Source: Methanotrichaceae archaeon
GTDB taxonomy: Archaea > Halobacteriota > Methanosarcinia > Methanotrichales > Methanotrichaceae
Direction: 5' to 3'
Length of the DNA stretch: 64,000 nt
Assembly: GCA_013178225.1 (NCBI GenBank)
Contig: JABLXE010000005.1
Span: forward strand, 1-64,000
Positions within the stretch are counted from its first letter, which is position 1. Each line of letters opens with the position of its first letter. The notes below the pieces were generated by a model. That model saw nothing but the letters and a program-made list of their open reading frames with translations. It ran no database searches and was not told the origin of the DNA. Of this stretch, positions 1 to 64,000 are shown piece by piece. The position numbers and the translations under genes were made by a program.

Positions 1-175
1 TGTGGTTTATTATTTCGTCGTAGATCGGTTTGATTGGATTACGGAGAACGGTTTTTAACCACAAAGAGCACAAAGATCACAAAGGACCCGCAAAGGGTAA
101 TCAGGATCTCGATAACCCGACAAAACCCTGGTGCGGGTTTTGTGCCCTTTGTGAGCTTTGTGGTTAATTTTTGCG
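1..175. repeat. CACAAAG inverted-repeat element, copy A (cut by window edge)
   Basis: The left arm (about 57-98) is built of CACAAAG words. A spacer follows (ATCAGGATCTCGATAACC), then a right arm ending CTTTGTGAGCTTTGTGGTT, roughly the reverse complement of the left arm. The whole can fold as one long imperfect hairpin. Near-identical copies occur at 745-1262 and 2676-2795, and a GxxExxY gene lies between copies A and B. No coding function is supported. Confidence 0.85.
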
Positions 176-233
176 CGTAGACGAGATAATTTAGCTACTA
201 ACTTCGAATATTAATAATAGTATATGAAATGCG

Positions 234-680
234 TCATCCATTGACGAGTCTTCTCACCCCATCTCTCAGCACCCTGACGTTGAAATTTATGAGCAACCCA
301 AGCCACCTATTTCTCAATTTCAGGTAGGTCAGAATCTGCGCCTCGTGGACGGGAACAATTTCCTCCACCGCCTTCAATTCCACGATCACCAGATCCTCCA
401 CCAGGATATCAATCCGGTAGCCGCAATCCAGATTCAGGCCCTTGTAGCTCAACGGCAGTGGCACCTGGCGTTGGAAATTGATCCCTCTCAGACCCAGCTC
501 ACAGCAGAGGCACTCCTCATAGACCGATTCGAAAAGCCCAGGGCCGAGGTGGCGGTGAACCTCGATGGCTGCGCCAATGATCTCTCGGGAGAGCGCATCC
601 GCCTTCAGCCTCTCGGGAGATGACTGCAATTCCTGCACCTTATCGGTCAATCTCTTATCGCCATCTGATATTGGGATCAT
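234..680 (-). CDS. GxxExxY family protein
   Basis: This 148-residue protein carries the family signature around residues 50-56 (G-L-F-E-S-V-Y in GPGLFESVYEECL). Downstream, YRIDILV followed by VIVELKAV gives a D...E-x-K pattern typical of the PD-(D/E)xK nuclease-like fold to which the family has been related. The cellular role of the family is unknown, and no signal peptide or membrane segment is seen. The N-terminal 30 residues are charged and variable, so translation could start at a later codon. The gene is a single unit flanked on both sides by CACAAAG inverted repeats, the only gene inside that repeat block, which suggests that gene and repeats may have travelled together. The family assignment is secure; nuclease activity is inference. 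Confidence 0.85.
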   Translation of the reverse strand: MIPISDGDKRLTDKVQELQSSPERLKADALSREIIGAAIEVHRHLGPGLFESVYEECLCCELGLRGINFQRQVPLPLSYKGLNLDCGYRIDILVEDLVIVELKAVEEIVPVHEAQILTYLKLRNRWLGLLINFNVRVLRDGVRRLVNG

Positions 681-744
681 TATGAGCTTAATGGTTGCGC
701 TTTTACGCTGTAAACAGGATTGATCGAACTTGGTTTAACGGATA

Positions 745-1262
745 TTAACAACAAAGAGCACAAAGATCACAAAGGACCCGCAAAGGTTAATCAGGATCTC
801 GATAACCCGACAAAACCTTGGTGAGGGCTTTGTGCCCTTTTGAGCTTTGTAGTTTATTATTTCGTCGTAGATCGATTTGATTGGATTACGGAGAACGGTT
901 TTTAACCACAAAGAGCACGAAGATCACAAAGGACCCGCAAAGGGTAATCAAGATCTCGATAACCCGACAAAACATTGGTGAGGGCTTTGTGCTCTTTGTG
1001 AGCTTTGTGATTTATTATTTCGTCGTAGATCGGTTTGATTGGATTACGGAGAACGGTTTTTAACCACAAAGAGCACAAAGATCACAAAGGACCCGCAAAG
1101 GGTAATCAAGATCTCGATAACCCGACAAAACATTGGTGAGGGCTTTGTGCTCTTTGTGAGCTTTGTGGTTTATTATTTCGTCGTAGATCGGTTTGATTGG
1201 ATTACGGAGAACGGTTTTTAACCACAAAGAGCACAAAGATCACAAAGGACCCGCAAAGGTTG
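745..1262. repeat. Tandem CACAAAG inverted repeats, copies B-E, 158-bp period
   Basis: The word CGTCGTAG recurs at about 863, 1021 and 1179, an exact 158-bp period. Each unit is a CACAAAG-type inverted repeat of about 118 bp plus a linker of about 40 bp (TATTATTTCGTCGTAG...GAACGGTTT). Copy E has only the left arm and stops at about 1260. Two 60-codon frames inside the tandem copies are products of the repeat and are not called as genes. Confidence 0.9.
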
Positions 1263-1317
1263 CTTTTCCTTCATGAAGATGCGAATTAGAGTGAATTTGC
1301 GGGCTTGGCTGGAACCA

Positions 1318-1346
1318 AACCACAGAGGCGCAGAGGCACAGAGAGG
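1318..1346. repeat. CACAGAG-word repeat fragment
   Basis: AACCACAGAGGCGCAGAGGCACAGAG is a sister sequence of the CACAAAG repeat, with GAG in place of AAG. A hairpin made of both arms of this variant is present at 4031-4107. Confidence 0.6.
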
Positions 1347-1425
1347 TCCTGGATATTATTTCGAGAAATGGCTCTATGCTAAATTGTGTGTAAAAAGCAA
1401 AAGTTGGATATTACTGTCGTATCGG

Positions 1426-1710
1426 CTATGAGCAGAATCTTTTAAGCATCTCTACTTCAGCGGTAACATCTTCTTTGGAAAGAGACCTGATTGGAACCCC
1501 TGCTATCTGAAGCTCCCTTTGAAGCTCAATTCTTGAAAGCCCCAGGAGTTCAGCAGCCTTGGAGAGGCTGATCTTGCAGTCGATATAGGCTATTAGCACC
1601 AGCGAGCGAAATATCTCAGGCCTCTGATGCTCTATGTCTCCAAGAATTTTTTCCAGGGCATCGGGTTTGATCTCCCCCAGCTTCTGGAGCCCTTGAATCA
1701 TCCATTCCAT
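1426..1710 (-). CDS. UPF0175 family antitoxin-like protein (orphan)
   Basis: This 94-residue protein contains the helix-turn-helix-like core LSKAAELLGLSRIELQRELQ (about residues 49-68) followed by GVPIRSLSKEDV, matching UPF0175 proteins that act as antitoxins for PIN-domain toxins. A second UPF0175 protein at 5801-6115 is paired with a PIN toxin in this window. Here no intact PIN gene is adjacent: the 1711-2077 interval holds only a short, interrupted reading frame. It is therefore probably an orphan or the survivor of a decayed pair. In intact modules, antitoxin and toxin form an autoregulated complex; that role is inferred from the family. Confidence 0.75.
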   Translation of the reverse strand: MEWMIQGLQKLGEIKPDALEKILGDIEHQRPEIFRSLVLIAYIDCKISLSKAAELLGLSRIELQRELQIAGVPIRSLSKEDVTAEVEMLKRFCS

Positions 1711-2077
1711 AATATTAGAAATACGGTATTCCTCTATTTAAGGAGAACGAAGAGACGAATTTAAACTTCCCTTCACTAAATGTCCCAAATGATCAAATCC
1801 TCGACCCTCTTGAGCGACCGGTCGATCAACCTCGAAATGGTGAACAATCCCAAATCGCCAGAAGAATCATTAGTGAGCTATAGCCGATCATCTTCCTAGG
1901 CCCTGGCAGCCAGAACTGCATCTTGGAAGCGTATGGAATGTCTTGCCGCCATCTTTCGTGAGAATTTGTCCATCTTCTCGTCCAGATCTCGGAACTCGTT
2001 CTCTATTTTCATTTATTGACTGCACCTCAAGAGGAAAAGCATCTTTGTCTCTGAAACGGGCCTGCCGGATGATTCTC
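1711..2077. other. Intergenic stretch with possible decayed gene
   Basis: No convincing gene is seen. On the minus strand a 38-codon frame (start near 2012, stop near 1896) is followed by stops in every frame. This may be debris of a partner for one of the flanking antitoxin-like genes, but there is too little sequence to identify it. Confidence 0.5.
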
Positions 2078-2410
2078 TCAGTCTCTATAGGCTCGATCTC
2101 TCATCTCCCTGATGATTTCTGTGGAATCGGCATTCTCAGAGACATGTTCACCGATTTCAGCGATTACGTCATCCAAAGAAACCTTCTCTCTTCTTCGCAG
2201 CTCCGGAAATGAGGGCAGCCTGGCCGTCAAGCCTAGACCTTCTCCATCCTTTCCGTCACATAGCACGTCCAGACAACCCTGTATGGCATCCTTGATATTT
2301 TCCAGGGCCTCTTCAACGGTTCTTCCCTGTGAGACGCAACCTGGCAGAGAAGGACATTCTACGACGAGCCACCCATCTTCACCATTGCTGATAACGACCT
2401 TAAATCGCAT
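2078..2410 (-). CDS. HicB-like antitoxin family protein
   Basis: This 110-residue protein has the HicB N-terminal fold: a beta strand (residues 1-8, FKVVIS), then a strand and turn with the diagnostic run VECPSLPGCVSQGRTVEEALENI (about 17-39), then a helix AIQGCLDVL. In canonical modules HicB neutralises the mRNA-cleaving toxin HicA. No HicA-like double-stranded-RNA-binding fold of 60-80 residues is seen next to it, so it is probably solitary, like the many orphan HicB proteins of archaea. Start ATG at 2410. The C-terminal 40 residues are charged and do not look like a ribbon-helix-helix domain. Confidence 0.8.
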   Translation of the reverse strand: MRFKVVISNGEDGWLVVECPSLPGCVSQGRTVEEALENIKDAIQGCLDVLCDGKDGEGLGLTARLPSFPELRRREKVSLDDVIAEIGEHVSENADSTEIIREMRDRAYRD

Positions 2411-2472
2411 ACGACTCCATTGTTAGCAGGATTTAAAATGCTAAATGTCTTTCTCGCCAAGGACAAAACATC

Positions 2473-2613
2473 TCAAAGATGATCCATCTGACGAGAGCGG
2501 AAAAGGCTAGTGTGGATCACGCTGTAGTCCAGGCCGCGTCGCTCGCATTCGCGGATCACCGGAGCCATCTTGATGATCTCCGGCCGGGTCCCGAGGATGA
2601 TTGCAATGGTCAT
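2473..2613 (-). pseudogene. wecB 5' fragment (UDP-GlcNAc 2-epimerase), copy 1
   Basis: The first 35 codons from ATG 2613 read [20 protein letters not shown] followed by [15 protein letters not shown]. This is the start of a non-hydrolysing UDP-N-acetylglucosamine 2-epimerase (GTRPEIIK motif). Homology ends abruptly at about 2508 where GQHYS would be expected, and the frame closes 11 codons later. A second, longer and differently damaged copy lies at 4850-5099. It is a remnant of a surface-polysaccharide gene, not functional. Confidence 0.8.
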
Positions 2614-2675
2614 GGGTAGATCGTCGCCTTTTGGATGCTTGATAATCTGGATGATTTGATTCCCGTATAACGGAA

Positions 2676-2795
2676 TTTAACCACAAAGGGCACAAAGATC
2701 ACAAAGGACTCGCAAAGGTTAATCAGTTCTTGAAGGCCCAACAGACCTTGGTGCGGGCTTTGTGCTCTTTGTGTGCTTTGTGGTTTATTATTTTG
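2676..2795. repeat. CACAAAG inverted-repeat element, copy F
   Basis: The element opens TTAACCACAAAGGGCACAAAG and closes GGGCTTTGTGCTCTTTGTGTG, the same arms as copies A-E but with a different spacer (TTCTTGAAGGCCCAACAG). It sits directly upstream of the wecB fragment. Confidence 0.85.
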
Positions 2796-2856
2796 GCTAA
2801 AAATTGTATCAAATAAACTGCATATTTCAAATATTAATAATATTATATGGAGAGCA

Positions 2857-3048
2857 TCAATCGCCTCGTTTCTTTAAAATCTTGCGCTGAAGCTCGACAG
2901 AAGAACACTGTTCTCCTAGATCCTTAAGGGCCCCTTCCCAGTCGAAGGCGGGAATTTTACATCTCCTTTTGCCCTCGGTCAGTCTCTCCTTTGACCTTAA
3001 ACTTTCCGATTTGGATGTTTCCGCCATGAAAGAGCTGCATCTCCTCAC
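2857..3048 (-). CDS. Small hypothetical protein, possible antitoxin
   Basis: A 63-residue frame with a charged N-terminus and the ending W-E-G-A-L-K-D-L...SSVELQRKILKKR. Short proteins with a similar SVELQ-type tail occur beside PIN toxins in methanogens, which is the only hint of function. The first residues overlap the edge of a GC-rich hairpin repeat at 3032-3120, so a later ATG (MAETSK, about 3027) may be the true start. No partner toxin is adjacent. Confidence 0.35.
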   Translation of the reverse strand: MRRCSSFMAETSKSESLRSKERLTEGKRRCKIPAFDWEGALKDLGEQCSSVELQRKILKKRGD

Positions 3049-3120
3049 TTAAGGACTGTCCCTACAGCCTCCGCACGCGAAAACCGGGCAACGCGCGCGG
3101 CAGCCCCTAAAAGAAAGCAC
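3032..3120. repeat. GC-rich hairpin repeat, copy 1
   Basis: The copy contains CTGCATCTCCTCACTT, AAGGACTGTCCCT, CCGCACGCGAAAACCGGGCA and ACGCGCGCGGCAGCCCC, and ends in AAAAGAAAGCAC. It lacks the middle CCGTGGCCA segment present in the copy at 6227-6353. The CCGCACGCG / CGCGCGCGG arms can pair as a hairpin. Confidence 0.8.
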
Positions 3121-3148
3121 AATTCCATTCAAACGCTCTCGCTGTCGT

Positions 3149-3391
3149 TCAGCATGCTGCAGCCTTTTCTGCAAACCTCTTGGCCGCAATTATGGTCAGA
3201 CCGGTGAGCTCGCCCTCTTTATCGTAGTTTCTGATGATCCCAGCTTCATCCTCCTCGTGTTCTATGGCATTGGGGGGATAGACAAAGCTGATATAAAGCA
3301 CATCAGCCTCTTCATCATAGTCAATCCAGACCTTCTTCTTGGAGGATCTGACCACGTGAGGAATAATCTTCATTATCTCTGCTTCGTCCAT
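3149..3391 (-). CDS. DUF2283 family protein
   Basis: An 80-residue protein with the DUF2283 core: VWIDYDEEADVLYISF at about residues 21-36 and a GII...DKEGELTGLTII strand pair later. Small DUF2283 proteins commonly sit next to a PBECR/RelE-like nuclease gene. The upstream gene (3373-3705) is of that kind and overlaps this one by 19 bp, so the two are co-translated and probably act as one module. By analogy this would be the antitoxin half; that is inference. Confidence 0.75.
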   Translation of the reverse strand: MDEAEIMKIIPHVVRSSKKKVWIDYDEEADVLYISFVYPPNAIEHEEDEAGIIRNYDKEGELTGLTIIAAKRFAEKAAAC

Positions 3392-3705
3392 ATTATTTCT
3401 CGGGTCATGAGCCTTCTGACCTTAGATGTTTTATATGCGGTGATAATAAATCCATCGTTCGGATTCAGTTCCTTATAGGCAACCATGAGATACTTTGGTC
3501 CCAGATGAGTGCGAGGAAAAAACCTGATACATCGCATCTCATCAGCAACTCCTTTTATAATGGCATCTGGATCTTCGATTGTCTTGATAAGCTCCAGAAT
3601 ATTCCCATTCATGTCTGTATGGGATGTTACAATATGCAACCATCGTTCTTCTGTCAATCGGATAGGCACTTGATTCTTAGACTTCGCTGTACATCTATTC
3701 TCCAT
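3373..3705 (-). CDS. PBECR-like / RelE-fold nuclease-like protein (putative toxin)
   Basis: This 110-residue protein carries the pattern I-R-L-T-E-E-R-W-x-H-I at residues 15-25, a TIEDPDAI block at about 42-49, and a closing strand series KYLMVAYKELNPNDGFIITAY (about 70-90). This resembles the phage-derived Barnase-EndoU-ColicinE5-RelE-like (PBECR) group. His25 and the late Tyr/Lys residues are candidate catalytic residues. It precedes and overlaps the DUF2283 gene, a recurrent pairing in archaea and bacteria. The toxin role is inferred from family and pairing, not shown. Confidence 0.6.
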   Translation of the reverse strand: MENRCTAKSKNQVPIRLTEERWLHIVTSHTDMNGNILELIKTIEDPDAIIKGVADEMRCIRFFPRTHLGPKYLMVAYKELNPNDGFIITAYKTSKVRRLMTREIIWTKQR

Positions 3706-3768
3706 GATTCGTTCCTATGGACAGAAGATAGTCGTTTAGAAAGAATGACATGGCCGTTACCTGTGCAT

Positions 3769-3862
3769 GTTCCCCGTGGCCACAGGGTCAGGGGGGCCGT
3801 CCGGCCCAGGAAAGACTCCCTCACAGACCCCCGCGCAAAAAACGGGCAGCGCGCGATAGTTC
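3769..3862. repeat. GC-rich hairpin repeat, copy 2 (degenerate)
   Basis: Shares TTCCCCGTGGCCACAGGGTCAG, the GGCCGTCCGGCC palindrome, GACTCCCTCACAGACCCCCGCGC and AACGGGCAGCGCGCG with copies 1, 3, 4 and 5. The terminal AAAAGAAAGCAC is missing. Confidence 0.7.
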
Positions 3863-4030
3863 CTGAAGATTTTGCACCTTTATTAAAGTCTGCAGTTTGC
3901 GGTTAATTCTCAAAATAATCAAATAGTAAAACCATGGGATGGAATCGCAAATCCCAAATGGTCAGCCGATCAACACAAAGAATTCTTGGCTCTTCGCTAC
4001 TTGCTATGGGTGAACTTGAATCAAATTATT

Positions 4031-4107
4031 CTCTCTGGTCTCTGCGCCTCTGTGGTGAACTGCTATGCTCTAATCGAACCACAGAGACGCGGGAGGCAAG
4101 AGAGGCA
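4031..4107. repeat. CACAGAG-type hairpin repeat
   Basis: Left arm CTCTCTGGTCTCTGCGCCTCTGTGG and right arm CCACAGAGACGCGGGAGGCAAGAGAG are imperfect reverse complements separated by about 20 bp. This is the GAG-variant counterpart of the CACAAAG elements. Confidence 0.75.
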
Positions 4108-4162
4108 ATAATTTCTTCCTGACCTCTCCCACACAATTCAGCGAAGAGCCTTTTATTGTCTT

Positions 4163-4819
4163 TTAGATTATTCCTTTGGCCCTGAGAGCAGCTTTTACCT
4201 CGGCCATATCGCTCTTTAATTCGGAGATATCCTTTTCAGTTACCCGGTCAAGCTTCCGGTTCACGTCTCTAACCTCGTCTAAAAGCTCGTCTTGCTTGCC
4301 CAGCATCTGATCCATCTTGCCGCCAAGGTTCTCATTCATCCGGTCTATCTTGCTGCCAAGGTTTTCATTAATCTGGTCTATCTTGCCGCTCAGGTTCTCA
4401 TTCATCCGGTCTATCTTGCCGCTCAGGTTCTCATTCATCCCGTCTATCTTGCCGCCAAGGTTCTCATTCATCTTATTGACCGCAGAGATGAGCTCTTTTA
4501 GATGTTCTGCCGCAGTGTCCAGCCTGGTGTCGGTCTCGCCCTTTGCCACCAGCTTGCCGAACTGGTCGAACTCACCGCTTGCAGAAGAGTAATTCTTTTC
4601 AATCGAAGAGACGTAGATCAGGGCATTTTTAATGTCTATTGCGCTCTCGAACCATTTGAGCTTTTCATCCTCGCCCTCGGCTACTATCTTCACCCGGCCA
4701 TCCTTCAAATTCACAATCATGCCCTTCAGGCCCAGAGCAATGGCCATGTCGATTACCCTGGCCCGATAGCCGACCTCCTGAACTCTGCCGGATACAAATG
4801 CCGTGAGCCTTATCATCAT
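4163..4819 (-). CDS. Acylphosphatase-domain protein with 11-residue coiled-coil repeats (copy 1)
   Basis: Residues 3-90 form an acylphosphatase domain. The SGRVQEVGYR loop supplies the phosphate-binding Arg19, and GLKGMIVNLKDGRVKIVAEG contains the catalytic Asn37, so the active site looks intact. Free acylphosphatases end near residue 90. Here about 110 residues follow, including five consecutive 11-residue units of the type MNENLGGKIDR (about residues 118-172) and a charged C-terminal helix, which predicts a hendecad-like coiled coil and oligomerisation. No signal peptide is seen, so it is probably cytoplasmic. A paralogue lies at 6397-7134 and a distant one at 8727-9335. Just upstream is a wecB fragment, and a 30-bp stretch (GATAGGACCAAATACAAAG...) is shared with the upstream region of the second copy. 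Substrate and partner are unknown. Confidence 0.8.
   Translation of the reverse strand: MMIRLTAFVSGRVQEVGYRARVIDMAIALGLKGMIVNLKDGRVKIVAEGEDEKLKWFESAIDIKNALIYVSSIEKNYSSASGEFDQFGKLVAKGETDTRLDTAAEHLKELISAVNKMNENLGGKIDGMNENLSGKIDRMNENLSGKIDQINENLGSKIDRMNENLGGKMDQMLGKQDELLDEVRDVNRKLDRVTEKDISELKSDMAEVKAALRAKGII
4305..4470. repeat. 33-bp tandem repeats inside the acylphosphatase-coiled-coil gene
   Basis: Five imperfect copies of a 33-bp unit (plus strand TTCTCATTCATCCGGTCTATCTTGCCG...) encode the 11-residue coiled-coil units. Such coding repeats are prone to copy-number change. Confidence 0.8.
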
Positions 4820-4849
4820 CTACATTTCCACGCTCTTTGTATTTGGTCC

Positions 4850-5099
4850 TATCTGCGAGCGCTTTTTCCAGGCCCGTATTGCCCGGTCTGCTGGCAGTGA
4901 TGCGCCGATCCCACATTCAGGTTGCGCTGCGGCGGCAAGAGTTCCAGCGGCTCGAAGAATATCCGGTCCATCTAGAAGGAGTAGTGCTGGCCGGTGTGAA
5001 TCACGCTGTAGTCCCAGGCCCCTTTTCTCGCACTCCCGATCACCGGAGCCCATCTTGATAATCTACCGGCCGGGTCCCGAGGATGATGGCAATGGTCAT
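4850..5099 (-). pseudogene. wecB 5' fragment, copy 2, frameshifted and interrupted
   Basis: From ATG 5099 the frame reads [11 protein letters not shown], then single-base insertions shift it (CCGGTAGATTATC where copy 1 has CCGGAGATCATC). After re-phasing it reads WDYSVIHTGQHYSF, a TAG stop, then MDRIFFEPLELL...NLNVGSAHHCQQTGQ and GLEKALADR. This is the first third of a UDP-GlcNAc 2-epimerase, including the GQHYS substrate motif. It runs straight into the leader of the acylphosphatase gene at 4819, so a recombination joined the two. Confidence 0.8.
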
Positions 5100-5178
5100 G
5101 GATAGTTGTTGCCCTTTGGATTAATGAATAGAATTTATTGGACGCCTGCATAACGAAATTTAACCGCAAAGAGCACGA

Positions 5179-5252
5179 ACGGCCGACGGCCGGAAGTACT
5201 CCTCCCTCACACCTCTCTCGCGCGAAAACCGGGAAGCGCACGCGGCAATCCA
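5179..5252. repeat. GC-rich hairpin repeat, copy 3
   Basis: ACGGCCGACGGCCGGAAGTACTCC, then CTCGCGCGAAAACCGGGAAGCGCACGCGGCAATCC. The preceding bases 5158-5178 (TTTAACCGCAAAGAGCACGA) match the left arm of a CACAAAG element, so two repeat families are fused here. Confidence 0.75.
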
Positions 5253-5291
5253 GCAATAAGCGTGAAAGCTTCTTGATTCTTTTATTCTGCA

Positions 5292-5804
5292 TCAAATACC
5301 ATCTTTCAGATATCTTGCTAATATTTTGTCCTTATTTTTTATGCAGGTGTTATCCTTGGCCTCAATCTCTCTGATAAACGAAATCATCTCGCTGTATCCC
5401 AAGACCTGCTTTATGGCCAGCAGCGTTAGGAGATCCTTCATATCCAGAACAGCAATACCGTTCCTTTCCGCAAATCGAATTACCTTCCGGTCATTGGTCA
5501 AAAAGGTAGCTTTCTTTTCCCGACAAATGCTCAAACCCTCTGCCTCGCCATAATGCACACTGCGGTCCGTTGAAATATCGTGAAACGCTTTGAGATCATC
5601 GCTGTCCATTGTGATAACTGAAAGGTGATCGAAGATCCTATCAGGAAAGGAATAACCGGCGTTTTTAGCCCTCATGAGCTCCACGTAAATTGAGTTGGTT
5701 ATACAGAAGTTCGCACCCGGAAGAGCTTTGCTCAAAATATCGATGCGATTGACCTTGGCAAGTGTGCTTGCCACATCGCAATCGATAATTATCATCAGCG
5801 TCAT
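5292..5804 (-). CDS. PIN-domain ribonuclease toxin (VapC-like)
   Basis: This 170-residue protein has the PIN acidic residues in order: Asp8 (IIIDCD), Glu42 (YVELMR), Glu87/Glu89 (GEAEGLSI) and Asp105 (LTNDRK). These coordinate the divalent metal used for RNA cleavage. It follows the UPF0175 antitoxin gene with a 4-bp ATGA overlap (5801-5804), the usual layout of an antitoxin-first toxin-antitoxin operon. It is longer than classical VapC (about 130 residues), with a C-terminal helical tail after residue 130. The target RNA is not predictable. Confidence in the PIN assignment is high. Confidence 0.88.
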   Translation of the reverse strand: MTLMIIIDCDVASTLAKVNRIDILSKALPGANFCITNSIYVELMRAKNAGYSFPDRIFDHLSVITMDSDDLKAFHDISTDRSVHYGEAEGLSICREKKATFLTNDRKVIRFAERNGIAVLDMKDLLTLLAIKQVLGYSEMISFIREIEAKDNTCIKNKDKILARYLKDGI

Positions 5805-6115
5805 ATGAGGCCTAATCTGGACAGCCGCGCCAGGCTCTCCTCATCGGTCCCGCCTACCTCGATTTTTATAGACCTGGAGGCCAGCAAGTCCTTGAACTCC
5901 TCCATGCAAAGCCCGGCGATTTCAGCAGCCTTCCACAGGCTGACCTTCTCATTCTTGTAAAGATCTATGGCTATCTCGATTCGGAGGCCCGGCCTCATCG
6001 ATAATAGAGCTCTTAAGGCATCCGTTATTAGCTCCTCTCGGGAATTATAAATTTCAGCTCGCACCAGAGCATCAATTTCATCGTTCGCAGATGCCATTAT
6101 CAGGAACAACTCCAT
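5801..6115 (-). CDS. UPF0175 family antitoxin
   Basis: This 104-residue protein has an N-terminal segment resembling a ribbon-helix-helix (EIDALVRAEIYNSREELITDALRALL, about residues 13-38) and the UPF0175 core EKVSLWKAAEIAGLCMEEF (about 55-73). It is the antitoxin partner of the overlapping PIN toxin and probably represses its own promoter. The start could be ATG 6115 or the in-frame ATG at residue 7 (MASAND). It is related to the orphan UPF0175 protein at 1426-1710 but not a recent duplicate. Confidence 0.85.
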   Translation of the reverse strand: MELFLIMASANDEIDALVRAEIYNSREELITDALRALLSMRPGLRIEIAIDLYKNEKVSLWKAAEIAGLCMEEFKDLLASRSIKIEVGGTDEESLARLSRLGLI

Positions 6116-6226
6116 GCACGAATTCTGAGACGTTCAGGTGAGACAAAACTCACTTCAGCCTATATGATCGATTTAATCATTTATAAGGTTGAGGCATCGA
6201 TCAAGGGATTTCATCCATGGCATGAG

Positions 6227-6353
6227 CGACATCTCCTCACTGGTGTCCCCCGTGGCCACTGGGTCAGGGGAGCCGACGGCCGGAAGGACTGTCCCTAAGC
6301 CTCCGCGCGCGAAAACCGGGAAGCGCGCGCGGCAGTCCCCTAAAAGAAAGCAC
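6227..6353. repeat. GC-rich hairpin repeat, copy 4 (most complete)
   Basis: Full-length form: ACATCTCCTCACTGGTGTCC, CCGTGGCCACTGGGTCAGGGG, AGCCGACGGCCGGAAGGACTG, then CCGCGCGCG-AAAACCGGGAA-GCGCGCGCGG, then CAGTCCCCTAAAAGAAAGCAC. The GC arms form a near-perfect hairpin with an 11-12 nt loop. It serves as reference for the other four copies. Confidence 0.85.
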
Positions 6354-6396
6354 GAAAACCAAGCCAGAAATTTCGATGTATCCTCAGTTACGCCGC

Positions 6397-7134
6397 TTAG
6401 ATTATTCCTTTCGCCTTCAGAGCTGATTTTACTTCGGCCATATCGCTCTTCAGCTCCACAATATCCTTTTCCTGCACCCGGCCGAGCTTGCGGTTCGCAT
6501 CCCTGGCCTCATCAAGGAGATCATCCTGTTTGCCGAGCATCTGGTCCATCTTGCCGCCAAGATTATCGTTCATGCTCCGGACTTCATCGAGAAGCGAATC
6601 CTGCTTGGTTAGCATCTGGTCCTGTTTGCCAAGCATCTGGTCCTGTTTGCCGAGCATCTGGTCCATCTTGCCGCCAAGATTATCGTTCATGCTCCGGACT
6701 TCATCGAGAAGCGAATCCTGCTTGGATAGCATCAGGTCCTGCTTGCCGAGCATCTGGTCCATCTTGCCGCCGAGGTTATCGTTCATGTTGTTGACCGCAA
6801 AAACAAGCTCCTTCAGATAGACTGCTGCCGTGTCAAGTCTGGTATCGGTCTCGCCTTTCCCCACCAACTTCCCGAATTTCTCGAACTCGCCGCCGGCAGG
6901 AGAGTAACCTTTCTCGATGGATGAAACAACAATCAGGGAATTTTTGATATCAATTGCACTCTCGAACCACTTGATCTTCTCTTCTTCGCCCTCGGCAATG
7001 ATCTTCACCCGGCCGTCCTTCAGGTTCTCGACCATGCCTTTGAGTCCAAAAGCAATGGCTATATCCATTACTCTGCCCCGATAGCCGACCTCCTGGACTT
7101 TGCCGGAGACAATTGCCGTGAGCTTCATCGTCAT
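6397..7134 (-). CDS. Acylphosphatase-domain protein with heptad-repeat coiled coil (copy 2)
   Basis: Aligning with the paralogue at 4163-4819 places the start at ATG 7134 (MTMKLTAIVSG), giving 245 residues; an upstream ATG at 7170 is possible. Arg19 (VQEVGYR) and Asn37 (GLKGMVENLKDG) of the acylphosphatase active site are kept. After residue about 95 come repeats of QMLGKQD-like heptads embedded in a 39-residue period (SLLDEVRSMNDNLGGKMD...), so the coiled coil differs from copy 1 in repeat type although the head is about 75 percent alike. The C-terminal helix ELKSDMAEVKSALKAKGII is shared. This suggests the head and tail are conserved while the rod expands and contracts. Function is unknown. 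Confidence 0.8.
   Translation of the reverse strand: MTMKLTAIVSGKVQEVGYRGRVMDIAIAFGLKGMVENLKDGRVKIIAEGEEEKIKWFESAIDIKNSLIVVSSIEKGYSPAGGEFEKFGKLVGKGETDTRLDTAAVYLKELVFAVNNMNDNLGGKMDQMLGKQDLMLSKQDSLLDEVRSMNDNLGGKMDQMLGKQDQMLGKQDQMLTKQDSLLDEVRSMNDNLGGKMDQMLGKQDDLLDEARDANRKLGRVQEKDIVELKSDMAEVKSALKAKGII
6540..6785. repeat. 117-bp and 21-bp coding repeats
   Basis: The plus-strand word CCATCTTGCCGCCAAG recurs at 6546 and 6663 (117 bp apart). Within each unit a 21-bp GCATCTGGTCCTGTTTGCC unit is repeated. It encodes the heptad rod of the overlapping acylphosphatase-domain gene. Confidence 0.8.
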
Positions 7135-7248
7135 TATAATTCCATGCTCTTTGTATTTGGCCCTATCCATGGCCGGAATCTGAAAACCATATTTTCCGCC
7201 ATCATTTGCCAGGAAAAACGCGAACGTCGAATCTCTCGATCCCTAATC

Positions 7249-8235
7249 TCAGTTATCCCTAGCCGGCTTCCCAACCGGCTGGCCCAGCCCGCTGCCCATC
7301 ATTCCGACCGTCACTTGATTATGCACGTGGCTGGCCCTTCCCAGCGTCACCATCTCGCTTTTGCACTCGTACATTATCCGGGAAATGGAGTGCAGAATTA
7401 TTCCGGTGAGCGCCATGAACGAGCCCACCAGCGTCAGCAAGACCATGAACAGAGTGGGCGCATACTGCAGGCTCCCGCCATGGGCGAAGATGCGCAGGAA
7501 CTCAAGTCCCATAAAGATCCCGGCCCCGGCCATCACAATTCCCGGAGCAGTAAAATAATATAGCGGACGGCGCAGCTCCATGTCGTGCAGAATCTTGAGC
7601 AGCACCCGCACGCCGTGAGCCACCGGGTGCTCAGATGAGCCGTCAACATCGTAGCGCACCCCGATCTCCACCTCTTTTATCCGCAGGCCTGCGGCAGCAG
7701 CGTCGGCCAGCATCTCGCTCTCGATGGCCAGACCATTCTGCCCGAACTTGAATACATCTTTTATGCCCGGATTAAAGGCTCTAAAGCCGCTCTGGCTGTC
7801 GGTCACGTTCAACCCGCTCTCCAGGTTGGTGGCGGTGTCCAGCACCTTCTGGCCCACCCGGCGGTAAAGGGGCGTGTCCTTCTTGTTGCCGTTCAGGTAG
7901 CGGCTGCCGTTGACCATGTCCGCCTCGCCTCCCAAGATGGGCGCTACCAGCCGGGGGATATCGGCGGGGTCGTGCTGGCCGTCGGTATCGATGGTCACGA
8001 CCACATCTGCGCCGTTAAGCGCCCCGAACCCGGTCTTGAGCGCCGCCCCTTTTCCTCTGTTCTGAGGGTGACGTATGACCTCGGCCCCTGCCATCTCCGC
8101 CACCTCTGCCGTGCGGTCCGCGCTTCCGTCGTCCACCACGATTATCCGGTCTGCGTACTTCTTCGTCTGCAGGACCACGCTGCCTATGGAGACCTCCTCG
8201 TTATAGGCCGGCAGAATGGCCGTAATTTCAGTCAA
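7249..8235 (-). CDS. Family 2 glycosyltransferase, membrane-anchored (polyprenyl-phosphate sugar synthase type)
   Basis: This 328-residue protein opens with the GT-A core AILPAYNEEVSIGSVVLQTK, the nucleotide-binding IIVVDDGSADRT (about 31-42) and the metal-binding DTDGQHDP (about 82-89). QSGFRAF (about 147-153) is the acceptor-side motif. Two C-terminal hydrophobic segments (about 228-252 and 262-288) anchor it in the membrane. The architecture matches dolichyl-phosphate glucose/mannose synthases, which charge lipid carriers for N-glycosylation or surface glycans. The gene starts 4 bp inside the end of a broken copy of the same family (8276-8501). It fits the many secreted, sequon-rich proteins of the window. 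Confidence 0.88.
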   Translation of the reverse strand: MTEITAILPAYNEEVSIGSVVLQTKKYADRIIVVDDGSADRTAEVAEMAGAEVIRHPQNRGKGAALKTGFGALNGADVVVTIDTDGQHDPADIPRLVAPILGGEADMVNGSRYLNGNKKDTPLYRRVGQKVLDTATNLESGLNVTDSQSGFRAFNPGIKDVFKFGQNGLAIESEMLADAAAAGLRIKEVEIGVRYDVDGSSEHPVAHGVRVLLKILHDMELRRPLYYFTAPGIVMAGAGIFMGLEFLRIFAHGGSLQYAPTLFMVLLTLVGSFMALTGIILHSISRIMYECKSEMVTLGRASHVHNQVTVGMMGSGLGQPVGKPARDN

Positions 8236-8275
8236 GCCAAACCCACTCCCAAACTGAAAACCAGATGATAATGAG

Positions 8276-8501
8276 CTACTGAATGAATGCGACGGTTGCG
8301 AGAGCAGCCCTTGCTCCCTCCAATGATATGGCCTGACTCTGCGGAAACAATGGCACCCGCCTCCGCCCTCTCCACCGTAGCGTCAGAGCTGCCGTCGTCG
8401 ACGACCACCACCATATCCACGTGGGGTTTCGCCCCCTGGACCATGCGGGCGATGTTGCGCTCCTCATTATAGGCGGGCATGGCCGCGACAGTTAGGCTCA
8501 T
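8276..8501 (-). pseudogene. Truncated family 2 glycosyltransferase
   Basis: From ATG 8501 the frame reads VAAMPAYNEERNIARMVQGA and VVVVDDGSSDATVERAEA, a second GT2 N-terminus paralogous to the intact gene downstream. Similarity then continues only in another frame (GARAALATVAFIQ corresponds to the GKGAALKTGF region). So the gene is frameshifted and stops after about 75 codons; the acceptor-binding half is gone. Confidence 0.75.
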
Positions 8502-8726
8502 ATTTTTCCACTACCTCGCTCTAAGGAATTCTATCAAATCGTCATGGGCGACAGTCGCCTTTGAATTGCGTGAACAGGATAAAATGGACTCCAGCACACG
8601 AATTTCTAGCCGCAAAAACACGAAGGCGGCCTGAGTTCCGACAGGCCTTGGTGCAGGGTGCGAAAGCCGCAGCGTATGCCGCAGAAACCCATAGGAAAGC
8701 ACGAAACCCAGGTTAAACGCAGACAA

Positions 8727-9335
8727 TCAGGCTACTTTAGCTTTTATCTCTGATAGGGTTGCCTTAATTTCTGCAATCTCTCGGCACAACTCCTCATACT
8801 TCTCATAGAGAGATTCGGAAGTATCCTTTCGGAGAACAGAAATATCCTCCTTTATAGCGGAGGTGTCTTCTTTGACTTTTCTTAGAACGCCAATAGATGT
8901 TTCTTGGCTCTGAATCATGGCGTCTTGCTTCTCGATCATGACGTCCTGCTTCTCGATCATGATGTCTTGCTTTGCCAGCATTCTTTTCTGGTCTTTGCTA
9001 ATTTCGATGATATAAGGCACGGCCTTGGTTATCTGCTCAAACTGCAACGATTTGTAGAACTCGGAGGCTTCCATTATTTCGCCTTCGAAGGCCATCTCTT
9101 CTACAGATGCCACATCGGAATGCTCCGCAAAATTGGAGCGGATAAAATTTATGTATTCGCGGGCTCGTTCCTCTTCATCACCCACTAGAACAACTACCAT
9201 CTCACCGTCTTTGCTCATGTTGTAGGCATAGAGGCTCTTGATGCCAATTTTCATGGCATTAACGGCAAGAAATGGCCTATAACCTATATCTATTACTTTT
9301 GGACCTCTGATGATGACCTTGAACTTCCTCATCAT
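8727..9335 (-). CDS. Divergent acylphosphatase-like protein with coiled coil (copy 3)
   Basis: This 202-residue protein has an N-terminal acylphosphatase-like domain: IRGPKVIDIGYRPF keeps Arg20 of the phosphate cradle, and SLYAYNMSKDG keeps an Asn at position 39, though the loop sequence differs strongly from copies 1 and 2. Residues 110-140 contain the heptads MLAKQDIMIEKQDVMIEKQDA, and the C-terminus (about 165-200) is another predicted coiled coil. The same domain order as the 4163 and 6397 genes marks a local three-member family with diverging heads and rods. No signal peptide is seen. The function is unknown. Confidence 0.7.
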   Translation of the reverse strand: MMRKFKVIIRGPKVIDIGYRPFLAVNAMKIGIKSLYAYNMSKDGEMVVVLVGDEEERAREYINFIRSNFAEHSDVASVEEMAFEGEIMEASEFYKSLQFEQITKAVPYIIEISKDQKRMLAKQDIMIEKQDVMIEKQDAMIQSQETSIGVLRKVKEDTSAIKEDISVLRKDTSESLYEKYEELCREIAEIKATLSEIKAKVA

Positions 9336-10190
9336 GGCGTTCTTCTCTCTATTTCTATTTTAGCCTACTTAAAAGTTGCTAGATTTCGAACTCCTCTGGC
9401 AGAGGTCTCCACGCGAATATTCTATCAGTTCTTATGCCTTAATTCTAGACCATGAAACGAGTGAGTAATACTTACAGCCAGGATAAGAGCTGCATCTCCT
9501 CACTTCTATCCTCCGCGGCCATAGGGCTAGGGGGCCTGACGGCCGTAAGGACCCCCCTCACCCGGCAACGCGCGCGGCAATTCAAGAAGGATGAGAAAGA
9601 ATTAAAGCCTGGGCTGGACAGGCCAGCCCCTCTTATCACAGACCGGTTTCGTTCGCCTAACCGGAGCCTCGATTGCCATCGAGGCCATCAATTCAGCAGC
9701 TCGCCTCCAGCAGCAATTACCCTTATCAGTAGGAGACCTGCGTGCCTAATCGCATCAGATCCCCGCATGTTTCATTCTATCATTTTAATGGAAATGAAAA
9801 GGTTTGCTAAAAAGGTTGCGGGAAGATTAGTAAGGACTTATGATAAGTAAAATAGATCAGACAGCTTGGCTAACAATCGGTTATATACTGGCATGATCGC
9901 ACGGCAATAGGGCATTAAGAATCATTATCAACTGCAACCTCGCTTCGCCAGAACTCCCAGACCTGGACCTCATTTCGCCACGATGGGCATCCCGGCCTGC
10001 AGGAAGTTTTAAAATTTTTATATTGGGATAGATTAATCCCTATCAGATCTAGCGAATAATCTGCCGAAGACCACCATGTTTGTGCCCAATCGACGGAAGA
10101 GAACTTTGCACCCGGCTTACAACTCCCGGGAAATAAAGCCCAGAGTCCGCTACATCCAGCAAATCCTCCTGGCCAGAAAGTGTAGTAAGA
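9336..10190. other. Gene-free interval
   Basis: No reading frame has recognisable homology. It contains a GC-rich hairpin repeat (9487-9580), a perfect 7-bp hairpin CCTCGAT-TGCC-ATCGAGG (9667-9684) and AT-rich promoter-like stretches near 9880 and 10013. It separates the decaying accessory zone from the secreted-protein region. Confidence 0.5.
9487..9580. repeat. GC-rich hairpin repeat, copy 5
   Basis: AGCTGCATCTCCTCACTT, CCGCGGCCATAGGGCTAGGGGG, CTGACGGCCGTAAGGAC, CCGGCAACGCGCGCGGCAATTC: the same order of blocks as copy 4, with several substitutions and a shortened hairpin. Confidence 0.75.
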
Positions 10191-10203
10191 TACATTTATA
10201 TGG
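10191..10203 (+). promoter_or_regulatory. TATA-box candidate for the winged-helix gene
   Basis: TACATTTATATGG lies about 50 bp upstream of ATG 10249, at a workable distance for an archaeal promoter with a short leader. Confidence 0.45.
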
Positions 10204-10248
10204 AATAGTTTACCTTAGTATTACTACTTACTTTCTATAACCGGTAAG

Positions 10249-10523
10249 ATGGGGGCCAGAAGATTAGAGAGCGCAGGAGCAGAGACCAGATCATACTGGA
10301 GATACTGAGCATTTGCGGTGAGGGAGAGAACATCACCCGCGTGGTCTACCGGGCCAACACCAACTTCACTACCATCCGCTCTTACATGGACATGCTTATA
10401 AAAAACGGACTGATCGAGGCATTGCCCGGCTCACCAGTGATTTACAGGACCACCCCCAAGGGCCAGGCCATAAGGAGCAAGCTTCGATCACTTCAGGAAG
10501 AACTGGACAAGATATGCCTATAG
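10249..10523 (+). pseudogene. Winged-helix regulator with apparent single-base frameshift
   Basis: The frame ending at 10523 encodes a winged helix: ILEILSICGEGENITRVVYR, then ANTNFTTIRSYMDMLIKNGL (recognition region), then a wing with YRTTPKGQAI. The same layout is seen in the intact regulators at 32714 and 33079. In this frame no ATG, GTG or TTG precedes the first helix back to the stop at 10245; GTG 10341 would cut the fold in half. ATG 10249 is followed by a run of five G and is one base out of frame: one extra G would give MGGQKIRERRSRDQIILEIL and join the whole domain (90 residues). It is either a real frameshift or a sequencing/assembly slip in the G run. Confidence 0.7.
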
Positions 10524-10711
10524 AGATGGCTTCTTTGAAATTTTTGGGTTATTTTGGAAATAGGGAGTCCTCATTATATAATTCTACGGGCCGGATTCTG
10601 AGAGATCAGGGAAACGAATCACATGTTTCAATATCCAAAGCACGATGGTATGCGGTTCGAGAGTATTGTCGCCATGCAAAATATCGGAGGGGCTGATAGC
10701 GTCTCATCGAC

Positions 10712-11557
10712 TCAGTTGCCCTTGTAGCAAGTGCAATCAAAGACTCCGCCGGCGTTCTTGCCAAAGCCCTTTTGATCGTAATACAACATGTCATTCCAAC
10801 CGCCATAGCAGCAGGGGAGCCAAGTGTCGCCCTCCCGCTTATCCAGGTAATAAAAGTCGTGCGAGATCCTTTTGCTGATGGAATAGGTGCCAAAGTAGTC
10901 CTCGTCGACCAGGGTCTTCGCCTCCTGCGGCACCCTATTCAACTCCTGCACCCTGATGTGGCCCCTGCCGGTGAAAGCCGCATCCAGGTTGAACTTTGTT
11001 TTGCTGGTCTTCTCATCAGAATAAGAAAAAGCGGAATATGGAGTGGCAGAATCATCATCTTCCAAATCCGTCCAGGCCAAGCTCAATGAGATATCCTTGC
11101 TGATAGAATCCAGCGAGTCAAAGAGCGAACTTATGGACACATTGGAGCCGTAGTTTCTGAGACAGACCTTTTCTGCGCCCCTAGAATCAAAATTCCCCAA
11201 GATAAAGCTCTTGCCAAATCGGAAGCTTCGGGGGCTGTAGGCATAATCTGCGCTCTGAATATATGTGATGTTGCTGTCGGTGCTTTCATAAGCCCTGCCG
11301 GTATCCTCGTCGCATTCGGCACGTGATTTCACCAGAGCATCACCCCTGTAGCTTCCGCTGCCGTGGGCTCTGCTCACCAGGTTGAGATGGCCGGCAGTCA
11401 CGTCCTGAAACGAGCTGAAAAATCCATTTCCATCGACCTCCTGGTTCATCTTGTAGACCAGATAAAATTCAGTAGTGGTTTCGTCGGCACCCGCTGCGAT
11501 TTTAAATACTGTAGCAACCAGCAGAAGTATAATCAGCGAACTCCACTTACTCAATAT
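10712..11557 (-). CDS. Secreted protein, local paralogue family member 1
   Basis: I place the start at TTG 11557, because an AGGAGG Shine-Dalgarno sits 9 nt before it (inside the longer frame that begins at 11584). The protein is 281 residues with a signal peptide (hydrophobic run SSLIILLLVATVFKIAAGA). The mature part has no recognised domain but is very similar along its length to the next gene (11921-12793): a GSGSY motif, SPRSFRFGKSF, CLRNYGSNVSI, TGRGHI, and a Cys-rich end WLPCCYGGWNDM...FDCTCYK. Several N-x-S/T sequons fit a glycosylated exported protein. GSGS and TGRGH-like patches also appear in the 1170-residue protein at 33502. Function is unknown. Confidence 0.75.
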   Translation of the reverse strand: MLSKWSSLIILLLVATVFKIAAGADETTTEFYLVYKMNQEVDGNGFFSSFQDVTAGHLNLVSRAHGSGSYRGDALVKSRAECDEDTGRAYESTDSNITYIQSADYAYSPRSFRFGKSFILGNFDSRGAEKVCLRNYGSNVSISSLFDSLDSISKDISLSLAWTDLEDDDSATPYSAFSYSDEKTSKTKFNLDAAFTGRGHIRVQELNRVPQEAKTLVDEDYFGTYSISKRISHDFYYLDKREGDTWLPCCYGGWNDMLYYDQKGFGKNAGGVFDCTCYKGN

Positions 11558-11584
11558 AGATAGCCTCCTGATAAAGCTGGGCAT

Positions 11585-11920
11585 TTTTCTGAAACGGATT
11601 GATCACAACTCTGTATTGTACATACAAACTGAAAATTAGAATATAGCCGAATAAAGTGTAAGGATCAACAACAAGATTCTAAAATAGGGATCAAATTTTG
11701 AAATATAGTATCTTCAAGAGATCGAATTTTTGCATCGACCCGGATTGCAGCCAAAAGCATATGCATCAGACCGACAATATGGTTGACCTTAAATCGTCTT
11801 TGACAAAACACTACTCCTGGAATCGAATTCCAAAAGTAGCGCTGACGTCTTGTAGGCCCTGGCAATAGCCGAATTGAGGAAAGAAATAAATATAAAAATA
11901 GAGGGGACTTATCCCCGAGT
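11585..11920. other. Intergenic interval between paralogues
   Basis: 335 bp without a supported gene. It should hold the minus-strand promoter for the gene ending at 10712 and the 3' end of the next gene. No hairpin-plus-T terminator was found. Confidence 0.5.
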
Positions 11921-12793
11921 TCAGATGTACACTCTCGGGAACTGAGCTGTGGTCGGGGCCTTGTAGCATGTGCAGTCAAAGACTCCACTGGCGCTCTTGC
12001 CAAAGCCCTTCTGGTCGAAGTACATCATATCGTTCCAGCCGCCAAAGCAGCAGGGAAGCCAGCTGTCGCCCTGGAACTTGTCCAGGTAATAGAAGTCGTG
12101 CGTGATCCTCTTGCTGATGGAATAGGTGCCGAGGTAGTCCTCGTCAATGAAGGTCTTCACATCGTGAAGCGACCCGTTCAGCTCCAGCACTCCGAGGTGG
12201 CCCCTGCCGGTGAAGGCCGCATCCAGGCTGAACCTGGACTTTCCGATCATTTCACGGGAACGAGAGAATTCGCCGAAGGGATTAATGATATCATCGCTGG
12301 TCACCGATTTCCAGTACAGGCTGGATGTGATGTCCTTGCTGAGGGTCTCCAGAGAGTCGAAGCGCGAATTTATAGAGATATTGGAGCCGTAGTTCTTGAG
12401 GCAGACCATCTCCATCCCCTTGGAATCGAATGCATCCGATCTGAAGCTCTTTCCAAAGTAGAAGCTCCTGGGGCTGTAGGCATAGTCCACGCTCTCGTTA
12501 TAGGTGATCTCGCTATCGGAGGTCAGTACGGCCTCGGTGTACCTGCTGTCGTTTATGGCCAGATTTCTCGATTCCAGCAGAGACTCGTCGCTGTAGCTTC
12601 CGCTGCCGTGAGCCAGGTTTCCGAGGTTGAGGCTGCCTGCAGTCACGTTCTTATACGCACTGAAAAAACCGTTTCCATCCACTTTCTGTTCCATTTTATA
12701 TACGTAATAGGCCTCGGTGCTGGTATCGCCGGCAGCAGTTCCGATTATGGCGGCAAAGATCAAGATGACAACAAATAATTTACCAAAGCTCAC
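11921..12793 (-). CDS. Secreted protein, local paralogue family member 2
   Basis: This 290-residue protein starts at GTG 12793, which is preceded by AGGAGGGG at 7 nt. A signal peptide (KLFVVILIFAAIIGTAAG) is followed by the same ordered motifs as member 1: YYVYKMEQKVDGNGFF, GSGSYSD, SPRSFYFGKSF, VCLKNYGSNISI, LSKDITSSLYW, TGRGHLGV, ISKRITHDFYYLDK, LPCCFGGWNDM and FDCTCYK. The shared Cys pairs near the C-terminus probably form disulfides outside the cell. The tandem order, equal length and independent promoters suggest duplication and retained function. Function is unknown. Confidence 0.75.
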   Translation of the reverse strand: MSFGKLFVVILIFAAIIGTAAGDTSTEAYYVYKMEQKVDGNGFFSAYKNVTAGSLNLGNLAHGSGSYSDESLLESRNLAINDSRYTEAVLTSDSEITYNESVDYAYSPRSFYFGKSFRSDAFDSKGMEMVCLKNYGSNISINSRFDSLETLSKDITSSLYWKSVTSDDIINPFGEFSRSREMIGKSRFSLDAAFTGRGHLGVLELNGSLHDVKTFIDEDYLGTYSISKRITHDFYYLDKFQGDSWLPCCFGGWNDMMYFDQKGFGKSASGVFDCTCYKAPTTAQFPRVYI

Positions 12794-13063
12794 TAATGTA
12801 CCCCTCCTACGACTACGGACACGCTTTGAACCTCTTTAATTACATCTCTAAGATTGTTTCCACATCACAAATTAAAAGATAACGGAAAAAGGTGTAAGGA
12901 ATATAAGTAAGAATTTGAATTCCTTAAAGGGCGACCTCGCCCCCTGGCAGCCTGAGACTTTTGAGAGTTGTGAGGCTCTGGAGGTTCATTTCGCTCAAGG
13001 GATCTTTCGCCAGCGCGAAGCCCTAGTTGAGGGGAGATTGCCTCCAAATCAGATAGCCAAATT
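12794..13063. other. Intergenic interval
   Basis: It contains the promoter region of the GTG-started gene at 12793 (AT-rich stretch at about 12865-12890) and ends at the terminator of the gene at 13128. No gene is seen. Confidence 0.5.
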
Positions 13064-13100
13064 CGAAAAAAAAGCTCGGGCGCTCCCCCTGGTGGAGCGC
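13064..13100 (-). terminator. Hairpin plus T-run terminator
   Basis: On the minus strand, directly after the stop of the gene at 13128, GCGCTCC-ACCAGGG-GGAGCGC (7-bp stem, 7-nt loop; 13080-13100) is followed by CCGAGC and eight T (13065-13072). It is a clear termination signal for that gene. Confidence 0.75.
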
Positions 13101-13127
13101 ATAATTTTTGCACTCAGTCTGCCGTCC

Positions 13128-13895
13128 TCACAGGCAGGGCAGCCAGTCCACGCTTATGGCACCGCAGGTGGAGTTGCCCCAAAGCTGGATGAACTTCTCG
13201 ATGGAGAAGACACCGGTCAGATCCTCGACCGATCGCCCGTACTCAGCATGGCGTCCCTTGAGGTTCTTCTCTGCCAGGGGGTCCCTGGACAGCCAGCCGA
13301 TGTGAGCCACACCGATCACATTGCTGTTCAGGTTGGCCTCTAAAACCCCGGTACAGCAGGGATAGGGCAAGCCTTCAAGATTCAGATCGTTGGGGATACA
13401 ATCGCACCAGCCGTACAGCCTGGTCTTGACCTCGGTGGTCTTCTGCAGGTGCTCAGCGTGAGTGTACATCTCGGTCAGGACTGCGCCGATCCTGTAGTTC
13501 TGCACGCACAGCTTCTCCACCCACTTCTGGTCGTAGGTGCCGGTCTGATAAGAGACGGGCATGTACTCGAACTCGGCTTCTTTGGTGAAGTTGATGTAAT
13601 CCATATCCGGAACGCCGGTTGGGTATTCGCATCCATACTCACAGGCCATGCAATCGTAGTTGTTGAAGAGCTGCCTTTCGGCCTCCAGCTCGGTCCTCTC
13701 CGCGATCACATTTCCGGAGCCGGACTCCTTCTCCACCAGCTTGGCTCCCGAAAAGCCGTATTGCGTGGAGACGATCATCTCCACGTTCTTGTAGCCCACA
13801 CCCTTGACCGAAGCCTTCTCGTACATGTAATTGGCAGCGCCGGCTGTGGCGATCATAAAGGCTACTACTAAAAGTACCGTCAATCCACTCCTCAT
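13128..13895 (-). CDS. Secreted Cys-containing protein related to the two upstream paralogues
   Basis: The start at ATG 13895 is set by AGGAGGAAGGAG lying 5 nt upstream, giving 255 residues with a signal peptide (SGLTVLLVVAFMIATAGA). The mature protein keeps the general plan of members 1 and 2: SGSGN, FEYMPVSYQTG, EKLCVQNYRIG, a block of Cys residues (CMACEYGCEYP, WCDCIPN, PYPCCTGV), SVEDLTGVFSIEKFI and a final SVDWLPC. It adds about six extra Cys in the middle. Overall identity is low, so this is a distant third member. A TATA box lies at 13974-13989 and a terminator at 13064-13100, so it is a single-gene unit. Function is unknown. Confidence 0.7.
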   Translation of the reverse strand: MRSGLTVLLVVAFMIATAGAANYMYEKASVKGVGYKNVEMIVSTQYGFSGAKLVEKESGSGNVIAERTELEAERQLFNNYDCMACEYGCEYPTGVPDMDYINFTKEAEFEYMPVSYQTGTYDQKWVEKLCVQNYRIGAVLTEMYTHAEHLQKTTEVKTRLYGWCDCIPNDLNLEGLPYPCCTGVLEANLNSNVIGVAHIGWLSRDPLAEKNLKGRHAEYGRSVEDLTGVFSIEKFIQLWGNSTCGAISVDWLPCL

Positions 13896-13973
13896 TCTTG
13901 CTCCTTCCTCCTTTGGCTGCATTTAATAAATAAGGGGTCCAGCCATAACCCTCCAATATGGACTAAAAATAAC

Positions 13974-13989
13974 GATATAAATAGATTTA
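13974..13989 (-). promoter_or_regulatory. TATA box for the gene at 13128-13895
   Basis: On the minus strand TAAATCTATTTATATC. The same CTATTTATA core occurs before the Cys-rich gene at 16552 (17094-17108) and, on the plus strand, before the small membrane protein at 17623. Confidence 0.6.
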
Positions 13990-14114
13990 CATAAGTCGCT
14001 GCATACCGGAGATCCCGGTCCCACCGCTGAATCCAACCATTGAAAAAATGAGTTTGCAATCAATTGACAAATTGAATGGATCGGGAAGTAGACTTGCATC
14101 ATCTTTAGATGGTA

Positions 14115-15881
14115 CTACTGGATGCTCCCCAGAGAAACCTCATCCAGCTTGAAATAGCCGTTCTCTGTCCGCGCGCCTACGGTGCAGTTGCCTGACGGAA
14201 AGCCGCTCAGGTTGAGTCCCAGGTTGAAACGGCCGTCGATAATCAGCTTCTTGACCACCTTCAACTCAAGCCACACCTCTGTTGCATTATCAGCAGCATC
14301 GCCGAAGATCTTGAAATGATATCTGCCCGGCGATATTTCGTCATTTTTCACCGTCGCTACGCCGTTTTCTCCCGCCCCGGCCCTGATCGAGACCCATGAT
14401 CTGGTGACCTCAACCCCTGCTCCGGCAAACTCCCTCCGGACCCCGACGTTCAGATCCTTGGCACCACGGGCAGTTACCGAGAAGTCATTGGGTTTTTCCG
14501 GCATTAGGACCCCAGGGAGACGATAGGTGTAGCCGTTTGCTGAGCCCTCAACCGTCCAGTTCGAGGAGATCGGCGGCATGACCACATCCACAATATCGAG
14601 GCTGTAGCGCCCTTCGAAGGCCGGAAGGCTCTTTTCCAGGGCGATGGTGAGGAGGACCTCACCCTTTCCCGAACCTGAGATCGAACTATCCTGGCGGGTG
14701 GGACCCACGAACTGCGAGCAATTGTAGGGCCCGGTCGAATAGGCCATCATCCGGCCGTCTTCACACTCCAGACCTTCGACATAAGAGTCGCCTTCCAGCA
14801 GGGTAAGGTTTTGCAGATAGTAGGGGCCGTCAGCCTTGCTGCCCCATAAGAACTTCCCGTCAAAGTCCAGAGGGATAATATGGCTTCCGGGCCGGAACCA
14901 GCCGCCTCCCATAGCCCAGACCAGCCGGGTGCCGTTGGCCGATGTCAGGAACCCCTGAAGGCTGTAATTGGCGGCGCGAAAGACATCCAGCCCCACTTCA
15001 ACGGCAAGATAATCGTAAAATCCGTCACCATCGATGTCCAATCCGTAGTCGCGATAAGATCCGTTCAGCCGGGCGCCGCTCTCGCGCTCCTGGCCGGACT
15101 GCGCGCTGCTAAGGGCATTTAGAGTCCTCTCCTCTGATGACCGACCGATCTCGCGGCCGTCTTCGTCCCGCAGGACCAGATCCGTTAAGCGGTATGCACA
15201 GGAAATATTTGGGCGGTCGAGACGCAAATAAATGGTCTTTGAGCCGAAATTTAAGTGGGACTCGTTATAAAGAGAGATCTTGCGGCCGGTCTGGCCGTCG
15301 ATCAGCTGGGCCTCGAGTGCATAGATGCCCCGATCGAAGACTCTTACCCCTACCGCCAAGACCAGGCTGCCGTCCATGCCGTCCCCATCATCGACCCGAA
15401 AGGAAAAGAGGCCGTTTAATTGGGCGCTCGGAAGCTCCATGGAAGAGGCGTTTTCCAGCTTCACGGATAGACAATAATCCTCCACATCCCTCTGCAGATT
15501 GCCGGACACAACCGCGGCTGTCCAGTATCCTTCTTCGGGATCCGTGGCCCAAAAATTGGCTGACGTTTCATCCGCCAGGTAACCGGGAGACGCCGGCCCC
15601 ACATTCCGGCCGGAGGGAGATTGCATGCGAATCTCCATCGGAGACCCGGCATGTTTCCATTGCAGGGAGAAGCTCGCTTTGGAGACTTGCGGACCGATGT
15701 AAACGCTGTAATTGGCCGTGGTGCTCGGGCCGATATGACTGCATAAGGCAGCACTCGGATCAAGCTCAGGCCTAGGCTCCGCACCTGCCGAAATGAAAAA
15801 AAAACAGAGCGACAGAGCAACAATTACGGTGGCAAGCGGACCGGCTCGAAGGATCGTGGCTTGGGGCGAGCGGGACTTCAT
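14115..15881 (-). CDS. Secreted multidomain surface protein
   Basis: The start at ATG 15881 (MKSRSPQ) places a signal peptide (LATVIVALSLCFFFISAGA) at the usual position and leaves 11 bp after the upstream gene; a GTG at 15911 is an alternative. The first about 150 residues resemble a pre-peptidase C-terminal (PPC)-type beta domain (FSLQWKHAGSPMEIRMQSPSGR...PEEGYWTAAVVSG), as does the small upstream gene. The middle has a repeat-like region with DxDGDGxxD motifs (DDGDGMDG, DIDGDGFYDYL) that look like calcium-binding loops. The last about 200 residues share NDFSVTARGAKDLNVGVRRE and SPGRYHFKIFG with the protein at 19987. It probably sits on the outer face of the cell. No anchor is seen. Confidence 0.7.
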   Translation of the reverse strand: MKSRSPQATILRAGPLATVIVALSLCFFFISAGAEPRPELDPSAALCSHIGPSTTANYSVYIGPQVSKASFSLQWKHAGSPMEIRMQSPSGRNVGPASPGYLADETSANFWATDPEEGYWTAAVVSGNLQRDVEDYCLSVKLENASSMELPSAQLNGLFSFRVDDGDGMDGSLVLAVGVRVFDRGIYALEAQLIDGQTGRKISLYNESHLNFGSKTIYLRLDRPNISCAYRLTDLVLRDEDGREIGRSSEERTLNALSSAQSGQERESGARLNGSYRDYGLDIDGDGFYDYLAVEVGLDVFRAANYSLQGFLTSANGTRLVWAMGGGWFRPGSHIIPLDFDGKFLWGSKADGPYYLQNLTLLEGDSYVEGLECEDGRMMAYSTGPYNCSQFVGPTRQDSSISGSGKGEVLLTIALEKSLPAFEGRYSLDIVDVVMPPISSNWTVEGSANGYTYRLPGVLMPEKPNDFSVTARGAKDLNVGVRREFAGAGVEVTRSWVSIRAGAGENGVATVKNDEISPGRYHFKIFGDAADNATEVWLELKVVKKLIIDGRFNLGLNLSGFPSGNCTVGARTENGYFKLDEVSLGSIQ

Positions 15882-15892
15882 GATTTTGCTAC

Positions 15893-16399
15893 CTAGCCAT
15901 CCTGGCTGCACTCCAGACAGACTTCGGAGGACTGATTCTCTGCGGCATCATCGCTAGAATCGTCTGTCGGTTCGGAAGCGGTCTCCTCCAGCACCACCAG
16001 ACAGCAGTCCATCCCGCCCTCAGGAGCAGTCCTGGCGAAAACGTCCGCCCTCCATTCTCCGGGCTCGGGATCGGGGATTATGTAGTACTGCAAGCTCCTG
16101 TTCCTCTGAAAGACCACAGGCAAATCAGCGGATGAATTAACGATCGCACCATCGGGCTTTCTCAGGGCCATCATCAGATCGAAGCTCGCATTTCCCCAGG
16201 TGAGGATAAAAGACACAGAACTTAAGTTGGGGGTCATAAAATGATCCAGCACCTGCGTCTCGGATGCATTTATATGACGGCATAAGGGAACGGTCACGCC
16301 TTCCGGAAGAGCACCCTGTTCTGCCTGACCGGAACAGGGAAAGCTTAGAGCCATGAACACAACAATCAGGGCCAGAATAACCGATTCAGCTTTTATCAT
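15893..16399 (-). CDS. Secreted PPC-like domain protein
   Basis: A 168-residue protein with a signal peptide (VILALIVVFMALSFPCSG). One beta-rich domain follows: SVSFILTWGNASFDLMMALRKPDG and IIPDPEPGEWRADVFARTAP, the same pattern as the N-terminal domain of the next gene. The C-terminal tail is acidic with two Cys (SSEVCLECSQDG). The stop lies 11 bp before the start chosen for the 588-residue protein, so the two form an operon and may act together outside the cell. Function is unknown. Confidence 0.7.
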   Translation of the reverse strand: MIKAESVILALIVVFMALSFPCSGQAEQGALPEGVTVPLCRHINASETQVLDHFMTPNLSSVSFILTWGNASFDLMMALRKPDGAIVNSSADLPVVFQRNRSLQYYIIPDPEPGEWRADVFARTAPEGGMDCCLVVLEETASEPTDDSSDDAAENQSSEVCLECSQDG

Positions 16400-16551
16400 A
16401 GTTGATCAAATCCAAATATAGTCAGAATGTAGTCCCTAGGCCTAAGCAGGAGGCAGAAAGGGGGCCCGGTTGATCGTGTCCCTGTAATGCATGGCTTGCG
16501 TCTTCCTGGGGGTCCCCGTGCCAGGCTCAGTCCCCTGCGGGTTGGGCCCTA

Positions 16552-16977
16552 TCAGGGCAGAGGTGGAACGGTGTAGAATTTGCTCTCATCTAATTTGTAG
16601 GGCGTGCACTTCTTATAGTTCGCGACCTTTTTAGGGTATGAGTCTCCAACTTGGGACCAATCTCCACCGTTGGCACATTTGCACAGCTGGACGCAGTCCT
16701 TATAGTAAGCTCCCTCATCGCAGGTCCTGCATTTCACACCATAGAGCCTGTATTTCACGCCATCCAGCCAAAATATACACAAGAGCTGCGGATTCTTGCA
16801 TTCCTCCACATCTTCATTCTCCAAAATCAAATATTTATTTTTTTGGCAGGATTCTTTGCAGTTCGTCGCAGCGCCGCCGGCCGGACCTGGCCCTATGAGA
16901 AAGACCAATAGCAGGGCAAGAATCAAAAAAACCGCCCAGCGATTTGACGCCACTCTCCATCTACCTGATGATGACAT
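16552..16977 (-). CDS. Small secreted Cys-rich protein
   Basis: The start is ATG 16977 (MSSSGRWRVAS), with GGTGA 5 nt upstream; a longer frame to 17061 lacks a sensible signal peptide. The product is 141 residues with a hydrophobic signal or anchor (AVFLILALLLVFLIGPGPAGG). The mature part of about 100 residues has about eleven Cys in CxxxC, CxxC and CxC spacings (CKESC, CRTC, CVQLCKC), suggesting a small disulfide-knotted extracellular protein. The TATA box lies at 17094-17108. No family was recognised. Confidence 0.65.
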   Translation of the reverse strand: MSSSGRWRVASNRWAVFLILALLLVFLIGPGPAGGAATNCKESCQKNKYLILENEDVEECKNPQLLCIFWLDGVKYRLYGVKCRTCDEGAYYKDCVQLCKCANGGDWSQVGDSYPKKVANYKKCTPYKLDESKFYTVPPLP

Positions 16978-17061
16978 ATTAATCACCGAATTTTGACCGA
17001 CATCCAAGAGGGCTCTTCGCTGACATGCACCTCTCACGAAATGAGCCGCCCCCCAAATCAC

Positions 17062-17560
17062 CTAACCATAAATAATGCAGGCCAGTCAGTAATAAAAGTA
17101 TAAATAGGTTTCTCAGCCCTTTAATAGAAATACCTATATCAGCAGGCGCTGCCATTAAACATTATTAAGAATCATTTTTTAGAAGCTGAAAATCTTATCC
17201 AAAAATATCATGCACAGTTTTCCAGCCTTTGAGCTGCGGAACTCTCGCGAATATCCCAAAAACATCATTCGCAAGTGCTTGCTTCAACGCTCACTAAAAC
17301 ATTATTTCGATACCTGTACAGGAGATTGTAGCAATAATGCTCGATTATATAGGATTGACTTCCTGGCATTGACTCGAATGGTTGAGAGAAAGAAATTATA
17401 TATTTTAAATGGCATGATGTCATTTTTCAGAAATCCCAACAGGATCCGGCCGCACAGTTTCACCGCTTTTCTGTCAGGAAAGGATATTTCGCTATCCGCA
17501 ACATGGTTCATGGCCCCAGCAGTCGGCGCTGCCCGAACTCTGCCAATCTATGCCAGAGGA
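17062..17560. other. Intergenic interval with divergent promoters
   Basis: About 500 bp without a supported gene. It contains the minus-strand TATA box CTATTTATACTTTT (17094-17108) for the Cys-rich gene. Short frames on both strands have no recognisable features. Confidence 0.5.
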
Positions 17561-17568
17561 GAAATCTA

Positions 17569-17575
17569 TTTATAG
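17569..17575 (+). promoter_or_regulatory. TATA box for the small membrane protein
   Basis: CTATTTATAGCATATG, 48 bp before the TTG start at 17623. Confidence 0.55.
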
Positions 17576-17622
17576 CATATGGGAAAGAATGTGAAGAAGA
17601 TAAACTTAGGAGGAGGAGCAAA

Positions 17623-17919
17623 TTGCTATCATCTATGCTGAGCACAGTCAGCAGCACGTTAAGCACGACCAGCACCCTCAGCACTACCTCGACCGTAACT
17701 TCTTCGGTCGTCAGCATGTTCGCCACCATCGGGGTATCTGAGATAAGCATCATCACCGTTATCTGTCTCATCGCTCTGCTCAGCGCCTCGGAGATCCTTT
17801 CCGCTTCCTCGCTGTGGAATCGGCGGCTGGCCACCATGCTCAACCTGGCCATTTTCCCCATGGTCATAACGTTCTTTGCCATAGTGCTGTTCAAGGTCGT
17901 AGAAGTATTGAACCAGTGA
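17623..17919 (+). CDS. Small two-segment membrane protein with Ser/Thr-rich N-terminus
   Basis: The start is TTG 17623, because AGGAGGAG (17610-17617) lies 5 nt before it; the frame is open further upstream but that part reads as non-coding. The 98-residue product begins with a Ser/Thr-rich stretch (SSMLSTVSSTLSTTSTLSTT), followed by two membrane segments (about residues 34-56 and 71-94) separated by a short basic loop (SLWNRRLATM). It is encoded alone between divergent genes. No family was recognised, and the Ser/Thr stretch could be a glycosylated or low-complexity surface tail. Confidence 0.6.
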   Translation: MLSSMLSTVSSTLSTTSTLSTTSTVTSSVVSMFATIGVSEISIITVICLIALLSASEILSASSLWNRRLATMLNLAIFPMVITFFAIVLFKVVEVLNQ

Positions 17920-18022
17920 TCGGGCTGCCTTTTTTGGCCTGCTCATTCTCTAAGCTACTTTTAGGTTTATTCCTTAAAATTGTTAGCATTTTGTTGAGCT
18001 GCCACAAGGAGCCTAAGGTTCA

Positions 18023-18892
18023 TTAAAGCGATTTTCTGAAATCGATTCCGGGCGGAAGCCGCCCCAGAAACGTTGCCAGAAATACAAACACTAATCCAGA
18101 AGCCAGGATGATGTCGATCAGCATTTCAGGAAAGGCGGGCGAGACCAGGAACAACGAGACGTTGGTCAGCCCGTGGGCCACGGCTAATACCGGCAGGCTC
18201 CTGGTGATCCAGAACAGCACGCCAAACACCACCCCGGCCAGCGATACGTACAGGAGCTCCAGGGGCAGGTGATAGCCGGAGTGCATAAACCCGAAAAGGA
18301 CCGATGCCATCAACAGCCCGAGGACCGCTCCCAACCTCCCCTCCATGACGGTCTGCAGAGCCGAGCGGAAGACGAACTCCTCCACCAGGCCCACGAACAG
18401 GATCATCGATAAGGAGAGCGCCAGGACGTTTCTCACGCTGAAGTCGGGTATCAGCACCCCGGTGCTGAGCACTCTGTATTCACCGTAGCCCAGGGAGAAT
18501 CCCACTGCCACGGCCAGAGGAAGGTAAAACCAGAAACCTTTCAGCGTCAATCCCAATTCGGAATAGGTAAACATCTTCTCCTTGATGATGAAGTAGATGG
18601 GAAAGAACATCGGAGCATACACCAGAGGATAGGAGTAAAGCGTCAGCTGAAAGAAGACCGGCATGGCCACGTTGAGAAGCCTGAAGAGAGGAAGCAGCAT
18701 CAGCGCCGCAAAAATTCGCCCCTCCAGGTACATGGCGGACAGGACCAGCAGGGTCAGGTTGAAGGCGTGAATGATCATGGCCGCCTCCATATATCCGAAG
18801 AAAATCAGCATCTCCGCCAGCACAATGAGAGAGACCGGAATTAGAAGGTCTAGACTGTATTTATTGATGTAGTCAGCTCTCATCTCCGGCAC
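18023..18892 (-). CDS. CPBP-family intramembrane metalloprotease (CAAX protease-like)
   Basis: A 289-residue protein with about eight membrane segments. The three conserved motifs of the family (Rce1/Abi/CPBP) are present: EExxxR at Glu171-Glu172-Arg176 (VEEFVFRSALQ), FxxxH ending at His204 (FGFMHSGYH), and HxxxN at His240-Asn244 (AHGLTNVSLF). These form the intramembrane glutamate protease site. In eukaryotes Rce1 trims prenylated proteins; prokaryotic members act on unknown peptides or in bacteriocin immunity. It is transcribed divergently from 19073 with no linked gene. The start could be the ATG at residue 4. Confidence 0.88.
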   Translation of the reverse strand: MPEMRADYINKYSLDLLIPVSLIVLAEMLIFFGYMEAAMIIHAFNLTLLVLSAMYLEGRIFAALMLLPLFRLLNVAMPVFFQLTLYSYPLVYAPMFFPIYFIIKEKMFTYSELGLTLKGFWFYLPLAVAVGFSLGYGEYRVLSTGVLIPDFSVRNVLALSLSMILFVGLVEEFVFRSALQTVMEGRLGAVLGLLMASVLFGFMHSGYHLPLELLYVSLAGVVFGVLFWITRSLPVLAVAHGLTNVSLFLVSPAFPEMLIDIILASGLVFVFLATFLGRLPPGIDFRKSL

Positions 18893-19041
18893 CTTTCAAG
18901 TTACATTCGCAAAGACCATAAATAGCTTCCCATCACCACCATCCGGCCGCTCCTTGCACTCCGGGCTTGTGGGGATCAATGTAGTTATGGATAATCATGC
19001 AATCGTCAGCTAAATTAAGGGTATATTGGCGCGGAGAAACT

Positions 19042-19053
19042 CATAAATACTTT
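19042..19053 (+). promoter_or_regulatory. TATA box for the 19073 operon
   Basis: ATAAATACTTTA centred about 25 bp before ATG 19073, which predicts a leaderless or nearly leaderless transcript. Confidence 0.55.
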
Positions 19054-19072
19054 ATTCAGTGTCTATCAAGCC

Positions 19073-19987
19073 ATGAGAAAGCAATGGCTTTTGTTTTTTA
19101 CGATCTACATTATTTCGTGCGCAGCTTGCGGCCTTGAAGCACTCCCAGCAAACGATGCTTCTCACAGCGATGAAGCGCGGATCACGCTCGAAGGCGGTAA
19201 CAGCCTGATCATCCCCCAGGTGGGACTGATGCAGCCAGACCGCCAGTGGACCTACCCCTTTGGCAGCTATCCGATAATCGCCGAGGGCAGCAACATCTCA
19301 GCCGCCTTCACGAGCGGCCAGCAGCTGTCCGGAACCAGAGTGAGCCTGCTGGTCTCGGGCTTCAGCATCTCTGACTTCAGCAGCCCCCAGATGGCGCTAA
19401 ACCAGAGCGCATCACCGGGGCAGGAGGCAGCGATCTCCCTGGACCGGACCGGAGACGGAGCTTTCGTTCTGCCTGGCCTTCCTGCAGGTCTGTTCAGCCT
19501 GTTTGCCCTGGATAGAGCGAATAGAACCGTGCTGGCGGCCCTGCCGGTGCTGGTTACTCCGGGACAACTGCAGCTGGAGATGGATGGCAACGTGACTGCT
19601 GGCGATATTATAGGCCTTCGCGTGCGCGATCAACCTGGGAACGAGAGCCGCATCTACGGGGCAGTTATGGTGTCTTTGAAGGACTACCGCAACGCCAGCC
19701 TGAAGACTGCGACCGACGGCCAGAACATCACCACCAATATCACCCTGGGCCAGAACTTCATGCAGATCCAAGGGGTGCCCGGCTTCTCGCGCGAATTTCT
19801 CCTGAGCCTGTTTTCGCTTCTGCCCGGAAACAGCGCTGTAGCCATGGTCGAGTCAAACCAGTCTGAGGCTACCTTCAACCTGATCAGCGACCGGGAATGG
19901 GAGACGGGAAGCTACATCCTCACCGCAGCCGTCTACTCTCAGGGCCGCGTCTCCGGCATCAAACAGGAGATAGTTGAGGTCCGGTGA
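19073..19987 (+). CDS. Secreted methanogen protein, TIGR04279-like
   Basis: A 304-residue exported protein with signal peptide (WLLFFTIYIISCAACGLEA) and a mature beta-rich region with at least ten N-x-S/T sequons. Blocks such as FPFGSYPIIAEGSNISAAF-like text near residue 63 and LPVLVTPGQLQLEMDGNVTAGD (about 160-181) recall the methanogen extracellular TIGR04279 family, which occurs beside DUF1616 genes; I make that link from memory and rate it moderate. It is the first gene of a three-gene operon: the next gene starts inside its stop codon region (GTGATGA), and a DUF1616 gene follows. It is probably part of a surface-protein complex. Confidence 0.65.
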   Translation: MRKQWLLFFTIYIISCAACGLEALPANDASHSDEARITLEGGNSLIIPQVGLMQPDRQWTYPFGSYPIIAEGSNISAAFTSGQQLSGTRVSLLVSGFSISDFSSPQMALNQSASPGQEAAISLDRTGDGAFVLPGLPAGLFSLFALDRANRTVLAALPVLVTPGQLQLEMDGNVTAGDIIGLRVRDQPGNESRIYGAVMVSLKDYRNASLKTATDGQNITTNITLGQNFMQIQGVPGFSREFLLSLFSLLPGNSAVAMVESNQSEATFNLISDREWETGSYILTAAVYSQGRVSGIKQEIVEVR

Positions 19988-21033
19988 TGAGAGCAGCACT
20001 AAACCTGCTGCTTTTCATCTCCTTTCTGTTCGCGGAATGCTCGGCCTTCGAGGTCTGGCCTGAAAATCCGCAGCCTGGCGACGTTCTGACCATCTCCGGG
20101 TCAGCCTCACCAGGAGAAGAGATCGTTTTGCGCTCGAACTTTTCCATGCAGCTTCCAGTGACCGCAGGCCGGTACGAATACCAGGCCCGGGTGGAAGTCC
20201 CGCGAAAGCCCAACCGTTTCGCGGTCACGGCCAGAGGCGTGCAGGACATGAACCTGGGGGTGAAGATGGGCCTCTGGATCACCAAGAGTTTCTCAGCCTC
20301 CAGCGGAAAGGCCTCGGTATCGCAATCGGATATTCCCCCCGGAAACTATGAGCTGAAGGTATTTGGACAGGCTCTTTCCGGCGCTTCGCAGGTGGATCTG
20401 GACGTCTCGGCCGAGACGACGGCTGTGGCGGACGCCACAGGACAATACCGTCAGGAGATCGACACCACGGGAATTCCGGCCGGCGACTATCGAATAGAGA
20501 TTCTCGGGCAATCCAGGACCGTGCACCTTGGCTCTTCAGAAGATCGCGATTATCCCTCAGAATCCGACTCCGGCCGGAGAGACCATCAAGCAGCCGGCCT
20601 TCCCAGGCCCGCTCAAAGGGAGATTACCCCACAAGTCGTTGCCTGGTACGCCGGGCAGATCGGCCTGGACCCCAACGATCCGGAACAGCATGAACTGGCC
20701 GAAGAACGCCTGAGAATCCGCATCAAAGGAGACTACTGGAGGGTGATTGCCCGCGGAGATCCTCTGACCGAGCAGGCCGGAGACTGCGAGCAGGACTACT
20801 GTCTGGTGAGGGGTACAGACGCCTGTACGGTGTGCCGGGAAAAAGAGATGCTGACCCTTGAACGAGCGCCCGAAAACGAAATTGTTGGCGTAAGCTCAGC
20901 AGTCAGGTATAGCGATAACCTCAGCAGCACAGGCCCTGATGATGAGGAGGCATCTTTCGGAGAAAACAAAGGATTTATCAGCAGAATTGTCGACTTGATC
21001 AGGGTCATGCTGGGGGGCCTGAACGGAGGATGA
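19987..21033 (+). CDS. Secreted protein with a C-terminal GLDPNDP/DYWR domain
   Basis: The start is ATG 19987, overlapping the upstream TGA by one base (GTG 19984 is an alternative). A signal peptide (ALNLLLFISFLFAECSA) is followed by Ig-like beta domains: RFAVTARGVQDMNLGVK and PPGNYELKVFG match the C-terminal part of the protein at 14115. After a Ser/Asp-rich linker, residues about 215-295 form a separate module (VVAWYAGQIGLDPNDP, GDYWRVIARGDPLTEQAGDCEQ, DYCLVRGTDACTVCREKE) with four Cys. The same module ends the DUF1616 protein directly downstream. The start of the next gene overlaps the stop (ATGA), so translation is coupled. The module function is unknown; its Cys pairs suggest disulfides or a metal site. 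Confidence 0.75.
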   Translation: MRAALNLLLFISFLFAECSAFEVWPENPQPGDVLTISGSASPGEEIVLRSNFSMQLPVTAGRYEYQARVEVPRKPNRFAVTARGVQDMNLGVKMGLWITKSFSASSGKASVSQSDIPPGNYELKVFGQALSGASQVDLDVSAETTAVADATGQYRQEIDTTGIPAGDYRIEILGQSRTVHLGSSEDRDYPSESDSGRRDHQAAGLPRPAQREITPQVVAWYAGQIGLDPNDPEQHELAEERLRIRIKGDYWRVIARGDPLTEQAGDCEQDYCLVRGTDACTVCREKEMLTLERAPENEIVGVSSAVRYSDNLSSTGPDDEEASFGENKGFISRIVDLIRVMLGGLNGG

Positions 21034-22292
21034 AGTAGATCACAGGAAGTCGACCGGATGAAGAAGATGATGCGGGATCGGCTCTGGCTACGGTTGGAGA
21101 GCGGAGCCCTCGGCTATACGGGCAACGGGAGATCATAGCGGCAGACCTGCTCCTGGCCATACTGCTGGCCATCTTCACTTTGCTCTTCACCCTGGTCCCC
21201 CAGCTATCCGATCTTCCGGTGCGCGTGCCTCTCGGCCTGTTGATGGTGCTCTTCGTGCCGGGCTATACCCTGATCGCAGCTCTTTTTCCCAAGAAAGACG
21301 ACCTTGACGGCATTGAGCGGGTGGCGCTGAGCTTCGGGCTCAGCATCGCCGTGGTGCCGCTAATCGGCCTGGGCCTGAACTACACCCCCTGGGGAATCAG
21401 GCTCACCCCGGTGGTGATATCCCTGGCCATCTTCACCGTGGCCATGGCTTTGGCAGCACATCTGCGGCGGCGCTCGCTGCCTCTGGAGATGAGGTTCTCA
21501 GTGGAGTTTCGAAAAGGCGTCGATTCCGTTAAGGAGGAGTTGATGGCCGACAGCCACAGCCGGCTGGACAAGGCCCTCACCGTCTTGCTGGTTTTATCCA
21601 TCATCGCCTCGGTGGCAGCCCTCGTCTACGTGATTGTGACCCCCAAGCAGGGGGAGAAGTTCACCGAGTTCTACATCCTGGGCCCGGGCGGAATGGCCTA
21701 TAACTATCCGACCGCGGTCCAGGCAGGAAACCAGAGCACGGTAATCGTGGGGGTGGTCAACCACGAGTACGCCCTGGTGAACTACACCATGGATATGTCG
21801 GTTAACAATTCTACCATCCTGCAAAGAAAGATCGCACTCCAGCACAACCAGACCTGGGAAAAGCCGGTGACCTACGTCCTCAACCGCCCCGGGGACAGCC
21901 AGAAGCTTCAGTTCCTGCTGTACCGGGAGAACAACTTCACCGCCCCCTACCGCGACCTGCACCTGTGGGTGAATGTGTCATCGAAATCAGACGGTGAATA
22001 CCAGAAGACTGGATCAGCCATTCCTCCTCAAGCAATGGAATGGTTTGCTCGCTATCGAGGCCTTGATCCAAACGATCCCCAGCAATATGAAAAAGCAAGA
22101 AGCGAGCTGGAAAATATGCTAAAGGAAGATTATTGGAGAATTATTTCCCGAGGAGAGCCATTAACTGAGGAAGCGGGAAATTGTGAAGACGATTATTGCC
22201 TGGTTAGGTGGAGGGGCGCTTGCGTGTCTTGTCGCGAAAGAGAGATTGAATTCCTATCTCAAAATTCACCATCATCCAACCATACAGCCTAG
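21030..22292 (+). CDS. DUF1616 membrane protein with in-frame TAG at codon 3
   Basis: ATG 21030 overlaps the upstream TGA (ATGA) and is in frame with the protein, but the third codon is TAG (21036). After it the frame runs open as SRPDEEDDAGSALATVGERS and REIIAADLLLAILLAIFTLL, the first membrane segment of a DUF1616 protein. The only other start is TTG 21180, which cuts that segment. The core has four membrane segments (about residues 44-160 from ATG 21030), then an extracellular domain rich in N-x-S/T (NYTMDMSVNNST). The last about 75 residues copy the GLDPNDP/DYWR/CLVR module of the preceding gene. That tail (from about 22010) has clearly lower GC and different codon choice than the rest, so it may be a recent fusion. 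Confidence 0.75.
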
Positions 22293-22501
22293 GATCCAAA
22301 TTTTAAGCGATTTTGTGGACGGAAACTCTTCGGCCGCTGCACTCTGCACCAACAACTATGGCCGCCTAACCTCTCCAACACCCTTTGCTTCTGCCGTCCA
22401 TCTCTCAGTTCACCCAAGACATCCCTCCACTCCAGAAGATCTTCAGAGCATCCCGGAAAGACAACCATTTCTGCAAATTCTGCAAAAATTCCATAAAGAT
22501 A

Positions 22502-23017
22502 TCACGGGCTCTTGAACAGCATCTGCAAGGCCATGCCTGCGACCTTGCGGGATTGCGCCACGGCCTCGGACCAATGTTCGCGCAAGAAGTAGAGGAAGTA
22601 GACCAGCCCCAGGCACTCCGGGATCAGCACCACCGGATTCGCCAGACCGTGGAGCAGCATCTGCAGGTAGCTCACCGGGTCCATATATTCCGCCTGAGGA
22701 AAGCCCCCCAGGAGAGGCCAGAAGAGGGTGACCGGAGACCGCCACATGAAGTCCAGCGCCAGATGGGTGAAGACGCCGAAGCACAGGGAGGCAATTCTCA
22801 TATCCCTCAGGTAGACGGCCAGGGAGATCAGAATCAGCAGGAACAGGAGGGTGTGGGCAAAGGTCCTGCCCATGGCCGGCGTCCCGAAGACCAGCTCACC
22901 CAGCGGCTTATCGATCAGGTCGGGAAGCATGGAGCCCAATAGAACGAACCACAGGTTGAGCCTCCTGCTCGGGCTGGCCGCCGCCAGCGCAAGCCCCATG
23001 TGGGCAAAGAGAAGCAT
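22502..23017 (-). CDS. YdjM/DUF457-type membrane-bound metal-dependent hydrolase
   Basis: A 171-residue protein with four membrane segments. Conserved polar residues fit the family: His6 (FAHMGLALA), LPDLIDKP (about 31-38), FAHTLLF (His about 55) and THLALDFMW (His/Asp about 84-88). Family members are annotated as inner-membrane metal-dependent hydrolases of unknown substrate. It is a single gene divergent from galE-like 23156, with an AT-rich shared promoter region between. Membrane topology and motifs are visible; the activity is only inferred. Confidence 0.8.
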   Translation of the reverse strand: MLLFAHMGLALAAASPSRRLNLWFVLLGSMLPDLIDKPLGELVFGTPAMGRTFAHTLLFLLILISLAVYLRDMRIASLCFGVFTHLALDFMWRSPVTLFWPLLGGFPQAEYMDPVSYLQMLLHGLANPVVLIPECLGLVYFLYFLREHWSEAVAQSRKVAGMALQMLFKSP

Positions 23018-23155
23018 CTTGATTTCCTCAGCCTTGAAATGTTGCCGGCGAAACTCCTATTTTGTATTTACAGAGATCAATTATTGGGCTAAGTTATTGA
23101 GCAATGGCTTTTTAATATTTTTGATCGATAACCAGATAGTCCAGAGTCGTTTCAC

Positions 23156-24082
23156 ATGCCAAAAAAATTCGTCATCACTGGGGGAGCAGGGTTCATAGGC
23201 TCAAATCTGACCCGGGCCCTGGCAAATGAGAACGAGGTAATAGTAATCGATGATCTGTCCGCCGGAAAGCGGGAGAACCTGGAGGGAGTCGAGGCTACCC
23301 TGGTAAAGGGGTCCATCCTGGACCGGGAACTCCTGAAAGACCAGTTCCGGAAGGCCGATCTGGTCTTTCACCTGGCGGCCATCGCCTCGGTTGAGAGAAG
23401 CGTCCGGGACCCGCTGCTGGTAAATGAGGTAAACCTGAACGGAACGCTGAACGTGCTGGAGGAGGCCCGCCTGGCAGGGGTTCGAAGGGTGGTGTTCTCC
23501 TCCACCGCAGCCGTCTACGGTACTTCGCCCGATCTTCCCAAGAGGGAAGACATGACGCCGGACCCTCGCTCGCCCTATGCCGTGGCCAAGCTGGCCGGCG
23601 AGCATTACTGCCGGGTCTTCTCCGAGCTTTTCGGCCTGCCGACAGTCGTCCTGCGGTTCTTCAACGTCTTCGGACCCCGCCAGGACCCGGGCTCCGAGTA
23701 CTCGGGGGTGATATCGCGCTTCATATCCGCGCTGCTGGAAGAACGAAAGCCTGTGGTCTACGGAGACGGCGAGCAGACCCGCGATTTCGTCTATGTGGCC
23801 GATGTGGTCCGGGCCCTTATCCTGGCTGGCGGCTGCAGCCGTACAGGCTCGTTCAATGTGGCCCGTGGCGAGAGCACCAGCCTGAACCGCCTCCTGGAGA
23901 TCCTGGGAAGGGTCACCGGAAGGGACGCCATCCCTCAATACCGGGAGGCCAGGCGAGGAGACATCAGGCACTCCCTGGCCGACGTCAGCCTCTACCAGGA
24001 AATGGGATATCGCCCGGAGTACAGCATTGAAGAAGGCCTCAGGAGGACTGTAGACTGGTTTTCTGAGCAGAGGCCAGGATAA
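23156..24082 (+). CDS. NAD-dependent nucleotide-sugar epimerase (UDP-glucose 4-epimerase type)
   Basis: A 308-residue short-chain dehydrogenase of the extended type. The Rossmann motif GGAGFIG is at residues 9-15 and the acidic IDDLSAGK at about 31-38, consistent with NAD rather than NADP. The catalytic set is Ser116 (FSSTAAVYG), Tyr141 and Lys145 (YAVAK). The C-terminal RGESTSLNRLLEIL and RRGDIRHSLAD blocks are typical of archaeal GalE/WbpP-like epimerases. It would supply UDP-galactose or a related sugar for glycosylation of the many secreted proteins nearby. Exact substrate is not certain. Confidence 0.88.
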   Translation: MPKKFVITGGAGFIGSNLTRALANENEVIVIDDLSAGKRENLEGVEATLVKGSILDRELLKDQFRKADLVFHLAAIASVERSVRDPLLVNEVNLNGTLNVLEEARLAGVRRVVFSSTAAVYGTSPDLPKREDMTPDPRSPYAVAKLAGEHYCRVFSELFGLPTVVLRFFNVFGPRQDPGSEYSGVISRFISALLEERKPVVYGDGEQTRDFVYVADVVRALILAGGCSRTGSFNVARGESTSLNRLLEILGRVTGRDAIPQYREARRGDIRHSLADVSLYQEMGYRPEYSIEEGLRRTVDWFSEQRPG

Positions 24083-24111
24083 GCAATAGAGTTGGGAAAT
24101 TGGGTTTTCCG

Positions 24112-24522
24112 ATGAAGGACAGGGCATCAGAGATCGCCAGGCTGCTGAGCGAGGATGGGATGTTTCAGGCCCTGGGGCTGGCGGCCCTCAGGGCGCGGGC
24201 CAGAGGTCTTTCTCCCGGAGAGATAATCACGATCTTTGGCCTGGAGATGACGGTGCAGGAAGACGAGAGCGGAGACGGCATTGTGGTGCAGTACATCTGC
24301 AGCCGAAGCCGCCTTGAAGGCCTGGCCGAAGATCTTTCCAGGGATAGAGGCATGGATCTTCAGGCCAAAAACGATGAAGAAATAGCACAGATGAGGCGCA
24401 AGATCCTGGCCGAACTCTCGCAGCTGCTCCAGCGCTGGAAGGGGATCAGCACGCAGCCAGGACCTGGCGAGAACCTGACCTTTGAAATGGCGGTTTACAG
24501 AAAGGACGATTCCTGGAGATGA
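24112..24522 (+). CDS. Hypothetical cytoplasmic protein
   Basis: A 136-residue protein from ATG 24112 (an upstream in-frame TTG at 24100 has no better support). It is charged, with no signal or membrane segments. The sequence alternates helix and strand: ARGLSPGEIITIFGLEMTVQED and GIVVQYICSRSRLEGLAEDL, ending with a helix-rich part (MRRKILAELSQLLQRW). It lies 30 bp after the epimerase gene and ends just before a convergent tRNA-His, so it may be co-transcribed with the epimerase. No family was recognised. Confidence 0.6.
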   Translation: MKDRASEIARLLSEDGMFQALGLAALRARARGLSPGEIITIFGLEMTVQEDESGDGIVVQYICSRSRLEGLAEDLSRDRGMDLQAKNDEEIAQMRRKILAELSQLLQRWKGISTQPGPGENLTFEMAVYRKDDSWR

Positions 24523-24530
24523 TACTCAGG

Positions 24531-24602
24531 GGCCGGGACCGGGATTCGAACCCAGCTTGAGGGATCCACAGTCCCACAGGATAACCACTACCCCATCCCG
24601 GC
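24531..24602 (-). tRNA. tRNA-His (GTG anticodon)
   Basis: On the minus strand GCCGGGA...TCCCGGC forms a perfect 7-bp acceptor stem. The anticodon loop CT-GTG-GA is flanked by GGGA/TCCC pairs, and the T arm contains GGTTCGAATCC. Discriminator base 73 is C, as in tRNA-His. Position -1 in the DNA is C, so the identity G-1 would have to be added after transcription. CCA is not encoded. There is no intron. Confidence 0.93.
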
Positions 24603-24623
24603 GCGCCAGGACTAGGGGAATGG

Positions 24624-26120
24624 CTACAAAGAGATAAAGCTTTCCCCGCCGCCGTAGGCAGCTTTTGTGGTATCGATCACCAGCGACAGAAGATCCTCCA
24701 GCCGGTCGATGTAGTAGACCCGGCCCAGGGATTTCATGGCCTCTTCCACGTAGCGGTCCTTTCCCGCTGGATCGATGCAGAAGAGCACGAAATCGCAGAT
24801 CTCGGAGGCTTTTTTCAGGCACTCCCATTCGGTGTACAGGTTCTGGATGCGGGTGTCGGTGATGCACAGGACCAGACAGCCCTCCCGCTCCTCTGCCAGC
24901 CTCAGGATCTCCTGGCCGGGAATGTGGGTGCGGGAGCAGAGATACTCGACCAGCACCTGCTCCACCCGCCTCAGATCGCGGGTCCAGGGCGCGACTTTGC
25001 ATCTCTGGCTGAAGTTCACCGCCGCCAGCTCCGCACCCCGGGAGTGCGCGTACTGGCAGGCCTTGAAGGCCGAGAGCGTGGCCCGGTGTGTCTTGCTGCC
25101 AGGATAATGCCCGTCCATGGAGCGGCTGCTGTCCAGCACCACCAGCAGATCCGGAACCTCGTCTCTTCCCGGCGCGAGGGTGCAGCTCTCCGGCTCGCGT
25201 TTGTAGGTGTTTACCCCTGGAATCAAACACGGTCCTAAAGAGAGCGAATAGGGCAGGTCCAGCTCGCTTAAGGGATCGGTAGGCCTCCATTTCACGAACC
25301 CGGAGGGGTAAGGCTCTCGTCTTTCCCGGCCCCGGCCCCTGATCTCTATGAAGTAGCTCTGATCCCGGTACCAGCGGGCCAAATCGCCCTCTAGCCCCAG
25401 CACCTGCAGGGCCAGGCAGAAGTCCTCGGGCTCTAGCTCTGCGGCCAGAGAGGGGATGGGAGCCGCATGAGCGCTGCCGTTCAAGATCTCCAGAGTGCGC
25501 ATGCTGCCCCTGCCAAGCTCCCCGAAGGAGAAGGGCTCCAGGATGCGGGCCATCTCCTGGCACTGGCGCGGCCACAGGCTCTGGACCCTGACGCCCGGCG
25601 AAAAGACCTGCAGCAGCAGATCCACCTCCGGCCGGTCGCATTCCGTCAGAGAAAAGCCCCAGTACTCACCCAGAAAGCCTGCCACCACCCGGTCAAGCGT
25701 TGACAGATCCCGGCGGCAGAGCCGCCTCCAGCCCAGCCGTACCCGGGCCTCATCCTCCTGGCTCCTCTCCAGCCGGAAGGAGTCAACGATGATGTCTGAG
25801 AACACGCTGACCATGCGCCGCGCAGGACCCGGACGCTTCATGACCCTGGCTGAAGCCAGGGCTAACCTGCCGGCCGTCTCCAGCGATCGTGGACAGAAGA
25901 TGTAGTGCACTATCAGGTGGTCGAAGAGGTTCTCCAGGTAAAGATCGCTCAGGAGGAGCGTATCCCTGTCCAGGACCAGGCGGTAGTTCTCCAGCGGATA
26001 CCCGCCCGAGGTCCCACGCTCGCCAGGTACCGGCCGGGGAAGCTGAGGGAAGTGCCAGTTCTCCCGCGATCGCTCCCAGATCTCAAGGATCCGGTTCCAG
26101 GATGGATCCTCCGACCGCAC
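24624..26120 (-). CDS. vWA-domain protein, partner of the MoxR-type ATPase
   Basis: A 498-residue protein with a C-terminal von Willebrand factor A domain. The metal-ion site motif DxSxS is at residues 330-334 (VLDSSRS), with the later T and D positions in CITDTRI. The first about 300 residues are helical and unrecognised, as in CoxE/ViaA/BchD-type partners of MoxR AAA+ ATPases. The gene is third in a tight operon after the ATPase (26875) and a FwdC-like protein (26083), overlapping the latter by 38 bp. Such ATPase-vWA pairs remodel protein complexes or insert metal ions. Which target is served here is unknown; a tungsten/molybdenum or nickel enzyme is a guess from the FwdC-like neighbour. 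Confidence 0.8.
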   Translation of the reverse strand: MRSEDPSWNRILEIWERSRENWHFPQLPRPVPGERGTSGGYPLENYRLVLDRDTLLLSDLYLENLFDHLIVHYIFCPRSLETAGRLALASARVMKRPGPARRMVSVFSDIIVDSFRLERSQEDEARVRLGWRRLCRRDLSTLDRVVAGFLGEYWGFSLTECDRPEVDLLLQVFSPGVRVQSLWPRQCQEMARILEPFSFGELGRGSMRTLEILNGSAHAAPIPSLAAELEPEDFCLALQVLGLEGDLARWYRDQSYFIEIRGRGRERREPYPSGFVKWRPTDPLSELDLPYSLSLGPCLIPGVNTYKREPESCTLAPGRDEVPDLLVVLDSSRSMDGHYPGSKTHRATLSAFKACQYAHSRGAELAAVNFSQRCKVAPWTRDLRRVEQVLVEYLCSRTHIPGQEILRLAEEREGCLVLCITDTRIQNLYTEWECLKKASEICDFVLFCIDPAGKDRYVEEAMKSLGRVYYIDRLEDLLSLVIDTTKAAYGGGESFISL

Positions 26121-26874
26121 CTGATCCTGCCTCCGGCCCGAACCCTTTCGCCCTGATCGTCCCGCCCTTCATGCGCCATCCGGCCCTCCTGCCGGCGCGT
26201 CCCTTCACCCGGATCTCTCCGCCGCTCATGAGCAGCCCCAGGTAGTCTCCGGCGTCCCTGCCGATCCGGAGAGACCCCCCGTGCATCAGCCAGCCGGCAC
26301 GCTCACCGCAGCCTTTGCGGACCACGATTCGCCCTCCGCTATTGCCAAGCCCGGTACAGCTGCCGGCCCCTCCCAGGATCACCCCGAAGCCGCCCCGCAT
26401 GTTGCGAAAGGCGTAATTTCCGCAGGACTCGGCCACTATTCCTCCCCCGGACATCTCCTGGCCGAGATAGTCGCCTGCCCGGCCCTCTATCGTTATTCGC
26501 CCACCGCTCATCCGCTCCCCCAGGTGACTGCCGGGCCGGGCCGCGGGGTCGAGCACCAGCCTTCCAGAGCGCATCTCCAGGCCGGCGTAGTCGTGCCCCA
26601 CAACCCGCAGCCGCTCTGGGCTTCGCTCTGCGGCCAGGCCGGTGAGAATCCCCCAGGCCATGGCGTGCTTCTTCTCCGGCCGGCCCCCGATCAGCCGCAA
26701 GAGAAGCGTCCGGTCTGCGGGAGCGATCTCCTCCACCTGCTCTCGCGAGGGCCTGGGGCCCACCCGGTCCGACAGATCCTCCAGGCTGAATATCACCTCT
26801 CCCTTCCGGGTCTCAAGCTTCCGTTCCCGCGCCCGGCCGCCGTAGGCCTGATCCATGAAACGCCTGAGGCTCAA
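26083..26874 (-). CDS. FwdC/GXGXG-type right-handed beta-helix protein
   Basis: A 263-residue protein. After an N-terminal region of about 100 residues, at least seven turns of a GXGXG-type beta-helix follow: LGERMSGGRITIEGRAGDY, LGQEMSGGGIVAES, NMRGGFGVILGG, GNSGGRIVVRKG, LMHGGSLRIGRDAGDY, LMSGGEIRVKGRAGRR and RMKGGTIRAKGF. This is the fold of formylmethanofuran dehydrogenase subunit C and of the glutamate synthase C-terminal domain. The N-terminal extension and its operon with an ATPase and a vWA protein set it apart from true FwdC, which sits with FwdA/B/D. It is more likely a scaffold in the ATPase-vWA complex. The start codon directly follows the stop of the ATPase gene. Confidence 0.8.
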   Translation of the reverse strand: MSLRRFMDQAYGGRARERKLETRKGEVIFSLEDLSDRVGPRPSREQVEEIAPADRTLLLRLIGGRPEKKHAMAWGILTGLAAERSPERLRVVGHDYAGLEMRSGRLVLDPAARPGSHLGERMSGGRITIEGRAGDYLGQEMSGGGIVAESCGNYAFRNMRGGFGVILGGAGSCTGLGNSGGRIVVRKGCGERAGWLMHGGSLRIGRDAGDYLGLLMSGGEIRVKGRAGRRAGWRMKGGTIRAKGFGPEAGSGAVGGSILEPDP

Positions 26875-28131
26875 CTAGCTCATCCTCTCCAGGGCGGGCA
26901 GAAAATCCAGACGGACGATGGGGTCGTCGTAGTCCTGCAGCTCCCCTTTGGCCTGCTGTGGCGATATCTCTCCATCTACGGCCCGGGAGAAGATGGTGTT
27001 CATCTCCCCGCGCTCGTTCAGGGTGCGGTTGATGGATTTCTCGACCATATCGGCGACGAAGGCCAGCTTGCGAGCGCCGTAGTAGGGAGGCCGGTCCAGC
27101 AGAGAACTCTGGGGCGATACCCGGTGCCAGATGACGTAAGGGGCAATGGCCCGCAAAAGCTCGACGTCGGCCTCCCTGCGCAGCAGCAGGGCCATTGCCC
27201 GGGTAAAGTCGCGCAGGTCCTGCCGGACCCGGTCGGAGAGACCCTCGTCCGCCTGCCAGCACAGCGCCTCGGGATTGTTGAAGTAATGGCAGCCGGCGCA
27301 GAGGCCCCGGCTGGGCTTGGTGCCAGAGAGCTGGGTCTTGTCGTATCCCGGCGAACGCTCGCAGAGGGTAAAGTCCCGCAGCAGACAGATCACCGCCAGC
27401 TCGGCCGCCGCGGACAGGTCCACCTTCGCGACCAGGGCCGGGAGAGCCTCGAAGTCCTGCGGCAAGAGGACGGGAAGCTCATCGGCCAGCTGCCGTATCT
27501 CTCGGCTTCTCTCAGAGAGAGAGAGGCTTCCCAAAAAGTCGGGCTGTGTTGCGGGAACGCAGGCCGAGATCCGGTCCAGGAGGGCTTCATCGAGCGGGTA
27601 GGTCGCGGAGAAGTCGGGGTTCATGGTGGCAAAGTAGCAGGTATCGCCCGGCTCCAGCACCGATCCGGCATAGCTTATCTTCCGCTTCTGCAGGATCTCC
27701 AAAAAGAGATTCTGCTTCCCGCTGGGAAAACGGTTGATCTCGTTTATGACCTTCCAGCGGGACCGGGCCCAGGGAGTCCACAGCACCTGAGCCTCGGCCC
27801 CGTCAGCGCGGCTCCACTGGCGCGGGTCCAGAAATCCCACTATCTTCTCCTCGGTCTGCTCCGGGTGACCGGAGAGCATCACGTTCTCCACCTGGTCAAA
27901 GGATCTTCCCAGAAAGGAGGAGCCCAAAAGGTTCAGGAGGGTGGTCTTGTTGGCCCCCATGCCGCCGTAGAGAAGAACCGCCTTGTTGCGCAGACAGGCG
28001 TTGGCCAGAGAGAAATACAGCTGGGCGTTCAGGCAGGTCCCCCCGACGGATAGATCCCTGACGCCGATGTGCAGCCGTAGCTCTTCCAGGGATTCGGCCA
28101 GCGCCTCGATCTTGGACAGAGGATCAGGCAT
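26875..28131 (-). CDS. MoxR-type AAA+ ATPase with altered Walker motifs
   Basis: I set the start at ATG 28131 (MPDPLSK): a TATA box at 28154-28167 lies about 28 bp upstream, so the mRNA should be leaderless, and the longer frame to 28287 runs into repeats. The protein has 418 residues. The P-loop is GGMGANKTT (residues 56-64), with Asn where the last Gly of GK[ST] is expected. The Walker B region is VINEINRFP (128-136), with Asn130 replacing the usual Asp of DE; MoxR proteins read DEINR here. Sensor 1 (FATMNPDF) and LDEALLDRIS match MoxR. A CxGCHYF...C cluster lies in the C-terminal third. It is first in the operon with FwdC-like and vWA genes. ATP binding is plausible; hydrolysis may be slow or absent. 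Confidence 0.82.
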   Translation of the reverse strand: MPDPLSKIEALAESLEELRLHIGVRDLSVGGTCLNAQLYFSLANACLRNKAVLLYGGMGANKTTLLNLLGSSFLGRSFDQVENVMLSGHPEQTEEKIVGFLDPRQWSRADGAEAQVLWTPWARSRWKVINEINRFPSGKQNLFLEILQKRKISYAGSVLEPGDTCYFATMNPDFSATYPLDEALLDRISACVPATQPDFLGSLSLSERSREIRQLADELPVLLPQDFEALPALVAKVDLSAAAELAVICLLRDFTLCERSPGYDKTQLSGTKPSRGLCAGCHYFNNPEALCWQADEGLSDRVRQDLRDFTRAMALLLRREADVELLRAIAPYVIWHRVSPQSSLLDRPPYYGARKLAFVADMVEKSINRTLNERGEMNTIFSRAVDGEISPQQAKGELQDYDDPIVRLDFLPALERMS

Positions 28132-28153
28132 AATTAAAGGGCTTGGGGCAGCC

Positions 28154-28167
28154 CTATTTAAAATAAG
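28154..28167 (-). promoter_or_regulatory. TATA box for the ATPase operon
   Basis: Minus strand CTTATTTTAAATAG about 23-36 bp before ATG 28131, implying leaderless initiation. Confidence 0.6.
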
Positions 28168-28175
28168 CTGATCGA

Positions 28176-28705
28176 GAAAAGGAGGGATAGCAAAAGTCAT
28201 TGATGTAGGAGGGATAAAAGCGATTGACTTTTGCCAGCCAATAATACGACACTCGACGATTATAAACTTTTCGCCTAAGGCGATCAACGAAGGTCAGTGG
28301 CAGGTCACAGGTCGCTTCCCGGTCGGGAGATTGCAGCCTTGAAAAGGAGGGGAGCAAAAGCCGATTATGTAGGAGGGATTGATGGTGTTCGACTTTTGCC
28401 AATAACCGCTTCGACATTTACCGAATATAAGGGCTTCGGTCCGGAGAGAAATAATTAGGAGGGAGGGCAAAAGTCGGTGATGTAGGAGGGAGTAAAAAGA
28501 GGGATCGACTTTTGCCTGTAGTGCCCTTCGACTTTCGACGATAAATATCTTTCGGTGAAGGAGAAAATCGGTAGCACTTGTGGACTTATCGATAATTAGG
28601 AGGGGGAAGCAAAAGTCACAGGGAATAGGAGGGATTGAGATGGATTGACTTTTGCCCTGAAGCCTTATACGACATTTGGCGAATATATAGTTTTCGGCAT
28701 ATGAC
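28176..28705. repeat. Array of four hairpin repeats of about 110 bp
   Basis: Units at about 28176-28285, 28341-28446, 28452-28561 and 28593-28705. Each unit contains in order: AGGAGGG, 3-5 nt, GCAAAAGTC (left arm), TGATGT, a second AGGAGGGA, 15-20 variable nt, GACTTTTGCC (right arm, exact reverse complement of the left in three units), about 12 nt, CGACATTT, CGAATATAA and CTTTCGG. The stem is 9-11 bp with the second AGGAGGG in the loop. Spacers between units differ in length and sequence. It is not a CRISPR: spacers are not uniform and the repeats are long and diverged. Confidence 0.85.
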
Positions 28706-28825
28706 GATTTGCATCCCTGCCTGATGCTGCAACGGGGCAAATTGCCGGAACGACCAGGCCAGCTCAAGGCCGTTCAAGCTCGACTGCAAAACGGCAGTTC
28801 GCCGGCACTTCGTTCGACTTCTGCC

Positions 28826-28842
28826 GAATTTAAATATATACC
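28826..28842 (+). promoter_or_regulatory. TATA box for the sugar-phosphate operon
   Basis: GAATTTAAATATATACC about 80 bp upstream of ATG 28920; it overlaps the decayed fifth hairpin unit. Confidence 0.55.
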
Positions 28843-28919
28843 ATATATAATATTATGATGACAACACTTGCAAATATTTTTTATCAGCGACAAAAGAGTA
28901 TTAAAATCGAGACGCATAA

Positions 28920-29873
28920 ATGTCAATTATGATTTACACCATCACCCTCAACCCAGCCCTGGACCGCACCATATGGATAGACCGGATCCGGGACGATGTC
29001 GCCAACCGCATACTGGAAGAGAAGAGCTATGCCGGAGGGAAAAGCGTAGACGTGTCCAAGGTCTTGAAGAACTTCGGCGTAGACAACATCGCGATGGGGT
29101 TTGTGGGAGGATTCGCGGGCCGGGAGCTGGAGGGAAGGCTGCTCAACGAAGGCATACAGAGCGATTTCGTTCGCGTGTCCGGCGAGACCAGAACCAACAT
29201 CATAATTCATGAGAAGGAGACGGGAAGGCAGCTCTCATTTAACGCCCGCGGCCCCGAGATCCGGCCCAGCGAGATCATGCAGCTGATCGAGCACCTGGAG
29301 ATCTCGCCCTGTCCCAGCATGGTGACCATAGGAGGAAGCCTTCCTCCGGGCGTGAGCCCCGAGATCTACCGAAAGATCATCTCGCTGGTGAAGCGCTGTC
29401 AAGCGCGGGTCTTTTTGGACGTAGACGGCGAAGCCCTGAAGGTGGGGATCAGGGCCAGGCCGAATGTCATCAAGCCCAACATCCACGAGCTTTCCGAGCT
29501 GGTGGGAAAGGAACTCAATGGAAGAGACGAGGTGCTGGCGGCAGCAAGGGAGATCAACCACCAGGGGGTGGAGATCGTGCTGGTGTCCATGGGTTCGCGC
29601 GGAATCCTGCTGGTGACGGAAGGAAGGGAGTACCACGCCATTCCCCCGAAGGTCGAGGTCCTGGGAACCATTGGTGCCGGAGACTCCTCGGTTGCAGGAT
29701 TCATCTACGGCCTCTCACGCGGCAAAGACCTGAAGGAGTGCCTGATCTACGCTGCTGCTGCCGGGACGGCCACCACCCTTTCTCACGGAACCGCCCTCTG
29801 CCAGAAAGAGGATTTCGAGACCCTCGTTCCCCAGGTCAAGCTGGATGTAATATTCGATAAGAGACAGCAATAG
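28920..29873 (+). CDS. PfkB-family sugar-phosphate kinase (1-phosphofructokinase/tagatose-6-phosphate kinase type)
   Basis: A 317-residue ribokinase-fold kinase. The N-terminal TLNPALDRTIWI and SYAGGKSVDVSKVL (about residues 36-50) are diagnostic of the FruK/LacC branch, and GAGDSSVAGF at 252-261 gives the anion hole and catalytic Asp255. The branch phosphorylates fructose-1-P, fructose-6-P or tagatose-6-P to the bisphosphate. Methanogens usually use ADP-dependent phosphofructokinase of a different sequence group, so this gene is a notable alternative. It starts an operon with class I aldolase (12-bp gap with AGGAGG), phosphoglycerate mutase and an HPr-kinase-like gene. The product would feed the aldolase directly. 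Phosphoryl donor and exact substrate are not predictable. Confidence 0.85.
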   Translation: MSIMIYTITLNPALDRTIWIDRIRDDVANRILEEKSYAGGKSVDVSKVLKNFGVDNIAMGFVGGFAGRELEGRLLNEGIQSDFVRVSGETRTNIIIHEKETGRQLSFNARGPEIRPSEIMQLIEHLEISPCPSMVTIGGSLPPGVSPEIYRKIISLVKRCQARVFLDVDGEALKVGIRARPNVIKPNIHELSELVGKELNGRDEVLAAAREINHQGVEIVLVSMGSRGILLVTEGREYHAIPPKVEVLGTIGAGDSSVAGFIYGLSRGKDLKECLIYAAAAGTATTLSHGTALCQKEDFETLVPQVKLDVIFDKRQQ

Positions 29874-29884
29874 GAGGAGAAACC

Positions 29885-30796
29885 ATGTCCGCAGAAGTGA
29901 TTGTCCCCCTGGACGTTCCAGGAGAATGCCGGCATAAATATATCGACAACTACCTGAAGATCACCCGGGATAGCGGCCGGTTGATGCTCTTTGCCGGGGA
30001 CCAGAAGGTTGAGCACCTAAACGACGACTTTTACGGACCGGGCATCGACCCCCAGGACGGCGACCCGGAACATCTGTTTCAGATCGCCGCCGCATCCCAG
30101 GTGGGCGTCTTCGCCGCTCAGATGGGGCTTATAGCCCGGTACGGCATGGATTTTCCCGAGGTCCCTTACCTGGTGAAGCTCAACTCCAAGAGCCATCTGA
30201 TCAAGACCTCGCAGGCAGATCCCCTGAGCACGCAATGGATCGACGTGGACCAGGTGGTGCAGTTCAAAGAGAGCAGCGGCCTGAACATCCTGGGAGTTGG
30301 CTACACGGTATATCCCGGATCCGAGCATGAGGCGGAGATGTTCCGCCAGGCCGCCCAGATAATCTACCAGGCGCACCGCCACGGATTGGTGACCGTGCTG
30401 TGGATGTATCCGCGAGGAAAATCGGTGAAGGACGAAAAGGACCCCCACCTGATCGCCGGAGCCGCCGGAGTGGCTGCAGCGCTGGGAAGCGACTTCGCCA
30501 AGGTGAACTATCCCCGCCAGGATGGAAGATCGTCCCCCGAGATCCTCAAAGAGGCAGTACGGGCGGCGGGAAGAACCAAGGTGGTCTGCGCGGGAGGAGA
30601 GCGCCAGGACGTCAGAGGCTTTCTGGAGACCCTCCATGATCAGATCCATATCAGCGGAGCGGCTGGGAACGCGACCGGAAGAAATATTCATCAGATGCCG
30701 CTGGACCAGGCGGTGAGGATGTGCAACGCCATCTACGCAATAACCGTAAACGGGGCCAGCGTGGATCAGGCCTGGAAGATCTACTCCGGAGTCTAG
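29885..30796 (+). CDS. Class I aldolase of the archaeal FbaB/DeoC-LacD family
   Basis: A 303-residue TIM-barrel aldolase. The Schiff-base lysine is probably Lys206 (LGSDFAKVNYP). LFAGDQKVEHLN (about residues 35-46) and GAAGNATGRNIHQ near the C-terminus form the phosphate-binding end. It would cleave or form fructose-1,6-bisphosphate (or tagatose-1,6-bisphosphate). AGGAGG lies 7 nt before ATG 29885. The gene sits between a PfkB kinase that would make its substrate and phosphoglycerate mutase, and the next start follows its stop without a gap. It differs from the bifunctional FBP aldolase/phosphatase used for gluconeogenesis in many archaea. Confidence 0.85.
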   Translation: MSAEVIVPLDVPGECRHKYIDNYLKITRDSGRLMLFAGDQKVEHLNDDFYGPGIDPQDGDPEHLFQIAAASQVGVFAAQMGLIARYGMDFPEVPYLVKLNSKSHLIKTSQADPLSTQWIDVDQVVQFKESSGLNILGVGYTVYPGSEHEAEMFRQAAQIIYQAHRHGLVTVLWMYPRGKSVKDEKDPHLIAGAAGVAAALGSDFAKVNYPRQDGRSSPEILKEAVRAAGRTKVVCAGGERQDVRGFLETLHDQIHISGAAGNATGRNIHQMPLDQAVRMCNAIYAITVNGASVDQAWKIYSGV

Positions 30797-31534
30797 ATGC
30801 CGGAACTGGTGCTGTTAAGACACGGCCAGAGCATCTTTAACCAGGAGGGGAAGTTCACCGGCTGGACGGACATCGATCTCTCTTTACAGGGGATCGAGGA
30901 GGCCCGGCAGGCCGGACGGGTTCTGCAGCGCGAGGGCTATACCTTCGACCGGGCTTACACCTCGGTTCTGAAGAGGGCCATTCGCACCCTGTGGCTGGTG
31001 CTGGATCAGATGGACCTGATGTGGATCCCAGTTTCCAAAAGCTGGCGGCTGAACGAACGCAACTACGGGGCACTGCAGGGCCAGCATAAATCGGCAATAG
31101 AGAAGGAATACGGAGCCGTTCAGATACACCGCTGGCGCCGGGGATTTGAGGACCGGCCCCCCATGATCCCCGAAGGTGACTCTCGCAGTCCATCTGGTGA
31201 TCCCAGGTACGCGGATCTGGAAGCCGAACAGCTGCCTCGAACCGAGTCGCTGCGGGATACACTGGAGAGGATGCTGCCGCTCTGGCAGCAGGAAATCTCG
31301 CTGGAGCTGTTGATGGAGAAAAAGGTGCTGATCGCATCGCATGGAAACACGCTGCGGGCCCTGATCATGCATTTGGAGAATCTTTCGGCCCAGGAGATCG
31401 AGCAGGTCGAGGTTCCCACCGGAAGGCCGCTGGTGTACCGGCTGAGCCGGGATCTGGAACCGGTAGATCACTTTTACCTCCCGCAGTCCCCCCATATGAG
31501 CCGCAAAGTAGATTCAGGAAGCCGGTCAAATTAG
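30797..31534 (+). CDS. gpmA: 2,3-bisphosphoglycerate-dependent phosphoglycerate mutase
   Basis: A 245-residue histidine phosphatase-fold mutase. The phosphorylated His9 is in LRHGQS, GKFTGWTDIDLS (about 19-30) is typical of dPGM, and RLNERNYGALQG carries the acid/base Glu. IASHGNTLRAL (about 183-193) has the second His. The full-length match, including the GW(T)D and NERxYG motifs, separates it from broad phosphatases. Most archaea use the cofactor-independent enzyme, so dPGM here suggests acquisition together with the adjacent kinase and aldolase. It interconverts 3- and 2-phosphoglycerate. The start codon directly follows the aldolase stop. Confidence 0.9.
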   Translation: MPELVLLRHGQSIFNQEGKFTGWTDIDLSLQGIEEARQAGRVLQREGYTFDRAYTSVLKRAIRTLWLVLDQMDLMWIPVSKSWRLNERNYGALQGQHKSAIEKEYGAVQIHRWRRGFEDRPPMIPEGDSRSPSGDPRYADLEAEQLPRTESLRDTLERMLPLWQQEISLELLMEKKVLIASHGNTLRALIMHLENLSAQEIEQVEVPTGRPLVYRLSRDLEPVDHFYLPQSPHMSRKVDSGSRSN

Positions 31535-31569
31535 CCAGACATATAACGAGAATTGGAGGGATCCAGACC

Positions 31570-32511
31570 TTGACCTATTCCGTGCAACTCATATCCCAGG
31601 AAGAAAAAGAGGAGCTGGCCGAGCGGTACGGCAAACAGGTCCTCTTCGAGATCAAGTCCGACATTTACGGCTGCTGCATAAAGCTGCTGACCGGGCAAAG
31701 CTCCGCCAAGAGCCGCTGGGAGGAGAACTTCTACGGGGCAGCCTACAACATTCGCTCTCACGGAAGGATGTACGTAATCAAAGACCCTGAGCTTGGAGAA
31801 AACCAGGTCCGCTATGATCCCCAGTCCAAGACCTGCTTCCTGGTGAACATGGATTATTACGGCTGGATCAAATCCCTGGCTTTAAGCCTGGCCGGCGACA
31901 TCCTGGAGGACGAGCACTCCATTTACTCGGTTCACGGAGCCTGCCTGGACTTCTCTGGAAAGGGGCTGTGCATCCTGGGCGGATCAGGTGTCGGAAAGAC
32001 CACCCACACCTACGGCCTGCTCAGGGACCCCAAAGTGCGGGTAGTCTCAGATGATTGGTTCTTTGTGAGAATTTTCGGCCAGGATCTGCTGGGCTACGGC
32101 TCGGAGAAGAACTTCTACATCCGCGCCGACTTAGCCGATATATGGACGGAGTTCTCCGACCTGGTGAAAAAGGCCTCCTTCGACCAGAAGGGAAGGGCGG
32201 TGGTGGACCTCAGGTGGGTGATCGGCAAAGGCCGCATTCTGCCCCTGACCACGCTGGAGAACTTGATCATTCTCACCAGGAACCAGGAAGAGAAGGAAAT
32301 GAAACGGGAACTTGAGCCATCGGAAGCCCTTCGCGCTCTGGAAGACAACGGCTATTTCAACCCCCATCTGCTGGTCGAAAATGATTTCAAGGACAACATC
32401 AGGAGAAGGTTTTTTGCCGCCTTGCTCTCCAGAACCAGGATATGGCAGATCAATACCGTGGGAAGTCCCGATGAGAGCCAAAGGCTGATCAGAGAATGTC
32501 TCAAGGACTGA
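31570..32511 (+). CDS. HPr kinase/PEP carboxykinase-fold protein without HPr partner
   Basis: The start TTG 31570 is fixed by GGAGGG at 31555-31560. The 313-residue protein carries the P-loop GGSGVGKTT at residues 137-145, VHGACLDFSGKG just before it, and VVSDDWFFV (158-166), whose acidic pair matches the Mg-binding site of HPr kinase. The N-terminal half is unlike bacterial HprK. No HPr or PTS gene is visible, as expected in an archaeon. Such HprK-like proteins occur in archaea and are thought to phosphorylate other proteins or small molecules. Being last in a kinase-aldolase-mutase operon, it may regulate sugar flux; that is inference. Confidence 0.75.
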   Translation: MTYSVQLISQEEKEELAERYGKQVLFEIKSDIYGCCIKLLTGQSSAKSRWEENFYGAAYNIRSHGRMYVIKDPELGENQVRYDPQSKTCFLVNMDYYGWIKSLALSLAGDILEDEHSIYSVHGACLDFSGKGLCILGGSGVGKTTHTYGLLRDPKVRVVSDDWFFVRIFGQDLLGYGSEKNFYIRADLADIWTEFSDLVKKASFDQKGRAVVDLRWVIGKGRILPLTTLENLIILTRNQEEKEMKRELEPSEALRALEDNGYFNPHLLVENDFKDNIRRRFFAALLSRTRIWQINTVGSPDESQRLIRECLKD

Positions 32512-32713
32512 GGTCTGAGATAGACGACGGCGGCATTTCCTTAAATAAAATTTTCTGAGTTCACCTAAACCAATTGGAATACGAAGAAACCTATAAGACT
32601 TGAAACTCCAAGTTACAGAGAAAACATCGATCAAGACACACAGAAAGACAAGATCGGAAAAGAGAAGACGAATGCCCAGCAAGACCACGACCTGAGCCAA
32701 GATTTTCATATCC

Positions 32714-32980
32714 ATGAGGCGCGACAAGCTAAAAATAATATTAGATATCTTGGATATTTGTAACAGCAGCGCGAACAAGACCAAGATCGTGTACCGGGCC
32801 AACCTCAACTTCAAGATGGCTAACCTGTACCTGGAAATAATGACCAAAGAAGGCCTGCTGGAAATCGATGGCGGCGATTCGGGAAAGCTGTACAGCACCA
32901 CCACCAAGGGCAGGGAGCTGCTCTCAGACGTGCGGCAGATATACGAGCGATTGGAGCAATATTCAGCAGAGTCCGAATGA
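32714..32980 (+). CDS. Winged-helix DNA-binding regulator
   Basis: An 88-residue archaeal winged helix: helix 1 LKIILDILDIC, helix 2-3 NKTKIVYRANLNFKMANLYLEIM (about residues 21-43), wing YSTTTKGRELL (about 62-72) and a short C-terminal helix for dimerisation. The KTKIVYRANLNF motif is shared with the proteins at 33079 and 10249, so these form a small local family of one-domain regulators. It lies about 200 bp after the HPr-kinase-like gene in the same direction and may have its own promoter. Targets are unknown. Confidence 0.8.
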   Translation: MRRDKLKIILDILDICNSSANKTKIVYRANLNFKMANLYLEIMTKEGLLEIDGGDSGKLYSTTTKGRELLSDVRQIYERLEQYSAESE

Positions 32981-33078
32981 GATAGCAAAAAACCTCAGGC
33001 TTTGCTTCGCGCAAATTGAGCCTCCAGATAGATGAAGATTGATGAATAGCATATCCTCAGGCTCAATTGCTGCCCCGT

Positions 33079-33369
33079 TCAGGTTTTTTCTGCGGCATCT
33101 TCTTCGATGATAGCGCAGAGCCTGAAGATCTCTCCATGATGGTGCTTGAACTCGCTCATCATAGCCAGTCCGCGTTCGGTGGTCCGGTATTTGGGCCTGG
33201 AACCGGAGATGATCTCCAGAAGGCCGCTTTTCACCAGCAGGTCCAGGTAGGGATTGATGGTTGTGAAATTGAGGTTGGAATGATAGACTATCCGGGTCTT
33301 GCCCGCGCCCCCGGTGCAGGCTTCAAGGATCTGCGTTACAATCATGTCACTGCTTCTCTTCTTGCTCAT
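33079..33369 (-). CDS. Winged-helix DNA-binding regulator
   Basis: The start ATG 33369 (MSKKRSSD) has GGAGG 6 nt upstream; the longer frame to 33447 reads as leader. The 96-residue protein shows MIVTQILEACTGGAGKTRIVYHSNLNFTTINPYLDLLVKSGLLE, then a wing YRTTERGLAM and a His/Glu-rich C-terminal helix. It is convergent with the regulator at 32714 and clearly paralogous to it. It stands between the sugar-phosphate operon and the large surface-protein operon, so it could regulate either. Targets are unknown. Confidence 0.8.
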   Translation of the reverse strand: MSKKRSSDMIVTQILEACTGGAGKTRIVYHSNLNFTTINPYLDLLVKSGLLEIISGSRPKYRTTERGLAMMSEFKHHHGEIFRLCAIIEEDAAEKT

Positions 33370-33501
33370 GCCCGTCCTCCGAGAAGGATTTCTCGCCCTT
33401 AGACCTGAAAATTTCAAACTGAGATCTGACCCGAGGAAAGATCTCACCTATATTGGGTTAGAACTTTAGATTCTTATAATACTTTCTAATCTTAAGTAGC
33501 C

Positions 33502-36500
33502 CTATAGAGGCACATCAGATGCCGAAGTGCAGCTACAGAGGGGCCAACCGGTCTCTGTATTCAAATGGTCATCCTGGTAGTACATCTCAAGACACGGGCT
33601 GAGGTTTGACCCCGCCTGCAGGCAGGCGGGAGGACTCCACCCGCCACCCACGTATCCAGCGGCTTCTTTTTGGCCAGACGGATCATCATTTAGGGGGAGC
33701 CGGAATATCCCGGTCGGGCAGGATGCGCGTGCCTCGATCCAGCGTCCTTCATGCTGTCCTCTCGCCACAACCTGGTTGGCCGATAGCTCATAAAGACCGT
33801 CCCAGCGGGCATACAGATCAATTGTATAGGTGCGCCCGATGGGAAGCGAGAGCCAGGACCAGCTCAGATTGTGCCCCTCCACCTTGGGCCTGAGAGTCGA
33901 GTTTAGCAGGGTCAGCCCCTCCGGCATCAGATCCACGACCTCAACCGGCGCCAGGGTCCGGTTGCCGTTATTGGTGACATTGATCCGGAAGCGAATCGTC
34001 CTCCCGTCAACCCAGCATCCCCTCTTGCTCACGTTCAAGTGCGGCCCCAGGAATCTAGGGATATCGTGCAGGCTCATTGCCAGGTCCATCCGGTACTGGC
34101 CCCTGAACGACTGGTCTAGCTCGACATGCTGTGGAAGCGATGAATCACTGACCGAGGACTCTATCGACCCCTGTCCAGCGAAGCTGCCGCTCCAGGAAAG
34201 GGTTGAGCTGTCTGCCATCGACTCATGCCGCAGGAAGTCGGCGTACCTCACGTCCACGCCCATCTCTCTGGACCGGGCGGCATCCTGCACTGCCAGGGCG
34301 TGGCTCCATTTGGAGGAATAGCTGGCGGCAAGGCTTCCGAGCGACTGGTTGAAGGCAGAGTGGTCTAGGGTCATGTTCTCGAAGAGGGATGGCTCGTTGC
34401 TGCCCGCTTCGTAAAAAGAGAAGCTGCCGCTTCCGTGCCCCAGGGAGGAGATGCGTCCGTCGGCTGAGCCCGAGATCTCTTCCTCCCAGGAGGAGAAACC
34501 CTGCCCTGAGCTTTCGCGACCGTATTTCATCCCCCGGCCGTAGGAGTCCAGGAAACGATTTCCAGAGACGTCTCCCGCATAGCTCTGATAGATTCTCGTC
34601 GCACCTCCTCTGGCGGATGAAAATTCCCACTCCATCTTCCCTCCGGAGATCCGGTCCTGACAGAAATAGGTGGTCTGGTTTCTGTCCATCAGAAGAGATC
34701 TCTCCACCTCCATCTGCCGCAGGTACTGGCCGCTCTCGTGCAGTCCCTCGTCACGGAACCGGTTTTCAGCTGAAAGCCTCCAGCCCCAGGGCTGCCCCAG
34801 GCTGGCCACAGCTTCATCTGCCGGAGAATAGCTGGCTGAAAGCCGGTCTTCCACTGCGATCAGTCCCAGGCCGGAGTGAAAATCCAGCGTCTGCTCCCGC
34901 TTGATCCGGCCGCTCCCATGCTCGGCAGCCTGCAGTTCCGTTCCGGCCGCATCTTCCAAGATCACCTCCGCGGTGCTCGAGTCCTTTACCTCGGACTCAT
35001 TACAGAGGGCGGTTATATTGGCATAGTTCACCACCACCGGAGGGTCTCTGGAGGTGGATAGCTTCTGGCTGGAGGAGACGATTCCAAGACCGCTGATGCG
35101 CTTTTCCTCCCGGTAGACCATCTCCGGCTGCTCCTTTATCCTGGCCCGCAGATCTATCGAACCCTGGGCCCCGGGTCCCAGAGTTCCCAGGTCCCACACC
35201 AGAAGGCGGCCCTGCACCAAACTGGGAGAGGGGTCTGCACCCAGATACTCTGCATCCTCCGGAAGGACGTCGATAAGCACTGCGCCCGTGACGGGGAGCA
35301 GTCCCTCGTTTCCGTAGAAGATGGTGTAGTTGATCAGCCCTCCTCGCGAAGAGCTGACCCGATCGGCTTTCTTTCGCACGAAGATGGAGCGGACCACAAA
35401 CGTCTCCAGCGGCTCCGCCTCCCCGGAGGCCTGATCCGAGGAGAAGCTGCAGAGGTTGGTGATCAGCTCCTCAGAGGCCTCCGAAGAGGGAAGGCTGACC
35501 TCCAGCGAGACCTGCCTGGACTCGCCTGGCTTCAGCTCCTCTGCATCCAGAGACTCTGCATCCCAGCACAGATGAAAGCCGCCGGCATCCTGCCAGATAG
35601 CGCTTGGTTCGGGAGACGGGCCTGATTGGGGATCAAAGATCAGGCGGTCGTCAAGCAGGTCCTCGATGGAGACATTGCCTGCCACCTCAGTTCCCCGGTT
35701 GCTGATGGTCAGGGTATAGTTGAAAGAACCTCCAGGGCCCAGGAGATCGGATGAGGCTTCCTGCACCAATAGCAGCGAGACGGGGCTGCACACCGAAACG
35801 GTGCAGGATGCCTGGGCCTCGACGATCCCGGCCGAAGCGATCTCAACCCTGTTTTCCAGCTCCTGGCCGATGAGGGACGATTGGTTTACTTTGGCCGTGA
35901 TCTTTATCAGTCCAGCTTCGCCCGGGAAGAGACTGCCCAGGGTCCAGCGGTCCTGGCTCCCGGAATCAGGTTCAGGAGAAGCGGATACAAAGCTCAGGAG
36001 CGGATCGCAATGCTCCTCTACCACGATATCGGATGCATTCGCTGCCGCGCACTCGTAGCGAACCGTGTAGTTCACCAGCTCCCCGGGAGGTACGCAATCG
36101 CGCTCAGCTTCCAGGCTTATGCTGAGGTTCGCCTCTCGCAGGAGAGCCGGCTCAGCCGAGCATGCACTCCGGGAATAGATCCTGCCGGGAGATGTTTCAG
36201 GAGTGCTGGAAAAGGTGAGAGCAGCGCAGCTGTGATCAGGCTCTGTCGTACTATCTACAGCGTTACCGGCGGCAGATGGTTGGAATAGATACTGAACCTC
36301 AATCTTTTGCCATTTGGTCCAGGAAGGGTTCACTTCAGCAAAAGCCCATTTCAGAATTCCTGAGCCGGATGCGGACATCTCCGCCCCGGGCCCGGAGAGA
36401 ACCTTCATGGAACCGGGAACGTAGGCCAGCCCAGGGCCGGGACTCTCTACCAGCTCGGCCTCGTAAGCTGAAGAGGTGCTATCTTCAGAATGATAAATGG

Positions 36501-37014
36501 AGAGCGAAACCGTACCACAGGATCCCGCGGAATTTACCTGCCTCTCAAGAACCAGATCGGGCTCCACAATCATGATTTCATCGCTTTTTCCCGAGACGGC
36601 GTGAATCACGCCCTCTTCGTCCCTCCATCGCAAAGCCGTCCGGCAGGGGGCTATGATAGTTCCCGCTCGATTCTGAGAGATGTCGGCTGCCAGCAAATCG
36701 AACTCCAGCCTGAGGTCCTGATCCTGGATGTTGTCTATCCGGTCGATCGCCCAGCTTATAGCGGTCTGGTCCGTTCCATCGTTTGCTCCGCGTGCTGACT
36801 CCGCAACGGTCCGCGATTCTCCATTGACAAGCAGGCTCTCCGGCCTGTAGTGCACGCCCACAGGAAGATCCATAACCAGCGCAAAATCGTATATCATCTC
36901 TGCAGGCAGGTCTACATCAATTGCGAACCGACCTGAAGAGGCTGTATCCGCCTCGTTTGCCAGGCAGCCAGGGAGGGCAAGCAGTGCAATTGTCAGAGGA
37001 AAAATCCACTTCAT
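33502..37014 (-). CDS. Giant secreted protein with DUF11-like repeats
   Basis: A 1170-residue protein with a signal peptide (KWIFPLTIALLALPGCLA; the Cys could be lipidated but the lipobox is poor). Residues about 300-640 hold three DUF11-like beta domains (NYTVRYECAAANASDIVVEE, NYTLTISNRGTEVAGNVSIED, NYTIFYGNEGLLPVTGAVLID), and a fourth lies at about 1045-1110 (FRINVTNNGNRTLAPVEVVD). The region between (about 660-1030) contains LGHGSGSF, YADFLRHESM and GSFAGQGSIESS, reminiscent of the GSGSY and TGRGHL motifs of the 11-13 kb secreted family. No C-terminal membrane anchor or sorting motif is seen. It is the last gene of a five-gene operon of exported proteins and is probably its extracellular scaffold. 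Confidence 0.78.
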   Translation of the reverse strand: MKWIFPLTIALLALPGCLANEADTASSGRFAIDVDLPAEMIYDFALVMDLPVGVHYRPESLLVNGESRTVAESARGANDGTDQTAISWAIDRIDNIQDQDLRLEFDLLAADISQNRAGTIIAPCRTALRWRDEEGVIHAVSGKSDEIMIVEPDLVLERQVNSAGSCGTVSLSIYHSEDSTSSAYEAELVESPGPGLAYVPGSMKVLSGPGAEMSASGSGILKWAFAEVNPSWTKWQKIEVQYLFQPSAAGNAVDSTTEPDHSCAALTFSSTPETSPGRIYSRSACSAEPALLREANLSISLEAERDCVPPGELVNYTVRYECAAANASDIVVEEHCDPLLSFVSASPEPDSGSQDRWTLGSLFPGEAGLIKITAKVNQSSLIGQELENRVEIASAGIVEAQASCTVSVCSPVSLLLVQEASSDLLGPGGSFNYTLTISNRGTEVAGNVSIEDLLDDRLIFDPQSGPSPEPSAIWQDAGGFHLCWDAESLDAEELKPGESRQVSLEVSLPSSEASEELITNLCSFSSDQASGEAEPLETFVVRSIFVRKKADRVSSSRGGLINYTIFYGNEGLLPVTGAVLIDVLPEDAEYLGADPSPSLVQGRLLVWDLGTLGPGAQGSIDLRARIKEQPEMVYREEKRISGLGIVSSSQKLSTSRDPPVVVNYANITALCNESEVKDSSTAEVILEDAAGTELQAAEHGSGRIKREQTLDFHSGLGLIAVEDRLSASYSPADEAVASLGQPWGWRLSAENRFRDEGLHESGQYLRQMEVERSLLMDRNQTTYFCQDRISGGKMEWEFSSARGGATRIYQSYAGDVSGNRFLDSYGRGMKYGRESSGQGFSSWEEEISGSADGRISSLGHGSGSFSFYEAGSNEPSLFENMTLDHSAFNQSLGSLAASYSSKWSHALAVQDAARSREMGVDVRYADFLRHESMADSSTLSWSGSFAGQGSIESSVSDSSLPQHVELDQSFRGQYRMDLAMSLHDIPRFLGPHLNVSKRGCWVDGRTIRFRINVTNNGNRTLAPVEVVDLMPEGLTLLNSTLRPKVEGHNLSWSWLSLPIGRTYTIDLYARWDGLYELSANQVVARGQHEGRWIEARASCPTGIFRLPLNDDPSGQKEAAGYVGGGWSPPACLQAGSNLSPCLEMYYQDDHLNTETGWPLCSCTSASDVPL

Positions 37015-37025
37015 GTCGGCTCGGG

Positions 37026-37733
37026 CTAATCTGCGGGAACCGCAGAAAACAGCAGATCTATTCGATAGACGCGCCCGTAAGGCAGGGGCTCATCGTTCCA
37101 GCTTACCTGCTGCGATAGGGTCAATTCGATCGCCTGGCCGGCATCACCGGTCTTTTGGCCGTTGATCACGCCGCCACCAGAAGAAAGCTCCACATTCTGG
37201 CAGCCTTCAGCTTCAGGCACCGGCCAGACCTGCACGGGATTATGCAGAGTCATCCCTGACGGGACGTACTCTGATGCGGCCAGTTCGTATTCGGCCATCC
37301 TGCCATCAGAGCGGCTCCACGAGGTAGTGATCGTCCAGGGAGAAGTGGCCCGGACCGTGAATTCTATTTGCTTTTGCGATGGTGTATCTGATGGCACCAG
37401 GTACCACTCAGATACGGATTCAGGTACCACGATTGATATCTCCTGAGTGCTGTCTGCCCCCATCGTGATCAGGCCCGCAATGGACTCGCCCGGTGCTGCT
37501 GCTATGACATCGTCCGCAGCTGATAAGGCGCTTAGGAAAAGCGCCGGTGACAATGCGCACAACGCGATAAATGCAGCTCGAGCTTCGAAGGCGGACCTGG
37601 TTGCCACGCGGTTCACAACTCTTGGGCGGAATATGGTACGTCTATCCTCTGAGGGAATTGTCCTTGCTTTTTCCAGGCACATCGGATCTTCAACGAGATC
37701 TATTTCCAGATCGCATATTGGGATCTCATTCAC
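37026..37733 (-). CDS. Secreted WxL-like beta protein (member 3 of operon)
   Basis: A 235-residue protein with a long N-terminus before its hydrophobic signal (AAFIALCALSPALFLSALSAA, about residues 53-73). The mature part has SPWTITTSWS in the position of the V-D-W-x-L motif of the two upstream small proteins, and ends SQQVSWNDEPLPYGRVYRIDLLFSAVPAD, matching their final strands. Its start overlaps the stop of the DUF916-like gene by 4 bp (ATGA), so translation is coupled. It probably shares the fold and partners of the other small proteins. No catalytic motif is seen. Confidence 0.68.
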   Translation of the reverse strand: MNEIPICDLEIDLVEDPMCLEKARTIPSEDRRTIFRPRVVNRVATRSAFEARAAFIALCALSPALFLSALSAADDVIAAAPGESIAGLITMGADSTQEISIVVPESVSEWYLVPSDTPSQKQIEFTVRATSPWTITTSWSRSDGRMAEYELAASEYVPSGMTLHNPVQVWPVPEAEGCQNVELSSGGGVINGQKTGDAGQAIELTLSQQVSWNDEPLPYGRVYRIDLLFSAVPAD

Positions 37734-38530
37734 ATCTCAAGCGTCCTCTGGTCCAGGATGGTACCATCTTCTGTTTCCACAGCCACATCAATCGCCCGGA
37801 TTTCGCTGATGGATCGGTTTTCGGCCGCCAGATTCAGCCTAAACCGCCTTGAAGCACCGGGAATAATATTGGAGCTTAACTGAGAGGAACTCTCTGCCAG
37901 TACTGCGTCGTCCTCTCCAATTGCCTGGCATCTGGCAAGGGCCTTGAAATGACAGTTTCCAGCATTGTTGAAGACCAGGGACACGTTGCACAATCCTGGT
38001 GCCGGAAGTTCTCCGACCTCAACGGACTCAATTGTTCCAGAGCGGTCCAGTGTTGTGCCGGAGACGATTATGCGAAGTATTGACGTAACCGCGACCGCCA
38101 GTCCCACGCTGCTCTCCTGATTTTCATCTGCTCTATCCAGAGGAAGGCCGTAGATTGTAACCAGAGCATATCTGCCCCCAGAGCCGATATCGATAGGAAG
38201 ATCGCCTTCCACCATCACGATCTGAGACTGGCCCGGCTCAAGGCGGAATTCTGAAGGAGAGACCCTCAAAAAGTCGCGGGCAGAGTATGGACTCGATCTG
38301 TTCGCTATGGCGTGGTTGACCCCATCCTGAGACTGGCCCCAGTCTTCTACATCCACTTTGAGAACCATCGGAGCCTCATTTTCGCCCAGTTTCACTTTTA
38401 TCTCATGGCTAATATGCTGGCCGGGCGATATCTCCGCATCGAATATAACGCCTTCAACTCCCAAACCCGAAGATAGCGATACCATGGCCAGAATTGCAAT
38501 TATAACGGCTGTCGCTAATTTGATCTTCAA
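37730..38530 (-). CDS. DUF916-like (WxL-interacting-type) secreted protein
   Basis: A 266-residue protein with signal peptide (TAVIIAILAMVSLSSGLG). The mature protein begins with SPGQHISHEIKVKLGENEAPMVLKVDVEDWGQ, followed by SARDFLRVSPSEFRLEPGQSQIVMVEGDLP and GGRYALVTIYG. This is the order of elements in bacterial DUF916 domains, which bind WxL proteins and the cell wall, and is also chaperone-like in character. The second half (about 165-255) is another beta-sandwich (CNVSLVFNNAGNCHFKALARC). No C-terminal membrane segment is seen, unlike bacterial DUF916/DUF3324 proteins. It lies between small WxL-like proteins in the operon. Confidence 0.62.
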   Translation of the reverse strand: MKIKLATAVIIAILAMVSLSSGLGVEGVIFDAEISPGQHISHEIKVKLGENEAPMVLKVDVEDWGQSQDGVNHAIANRSSPYSARDFLRVSPSEFRLEPGQSQIVMVEGDLPIDIGSGGRYALVTIYGLPLDRADENQESSVGLAVAVTSILRIIVSGTTLDRSGTIESVEVGELPAPGLCNVSLVFNNAGNCHFKALARCQAIGEDDAVLAESSSQLSSNIIPGASRRFRLNLAAENRSISEIRAIDVAVETEDGTILDQRTLEM

Positions 38531-38564
38531 TCTTGCACCTCAATTATGAAATTGTCATAGGTAA

Positions 38565-39065
38565 TCATAGAGGTAATATTCTAAAATACACTTTTATATT
38601 ATACCGGTCAGGAACGTCGGTCCAATCGAATTGCTGCCTGAAATCTACCGGAATAACTGCTTCGCCCGGACCGCCGCGGAGATGCTGAACGTAGCTCCCG
38701 GTGAGAGATACCTCTCCCCGTGAGGAGGCAACGCATGAGGGCAGATCGGAATCCAGATATAGGATGCGCAAAGGATTTTTCAGCTTTACAGAATTATTGC
38801 TCCGCTGCATCTTGCTGGGGCGTGCCATAGCCTGCAGCTCCCAGTCCACATTTGCCCTTATGATAATGGTTCCCACCGCAAGCCCGTCCCGTCCGGGAGC
38901 GGCTTCCTCCAGATCCAATTCATTCTGCATGTCGAGAACCAGCTCCACGTTGCTTCCGTATTCAGCCAGCAAGTTGGCAGATTCGGCAAATTCCGCCTCT
39001 GCATTGCAGCTTAGTGCCACAACGGCCAGGAAAAGCAGATACAGGCGGAATTTGGCGCTCAGCTT
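38565..39065 (-). CDS. Secreted WxL-like beta protein (member 2 of operon)
   Basis: The start is MKLSAKFRLY at ATG 39065 (frame open to 39080). A signal peptide (LYLLFLAVVALSCNAEA) is followed by a mature protein of about 145 residues with ANVDWELQAMARP at about residue 80 and a C-terminal DFRQQFDWTDVPDRYNIKVYFRILPL. Both the W-x-L in VDWEL and the final aromatic beta strand resemble the two motifs of bacterial WxL domains. It is a paralogue of the gene at 39127 (SNVDWSLTVS; FEQPFEWGDYGNEDYGLVVTF). Expected to be outside the cell. The WxL relation is motif-based inference. Confidence 0.65.
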   Translation of the reverse strand, partial: KLSAKFRLYLLFLAVVALSCNAEAEFAESANLLAEYGSNVELVLDMQNELDLEEAAPGRDGLAVGTIIIRANVDWELQAMARPSKMQRSNNSVKLKNPLRILYLDSDLPSCVASSRGEVSLTGSYVQHLRGGPGEAVIPVDFRQQFDWTDVPDRYNIKVYFRILPL

Positions 39066-39126
39066 CATATTACACCCCATGAGAACTTTGGAGATCTGCT
39101 CCAGCTCGGCCCAAGTCCCTCATATC

Positions 39127-39651
39127 TCATGCCGGACCCACAGTGAAGGTCACGACCAGCCCGTAGTCCTCATTGCCATAATCGCCCCATTCGAAGGGCT
39201 GCTCAAATAGAAGGGCGATTATATCCTCACCGGAATAGTCCCCTGGGGACGTTCCAGAGAGAAGAGACACCGCCGAGGGATCTGAATCGGTTCCCGGAAT
39301 GGTAACCGGTCCGCCCAAAGGGGCCTGAGACTGAATATTCATGGGACTGCGAAGTTCGTGAGGGGGAGAGCCTGTGCTTCCTACCATGTGACCGCTGGCG
39401 GTGTCTGCCGATACGGTGAGGCTCCAGTCGACATTAGATTTGACCTCTACACCACCCTCGGCCGAGGCGGTCTGCGAAGGAACGCAGTTCTGCAACTGCA
39501 GATCTTTGAGATCTTCGGGAATGAGGATCTCGATCTGAGTCGGCAAGTTGGCATAAATCTGGGTGCTGTCGCTCGCGGACTGAGCCCCGGCCACCATTAG
39601 AACGAAGACCGATAGCCAGAGCTCGATCAAAGGCCTGCAATTTAAATGCAT
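39127..39651 (-). CDS. Secreted WxL-like beta protein (member 1 of operon)
   Basis: The start at ATG 39651 follows a GGTGA about 10 nt upstream; a GTG at 39672 is possible. A signal peptide (LIELWLSVFVLMVAGAQSA) precedes about 150 residues with NLPTQIEILIPEDL, SNVDWSLTVSADT, a Gly/Pro-rich middle (PLGGPVTIPGTDSD) and the end FEQPFEWGDYGNEDYGLVVTFTVGP. The motif pair VDW-x-L and Y-x-x-x-V-T-F-T-V matches the two conserved motifs of WxL domains in spacing and character. It is first in the operon, next to the TATA box at 39681-39696. Confidence 0.65.
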   Translation of the reverse strand: MHLNCRPLIELWLSVFVLMVAGAQSASDSTQIYANLPTQIEILIPEDLKDLQLQNCVPSQTASAEGGVEVKSNVDWSLTVSADTASGHMVGSTGSPPHELRSPMNIQSQAPLGGPVTIPGTDSDPSAVSLLSGTSPGDYSGEDIIALLFEQPFEWGDYGNEDYGLVVTFTVGPA

Positions 39652-39680
39652 CAATTCGATTTCACCGTCCACTAATACTT

Positions 39681-39696
39681 AATTTAAATATATACT
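39681..39696 (-). promoter_or_regulatory. TATA box for the five-gene surface operon
   Basis: Minus strand AGTATATATTTAAATT about 30-45 bp before ATG 39651; the only good promoter seen for the genes from 39651 to 33502. Confidence 0.6.
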
Positions 39697-40184
39697 CAAG
39701 CATTTTTATTGTATTTAAATGCGGGATGACCATCCGCGCCTTGGCGGAAGCCATCAACAGACCAACAATTAGAGTCCAAAAATGTTATAAATATTTAGGA
39801 AGTTTAGATCCTAATTAAAGTAAGGATTTTAGATAAGTATTTTTGTGCAGAAGGCCTAATATGCAGAGGAGGATTGATATCGATATCTTCTCCGAAATCA
39901 ATATATCAAAATTTTATATTTTTATTTGCAATGATGCATACTCCTGAATTTTCCAAAATATTTTTATACCTGAGCCACGATCTTCAATCAGAAAAAAATA
40001 ATATTGCTGCACACCTATAATTATTCGAGAGGCTTCATGAGAGGGCAACTAAACCTGTTCACGCTGCAAATGAAGAACGACCACGCCCAAACCGCCCCCC
40101 AAACCACGCCGGAGGCGACGGGGAAGGCCTGGGCAATGCCACAGACGCCCGCAGAGCAACAGCCCTCAGACCTCCCCGAGAGCC
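39697..40184. other. AT-rich intergenic region
   Basis: About 490 bp between the surface operon (minus) and the 3' end of the YgiQ-like gene. A plus-strand TATA-like TATTTTTATACC at about 39959-39970 could drive a small frame at 40037-40228 (see that entry). Otherwise nothing is seen. Confidence 0.45.
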
Positions 40185-40228
40185 TCAAGGCCTCTTTTTC
40201 CGGCCGCCTGCTCCTTCACGTCCCCTAG
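40037..40228 (+). CDS. Possible small protein
   Basis: 63 codons from ATG 40037 (MRGQLNLFTLQ), with GAGAGG upstream and a TATA-like box about 70 bp upstream. The composition (many Q, P, T, A) is low-complexity, and the last 44 bp overlap the end of the opposite gene. No homology was recognised; it may not be real. Confidence 0.25.
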   Translation: MRGQLNLFTLQMKNDHAQTAPQTTPEATGKAWAMPQTPAEQQPSDLPESLKASFSGRLLLHVP

Positions 40229-42050
40229 GCGGACGGGCAGGAATCAAGCACCTTTTGCCGCTTCCGATCAGGTCCTGCCGCCCGGCCAGCTCCAGACCTT
40301 CTCTTACCAGCCTGTAGTTCCTGGGATTCCGGTACTGCAGAAGCGCCCGCTGTATTCTCTTCTCACGGCCTTTGGGCACATGAACCGGCTGCATGGTGAA
40401 GGGATCAAGCCCCGTGTAGTACATGGCCGTGGAGAGGGTTAAAGGAGTGGGGGTGAAGTCCTGCACCTGCTCAGTGTACATGTGATGGTCCCGGATGTAC
40501 TCGGCCAGGGCTACGGCGTCCTCTACCGTGCAGCCCGGATGCCCGGACATGAGATATGGAATCAGGTACTGCTCACGTCCCAGTTCCCGGCTGATCTCTT
40601 CAAACCGAGCCCGGAACTCCTCCAGCACCGCCACCGGCGGCTTGTGCATGCACCTGGTGACCGAATCCACCACATGCTCCGGCGCAATCTTCAGGTGTCC
40701 GGATACGTGATGCGTGCATAGCTCTCGCAGATAGCCTGAGGTGTCCCGCAAGGCCAGATCGTGCCTGATGCCCGAGCCTATGAAGACCTGCTTTACCCCC
40801 GGAACGGCCCTCAGCCGGGACAGCAGCTCCACCTGTCGGCGGTGGTCCGCCTCCAGGCTGGGACAGTTCTCCGAGCACAGGCGGTCGCGGCAGGCTCCGT
40901 GCTTCCAGCGGGCACAGGTGAGCCCGTACATGTTGGCCGTGGGCCCGCCCACGTCCTGGATGATGCCTTTGAAGCCTTTCATCTTGGTCAGGCGGACCGC
41001 TTCGCGCAGGATGGACTCCAGGCTTCTGCTCTGCACTATTCGCCCCTGGTGATGAGTCAAGGCACAAAATGAGCAGGACCCGAAACATCCCCGGTGGCTG
41101 GTGATCGAGAACCGAACCGGCTCCAGGGCCGGGACCGGCTGGCGGTATGAGGGATGAGCATTTCGGGAATAGGGATGCTCATAAACGGCGTCCAGCTCCT
41201 CGGTGGATAGCGGCAGGGCCGGAGGGTTCTGGATGATCACCGTCTTTGGGTGGATCTGAGCCACCGCATGCCCCAGGAAAGGGTCCTGCTCCTGGTAATG
41301 CATGGCAAAGGCCTGGGCATACTTGCGCCGGTCTGCTGAGATCTCCTGGAAAGAGGGGATTGAGACAAAGCCTTCATGGTCCCTTGACCTCCATTTGCGG
41401 ACCTCCTCCTTTACCGCCGTTCCGGCAACATCCCTGATTTCCGCGATATTTTCTCCTTTTTTCAGCCTGCAGGCCACCTCTTTCAGCGGCTGCTCGCCCA
41501 TGCCGAAGACCAGCAGGTCGGCGGGGGCATCCGCCAGGATGGACTGGCGGACGGAGTCCGACCAGTAGTCATAGTGAGCAAACCTCCTGAGGCTGGCCTC
41601 GATCCCTCCTAGGATCAGGGGCGTTTGCGGGAATAGCGAGCGAAGCCGGTTGGCATAGACTATCACCGCCCGGTCCGGCCGCCGCAGGCGTCCTTTCGGC
41701 GAGTACACGTCCTGGCTCCGGCGCTTCAGATTGGCGGTGTAGTTGTTGACCATGGAGTCCACATTTCCGGAGGTGAGGCCGAAGAACAGCCGGGGCTTTC
41801 CCAGGCGCCGGAAGTCGTCGTCCTGTCTCCAGTCCGGGCCATCGATGATGCCCACGGTGAAACCAGCATCCCACAGCACCCTCCCGATCAGGGCCGCCCC
41901 AAAGGAGGGATGATCGACATAAGCATCTCCGCTGATCAGGATCACATCGAACTGATCAATTCCCAGGCTTCCGGCCTCCTCCATGGCAAGAGGCAAGAAC
42001 TTCGGCTGATCGAACACTACCATCTTCGCAGCAATTGGGCGGTCCACCAT
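40185..42050 (-). CDS. YgiQ-family radical SAM protein
   Basis: A 621-residue protein with the YgiQ layout: an N-terminal cobalamin-binding-like domain (residues about 30-190, DVILISGDAYVDHPSFGAALIGRVL), then the radical SAM core with Cys322, Cys326 and Cys329 (CFGSCSFC) binding the 4Fe-4S cluster, and a further Cys-rich insert (CARWKHGACRDRLCSENC, about 375-392). The C-terminal YRNPRNYRLVREGL is typical. The reaction of YgiQ proteins is unknown. Encoded alone, divergent from the NosD-like gene at 42208. Length and motifs are normal for the family. Confidence 0.92.
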   Translation of the reverse strand: MVDRPIAAKMVVFDQPKFLPLAMEEAGSLGIDQFDVILISGDAYVDHPSFGAALIGRVLWDAGFTVGIIDGPDWRQDDDFRRLGKPRLFFGLTSGNVDSMVNNYTANLKRRSQDVYSPKGRLRRPDRAVIVYANRLRSLFPQTPLILGGIEASLRRFAHYDYWSDSVRQSILADAPADLLVFGMGEQPLKEVACRLKKGENIAEIRDVAGTAVKEEVRKWRSRDHEGFVSIPSFQEISADRRKYAQAFAMHYQEQDPFLGHAVAQIHPKTVIIQNPPALPLSTEELDAVYEHPYSRNAHPSYRQPVPALEPVRFSITSHRGCFGSCSFCALTHHQGRIVQSRSLESILREAVRLTKMKGFKGIIQDVGGPTANMYGLTCARWKHGACRDRLCSENCPSLEADHRRQVELLSRLRAVPGVKQVFIGSGIRHDLALRDTSGYLRELCTHHVSGHLKIAPEHVVDSVTRCMHKPPVAVLEEFRARFEEISRELGREQYLIPYLMSGHPGCTVEDAVALAEYIRDHHMYTEQVQDFTPTPLTLSTAMYYTGLDPFTMQPVHVPKGREKRIQRALLQYRNPRNYRLVREGLELAGRQDLIGSGKRCLIPARPPRGREGAGGRKKRP

Positions 42051-42207
42051 CTTAAGCCCGCTGCCAGCTGCCAGAAAAACCAGCGGCAGAAGAAAAGCAG
42101 GAGGAAATAAAGGAAAGGAGAGGAGAAACGAAGGCAGAAGCTAAAGTTTCGTCCAGCAGCAAGCTTTTATGCAAAAAGTGTTGTTCTATTTTTGGGAAGG
42201 GAGCACG

Positions 42208-43356
42208 ATGAAGCACATGGGGAGCAGCCGAGCGGAGATAGTAATTTTGCTGGCCTTCTTGGCTCTGCCGCTGGCAGGGGCAGAGGTGATAGTAGTTGTT
42301 CCGGGTGAGAGCATCCAGCAGGCGATCGACCAGGCGCTTCCCGGGGACACGGTCGAGGTACACGGTGGCAGTTTTCGCGAGAGCCTCAGCCTGAACAAGT
42401 CCATCGTCCTGGCGGGCCGGGGATGGCCGCTCCTGGACTCGGGCGCCAGCGCCGACGGGATTGCAGTCAGAGCAGACGGCGTGGAGATATCCGGCTTTGA
42501 CATCCGCACCTCGCGCCGGGCGGGAATAAGGATAGTCTCCGATGCAAATGCAATCATTAACAACAACATCAGCGGTTGCGTAGACGGGATCCGGCTGGAG
42601 AATGCCGACCGAAATAGGATCGCCTTCAATGAGGTGAACAATAACAGCAACGGAATTGTCCTCTCCGGCTGCAGCGACAATGTAATTGAATATAGTAAGA
42701 TCATAGATAACGACCGGGGCGAGGTCAAGGACTGCGGAATATTCCTGCTCCGCTCCCAGAAGAATGCCATTCGGGGCAACAACCTCTCCTCCAACGGCGA
42801 CTGCTGCATATATCTCCGCCAGTCTAGCGAAAATCAAATCCTCAGGAACAATGTGACCGAAAGCAGCTGGTACGGTCTTTCCCTCGAAGAAGAAAGCAAC
42901 GCCAATCTGGTTGCAGACAATTACGCCAGCGGCAACAAACACGGCGGAATTCACCTCGACAGCTCGCAGGAGAACGTAATCCGGAACAACACCGCTCTTG
43001 ACAACGCCCAGGGAATTATTCTTTCTTACGACAGCAACGACAACACGCTCACCGGAAACAATTGCTCAAATAACCAGAAGGGCATTCATCTGACCCATCA
43101 CAGCAGCAATAACATCGTGGTCGACAACACTGCCGCCAACAACCAGTACGGCATTTACCTGACCTTTTCTTCAGGATGGAACCTGATCATCAGAAACCGG
43201 CTGATAGGCAACCTCTACAACGCCTACGATATGGGCCTGAACAACCGCTGGGACGACGGGACGAGTGGAAACTATTACAGCGACCTCGGAAAGCTGGTCT
43301 ACATCCCCGGCGGCTCCGGAGTAGACCACCATCCAGAAGGACCTGAAGAGACCTGA
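42208..43356 (+). CDS. Secreted NosD-like right-handed beta-helix protein
   Basis: The start is ATG 42208 with GGGAAGGGAG about 8 nt upstream. The 382-residue protein has a signal peptide (IVILLAFLALPLAGA), then SIQQAIDQALPGDTVEVHGGSF (the usual N-cap of NosD/parallel beta-helix proteins) and about 11 turns with regular N-x-I/L-x-x-N-N steps (NRIAFNEVNNNSNGIVLSGCSDN, NANLVADNYASGNKHGGIHLDSSQEN). It ends with RWDDGTSGNYYSDL, a common terminal motif of archaeal beta-helix surface proteins. It probably binds or processes polysaccharide on the cell surface; no catalytic residues are evident. Confidence 0.85.
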   Translation: MKHMGSSRAEIVILLAFLALPLAGAEVIVVVPGESIQQAIDQALPGDTVEVHGGSFRESLSLNKSIVLAGRGWPLLDSGASADGIAVRADGVEISGFDIRTSRRAGIRIVSDANAIINNNISGCVDGIRLENADRNRIAFNEVNNNSNGIVLSGCSDNVIEYSKIIDNDRGEVKDCGIFLLRSQKNAIRGNNLSSNGDCCIYLRQSSENQILRNNVTESSWYGLSLEEESNANLVADNYASGNKHGGIHLDSSQENVIRNNTALDNAQGIILSYDSNDNTLTGNNCSNNQKGIHLTHHSSNNIVVDNTAANNQYGIYLTFSSGWNLIIRNRLIGNLYNAYDMGLNNRWDDGTSGNYYSDLGKLVYIPGGSGVDHHPEGPEET

Positions 43357-43474
43357 AGCTGAAGAGACCAGAAGAGATCTGAAGAGACCAGAAAGGGCCT
43401 GAGCTTTCCAGCAGCGATATTTTCCAGGAAATCGATAATAGCAATAAATAAAATAGAAATATAGAATTATAAAA

Positions 43475-43756
43475 CCCACATTTCGCACTTTGCGCCGGAG
43501 GATTTAGTATTTTTTCAGCTATCGATTTCGTAACATAGATACAAATAATTTAATTAAATAAAATTTTCTAATTGCTTTTTTTGGCATTAAGTTGATTTTA
43601 TGATACAGTGTAAGGAGATAAAAATTTGTCGTGATGAGAGCTATCTGGCCCATCAGCTTAATATCAATGAAATTTAATAGTTAATTTATAATTAAGCTTA
43701 ATAAATCGATAACAGGAAAAATACTTGATTTAAGAAGTTAACATGCGAAATGTGGG
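43475..43756. mobile_element. MITE-like element: 13-bp terminal inverted repeats with 6-bp direct repeats
   Basis: CCCACATTTCGCA (43475-43487) and its exact reverse complement TGCGAAATGTGGG (43744-43756) bound a 282-bp AT-rich non-coding segment. Both ends are flanked by the direct repeat ATAAAA (43469-43474 and 43757-43762), as expected for a target-site duplication. There is no transposase gene inside. The match could be chance in AT-rich DNA, but 13 perfect bases plus a flanking duplication is suggestive. Confidence 0.5.
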
Positions 43757-43780
43757 ATAAAAATGGCGGGGGCCGGAGTT

Positions 43781-45646
43781 CTAGACGAACTTCGGCCTCA
43801 AAGATAGCTTGACGGGAAGAGGCAGTCTCCTCCAGGGCTTTCCTTCCGTCTCCGCCTGGATCATCCGCTTGAGATCTTCCACGGTCATCTTGGACTTGGC
43901 AGGGGATTTGGGCGTGGACTCTGCCCGCACCGTGACCGTAAGCTGGCCGGATGACAGCTCTTCGTCGCCGATTACTGCCACGTAAGGGATCCACTCCCGG
44001 CCGGCATCCCGGATCTTCTTGCCCACGGTCTCGTCCCGGTCATCGATATCGGTGCGGAATCCAAGCTCCCGGGCGATCTCCTCGGACCGGGCCAGATGGC
44101 GCTCGGCCACGGGAATAATCCGCACCTGAGTGGGAGACAGCCAGGTCGCCAGCATGGGAAGCCGGCCCTGTTCCGAGTCGCGGGCCGCCTTTTCCAGCAG
44201 CGCGTACATCACCCGCTCAATGGCCCCGGAGGGCGAGCAGTGCAGCAGGATGGGCCGCTTCTTCTCGCCGTTTTCGTCCACAAAGCTGATGTCGTAGCGC
44301 TCGGCGTTCTCCACATCGATCTGAACTGTAGACAGGGCGCTGGCCTTGTCCAGGGTGTCCACGAAGTTGAACTCGAACTTGAGCACGAAGTAGAAGAAGC
44401 GCTCGTCCCACATCTCGATTAGGACCGGCTTCTCGACTATGTCCACGAGGGACCCGATGAACTCCCGGTTCTGGGCGTAGAAGTCCTTGGTGAACCTGAT
44501 GGCCACCTCGTAGTCGGAAAGGTCGAGGCCCACCTCCTTCAATACCGAGATGCTGGCCTCGTACTGCTCCCGGAAGGCCTGCACCGCCTGATCCATGTCC
44601 CGGGCCAGGGTGTGCATGTCGGGCATGGTGAAGGCCCGCAGCCGGCGGATGCCCACCAGCTCGCCCCGCTGCTCGCGCCGGAAGCTGTAGCGGGTGATCT
44701 CGAACATCTTCAGCGGCAGCGACTTGTAAGAGATGGTCATGTCGTGGCCCATCAGGAACTGGCCGAAGCAGGCAGCGAACCTGAGGAACAGCCGCTTCTT
44801 CTCGGCCTCGATCTGGTACTGCCGGGCCGGGAAGCGGTCTAGGTACTTCTTGAGGGTGGGGTGCTCCATGTCGTACATGATGGGGGTCTCCACCTCCATG
44901 GCCCCCATCTCTGAAGCCCTGTCCAGGACGTAGGTCTCCAGGAGCGACTTGACCAGCCGGCCTTTGGGGTAGTAGCGCATGTTGCCGGGATCAGAGCCCG
45001 GCTCGTAGTCTACCAGCTCCAGACGCCTCATCAGGTCCACGTGGGGAGGAACCTTGTCCACCGCCCGGGCCTTGGAGATCTCGTAGTTCGCGAACTTCTG
45101 CAGATTCTCGTGACCCGCGAAGTCGAACTGGTCAACGTCGATCAGCTGGCCGCTCCGGTCCATGATCTTCCAGTAGGAGACGGCTTTGGCCTCGGACTTG
45201 AGGGCCTCTGAGACCACCTCGCCCTCGCCCAGCCGGATGGAGCGGGACAGCTCTGAAAGCGGATGGCCCTTGCAGCTGAGGGTAAATGCCTTGTACCAGC
45301 CGAAGGGAGCGCGCATGACTTCGAAGTCTCCCGACAGGGTCTCCTGCAGGCCTTTCAGAATTTTTACGGCGGTCGCGGGAGTGGAGAGGTTGGGGCTCAG
45401 ATGAGCATAAGGATAGATCATGACCCGGCCGGCGTGAACCTGGTTCGCCACATCCGAGATCTGCTTTGCAGCCTCGGCGATTACCGCATCGGGGTCGTCC
45501 TCATCGAATTTCTCAACAGCTATGAAGGCGCACAGCACCTCTTCCAGACGGCCTTTCCTGGCCGAGTCCTCAATCTCCTCGGCCATCTTGGTGGGCCTCT
45601 GGGCCTCGAACTCGATATAATCAGAGTGGATCAAGAGCAATTGCAA
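43781..45646 (-). CDS. thrS: Threonyl-tRNA synthetase, archaeal type
   Basis: A 621-residue class II synthetase. The N-terminal about 140 residues are the archaeal editing domain ([16 protein letters not shown]), related to D-Tyr-tRNA deacylase, that removes serine mischarged on tRNA-Thr. The catalytic domain shows [20 protein letters not shown] with the zinc-binding Cys and His, motif 2 ([19 protein letters not shown]) and motif 3 ([18 protein letters not shown]). The C-terminal anticodon-binding domain follows ([18 protein letters not shown]). Length is normal. Single gene; the 290 bp upstream are AT-rich and hold its promoter. Confidence 0.95.
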
Positions 45647-45938
45647 TAGCGGTCACCTGATGCTCGTCTGGATGGTATGATCATAGTTCAAGGTTTCGAC
45701 AGAGTTGAGGATTATCTTTATCATCTACCTCAGGCATCTCTGCCACTTAATAGTATAATTTTTTTGCCTATTCAATAAGACCGTTGATTTGATTTCCGAG
45801 AGGCTAGCAAACTGTTATATAATTACACTATGATTCTTTTTTTAGCAAATACCGACAGAGCCTCTATTTCCCGAATGCGTTCCAAGAAATTTTTATATTT
45901 TCTTAATTATTATCGATATAATCTCGATAAGTTCTCCT

Positions 45939-47558
45939 TCACTTATCTGGCGTTTCATTCTTGTTACGGTTATTTTTCCATAACAGATACGTTTTATAGC
46001 CTTCATAAAATGAGAATGACATTGAGAGGAATACGGTAATAAATAAAAAAAATATAGACAGAGCTTCAAAGTGAACTTTAAAAAAATTATCATAAAAGCC
46101 ATAAATACATATATCTGCCTCGAATTCCTTAGTGAAATTCCCTATAGATATGGTTGGAGGCGAGATCCGTTGTCCAGTTTTAGTGTAAGTTACATTAACC
46201 GCTAACTCCTCAATTTTTCCTCTTGAAAATTTATGTTTTTCAAAATTAAGACATGATACGGGCTCCAGAAAAGGATACCACGAACCATTAGAATCTTTCC
46301 ATTTTATATTTTTTCCTATCTCACAGCCCTCAGGAGCTTGGAATCTCACAGTGAAATCACTTGTCTCATCATTTCCACCTAAATACTCAATATAATATAT
46401 AAATTTTGTTACACAATCACAAGTCAAGTCTTTCGATTCACACCAGTAATCAATATTAAATCGTTCACCCCTCTCTATGATATCCAATGTGATTATCTCT
46501 TCATCCAAAAAGCCCTTTGTCTTTATTATCGATCGAATTTCCGAACGACCTAACTCCTGGGGTCTTAGATAATATTTAAAAACAATTGATTCTCCTTGAT
46601 AGAGACTTTTACCTAAAATATTTATATATTTAGGTGAAGCTTGAATTTTTAAATCTTCATGATCCTTATAAAATGATAAATTTGTTAGCATTCCTGGGAA
46701 TATGCGTTCTAGCAGTCGTCTCTTAATGAGTCTGTGATCTTTTGATTCGATGAAATCTATTGAATGAGGGTTGAATGATAGTACATTTTCCCTATCAAAT
46801 GGTATTTTATATTTAGATAACAATGATGCATTAAGATCGAGAGAGGACTCAGCATCTATTATTTCATTAAAATCTTTAATAATATTATATTTTAGTTTGT
46901 AAAGCAGATAGTCATCATTTTCTCTGAAACCATAGCTATCCAAGATTTCTTGGGTATGAGGAGACAATAAGCTATATATATATGAATACAATTTCCAGGA
47001 CGAATTATTGCTAGGAAGTGGGTACTCTTTGCAGGACTCATTTTTTAATAATTTTATGATATAGATGCTATTTTTAAGATCGTCTTCACGAAGAAACGAT
47101 TTATCGGTTTCTTCATAATCGAATATTTCTTTTATTGACGACGTCCTTATTGGATACGAGCAACTTAAAATCTCTAGATTATCATCAGGTTTTTCCCAAA
47201 TTTCTACACTTTCAAGCCGATCTTTTTTCAATGAAGTGACCTTAACCAAAACCTCAATTACATCAGCTTTGAAGAAACAACCTTCCATTCGCGGACTAAT
47301 AATCATTCTTGTAATGTTTATCGGAGAGGATTCAGTGGATAAAACATTTTTTTTATTGGATGATCCACCATATGATATTTTAGTTAGAGATGAATCAGAG
47401 TCAGATATTGGTCTCTTTACAATGGACGCTGGGGGTATGCCATCTGAAGTGTCGTCTCCGGTGTCTTCTCCGGTGCATTCGATACATATTAGCTCTAAAA
47501 TTAAGATAGAGAGTACTATTATTATAAATAACTTATTAAAATTAATAGTTCCATACAT
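45939..47558 (-). CDS. AT-rich hypothetical protein with signal and C-terminal membrane segment
   Basis: I choose ATG 47558 (MYGTINFNKLF), which overlaps the end of the upstream gene by only 17 bp and puts a signal-like segment (LFIIIVLSILILELICIEC) first; the frame is open to 47642. The 539-residue protein ends in a membrane segment (ALSIFFLFITVFLSMSFSFYEGY) and a basic tail (KNNRNKNETPDK), so most of it faces outside. The middle is low in complexity (K, N, I, S rich) with no recognised domain. Base composition is far more AT-rich than all neighbours, shared with the gene at 47542; both were probably acquired together. Confidence 0.6.
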   Translation of the reverse strand: MYGTINFNKLFIIIVLSILILELICIECTGEDTGDDTSDGIPPASIVKRPISDSDSSLTKISYGGSSNKKNVLSTESSPINITRMIISPRMEGCFFKADVIEVLVKVTSLKKDRLESVEIWEKPDDNLEILSCSYPIRTSSIKEIFDYEETDKSFLREDDLKNSIYIIKLLKNESCKEYPLPSNNSSWKLYSYIYSLLSPHTQEILDSYGFRENDDYLLYKLKYNIIKDFNEIIDAESSLDLNASLLSKYKIPFDRENVLSFNPHSIDFIESKDHRLIKRRLLERIFPGMLTNLSFYKDHEDLKIQASPKYINILGKSLYQGESIVFKYYLRPQELGRSEIRSIIKTKGFLDEEIITLDIIERGERFNIDYWCESKDLTCDCVTKFIYYIEYLGGNDETSDFTVRFQAPEGCEIGKNIKWKDSNGSWYPFLEPVSCLNFEKHKFSRGKIEELAVNVTYTKTGQRISPPTISIGNFTKEFEADICIYGFYDNFFKVHFEALSIFFLFITVFLSMSFSFYEGYKTYLLWKNNRNKNETPDK

Positions 47559-48771
47559 AAGGATCTGGATCATTATCAGGATGTTCATTACAGAGCCTGC
47601 TTGCGCTTCCTTCTTCGTAACAATCTCTGAAATACGAACCAATCCACTTACAGCTGCACGCCCCTAATCTAAGCTCGATAATCTCTTGTAGATTATTTAT
47701 GACAACTGTAGTGTTCAATGGTCGTCCGTTCATTATTCGATAGTGACAGACAGGAAAATTATCATCAATAGGTTGCACGTTATTTGCGGCAATATAAGTA
47801 TTATATGCACCTAGCACTGCTACATCAGTACTCATTACAAGATCTGCGCAATTTTCGGATGTGTTACGAAATTCGTTATCCATGATCGAATTATCATGTC
47901 CAGAATATAATACGATTCCATTTCCACAACATGCAAAATTTAATATATTATTTACAATTTCAATATGACTGCTATTACTAATTATAATCCCATGTTTACA
48001 ATTATAACCAGTTAAATTAATACAATTTAGTTTTATATTATTTGAATCGCATATTTTTATCATACTGTGTTGGCATAAATCGGAAAATTCAATTATTGCC
48101 TTTCCAGAACTATTCCTTTCACAGGAGGTTATAGTAATGTTATTCTTTCCTTGGATAATTATCTCACTATTGTTGTATTTATTACATTTTAAAATTAATT
48201 CAGTATAACTATTACTTTTATTAATTTCTTCTTGCAAGTCATCATCGCATTCTATTGATTTTTTCCCATAAACAATAGTTCCTACTTGTTCAGTCCCCTC
48301 ATTTACTCTCAGAGAAGGAGATGAAGTCTTATTAATCTGCGGAGGAAAGGCAATCCAAACATTGACGTCTGTACTCTTCCTGACCCAGAGTTTAAACTCT
48401 AGTTCATCACCTTGCTGGACTATGAAAGGGTTTATTGGTGTAAAATTCGTGCTTCTACAAGAGTCATGTACATTTCCATTTATTAAAAATGTTACATCAA
48501 TATAATCATCCACCTTATCAGTTTTCCATTCAAAATTAATATTTGTTTTATTAATATCAGTAATTGTAACATAAAGCGGGACATAACTTTTCACGCTTCT
48601 TGTAAATATAGTCCAACCTTTATGATCTTCGTTTAAGTCAGGAACTTGTGTCCATGGAACATGATCGCTAGATTCCAATATTGGCATCGCATGGGCAATA
48701 ATGGTGGAAAAAGCTAAGGTCAAGAGTACTAAAATGAGAAGTTTTCCGCATGTTTTGACCAACTCATTCAC
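47542..48771 (-). CDS. AT-rich secreted NosD-like beta-helix protein
   Basis: A 409-residue protein with signal peptide (KLLILVLLTLAFSTIIAHA). The first about 150 residues are a beta-sandwich that may bind ligand (YVPLYVTITDINKTNINFEW, GDELEFKLWVRKS). Residues about 170-340 make beta-helix turns (NNITITSCERNSSGKAIIEF, HGIIISNSSHIEIVNNILNF, NGIVLYSGHDNSIMDNEF), as in NosD-type proteins. The C-terminus is Cys-rich (LGACSCKWIG, RLCNEHPDND). It has very low GC with ATA/AAT-rich codons, unlike the GC-rich beta-helix protein at 42208. It forms an operon with the overlapping gene at 45939. Function is unknown. Confidence 0.65.
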   Translation of the reverse strand: MNELVKTCGKLLILVLLTLAFSTIIAHAMPILESSDHVPWTQVPDLNEDHKGWTIFTRSVKSYVPLYVTITDINKTNINFEWKTDKVDDYIDVTFLINGNVHDSCRSTNFTPINPFIVQQGDELEFKLWVRKSTDVNVWIAFPPQINKTSSPSLRVNEGTEQVGTIVYGKKSIECDDDLQEEINKSNSYTELILKCNKYNNSEIIIQGKNNITITSCERNSSGKAIIEFSDLCQHSMIKICDSNNIKLNCINLTGYNCKHGIIISNSSHIEIVNNILNFACCGNGIVLYSGHDNSIMDNEFRNTSENCADLVMSTDVAVLGAYNTYIAANNVQPIDDNFPVCHYRIMNGRPLNTTVVINNLQEIIELRLGACSCKWIGSYFRDCYEEGSASRLCNEHPDNDPDPYVWNY

Positions 48772-48985
48772 CTAGCGAGAAGGAGAGACAACAGTATATA
48801 AGCATGTTGTATCTAAGATTATATCATTATACTGAAATCGTATTCAATCGAAGTAGCAGTTAAAATTTATTCAAAATATAAAATTGCCAGAAATAACTAA
48901 TGTCACTGTTACCCATATAATTTGATTAATATATCATTAGCGACAAAAACTTTCCTTTGTCGAATCGACCTATCGCTGGATAATG

Positions 48986-49738
48986 TCAAATCAATGCCCC
49001 ATCATTAATAGTGAGTCTCGCCTTCGTGATTCTCTCAGCGTTCAGCTTCACTCTTCTCAGCTTCGGCACATCTCCCCACAGCGCCATCTCCGGGCCCCGA
49101 ATCACCAGAGCCCCCTCAATCCCCGGCCGGTCAATCACCCGGAAGCATTCCCCTAAAGGCACATCGACCTGCACGGCGTTTCCCAAGGCTGTGGCCGCTG
49201 AATCGGCAAGCGACGGATCTTCCGAAATAACCATCGCCGCATCGGCACAGCCGAAGCTGATCGACGGCCCCACCGTTCCCGAGCTGGTGCAGATGCCCAG
49301 CAACTCACTGCGCGAAGGAATTTCCAGGGCCAGGTTTCGCAGGGGCGAAGATCCGGCGTAAATTCCCACCAGCAGCGGCCTGTCGCTCTTCAGGGCTATG
49401 TCCCCGCCGTTGTCCACCACCGCATAGGCCGCCCCCGCATCGACCATAGCCTGGACGGCGAACTTGGCGATGGTTCCGGCCACAGCGCTCATGGGGCCGA
49501 TGCCGAACTCCCGGCCAGCCCCAATCATCTGCCGCACGATCTCCGGCGCGTCTTTGGCGGCAAGATCGTAGGGCTCCAGAGTGATCATGAAAAAGGGATC
49601 GCGGGCGATGAAATCCTCCAGGGCTTTCCGCTCCACCCGGATGGACCTCTTGGCCGCCTCGATGTGGCTCTGCTCATAAGCGGAGATGGTCACGATGGTC
49701 TCTTTGAGCTGGAAGTGCTCACGGATTATTTCAGACAT
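48986..49738 (-). CDS. UPF0280 family protein (ApbE-like fold)
   Basis: A 250-residue protein matching UPF0280, a family found in methanogens and some bacteria. [34 protein letters not shown] (about residues 83-116) and [25 protein letters not shown] (about 143-167) recall the flavin-transferase ApbE fold, with Asn-Gly-Gly-Asp in the position of the ligand site. The exact function is not known. It follows HflX by 65 bp in the same direction, as last gene of the PHP-DUF2209-HflX-UPF0280 group. Confidence 0.88.
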
Positions 49739-49803
49739 AGTATTTCAGACCAGATATCCGGACTAAACCCTAAATACTCCAGACAGACTCCACAGGCCGG
49801 ACC

Positions 49804-51063
49804 TCAGAAGGACTGATCGCATTCTGATTCGCCGTCCTTCGCCGATGTCCTGGCCACAGTCTCCTCCCGGCCGCGGACCTTCACCACCAGATCATCCTCG
49901 TAGCTGACCTGCAGGAGGTCGGCCTCCTCATAGAGTCGCGAAAGCTCGCTGAAGCCCTGCGAGCTGTAGGGAAGGCGGATCTGGTACTCCCGCAGGGCCG
50001 GAAGCCTCTGGACCAGCCTCTCAACCAGCTCCTCCAGCCCCTGCCCGCTCCTGGCCGATACCAGCACCGGCGAAGAGACCAGATCCCGGATCAGCTCCAG
50101 CCGGACGGATATCTCCTCCGGACAGAGCCGGTCCACCTTGTTGAGGACGGCAACGATTGGGCTTGAGACTCCGCAGTCCCATAAAGCCTTGTGAGAGGCC
50201 ACCAGCTTCTGCCGCAGTAGCTCCGGAGGGTCGCTCATGTCCGCAACCAGAATTACCAGGTCCGCCTGGGAGATCTCCGAGAGCGTGGAGCGAAAGGCCT
50301 TGATCAGGAAATGCGGCAGATCGTCGATGAATCCCACCGTGTCGGTGAGCAGAATCCGCCTCTCCTTCAGCTTGATCGCCCTGGTAGTGGGCGAGAGGGT
50401 GGTGAAGGGCTGATCTCTGGCCTCTACCTCGGCCGCAGTGAGGGCATTCAGAAGTGAGCTTTTGCCGGCATTGGTATAGCCGGCCAGGGTCACCAGATCA
50501 AAACCCAGCTCTCGACGCCTCTTTCTCCGGTCCTCACCCATCACCTCCACCTCTTTTAAAGCCGCCCTGATCTTGGCCATGCGGCCCTTGATATCGCGGT
50601 ACATGGACTCCTCGTAGGCCCCAGAGCCACGAAAACCGGAGCGCTCCGAGAGCTTGGAGAAGGAGACTGCATTTCTGACGTGCGGAGCATCGTAGGCCAG
50701 CTGAGCCAGCTCCACCTGCAGCTTGGCCTCGCGGGTGGAAGCGCGGGAGGCGAAGATCTCCAGGATGAGGTTAAACCGGTCGATTACCGCGGCTCCGAAC
50801 TCGGTCCGAATATTGTTGACCTGCAGGGGACTGAGGGGATTGTAAAAGATCAGCTTGTCGGGGCCGTAGAGCAGCGCCTCCTGAATCTTTCCCCGCCCGA
50901 TCTGAAAGCGGTGATCCCGGGTCCGCCTCTGCACCACCTCTGCCAGGACCCGGTAGCCTGCGGCATCGGCCAGCCCCCGCAGCTCAGCCATGCGATGAGG
51001 ATCGGACCCCTCCTGGCCGGGGGTTTCCCGCAGCAGCAGAACGGCAGTCTTTTCAGGGGCCAT
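49804..51063 (-). CDS. hflX: GTPase HflX
   Basis: A 419-residue translation-associated GTPase. The N-terminal HflX domain contains YNPLSPLQVNNIRTEFGAAVIDR and the Gly-rich linker GFRGSGAYEESMYRD. G1 is GYTNAGKSS (about residue 195), switch II LTDTVGFIDDLP, G4 NKVD and G5 VSARSG. HflX binds the large ribosomal subunit and splits stalled ribosomes in bacteria; archaeal members bind 50S subunits. The start codon is 5 bp after the DUF2209 stop, so the genes are co-transcribed. Confidence 0.93.
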   Translation of the reverse strand: MAPEKTAVLLLRETPGQEGSDPHRMAELRGLADAAGYRVLAEVVQRRTRDHRFQIGRGKIQEALLYGPDKLIFYNPLSPLQVNNIRTEFGAAVIDRFNLILEIFASRASTREAKLQVELAQLAYDAPHVRNAVSFSKLSERSGFRGSGAYEESMYRDIKGRMAKIRAALKEVEVMGEDRRKRRRELGFDLVTLAGYTNAGKSSLLNALTAAEVEARDQPFTTLSPTTRAIKLKERRILLTDTVGFIDDLPHFLIKAFRSTLSEISQADLVILVADMSDPPELLRQKLVASHKALWDCGVSSPIVAVLNKVDRLCPEEISVRLELIRDLVSSPVLVSARSGQGLEELVERLVQRLPALREYQIRLPYSSQGFSELSRLYEEADLLQVSYEDDLVVKVRGREETVARTSAKDGESECDQSF

Positions 51064-51068
51064 TCTCG

Positions 51069-51443
51069 CTATTCACCTCCACCGAGAACCAGCCTTCTGC
51101 CCGCCAGGGAGACGTGATGAGCCAGCTCAATTGACGTCCTCTCGGCGATGGTCTCAGGATACTTAAGCTCCCGGCCCAGTATGCTGCTCGCCCTCCAGAC
51201 CTCCAGCCCGTAGAGATCGCCCTTCTCAATCACCACTGTGCCCGGCAGACACAGGCAAGCATCCTTGATCAGGTCCGCGACAGTGTTCAGATCTGCCGCC
51301 TCAGCCTCCTTGGGAACCAGCCTCACAGAATAGATCTTTTCAATGCATTCCGGAGATATCCTGGCCGATATGGCAGCGCATACCATCAAGTAGCGACCCT
51401 GTTCAGAATGCCGGCCTGAAATATCTACCGCGACTATTTCTAT
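51069..51443 (-). CDS. DUF2209 family protein with non-canonical start
   Basis: The family N-terminus EIVAVDISGRHSEQGRYLMVCAA is encoded from 51440 downward, but no ATG, GTG or TTG exists in frame until TTG 51389, which would remove the conserved AVDISGRH. Upstream the frame is open back to a TGA at 51474-51476. An ATA at 51441-51443 sits about 8 nt after AGGGG and coincides with the family's usual start, so either ATA is used, a start mutation occurred, or there is a sequence error. From ATA the product is 124 residues. DUF2209 proteins are small archaeal proteins of unknown function with an RNase H-like look. The gene is between PHP and HflX genes in one operon. Confidence 0.72.
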   Translation of the reverse strand: MEIVAVDISGRHSEQGRYLMVCAAISARISPECIEKIYSVRLVPKEAEAADLNTVADLIKDACLCLPGTVVIEKGDLYGLEVWRASSILGRELKYPETIAERTSIELAHHVSLAGRRLVLGGGE

Positions 51444-51462
51444 CCGTTCAACCCCTGATCTC

Positions 51463-52101
51463 TCAAAGCTGTTTCAAGATGGCATGGTGTTTAACAATGC
51501 CGGACGCCTCCTCAAACGACAGACCCGCTCCCATGGCGATTTGTACCGCCCGGTCCGAATCGATCAGATCATCAGGACTGTGGGTATCGGTGTCAACCAC
51601 CATTGCCGCTCCGGCTTCTTTGGCCACCCGGACCACATGGCCGTTGGTGATATTGTGGCCGGATCGAGAGGTGATCTCCAGGCACACGCCGTTTTCTTTG
51701 GCCATCTCCGCCTCCTCCAGGGTGATGAAGCCGGGATGGGCCAGGATATCGACCCCGGCCTCTATAGCCGCCCGGTTGGTCCCGGGGCTGACCGGCTCCA
51801 CCGGAGTCTCACCGTGCACTACGATGATCTCGGCCCCCAGGCGGCGGGCAAGAGTGGACAGGGGAGCGATCTTCCTTGGAGGCACGTGAGTTAATTCCGC
51901 TCCGACCAGGATCTTCATATCCAGCACCTCTTCCAGATATTTAGCCTTCTGAAGGCCGGCCGTCACGTGCTCGATGTTGGAAAAGTCCACATGGTCGGAG
52001 AGGCCTATGGCCCGGTATCCCTTCACCTCCGCCCTTCGCACCAGTTCGCTGGGAATAAGTTCACCGTCGCTGAAGATGGTGTGAGTATGAAGATCGATCA
52101 T
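51463..52101 (-). CDS. PHP-domain phosphoesterase
   Basis: A 212-residue PHP protein (histidinol-phosphatase-like family). Metal ligands visible: His4-x-His6 (MIDLHTHTIFSDGE), LSDHVDFSN (His about 37), HGETPVEPV (about 95), ILAHPGFI (about 120), and the terminal DTDTHSPDDL (Asp/His about 171-174). These bind a trinuclear metal centre that hydrolyses phosphate esters. Length fits the stand-alone archaeal type rather than DNA polymerase PHP domains. Substrate is unknown. First gene of the DUF2209-HflX-UPF0280 group, with 19 bp to the ATA of the next. Confidence 0.9.
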   Translation of the reverse strand: MIDLHTHTIFSDGELIPSELVRRAEVKGYRAIGLSDHVDFSNIEHVTAGLQKAKYLEEVLDMKILVGAELTHVPPRKIAPLSTLARRLGAEIIVVHGETPVEPVSPGTNRAAIEAGVDILAHPGFITLEEAEMAKENGVCLEITSRSGHNITNGHVVRVAKEAGAAMVVDTDTHSPDDLIDSDRAVQIAMGAGLSFEEASGIVKHHAILKQL

Positions 52102-52206
52102 ACCTGTGGCTGACCCCGCAACTGTATTTAAGCATTCTCTTTTCAGGGCTCCGCAAGAATTATTAACGCTTCCGGAAAAGAATGCATAAAAGGATTTGGG
52201 CTAAAG

Positions 52207-52533
52207 ATGAACACTATGCATCAAAATGTAGGGGAGATGAAAAACGCCATGATCAAACTCCTGGTCCTGGATGTTTTAAAACCACACCTTCCCACCATAC
52301 TGGAGCTGGCCAAGGCTCTGGCCAAGACGAACGGAGTAACTGGGGTCAACCTGAGCATATATGAAGTGGACCAGCAGACTGAGACAGTGAAGGTCACCAT
52401 CAAAGGCGAGAATATCGATTACGATTCCGTCCAGGAAGTGATCAGGAATTTCGGCGGAGCTGTGCACAGCATTGACGAAGTGGCTGCCGGAAAAGAGATT
52501 GTGAAAGAGTACGAGACCCTGCAGGAGCGTTAA
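52207..52533 (+). CDS. DUF211 family protein
   Basis: This frame gives 108 residues from ATG 52207. The family core starts [23 protein letters not shown] and continues [37 protein letters not shown], ending [17 protein letters not shown]. These are the ferredoxin-like folds of DUF211, which form oligomeric rings and may bind metal ions. By family alignment the ATG at 52249 (MIKLLVL) would be the natural start, with GGGGAG 12 nt upstream. Its stop overlaps by 4 bp the stop of convergent SRP19. Confidence 0.88.
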
Positions 52534-52817
52534 CCCCGTCTCTTGCCCTTAAAGGACCGGGCAATCCTTTTCAGCGCCTCGCTCTTGGGCCCTTTCTTGG
52601 GCACCAGTATCCTGCCCGCGCTTTCGTGCCAGTTCTTGGGATGTCTTTTCTCACGCTCGATATCCGGTTTCATCCCTGCTTTGAGAGCGGCTGTAATTAT
52701 ATCATCGATAGTTGGGTCCTTTATAGCATCGTTCAAGGAGACGGCCCGGCCTTCGCGGCGAGAGCGGCCAGAATCGAAGTAAAGGGGCCAGATCACCAGC
52801 ATGTCCTTGTCAGGCAT
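52530..52817 (-). CDS. srp19: Signal recognition particle subunit SRP19
   Basis: A 95-residue protein with the SRP19 signature: [20 protein letters not shown] (about residues 6-25), [14 protein letters not shown], the RNA-contact stretch [17 protein letters not shown] and a basic tail (FKGKRRG). It binds 7S RNA and allows SRP54 to assemble for co-translational membrane targeting. That fits the large number of exported proteins here, but is a housekeeping function. Start ATG 52817. Confidence 0.95.
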
Positions 52818-53030
52818 GCGGGCAAATTTTGCAGTGTATGCCTTAAGTATCTTTGCCAGAGAAAAACTCGACCTGAAGGTCGATTTGGGGACTTATAAAC
52901 GGACTTCAAGGCAAGTCTTTAGGGCAATGCTGAATCATAGTGTTGGAAACCTCAAAATACAGAAACAGTCCCAACGCAAGTCTTTTAGACTTCCTCGACC
53001 ATAAATGTGCTTGGCAGTGGAGTTCTGATC

Positions 53031-53960
53031 ATGAGCCAAGAGACATTTCCCGTTGCAAACGTGAGGGGCCGTGAGGTTCCTTACGACCCCGAGCAGCTTA
53101 GGAGGATACAAGAGCATCCCTGCTTCAGCGAAAAGGCCTGCCACACCTTCGGCAGGATGCACCTGGCTGTAGCTCCCAAATGCAACATTCAATGCAAGTA
53201 CTGCGTGCGCGACTTCGACTGCGTGAACGAGTCCAGGCCGGGAGTGACCTCAAAGGTTCTCAAGCCTGAGGAAGCCCTGGCCAGGGTGGACGAGGTTTTG
53301 GAGAAGTACCACTACATTAAGGTCGTGGCCGTAGCCGGTCCAGGGGAACCTCTGGCCAATGAAGAAACCTTTGAGACCTTCAGTCTGGTGGGTCAGAAGT
53401 ATCCAAACATGATCCTGTGCGTGAGCACCAACGGCCTCTTGCTGCCTGACCGGATCCAGGACCTGGACCGCCTGGGTGTAGGCAATATCACCGTCACCAT
53501 GAACGCCGTCGATCCCGAGATCGGAAAAGAGATCTACGACTACGTGACCTACAAGGGGAAGAGATATGAGGGCCTGGAGGCAGCCACGCTCCTTCGCGAT
53601 CAGCAGCTGAAGGGCATCGCCGAGGCCGTGAGGCTGAAGAAGATAGTCAAGGTGAACACCGTCCTGATCCCGGGAATAAACGATAAGCATGTCTTCGACA
53701 TCGCCCGCAAGATCAAGGAGATGGGGGTCTTCATCCACAACGTAATGCCGCTTATTCCTCAGTACAAGTTCGCTCACATCACCCCCCCAACGCCGGAAGA
53801 GAAGAGGGCCATTCAGGCAGAGCTCGGAAAGATAATCAAGCAGATGAGACACTGCCGGCAGTGCAGGTCTGACGCCATCGGGCGGCTGGGCTGCGACGTG
53901 CAGCAGGAGTTCGAGAGCCGTGGACGAGAACAGGCAGGCGAAGACCGAAAAGCCAAATAG
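53031..53960 (+). CDS. nifB: Nitrogenase cofactor maturase NifB-type radical SAM protein
   Basis: The start ATG 53031 (MSQETFPV) has GGAG 8 nt upstream; a GTG at 53007 is possible. The 309-residue protein has HPCFSEKACHTFGRMHLAVAP and CNIQCKYC, giving the three radical SAM Cys (51, 55 and 58 in this numbering). VAGPGEPLANEETF and VSTNGLLLP follow. A C-terminal RHCRQCRSDAIGRLGCD supplies the extra cluster ligands that distinguish NifB. NifB fuses two 4Fe-4S clusters into the 8Fe-9S-C precursor of nitrogenase cofactor. No nifHDK or nifEN is nearby, as is common in archaea. It lacks the NifX-like C-terminal domain of bacterial NifB. Confidence 0.9.
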   Translation: MSQETFPVANVRGREVPYDPEQLRRIQEHPCFSEKACHTFGRMHLAVAPKCNIQCKYCVRDFDCVNESRPGVTSKVLKPEEALARVDEVLEKYHYIKVVAVAGPGEPLANEETFETFSLVGQKYPNMILCVSTNGLLLPDRIQDLDRLGVGNITVTMNAVDPEIGKEIYDYVTYKGKRYEGLEAATLLRDQQLKGIAEAVRLKKIVKVNTVLIPGINDKHVFDIARKIKEMGVFIHNVMPLIPQYKFAHITPPTPEEKRAIQAELGKIIKQMRHCRQCRSDAIGRLGCDVQQEFESRGREQAGEDRKAK

Positions 53961-54122
53961 CCTTAAGCGCTGACTTTTCGCTTTTTCACCTTGGTCCGGC
54001 AGCCGTAAGGGGATTCTAAAGGATACAGGCGGTTTGGCAGCGAAAATTGCGGTAGCGCGGAGCTTCTCAGGAAAATTTTTCAAAAAAGCAGTTCTGACCT
54101 GAGAAGCCCTAACCGAATCATT

Positions 54123-54374
54123 TCATGAACTTTGCTTAACCAGTTTTTTCACGCTATCCACTATGTTGGAGAAGAAGCCCTTCTCTTCCTTGGTCTCAGC
54201 GGGCTTGGATGGAGCCTTGGGCTGAGGCTTTGGGGCGGCTGTGCTGGCCTGAACGGGCTTGGACGGCTCGGCCTTTTTCTCCTGTTTCTTGGGAGCAGCT
54301 CCAGCCGAAGAGGCATTTACAGCGTTCTTATTGCGATTCGCAGGACCTTTATTTTTCTTCTTATTTTTTCCCAT
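54123..54374 (-). CDS. Small Lys/Ala/Pro-rich protein
   Basis: The start ATG 54374 (MGKNKKKNKG) follows GGAGGG by 6 nt. The 83-residue protein starts with a very basic tract, has an Ala/Pro/Lys-rich middle (KPQPKAPSKPAETK) and ends with an amphipathic helix (FFSNIVDSVKKLVKQSS). It is likely disordered and may bind nucleic acid or an acidic surface. No family was recognised. It is divergent from the DOMON lipoprotein at 54588. Confidence 0.65.
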   Translation of the reverse strand: MGKNKKKNKGPANRNKNAVNASSAGAAPKKQEKKAEPSKPVQASTAAPKPQPKAPSKPAETKEEKGFFSNIVDSVKKLVKQSS

Positions 54375-54587
54375 AATATCCCTCCGGGCTGTGGTGCGTA
54401 TGGTCGCTTTTATAGATTTCGGCCAGGGAATTTGCCGCTCAACCAAGAACTGCTCTCTGGTAGCGACCAATCCGCGTCTGACTCAGAGCGGGTTATCAGT
54501 GAATCCAGGGCCATGGCCGACAATACTCCGCTTTTTTTCGACAGACTAATATCCGATGCACGAAGCATATACATTGGTGCTATAAAG

Positions 54588-55730
54588 ATGAGGCCGCTTT
54601 TTATCATCATGATCCTGGGAGCAGCGCTGGTCCTCTCAGGATGTGTGCAACCTCCGGAAGAGCCTAAAGTCACGGAAAGGGCTGCCAGCGGGGAATGGAC
54701 CGCAGACGGTGTGGTGAGCGAGAACGAGTATTCAAAAAGCATGGTTTTAGTGGCACCGGCACGGCAGGGCTATTCTGGAGGCAGCATGGAGATTTCCTGG
54801 AAAAATGATCAGGAGTACCTCTACATGGCGCTGAACGGAACCGCCCGGGGATGGGTCTCCATCGGCTTTGACCCCTCTGAGTGGATGAAGGATGCAGATA
54901 TCGTCATGGGCTTCGTCAATTCCGGGTCGGTCCAGGTCCTGGACGAGTATTCCACCGGCAATTACGGTCCGCACCTCGAAGACACCGTCCTGGGAGGAAG
55001 CGACGACCTTCTGGAGGTCGGAGGAAGGCAGGACGGAGGAAACATGATCATCGAATTCAAGAGGAAGCTGGACACCGGCGACAGATTTGACAAGGTCTTG
55101 GTTCCAGGAGAGGCAGTGTCCATGATCTGGGCAAGCTCGGATAGCAGCGACCACGACTTCAAACACGATGTGGCCTACGGGGAAGGGATACTTACGCTTT
55201 CGTCCGTAGACGAGGCTCCACCTGCAGCGGCAAACGCCCTGACCGCTCGAGAGATTGAAGGAATTCTATTCATCCGTGAGGAAGAAAAGGTTGCCAGGGA
55301 CTTATACCAGGCATATTATGATGAATTCAACCTGACCGTCTTTTCCGATCTGGCAAGATCGGAGCAGAGTCACATGGATTCGATTAAGATCGCTGTGGAC
55401 AAATACGGACTGGATGATCCGGTAATCGAAGAGCAGGGAGTCTTCACAAATCAGACCTTAAAGCAAATGTATGACCAGCTGCTGGCCTCTGGAAAACAAT
55501 CGGAAGAGGATGCCCTGAAAGCATCAGCAGCGTTCGAGGAGATTAGCATTATCGACCTGGAAAAAGAACTGAGCGTAACTCAAGCCGAAGATGTGCGCCT
55601 GATCTATGAAGGGCTGCTGGCAGGGTCCCGGAAACACTTGCGCTCTTATGTGCGGGACCTGCAAGAGATGGGGATTTCTTACATCCCAAGACATTTGAAC
55701 TCTGGGGAATATAATGAGACAGTTTCCTAA
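54588..55730 (+). CDS. DOMON-DUF2202 lipoprotein
   Basis: The start ATG 54588 (MRPLFIIMILGAALVLSGC) gives a clear lipobox LSGC at residue 19; the longer frame upstream is antisense to the Lys-rich gene. A GCATATACA box at 54565 suggests leaderless initiation. Residues about 35-200 form a DOMON domain (MEISWKNDQEYLYMALNGTARGWVSIGFDP), a heme- or sugar-binding beta-sandwich. Residues about 215-375 form DUF2202 (EGILFIREEEKVARDLYQAYY, SEQSHMDSIKIAVDKYG), a ferritin-like helical bundle with E/H residues that can bind a di-iron centre. The 380-residue fusion faces outside the membrane and may handle redox or metal. A BCP-type peroxiredoxin gene follows 91 bp downstream. Confidence 0.82.
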   Translation: MRPLFIIMILGAALVLSGCVQPPEEPKVTERAASGEWTADGVVSENEYSKSMVLVAPARQGYSGGSMEISWKNDQEYLYMALNGTARGWVSIGFDPSEWMKDADIVMGFVNSGSVQVLDEYSTGNYGPHLEDTVLGGSDDLLEVGGRQDGGNMIIEFKRKLDTGDRFDKVLVPGEAVSMIWASSDSSDHDFKHDVAYGEGILTLSSVDEAPPAAANALTAREIEGILFIREEEKVARDLYQAYYDEFNLTVFSDLARSEQSHMDSIKIAVDKYGLDDPVIEEQGVFTNQTLKQMYDQLLASGKQSEEDALKASAAFEEISIIDLEKELSVTQAEDVRLIYEGLLAGSRKHLRSYVRDLQEMGISYIPRHLNSGEYNETVS

Positions 55731-55821
55731 ATTTTTTGTTTCGGCTTGCCATGCTTGCCACTGGAGTCGCCAGCGGACGGTCTCGAAAAGAAAAGCAGAC
55801 GGAAAAAGAGGTGTTTTTTAA

Positions 55822-56295
55822 ATGCTCATAGCTGGCGAAGCCGCACCCGATTTCTGCCTGCAGGATGACGATTTGCAGGAAGCCTGTCTCCATTCTTATC
55901 TCGGTCGCTGGCTGGTGCTGTATTTCTATCCCCGTGACAACACCAGCGGTTGCACGCGCGAAGCCCTCGACTTTACCGCCGCAAAAGCGACCTTTCAGGT
56001 GCTGGGTGCAGACGTTGTCGCGATCAGCCCCGATTCCTCTGCCAGCCACAGGAAGTTTAGAGAGAAGCACGACCTGAAGATTAGACTTCTGTCGGATAGC
56101 GATCATGAGGTCATGGAGGCATATGACGTGTGGGCGAAAAAGAAGACCTTTGGTCGCGAAAGCTATGGGGTTTTGAGATCGACTTTTCTAATAGATCCAA
56201 ACGGAGATATTGCCCGCATATGGCGATCGGTTAAGGTAAAAGGACATGTTGACGAGGTGATAGAAACCCTGAAGGCGTTAAAGCGATCGGTATGA
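55822..56295 (+). CDS. bcp: Peroxiredoxin of the BCP/PrxQ family
   Basis: A 157-residue thioredoxin-fold peroxidase. The peroxidatic Cys is in YPRDNTSGCTREALDF (usual motif TPGCT-x-E; here SGCT-R-E). The resolving Cys five residues later (in GCTxEACxF of many members) is replaced by Leu, so it should work as a 1-Cys enzyme or use another thiol. FLIDPNGDIARIW and ISPDSSASHRKFREKHDL fit the family. It reduces H2O2 and organic peroxides, protecting an anaerobe from oxygen. Start ATG 55822. Confidence 0.88.
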   Translation: MLIAGEAAPDFCLQDDDLQEACLHSYLGRWLVLYFYPRDNTSGCTREALDFTAAKATFQVLGADVVAISPDSSASHRKFREKHDLKIRLLSDSDHEVMEAYDVWAKKKTFGRESYGVLRSTFLIDPNGDIARIWRSVKVKGHVDEVIETLKALKRSV

Positions 56296-56590
56296 CGCAT
56301 ATATCGCTTTTCCAGCCAGCCTGAAACACCGTCATCGTCTAGAAGCACTGTCTGAACCCCGGGAGACTCTGGAGTTGTGGATTTGGCTTTGGCTAAAGGC
56401 TCTTCAAGTGGGGTGATATCTCAATTATCTTTCTGCAAAATTCATGCTATTAGAGTCCGAGTAATAATGATTCTTACCTAAACTCTTTAATTGATTTAAT
56501 AATGTAGAGTACTGATAATTTATTCCTAACTCTTTATTAAATAACGAAAGAGAATTTATTGAAAAGCTGAGAACAGGCGAGGTATCCATT

Positions 56591-58648
56591 ATGGCAAAAT
56601 TAATATTATTTTCAATTATTACCATAGCCTTAATAATGACCGTTTTCAATGCCAGCATGCCAGCGGCTGCAGTTAGCGTTACCGGCTATCAAAGCCCTAC
56701 TGGAGCGGCCTGCCCAACCCAAAATGATTGCATCACTGCTTGCGACTGCCCAGGAAACACCTGCGTCAGCAGTTGTGGCTGTGTAACGGTGTCTCTTTGC
56801 CCCTCTGGAACTACATGCCCAACCGGGGTTAAGTGCACCACCAGCGGCTTCTGTACCACCAGCAACGACTGCCCCACCAGTGCCAACTGTCCCACAGGAA
56901 GCGGCTGTGCAACCGATTCCAGCTGTCCGACTGGCTCGTCCTGTGCCACAAGCAATGATTGCACAACCAGCGCATATTGTGCCACCAGCGACAATTGCCC
57001 GACTGGCAGCAGCTGTGTCACCGGAAGCGAATGTACAACCGGCTCAAACTGCCCAACCGGAGCAAGCTGCGCTACTAGCTCCGGGTGTACCACCAGTTCG
57101 TTCTGCTCCACTAGCAACGCCTGTCCTACTGGATCAGGGTGCACTACAGACAGCAGCTGTCCATCGGGCTCTTCATGTCCAACGGGTGTCGGATGCGCAA
57201 CAAGCTCTGACTGCCTGACCGGGGCCGGTTGTACCACTGGTGCGGGCTGTCCCACCGGAACGGGATGCACCACGGGCGCCACTTGTGCCACCGGAAGCGG
57301 CTGTGCAACGGACAGCAGCTGCACCACCGGGGGTTCATGTCCTACCGGCAGCGACTGCCCCACGGACAGTAGCTGTACAACAGGCTCAGGATGCACTACA
57401 GGAAGCACCTGCTCAACCGGCGGGGCCTGTCCCACAGGATCCGGGTGCACCACTGCGGTTACCTGCCCGACCGGTGCAGGTTGTACAACCAGTACTCTGT
57501 GCTCGACCAGCGGCGGGTGCGTCACCACTGCAGGCTGTCCGACAGGAGCCGGATGCACCACCAATGCGGTCTGTTCGACAACTGCGAGCTGCTCAACAGG
57601 AGCCACATGCCCGACTGGCAGCAGCTGCGCCACAGACGGCAACTGCCCTTCAGGAAGCGATTGCCCCACCGCGTTGGCCTGTCCCACGCTATCGGGCTGC
57701 ACCACCAATAACTACTGCCCCACGGGCAGCGGCTGCATAACCGGCAGCGCCTGTCCAACTGGATTGGGCTGCATAGCGGGCCCGGAATGCGATCCCGCAT
57801 GTCCGATGGAACTCACCTGCACTACCTGCAGCATCGCCGCCCGGAGCGGCAGCCTGGAGAACATAGAGAGGCTGATGATCAGGTCCCTTCAAAACCTCAA
57901 TTCTTATAGATACACCGAAGGCGTTGAGAGCAGTGGAGCCTACCAGGGAGACGCGGGTTGCCTAGCGTTCGCATCGGAGGGCATCAAAAATGAGGAGGGC
58001 TATCTCAACTTTGTGGACGTAGAAGCCAAGATGAGCAGGTCTTCAACTGCGACCGACTGCGAAGGAACAACGGCCCAGGAATTTGCGGAGGCCTATCTCC
58101 AGGGACGGGATCTTTACACCAACGAAAACGGAATTTGGAAGCGATTTTCCGTACCGAATCCAGAGCAGGTGCTGATGGAGATGGACAAGCTGGGCGGGAT
58201 TGTGGACATCATATCAGGCTCGGAGAATATCGTGCTGGTGAACGAATCCGTTGACGAGCAGGATTATTATGTATTGAAGATCATTCCCAGTGAATCGTCC
58301 TCCCTCCAAATTATCGAGGATCTGGCGCAGGCCGCGCTCTCATGTCCGCATATGGCGCTCTGCAATGCCGATGAAGGCCTGTGGAATGGAGAAAACGGCC
58401 TCATGGAAAACAGCGAAATGGCCTGGACGGTGTGGATCTCCACCACCGATTTCCTTCCCAGAAAGGTGGAAGGAGAGGTTAGACTGCATCTCACTCCTGC
58501 GATGTTCAAGGCTTCACCTGATGTCTGTAACCTCAATGTGGAGATCTACCAGAAGAACAGCATGCTCTTCCACAGCTTCGACGAGCCTCTGGCGATCTCT
58601 CTTCCCGAAGAGGCCATAAAAGCAGAGATGGTTGCCTGGCCGGAATAA
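56591..58648 (+). CDS. Secreted protein with about 60 hexapeptide Cys repeats and a LolA-like C-terminal domain
   Basis: A 685-residue exported protein with signal peptide (LILFSIITIALIMTVFNA), ATG preceded by GAGGT. From residue 41 to 399 a Cys appears almost every sixth residue: about 60 units of the form C-[PTAS]-T-G-[SA]-[GSx], such as CPTGSG, CTTGST, CATSND. The even spacing predicts a disulfide-laddered beta-solenoid like the 12-residue Cys repeats of beetle antifreeze proteins (two 6-residue halves per turn). Residues about 415-680 form a second domain (LMIRSLQNLNSYRYTEGVESS, WTVWISTTDFLPRKVEGEV) with the layout of LolA-like/DUF6612-type lipoprotein domains. It is a single gene with no anchor. 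Function is unknown. Confidence 0.85.
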   Translation: MAKLILFSIITIALIMTVFNASMPAAAVSVTGYQSPTGAACPTQNDCITACDCPGNTCVSSCGCVTVSLCPSGTTCPTGVKCTTSGFCTTSNDCPTSANCPTGSGCATDSSCPTGSSCATSNDCTTSAYCATSDNCPTGSSCVTGSECTTGSNCPTGASCATSSGCTTSSFCSTSNACPTGSGCTTDSSCPSGSSCPTGVGCATSSDCLTGAGCTTGAGCPTGTGCTTGATCATGSGCATDSSCTTGGSCPTGSDCPTDSSCTTGSGCTTGSTCSTGGACPTGSGCTTAVTCPTGAGCTTSTLCSTSGGCVTTAGCPTGAGCTTNAVCSTTASCSTGATCPTGSSCATDGNCPSGSDCPTALACPTLSGCTTNNYCPTGSGCITGSACPTGLGCIAGPECDPACPMELTCTTCSIAARSGSLENIERLMIRSLQNLNSYRYTEGVESSGAYQGDAGCLAFASEGIKNEEGYLNFVDVEAKMSRSSTATDCEGTTAQEFAEAYLQGRDLYTNENGIWKRFSVPNPEQVLMEMDKLGGIVDIISGSENIVLVNESVDEQDYYVLKIIPSESSSLQIIEDLAQAALSCPHMALCNADEGLWNGENGLMENSEMAWTVWISTTDFLPRKVEGEVRLHLTPAMFKASPDVCNLNVEIYQKNSMLFHSFDEPLAISLPEEAIKAEMVAWPE
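56711..57787. repeat. 18-bp periodic coding repeat
   Basis: TGC/TGT codons recur about every 18 bp across 1.08 kb, with degenerate third positions, encoding the hexapeptide Cys repeats. Long open frames on the opposite strand here are by-products of this periodicity. Confidence 0.9.
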
Positions 58649-58880
58649 TTCCTAATTCCGGCTCCTTCATTTTTTTTGGTTTTAACGGCAGATCTCACTC
58701 TGGCGCAGCCCTCAGATCTCTTGATTCCCAAATCAGAATTCGTCCTTCTATCGTCGATCCGTTAGGTCAGTTTTAAGTGGGTTTGACAATAGCATTCGGC
58801 ACCACAGTCGGCGCCGACGTTCCTTTCTGACCCTGAATCTATACCCTGAGTCTATGCCGTCATTTTCCGCTGGCCTACCT

Positions 58881-59786
58881 CTAGGAGGTGGTATTCAGAT
58901 CCTCTCTCACCTTTGCCAGCCTGGCCTTGCTGGCTTTAATCGATCCCGCCAGGGTGGATGGATCTTCCACCTGGGCCTGCCCCTGAGAACAGCAGCTGTC
59001 CTGTGGCTGTGATTCCAAGAGATTTGCCAGCAGTCCCGATTCTGTGTCGATATCCAGGATTATAGAACTCTCGTTGGTGTACTGGTACACCAGCTTGGTG
59101 GGACGGCTGAGAGGCGAAAGCCTGGAGAAGAACAGCACAGACCTTATAGTCTGGTTGGGTTCCAGGGCTACGACCGCCAATCTCTGATCGCTGCTGCCAA
59201 GCCGCTGGCAGTTGTACTTCCATCCCCATTGATCGATGAGGCTCCAGTTCTTAGCGCTGATGGAGAGCTTTGAGGTGTCGTTGTTGGTGAGGCCCACATC
59301 CATCTCAATTGACTTGCGGTTTGACGCGAGCGTGGAGCTGAGAACTCCGTAATAATAGGCTGTGGCGAATCCGTTGCTGGAATTGATCAAACTCCCCATG
59401 TCGATGGTAAACTGACCTCCAGCAGACGGATCTGCAGAAGGATCGATGGTGAGGCTCTGGGCTATAGCCTCTTTGGGAACCAGAAAGCCGATCAGCCAGC
59501 GCTGAGGCTGAAGTTCCTTGGTGTACTCAGACCTCATATTGTAAACCCGGTGATTTCCATCGGTCAGAGAATAGGCAGCTTCGACGGCAGAGCCGTTGTT
59601 GAGCTGGCCTCTCACCAGGCTCAAATCGAAGTAGAGGAGGACCTGATACGAGTTTGTATTTCCTGGAACGATAGGATCCTTAAAGGTTCCAAAGATAGTA
59701 CAGTCAACAGCTCCATTGCTGCCGTATAGCGGATATCCCTGGGCGGTTCCCAGGACAAGCATCAAGGCCAGCACTAACCATTTCAT
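58881..59786 (-). CDS. Secreted protein, paralogue pair member A
   Basis: A 301-residue protein with signal peptide (WLVLALMLVLGTAQG). The mature part has a DUF4352-like beta domain: CTIFGTFKDPIVPGN, SIEMDVGLTNNDTSKLSISAKNWSLIDQWGW, ALEPNQTIRSVLFFSRLSPLSRPTKLVYQY and IILDID. A short Ser/Lys-rich helix ends the protein (KASKARLAKVREDL). The next gene (60024) has the same plan with low identity. A Cys pair (SCCSQG) may be oxidised. It is extracellular with function unknown. Confidence 0.72.
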   Translation of the reverse strand: MKWLVLALMLVLGTAQGYPLYGSNGAVDCTIFGTFKDPIVPGNTNSYQVLLYFDLSLVRGQLNNGSAVEAAYSLTDGNHRVYNMRSEYTKELQPQRWLIGFLVPKEAIAQSLTIDPSADPSAGGQFTIDMGSLINSSNGFATAYYYGVLSSTLASNRKSIEMDVGLTNNDTSKLSISAKNWSLIDQWGWKYNCQRLGSSDQRLAVVALEPNQTIRSVLFFSRLSPLSRPTKLVYQYTNESSIILDIDTESGLLANLLESQPQDSCCSQGQAQVEDPSTLAGSIKASKARLAKVREDLNTTS

Positions 59787-60023
59787 ACGAATAATCCTTC
59801 CCTAGTTCATACGTCTATTCAGCACTTGTTTCCCACACGCTCAATTGACGTCATGAATTTAGTCAGACCTAAGTAATATATTTTATTATGCATCAGTTCT
59901 ATTGAAATATGGTTCTATTGAAATATAATCCTATTCTGCGAGATATAAAGAGATGGCCTGGAGACCGCAGCTCCAGGGCCCAGAGATTGGACTATCTGAG
60001 GACAGACAGTATCAGCCCGAATT

Positions 60024-61088
60024 TTAGCTCGCCAATCCCTTTCTCACCGCTTCCAGCCTGGCCTTGGCCTCATCGATGCTTGATCCGATCTTCTCGCTCA
60101 CAGTGCTCGTGTTCCCTGATGATGTGCCTTGATTCACGCCGTTTAGACGCTCTTTGCTCGCGTTTATCTCATCCTTTAGAGACATCGCTTTTTCTCCGGT
60201 GCTCTGATTGGTCTTGGCTGTGAGGGCGGGAGTCTCCGAGGCCGCGGTCGTAGCAGCAGAAGCCGCCTGTTCCTGCACCGCAGTTTGTTGTGCCTGTGCC
60301 GCCGGGGCGGAGGCAGCTGCAGCGGCTGAAGTGCTCTGCGAGGATGACCCTGTGCCGTAGACCACATCGTCTGACAGAGGCGCTAGATCTTTGTCCAGAT
60401 CTATGGCAATCTGGTTGGGTTCCAGATAATCGTAAACCAGGGTCGAGGGCCGGGAAAAAGGCGATACACCAACAAAGCTGACCTTAATGTGAGTCGCTGC
60501 CATCTGTGGCTCTAAGTCCACGCCAGAGAAGCCGGTAGTGGTGTAGTAAGGCCATCCCCACTGGTCCAGGAGGGTAAAGTTTTCCGGGCTGATGAATATG
60601 CTGGAGTCTCCGCCGTTGGCGAGAGATACATCGAACGATACCGCCTGAAGCTCCGGCTCGATCAACCAGTCCACCAGCCCGTAGTATCGCAGCGTTAAAC
60701 CATTGCCCGTGCCCTTGGGAGTCAGCCACCAGTTCATATTGAATGGCGCTCCGGCAGTCGGCGTGACTTTCATGAGCTTGAAGAGTGCTCCTTCCGGAAC
60801 CTGGAATACCAGCATCTGACGACCGGGCTGATAGCTCTTGTATTCAGTAGGACGGAATATCTGGTCCTTGCTGTCCAGAAGTTCGTAAGTGGCGTTTTCT
60901 GCACCCAGAAGCCCTACATCAAGCTTCAGAGTCACGGTGCCGTTCTCTTCGCCCGGTGTTCTGTAAACCTCAAAGAGAGTGCATTTCACATTGTCGTTTC
61001 CGCCCTGCAGCGGAGAGGCCTGAACCACGCTCAGGGCCAGCATCAGCAGCAGGACCCCAATAACAGATCTCAATACTCGATCCCCCAT
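60024..61088 (-). CDS. Secreted protein, paralogue pair member B
   Basis: A 354-residue protein with signal peptide (VIGVLLLMLALSVVQA). The beta domain matches member A: CTLFEVYRTPGEENGTVTLKLDVGLL, SFDVSLANGGDSSIFISPENFTLLDQWGW, LEPQMAATHIKVSFVGVSPFSRPSTLVYDY and IAIDLD. It then has an Ala/Ser/Gln-rich linker (about residues 245-295) and a helical tail like that of member A (SIDEAKARLEAVRKGLAS). The shared tail suggests both attach to the same partner. Each gene has its own AT-rich upstream region. Confidence 0.72.
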   Translation of the reverse strand: MGDRVLRSVIGVLLLMLALSVVQASPLQGGNDNVKCTLFEVYRTPGEENGTVTLKLDVGLLGAENATYELLDSKDQIFRPTEYKSYQPGRQMLVFQVPEGALFKLMKVTPTAGAPFNMNWWLTPKGTGNGLTLRYYGLVDWLIEPELQAVSFDVSLANGGDSSIFISPENFTLLDQWGWPYYTTTGFSGVDLEPQMAATHIKVSFVGVSPFSRPSTLVYDYLEPNQIAIDLDKDLAPLSDDVVYGTGSSSQSTSAAAAASAPAAQAQQTAVQEQAASAATTAASETPALTAKTNQSTGEKAMSLKDEINASKERLNGVNQGTSSGNTSTVSEKIGSSIDEAKARLEAVRKGLAS

Positions 61089-61300
61089 TCATCGCTTTCT
61101 TGCCAAAAGCGTTTTCTACAAATACTATTATCATGATTTGCCTACACTTATATACATTTTATCCATGGTACATATTTGGCCGGAAATGTCAGGATTTTCC
61201 GGTCTGGCCGCTTTCGCAGATGAGCGCACTGCCGCTCATTTCAAGGGCTGGGAAACGTATATCATTATGTTATGTCATAGACGGCAGGCGGTGTTCTTAA

Positions 61301-63313
61301 TTGCCATCAGCTCCTATCCTGGTAACTTGCGGCCTGCCTTACGCCAACGGGCCCTGTCACATAGGCCACCTCAGAACCTATGTGCCTGCAGACATCTTCG
61401 TCAGAGGGCTTAGAAAGTTGGGCCGGGACGTGGCCTTCATCTGCGGCTCGGACGCCCACGGAACTCCAATTGTGGTGAACGCCGAGTCCCAGGGCATCTC
61501 GCCCGAGACACTGGTTGCCCGCTATCATCAGCACTTCGACCAGGCCTTCAAGGGCATGAACGTGGCCTTCGACTATTTCGGAAGCACTCACAACCCATCC
61601 AATTTCGTTCGAACTCAGGAGATGGTCACAGCCCTGATGGAGAACGGCCATGTTTATCCCCGCGAGATAGAGCTGGCCTACTGCCCTTCTTGCCAGCGCT
61701 TTTTGCCAGATCGCTATGTAGAGGGAGAATGCCCCTACTGCGGAAAGCCGGCACGCGGGGATGAGTGCGATCAGGGATGCGGGCGCCACCTGGAGCCGGG
61801 AGAGATAAAGAACGCCGTCTGCAAAGTGTGCGGAGGAAGTGCCGATTACCGCAAGCAGACACACTATTTCTTCAAGCTGTCTTCGTTCCAGGATTTCCTG
61901 ATCGATTACCTGCAAACGCTTGGAGGGACGATCACAGCCCGCAATTACGCCCTGGAATGGGTCAGGCAGGAACTGAAGGACTGGTGCATCACCAGGAACA
62001 TGTCCTGGGGAGTTCCTTTCCCTGGACACAATGAGCTGGTGGTCTATGTGTGGGTTGACGCCCCCATCGGCTACATCTCCTTTTCCGAAGAGTGGTGCGA
62101 AAAGAGCGGACGAAACTGGAAGGCATACTGGAAAGACGGGGCCCGGATAATACACTTCATAGGCGGAGACATCGTCTATCACCACTGTATCTTCTGGCCG
62201 GCCATGCTGAAAGGCTCCGGCTACACTCTTCCTTCCGCAGTTGTGGCCAGCGGAATGCTGAAGATCGATGACCGCAAGTTCTCCAAGTCCCGCGGATATG
62301 TGATCTGGGTAATTGATGACTACCTCGAAAAGGGACTGCATCCGGACCTGTTGCGTTACTATCTGGCCAGCTACACCTCTCACACCAAGGAGGTGAACTT
62401 TGCCTGGAAGATATTCGCCGATAAGGTCAACACCGAGCTGGTGGGCGCTCTCGGAAACTTCATCAACCGGGCTTTGACCTTCACCGCCAAGAACTTCGAC
62501 GGGAAGGTGCCGAATGGAGAGATAGACCCAGAAGTCTTGAAGAAGATCGAGGCCGTGATGCAGGAGATGACTTCCGCCCTGGAAGAGTATGAGTTCAAGA
62601 AGATGTGCGATGGCGTGATGGCCCTGGCCGATTACGGGAACATATACTTCCAGTCTCACGAGCCCTGGAAGCTCATAAAGACCGATCGAGAATCGGCAGG
62701 AGCGGTGCTGCGAAGCTGTCTTCAGATCGCCAAGGCTCTGGCCGTCTTCATGGAGCCGGTCATGCCCTCCAAGATGGACGCCGCCGGAAGGCAGCTCGGA
62801 CTTCCGGGGCCTGTCGGCGAGATGCTCTTTTGCGAGGCCCTGGCTCCGATGGAAGAGGGTGCGGACCTGGGCCATCCGGAGCTGCTTTTTAGCCGGATGG
62901 AGGAAGCACAGGTAAAGGAGCTTGACCGGGTGTTCAAGGAACGGATCCGGCAAGCAGACGCTCGAGAGAAGACGAAAACGGAGGAGAAAAAATTGATCTC
63001 TTACGACCAATTCCAAGCCCTTGATATCAGAGTGGGCGAGATTTTGCAGGCAGAACGCATTAAGGGCTCGAACAAGCTCCTCAAGTTGATGGTGAGCCTT
63101 GGCGACGAGACCAGGCAGGTGGTGGCCGGAATCGCCACCAATTATGCCCCTGAAGACCTGGCCGGCCGGCAGATCGCAGTGCTGGCAAACCTTGAACCGG
63201 CCAAGCTCTTCGGTGTGGAGTCTCAGGCCATGATCCTGGCAGCAGACGTAGACGGTGCAGCTGTGTTGCTGGGTCCGGAAAAACGGGTGGCTCCGGGATC
63301 GAAGGTGCGGTAG
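61301..63313 (+). CDS. metG: Methionyl-tRNA synthetase
   Basis: A 670-residue class I synthetase starting at TTG 61301. The HIGH motif is literal ([10 protein letters not shown], about residues 18-27); the KMSKS loop reads KFSKSRG (about 328-334). Two zinc knuckles lie in the connective insert (CPSC, CPYC, CDQGC, CKVC). Catalytic [22 protein letters not shown] and the stem helices are complete. The last about 110 residues are the C-terminal dimerisation/tRNA-binding OB fold ([29 protein letters not shown]). It is followed, after 9 bp, by the AtwA gene. It may be co-transcribed with it. Confidence 0.95.
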
Positions 63314-63322
63314 GTGTATCCA

Positions 63323-64000
63323 ATGCTGCAGGTCGAGAATTTATACAAGACTTATCAGCTCTCCGACAAGGAGATAGTAGCTCTGCAGGACGTGAGCTTT
63401 GCTGCCGAACAGGGCGAGATCCTGGGCATCCTGGGCAAGAGCGGCGGCGGCAAGACGACACTCATGAAGATCCTGCGCGGAATCGAGCGCTTTGACTCCG
63501 GCCGGATAATCCTGGACGGCCTGACCATCACACCTGAGAGCAGCGATGATGATCTGCGAAAGCTGCTCTCCATGACCGCCATACATCTGCAGAGGGACTT
63601 TGCTCTGTGGACGGAGTCTGCCCTTAATAACGTGGTCCGGAGGGTGAATGCCCGCACCACCGGCTATGAGGTGCTGCCCACAACGGACGATCCAAACTAT
63701 GATTCGATCTATGCCGAGGCCATGTATTACCTGCAGCTGGTGGGCCTCGATCGGAGGGCCTTGCAACTGGCAACCATTCTCAGCGGCGGAGAGAAGCAGC
63801 GGCTGCTGATAGCCCGGCAGCTGGCCAAGAAACCGCAGCTGCTGCTCTTAGATGAGCCGGCCACCATGGCCTGCCCCGCCACCAAGCAGGAGGTCTTGGA
63901 CGCCATCAAGAAGGTGAACCAGGAACTGGGCCTGACCATCCTGGTGGTCTCGCACCTTCCGGAGATTCACGAGTACCTGGCAGACCGCATCATCTGGCTG
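63323..64000 (+). CDS. atwA: Methyl-coenzyme M reductase system component A2 (cut by window end)
   Basis: An ABC-type ATPase running off the window (226 codons visible). Walker A is GKSGGGKTT and Walker B LLLLDEPA. LSGGEKQRLLIARQLAKKP is the signature. DEPATMACPATKQEVLDAIK with the long insert VLPTTDDPNYDSIYAEAMYYL is specific to component A2, which activates methyl-coenzyme M reductase in an ATP-dependent way. An in-frame GTG at 63314 is an alternative start. It confirms a methanogen host. The second ABC half is beyond the window. Confidence 0.9.
   Translation, partial: MLQVENLYKTYQLSDKEIVALQDVSFAAEQGEILGILGKSGGGKTTLMKILRGIERFDSGRIILDGLTITPESSDDDLRKLLSMTAIHLQRDFALWTESALNNVVRRVNARTTGYEVLPTTDDPNYDSIYAEAMYYLQLVGLDRRALQLATILSGGEKQRLLIARQLAKKPQLLLLDEPATMACPATKQEVLDAIKKVNQELGLTILVVSHLPEIHEYLADRIIWL

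Follow-up and report, generated by a model that had tools for sequence, protein, structure and literature searches.

What does a methanogen do with a protein in which a cysteine recurs at every sixth residue, dozens of times in succession? The question is raised by a gene in the window, by which we mean the whole 64,000-nucleotide stretch of Methanotrichaceae DNA analysed here. An earlier, sequence-only reading of the same open reading frame (56591-58648, + strand, 685 amino acids) had described an exported protein and proposed for it a long, disulfide-stapled solenoid of the beetle antifreeze type, on the surface of a methanogen. The host is indeed a methanogen, MCR alpha being present in the source genome (G000).

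The window gene and the age of its array

The gene is built from the following parts:

56591..58648, + strand: whole gene, exported Cys-hexad protein with a C-terminal domain (open reading frame and its translation)
56591..56674, + strand: signal-type N-terminal segment, residues 1-28 (hydrophobic core, mean Kyte-Doolittle value 2.83 over 15 residues)
56711..56779, + strand: irregular Cys-rich start of the array, residues 41-63, a possible cap (Cys at 41, 47, 51, 53, 58 and 62)
56780..57805, + strand: regular array of 57 consecutive hexads C-x-T-x-x-x, residues 64-405 (Cys spacing, DNA pattern scan, unit comparison)
57800..57829, + strand: irregular Cys-rich end of the array, a possible cap (Cys 404, 410 and 413)
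57848..58645, + strand: C-terminal DUF6612/LolA-like domain, residues ~420-685 (homology to stand-alone exported proteins)

The hydrophobic N-terminus bears out the proposed export, and the full protein has no Pfam match. It contains 71 Cys, the longest run at an exact spacing of six comprising 57 of them (residues 64-400). The Cys hexads read earlier are thus real, if slightly fewer than supposed, with 57 units over about 340 residues instead of about 60 over about 360. The C-x-T-G-x-x motif was over-specific: Thr occupies Cys+2 in 52 of the 57 units and Ser in three, but Gly is found at Cys+3 in only 31, and the consensus is C-[P/T/A]-T-[G/S/D]-[S/A]-[G/S/x]. The composition is dominated by Thr (22%), Ser (16%) and Gly (15%), hydrophobic and charged residues are nearly absent, and the array is poor in acidic residues and His. 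To judge by their residues, the irregular, Cys-dense ends are possibly cap-like.

Six C-x-T units followed by a Cys, written as a degenerate DNA pattern, are matched 36 times in the window, as against no match in 100 dinucleotide shuffles. Neighbouring 18-nucleotide units of the array are 52% identical, a value that stays flat with lag, and over all unit pairs the fourfold third positions in codons for the same residue coincide at background level (731/2364 = 0.31), which together argue for an old periodicity maintained by selection on the protein.

Homologs of the residues that follow the array (~420-685) occur in every family genome among the relatives searched; they are exported proteins and often lipoproteins. 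The domain itself has no Pfam match, but DUF6612 is matched by five of nine aligned homologues (best 3e-12), and LppX_LprAFG weakly by a few. A LolA-like domain, as read earlier, would thus come by way of its relatives, and for the window member only: the other array proteins end without it. From these weak matches we presume that it belongs to the LolA superfamily, whose fold commonly accommodates lipids or other hydrophobic ligands.

Around the gene, a peroxiredoxin (AhpC/TSA) gene lies 296 bp upstream on the same strand (55822-56295, +), and two similar-looking exported proteins without Pfam match are encoded downstream (58881-59786, - strand, and 60024-61088, - strand). Elsewhere in the window, a 158-bp tandem repeat spans 737-1259 in 3.3 copies of 96% identity.

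Gene family, distribution and neighbours

The Cys pattern is not confined to one gene. The source genome holds six further array loci, one of them broken, making seven in all, and they are scattered through the genome:

C4:40054-41073: array paralogue
C27:75110-75829: array paralogue
C8:322-894: array paralogue
C7:45666-46457: array paralogue
C22:162959-163618: array paralogue
C5:26786-27752 (L468 about 5790-6837), - strand: broken array paralogue

The C5 gene is interrupted by a TGA in its reading frame, which also shifts further downstream; it is either decaying or affected by a sequence error. A hydrophobic signal-type N-terminus is present in all seven proteins, for C5 as judged from its translation only. 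Defined by such an N-terminus and a long C-x-[T/S] hexad array, the family comprises these seven loci and one in G001, a genome of a different genus with a single intact array (locus C40). The saturated fourfold sites and the existence of seven independent signal-bearing genes rule out a recently formed DNA repeat as well as an artefact of reading frame.

The genome search that had been proposed thus added seven loci, all within two of 50 family genomes. Among the loci inspected, neither the exact Cys pattern in a sample of 393 genomes of the phylum nor a profile search in a sample of 247 yielded a further genuine array. Profile matches in three genomes (G014, G181 and G266) proved to be short frames made of 18-nucleotide DNA tandem repeats, and the matches listed in pattern scans of genomes and viral contigs were mostly out-of-frame or low-complexity repeats. 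Viral contigs searched for loci related to the archaeal array contained none, the intact paralogue arrays gave nothing above Pfam cut-offs, and no description of such archaeal proteins was found in open-access literature searches and family libraries. The archaeal Cys-hexad family is real and lineage-restricted, and it matches no catalogued family that we found.

Within 261 pooled hexads, Thr or Ser fills position 3 in 260 and Cys fills position 1 in 242, with Gly at position 4 in 147 and Pro at position 2 in 138; the Thr/Ser is thus conserved even more strictly than the Cys. Cys makes up 15-19% of the array proteins, and its count in the mature protein is odd in three of seven. Array length and unit number differ freely among paralogues. 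The proteins of C4 and G001 share a similar C-terminal tail.

Some of the loci come with related neighbours. In G001 the array gene opens an apparent operon and is followed, after a gap of 22 bp, by genes for membrane proteins of 245, 695 and 689 amino acids, whose orthologues (55-62% identical) adjoin the C5 array of the source genome; the array precedes the membrane-protein genes in G001 and follows them at C5:

L468 6199-12177, - strand: three-gene membrane-protein operon (DUF4350 / ABC_transp_aux / GIFT) adjoining an array
L471 1336-6965, - strand: the same three-gene operon adjoining an array

The 704-residue member from the source genome carries ABC_transp_aux, GIFT and DUF4350 domains; it has close relatives in the two array-bearing genomes only and distant ones in seven others (at most 31% identity over longer matches). 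The 256-residue member of this operon, encoded beside two arrays, is present in exactly two of the 50 family genomes, the array-bearing pair, for which simple counting gives a chance of 1 in 1225; a shared genomic island would explain the co-occurrence as well. The divergent neighbour of the G001 array and the neighbour of the C4 array share 47% identity. Homologs of G001 array-locus neighbours also occur within the window (14118-15947, - strand, and 17386-22289, + strand), about 35 kb from its array gene.

Repeat unit and fold

How many hexads make up one structural unit? Paralogue C27 is built from two alternating hexad types (as in CMTGSC-CPTGVD and MPTGHN-CMTSCN), hexads of the same parity being 0.491 identical and those of different parity 0.392 (z=10.8; 0 of 1000 shuffles). 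The fourfold sites display no such difference (0.277 and 0.287, respectively), so that this 12-residue period is held by selection. A Cys missing from one C27 hexad is usually made up for by a second Cys in its partner, so that every 12 residues keep two. The period is strong only in this paralogue; in the window array, with four moduli tested, the two-hexad signal stays marginal (z=2.0, p=0.043). No array has a selection-kept period of three hexads, or 18 residues. Periods of five hexads in C4, four in C7 and three in G001 are accompanied by raised synonymous identity at those lags (0.74, 0.55 and 0.55), as expected of recent DNA duplication. The C27 period thus supports a two-hexad unit and speaks against an 18-residue left-handed helix, and we consider two hexads with paired Cys, as suggested by this one paralogue, the most likely structural unit. 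The tolerance of tandem DNA expansions by three, four and five hexads, on the other hand, calls for near-equivalent hexads and counts against a rod built from 12-residue units.

Structure prediction returned no regular solenoid. Two AlphaFold2 runs, on residues 29-415 as a single sequence (pLDDT 38) and on 84 residues with an alignment of only four window rows (pLDDT 35), gave neither a fold nor secondary structure, but their input was nearly alignment-free, and the missing fold is weak evidence on the structure of the array. When compared with the PDB, a hexad profile found Tenebrio antifreeze protein (1EZG) as its top match (E=0.0052). However, upon permutation of the five non-Cys columns, the true order ranked 73rd by full score and 85th by best domain among 120, and the match thus rests on Cys spacing and composition only; homology to the Tenebrio protein was rejected by this control. 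As to the Cys oxidation machinery that the sequence-only reading had proposed to check, the Pfam profiles VKOR and Thioredoxin_4 (DsbA-type) found nothing in the source genome, though both were detected in control genomes.

Possible roles and known systems

We tentatively favour exported structural proteins that make up a small family confined to this lineage; two consecutive hexads would form the unit, their Cys being joined in pairs or by bridges, and the array would act as a stiff, flat-sided rod or as a covalently cross-linked strand of surface or matrix. From these genes we infer a surface location, the pairing of Cys, the rod shape and a role for the C-terminal domain. If each coil takes two hexads and rises by about 4.8 A, the window array would measure some 13-14 nm, and the rod of this member would present its LolA-like (DUF6612-type) domain. 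Fifty-seven Cys in register over saturated synonymous sites count for such a rod or matrix protein, as do the signal-type N-termini at all seven loci, the constancy of hexad positions 1 and 3, the cap-like ends and the 256-residue neighbour shared by the array-bearing genomes. The foldless AlphaFold2 models count against it, the VKOR and Thioredoxin_4 results, in the genome of a strict anaerobe, against a disulfide-stapled rod, and the odd Cys counts against one with paired Cys. The earlier rod hypothesis is therefore partly supported: its 12-residue coil gains the selected period of C27, but it loses the Tenebrio-like order within the hexad and the Thr ice face. A sharper version, in which 12-residue Cys-laddered beta-solenoid rods arose independently in an archaeal lineage, converging in geometry on the beetle antifreeze coils, spread to seven genes and acquired a membrane-protein operon of their own, all in a strict anaerobe in which neither VKOR nor Thioredoxin_4 was found, strikes us as somewhat unlikely.

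The main rival to a rod is a disordered, Thr/Ser/Gly/Pro-rich chain, perhaps O-glycosylated on Thr, in which the regularly spaced Cys would link one molecule to the next, giving an insoluble sheath or biofilm cement without any solenoid. The low pLDDT, the composition and the freely varying array length agree with it, as does the precedent of the Methanospirillum hungatei sheath, proposed to be disulfide-linked (PMC10593813). However, random cross-linking needs neither an exact six-residue spacing repeated 57 times nor a selected 12-residue alternation, and the predictions were run on essentially no alignment; we hold this chain to be rather unlikely.

Less probable still is a left-handed parallel beta-helix (LbH) with three hexads, or 18 residues, per coil and with C and T pointing inward as [STAV]-x-[LIV]-G. 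The register C-x-T-G-x-x equals [STAV]-x-[LIV]-[GAED]-x-x, LbH acyltransferases are the best single-sequence PDB matches (E 0.22-0.37, not significant), viral C-x-F-G-x-x proteins match Hexapep (P0001 3.5e-9; P0002 2.6e-4, the latter below the Pfam cut-off), and the G001 array has a three-hexad repeat. Yet Hexapep (PF00132) matches none of the archaeal arrays, Thr would have to stand in for nearly every aliphatic core residue, and the G001 repeat bears the mark of recent duplication.

Also improbable, and if anything a shade more so, is an extracellular metal or sulfur-ligand scaffold, on which a ladder of reduced Cys would bind Fe, Zn, Ni or other soft metals in a metallothionein-like or mineral-templating manner. 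It would suit the Cys content, the strictly anaerobic host, the odd Cys counts and the VKOR and Thioredoxin_4 results, but a monotonous C-x5-C spacing in place of CxC or CxxC clusters, a window array with few acidic residues or His to serve as co-ligands and a position-3 Thr/Ser more invariant than Cys all speak against it. A beetle-type ice-binding protein with a flat Thr face, which the Cys spacing and the 1EZG match could evoke, would be very unlikely, as the order within the hexad adds nothing to that match and Thr occurs once per hexad at Cys+2, with no TCT motif flanking the Cys.

Should the array prove to be a Cys-stapled coil, then a strict anaerobe in which the usual disulfide enzymes were not found would possess a disulfide-type solenoid far longer than the beetle proteins and, with it, a natural rigid-rod material. 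Should it instead be a cross-linking matrix protein, acetate-using methanogens would have a concrete candidate component for their tough envelopes and aggregates. The gene family, the operon partner and the 12-residue signature make either reading directly testable.

Among known systems, the DUF6612 (PF20316) proteins are homologous to the C-terminal domain; they stand alone and are often lipoproteins, the fusion to an array being seen only in the window gene. The Methanospirillum sheath is likened to the arrays by description: it consists of an extracellular, beta-rich structural protein, proposed to be disulfide-linked, which has two Cys per monomer and no hexad array (PMC10593813). The viral C-x-F-G-x-x arrays from IMG/VR (L290 12136-13230, - strand; L287 17-550, + strand), which match Hexapep and PHROG 5353, of unknown function, may form a Cys-laddered, LbH-like family of their own. 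They resemble the archaeal proteins in pattern, with long Cys-every-six arrays and Gly at Cys+3, but differ in their Phe core position, their Hexapep match and the lack of a visible signal-type N-terminus. LbH hexapeptide repeats share the six-residue period and the C-x-[core]-G-x-x register, whereas the archaeal arrays lack a Pfam match, replace the aliphatic core by Thr and have no selected 18-residue period. The hyperactive antifreeze proteins of Tenebrio and Dorcus, finally, are built from 12-residue TCTxSxNCxxAx repeats (PMC8038014). They share with the arrays a Cys at every sixth residue, a Cys-dense irregular start, a frequent small residue at Cys+3 and, clearly in C27 only, the 12-residue period; but they place Thr on both sides of Cys, where the archaeal proteins have no TCT and an invariant Thr/Ser at Cys+2, and they extend over about 14 hexads, compared with 57 in a row in the window array.
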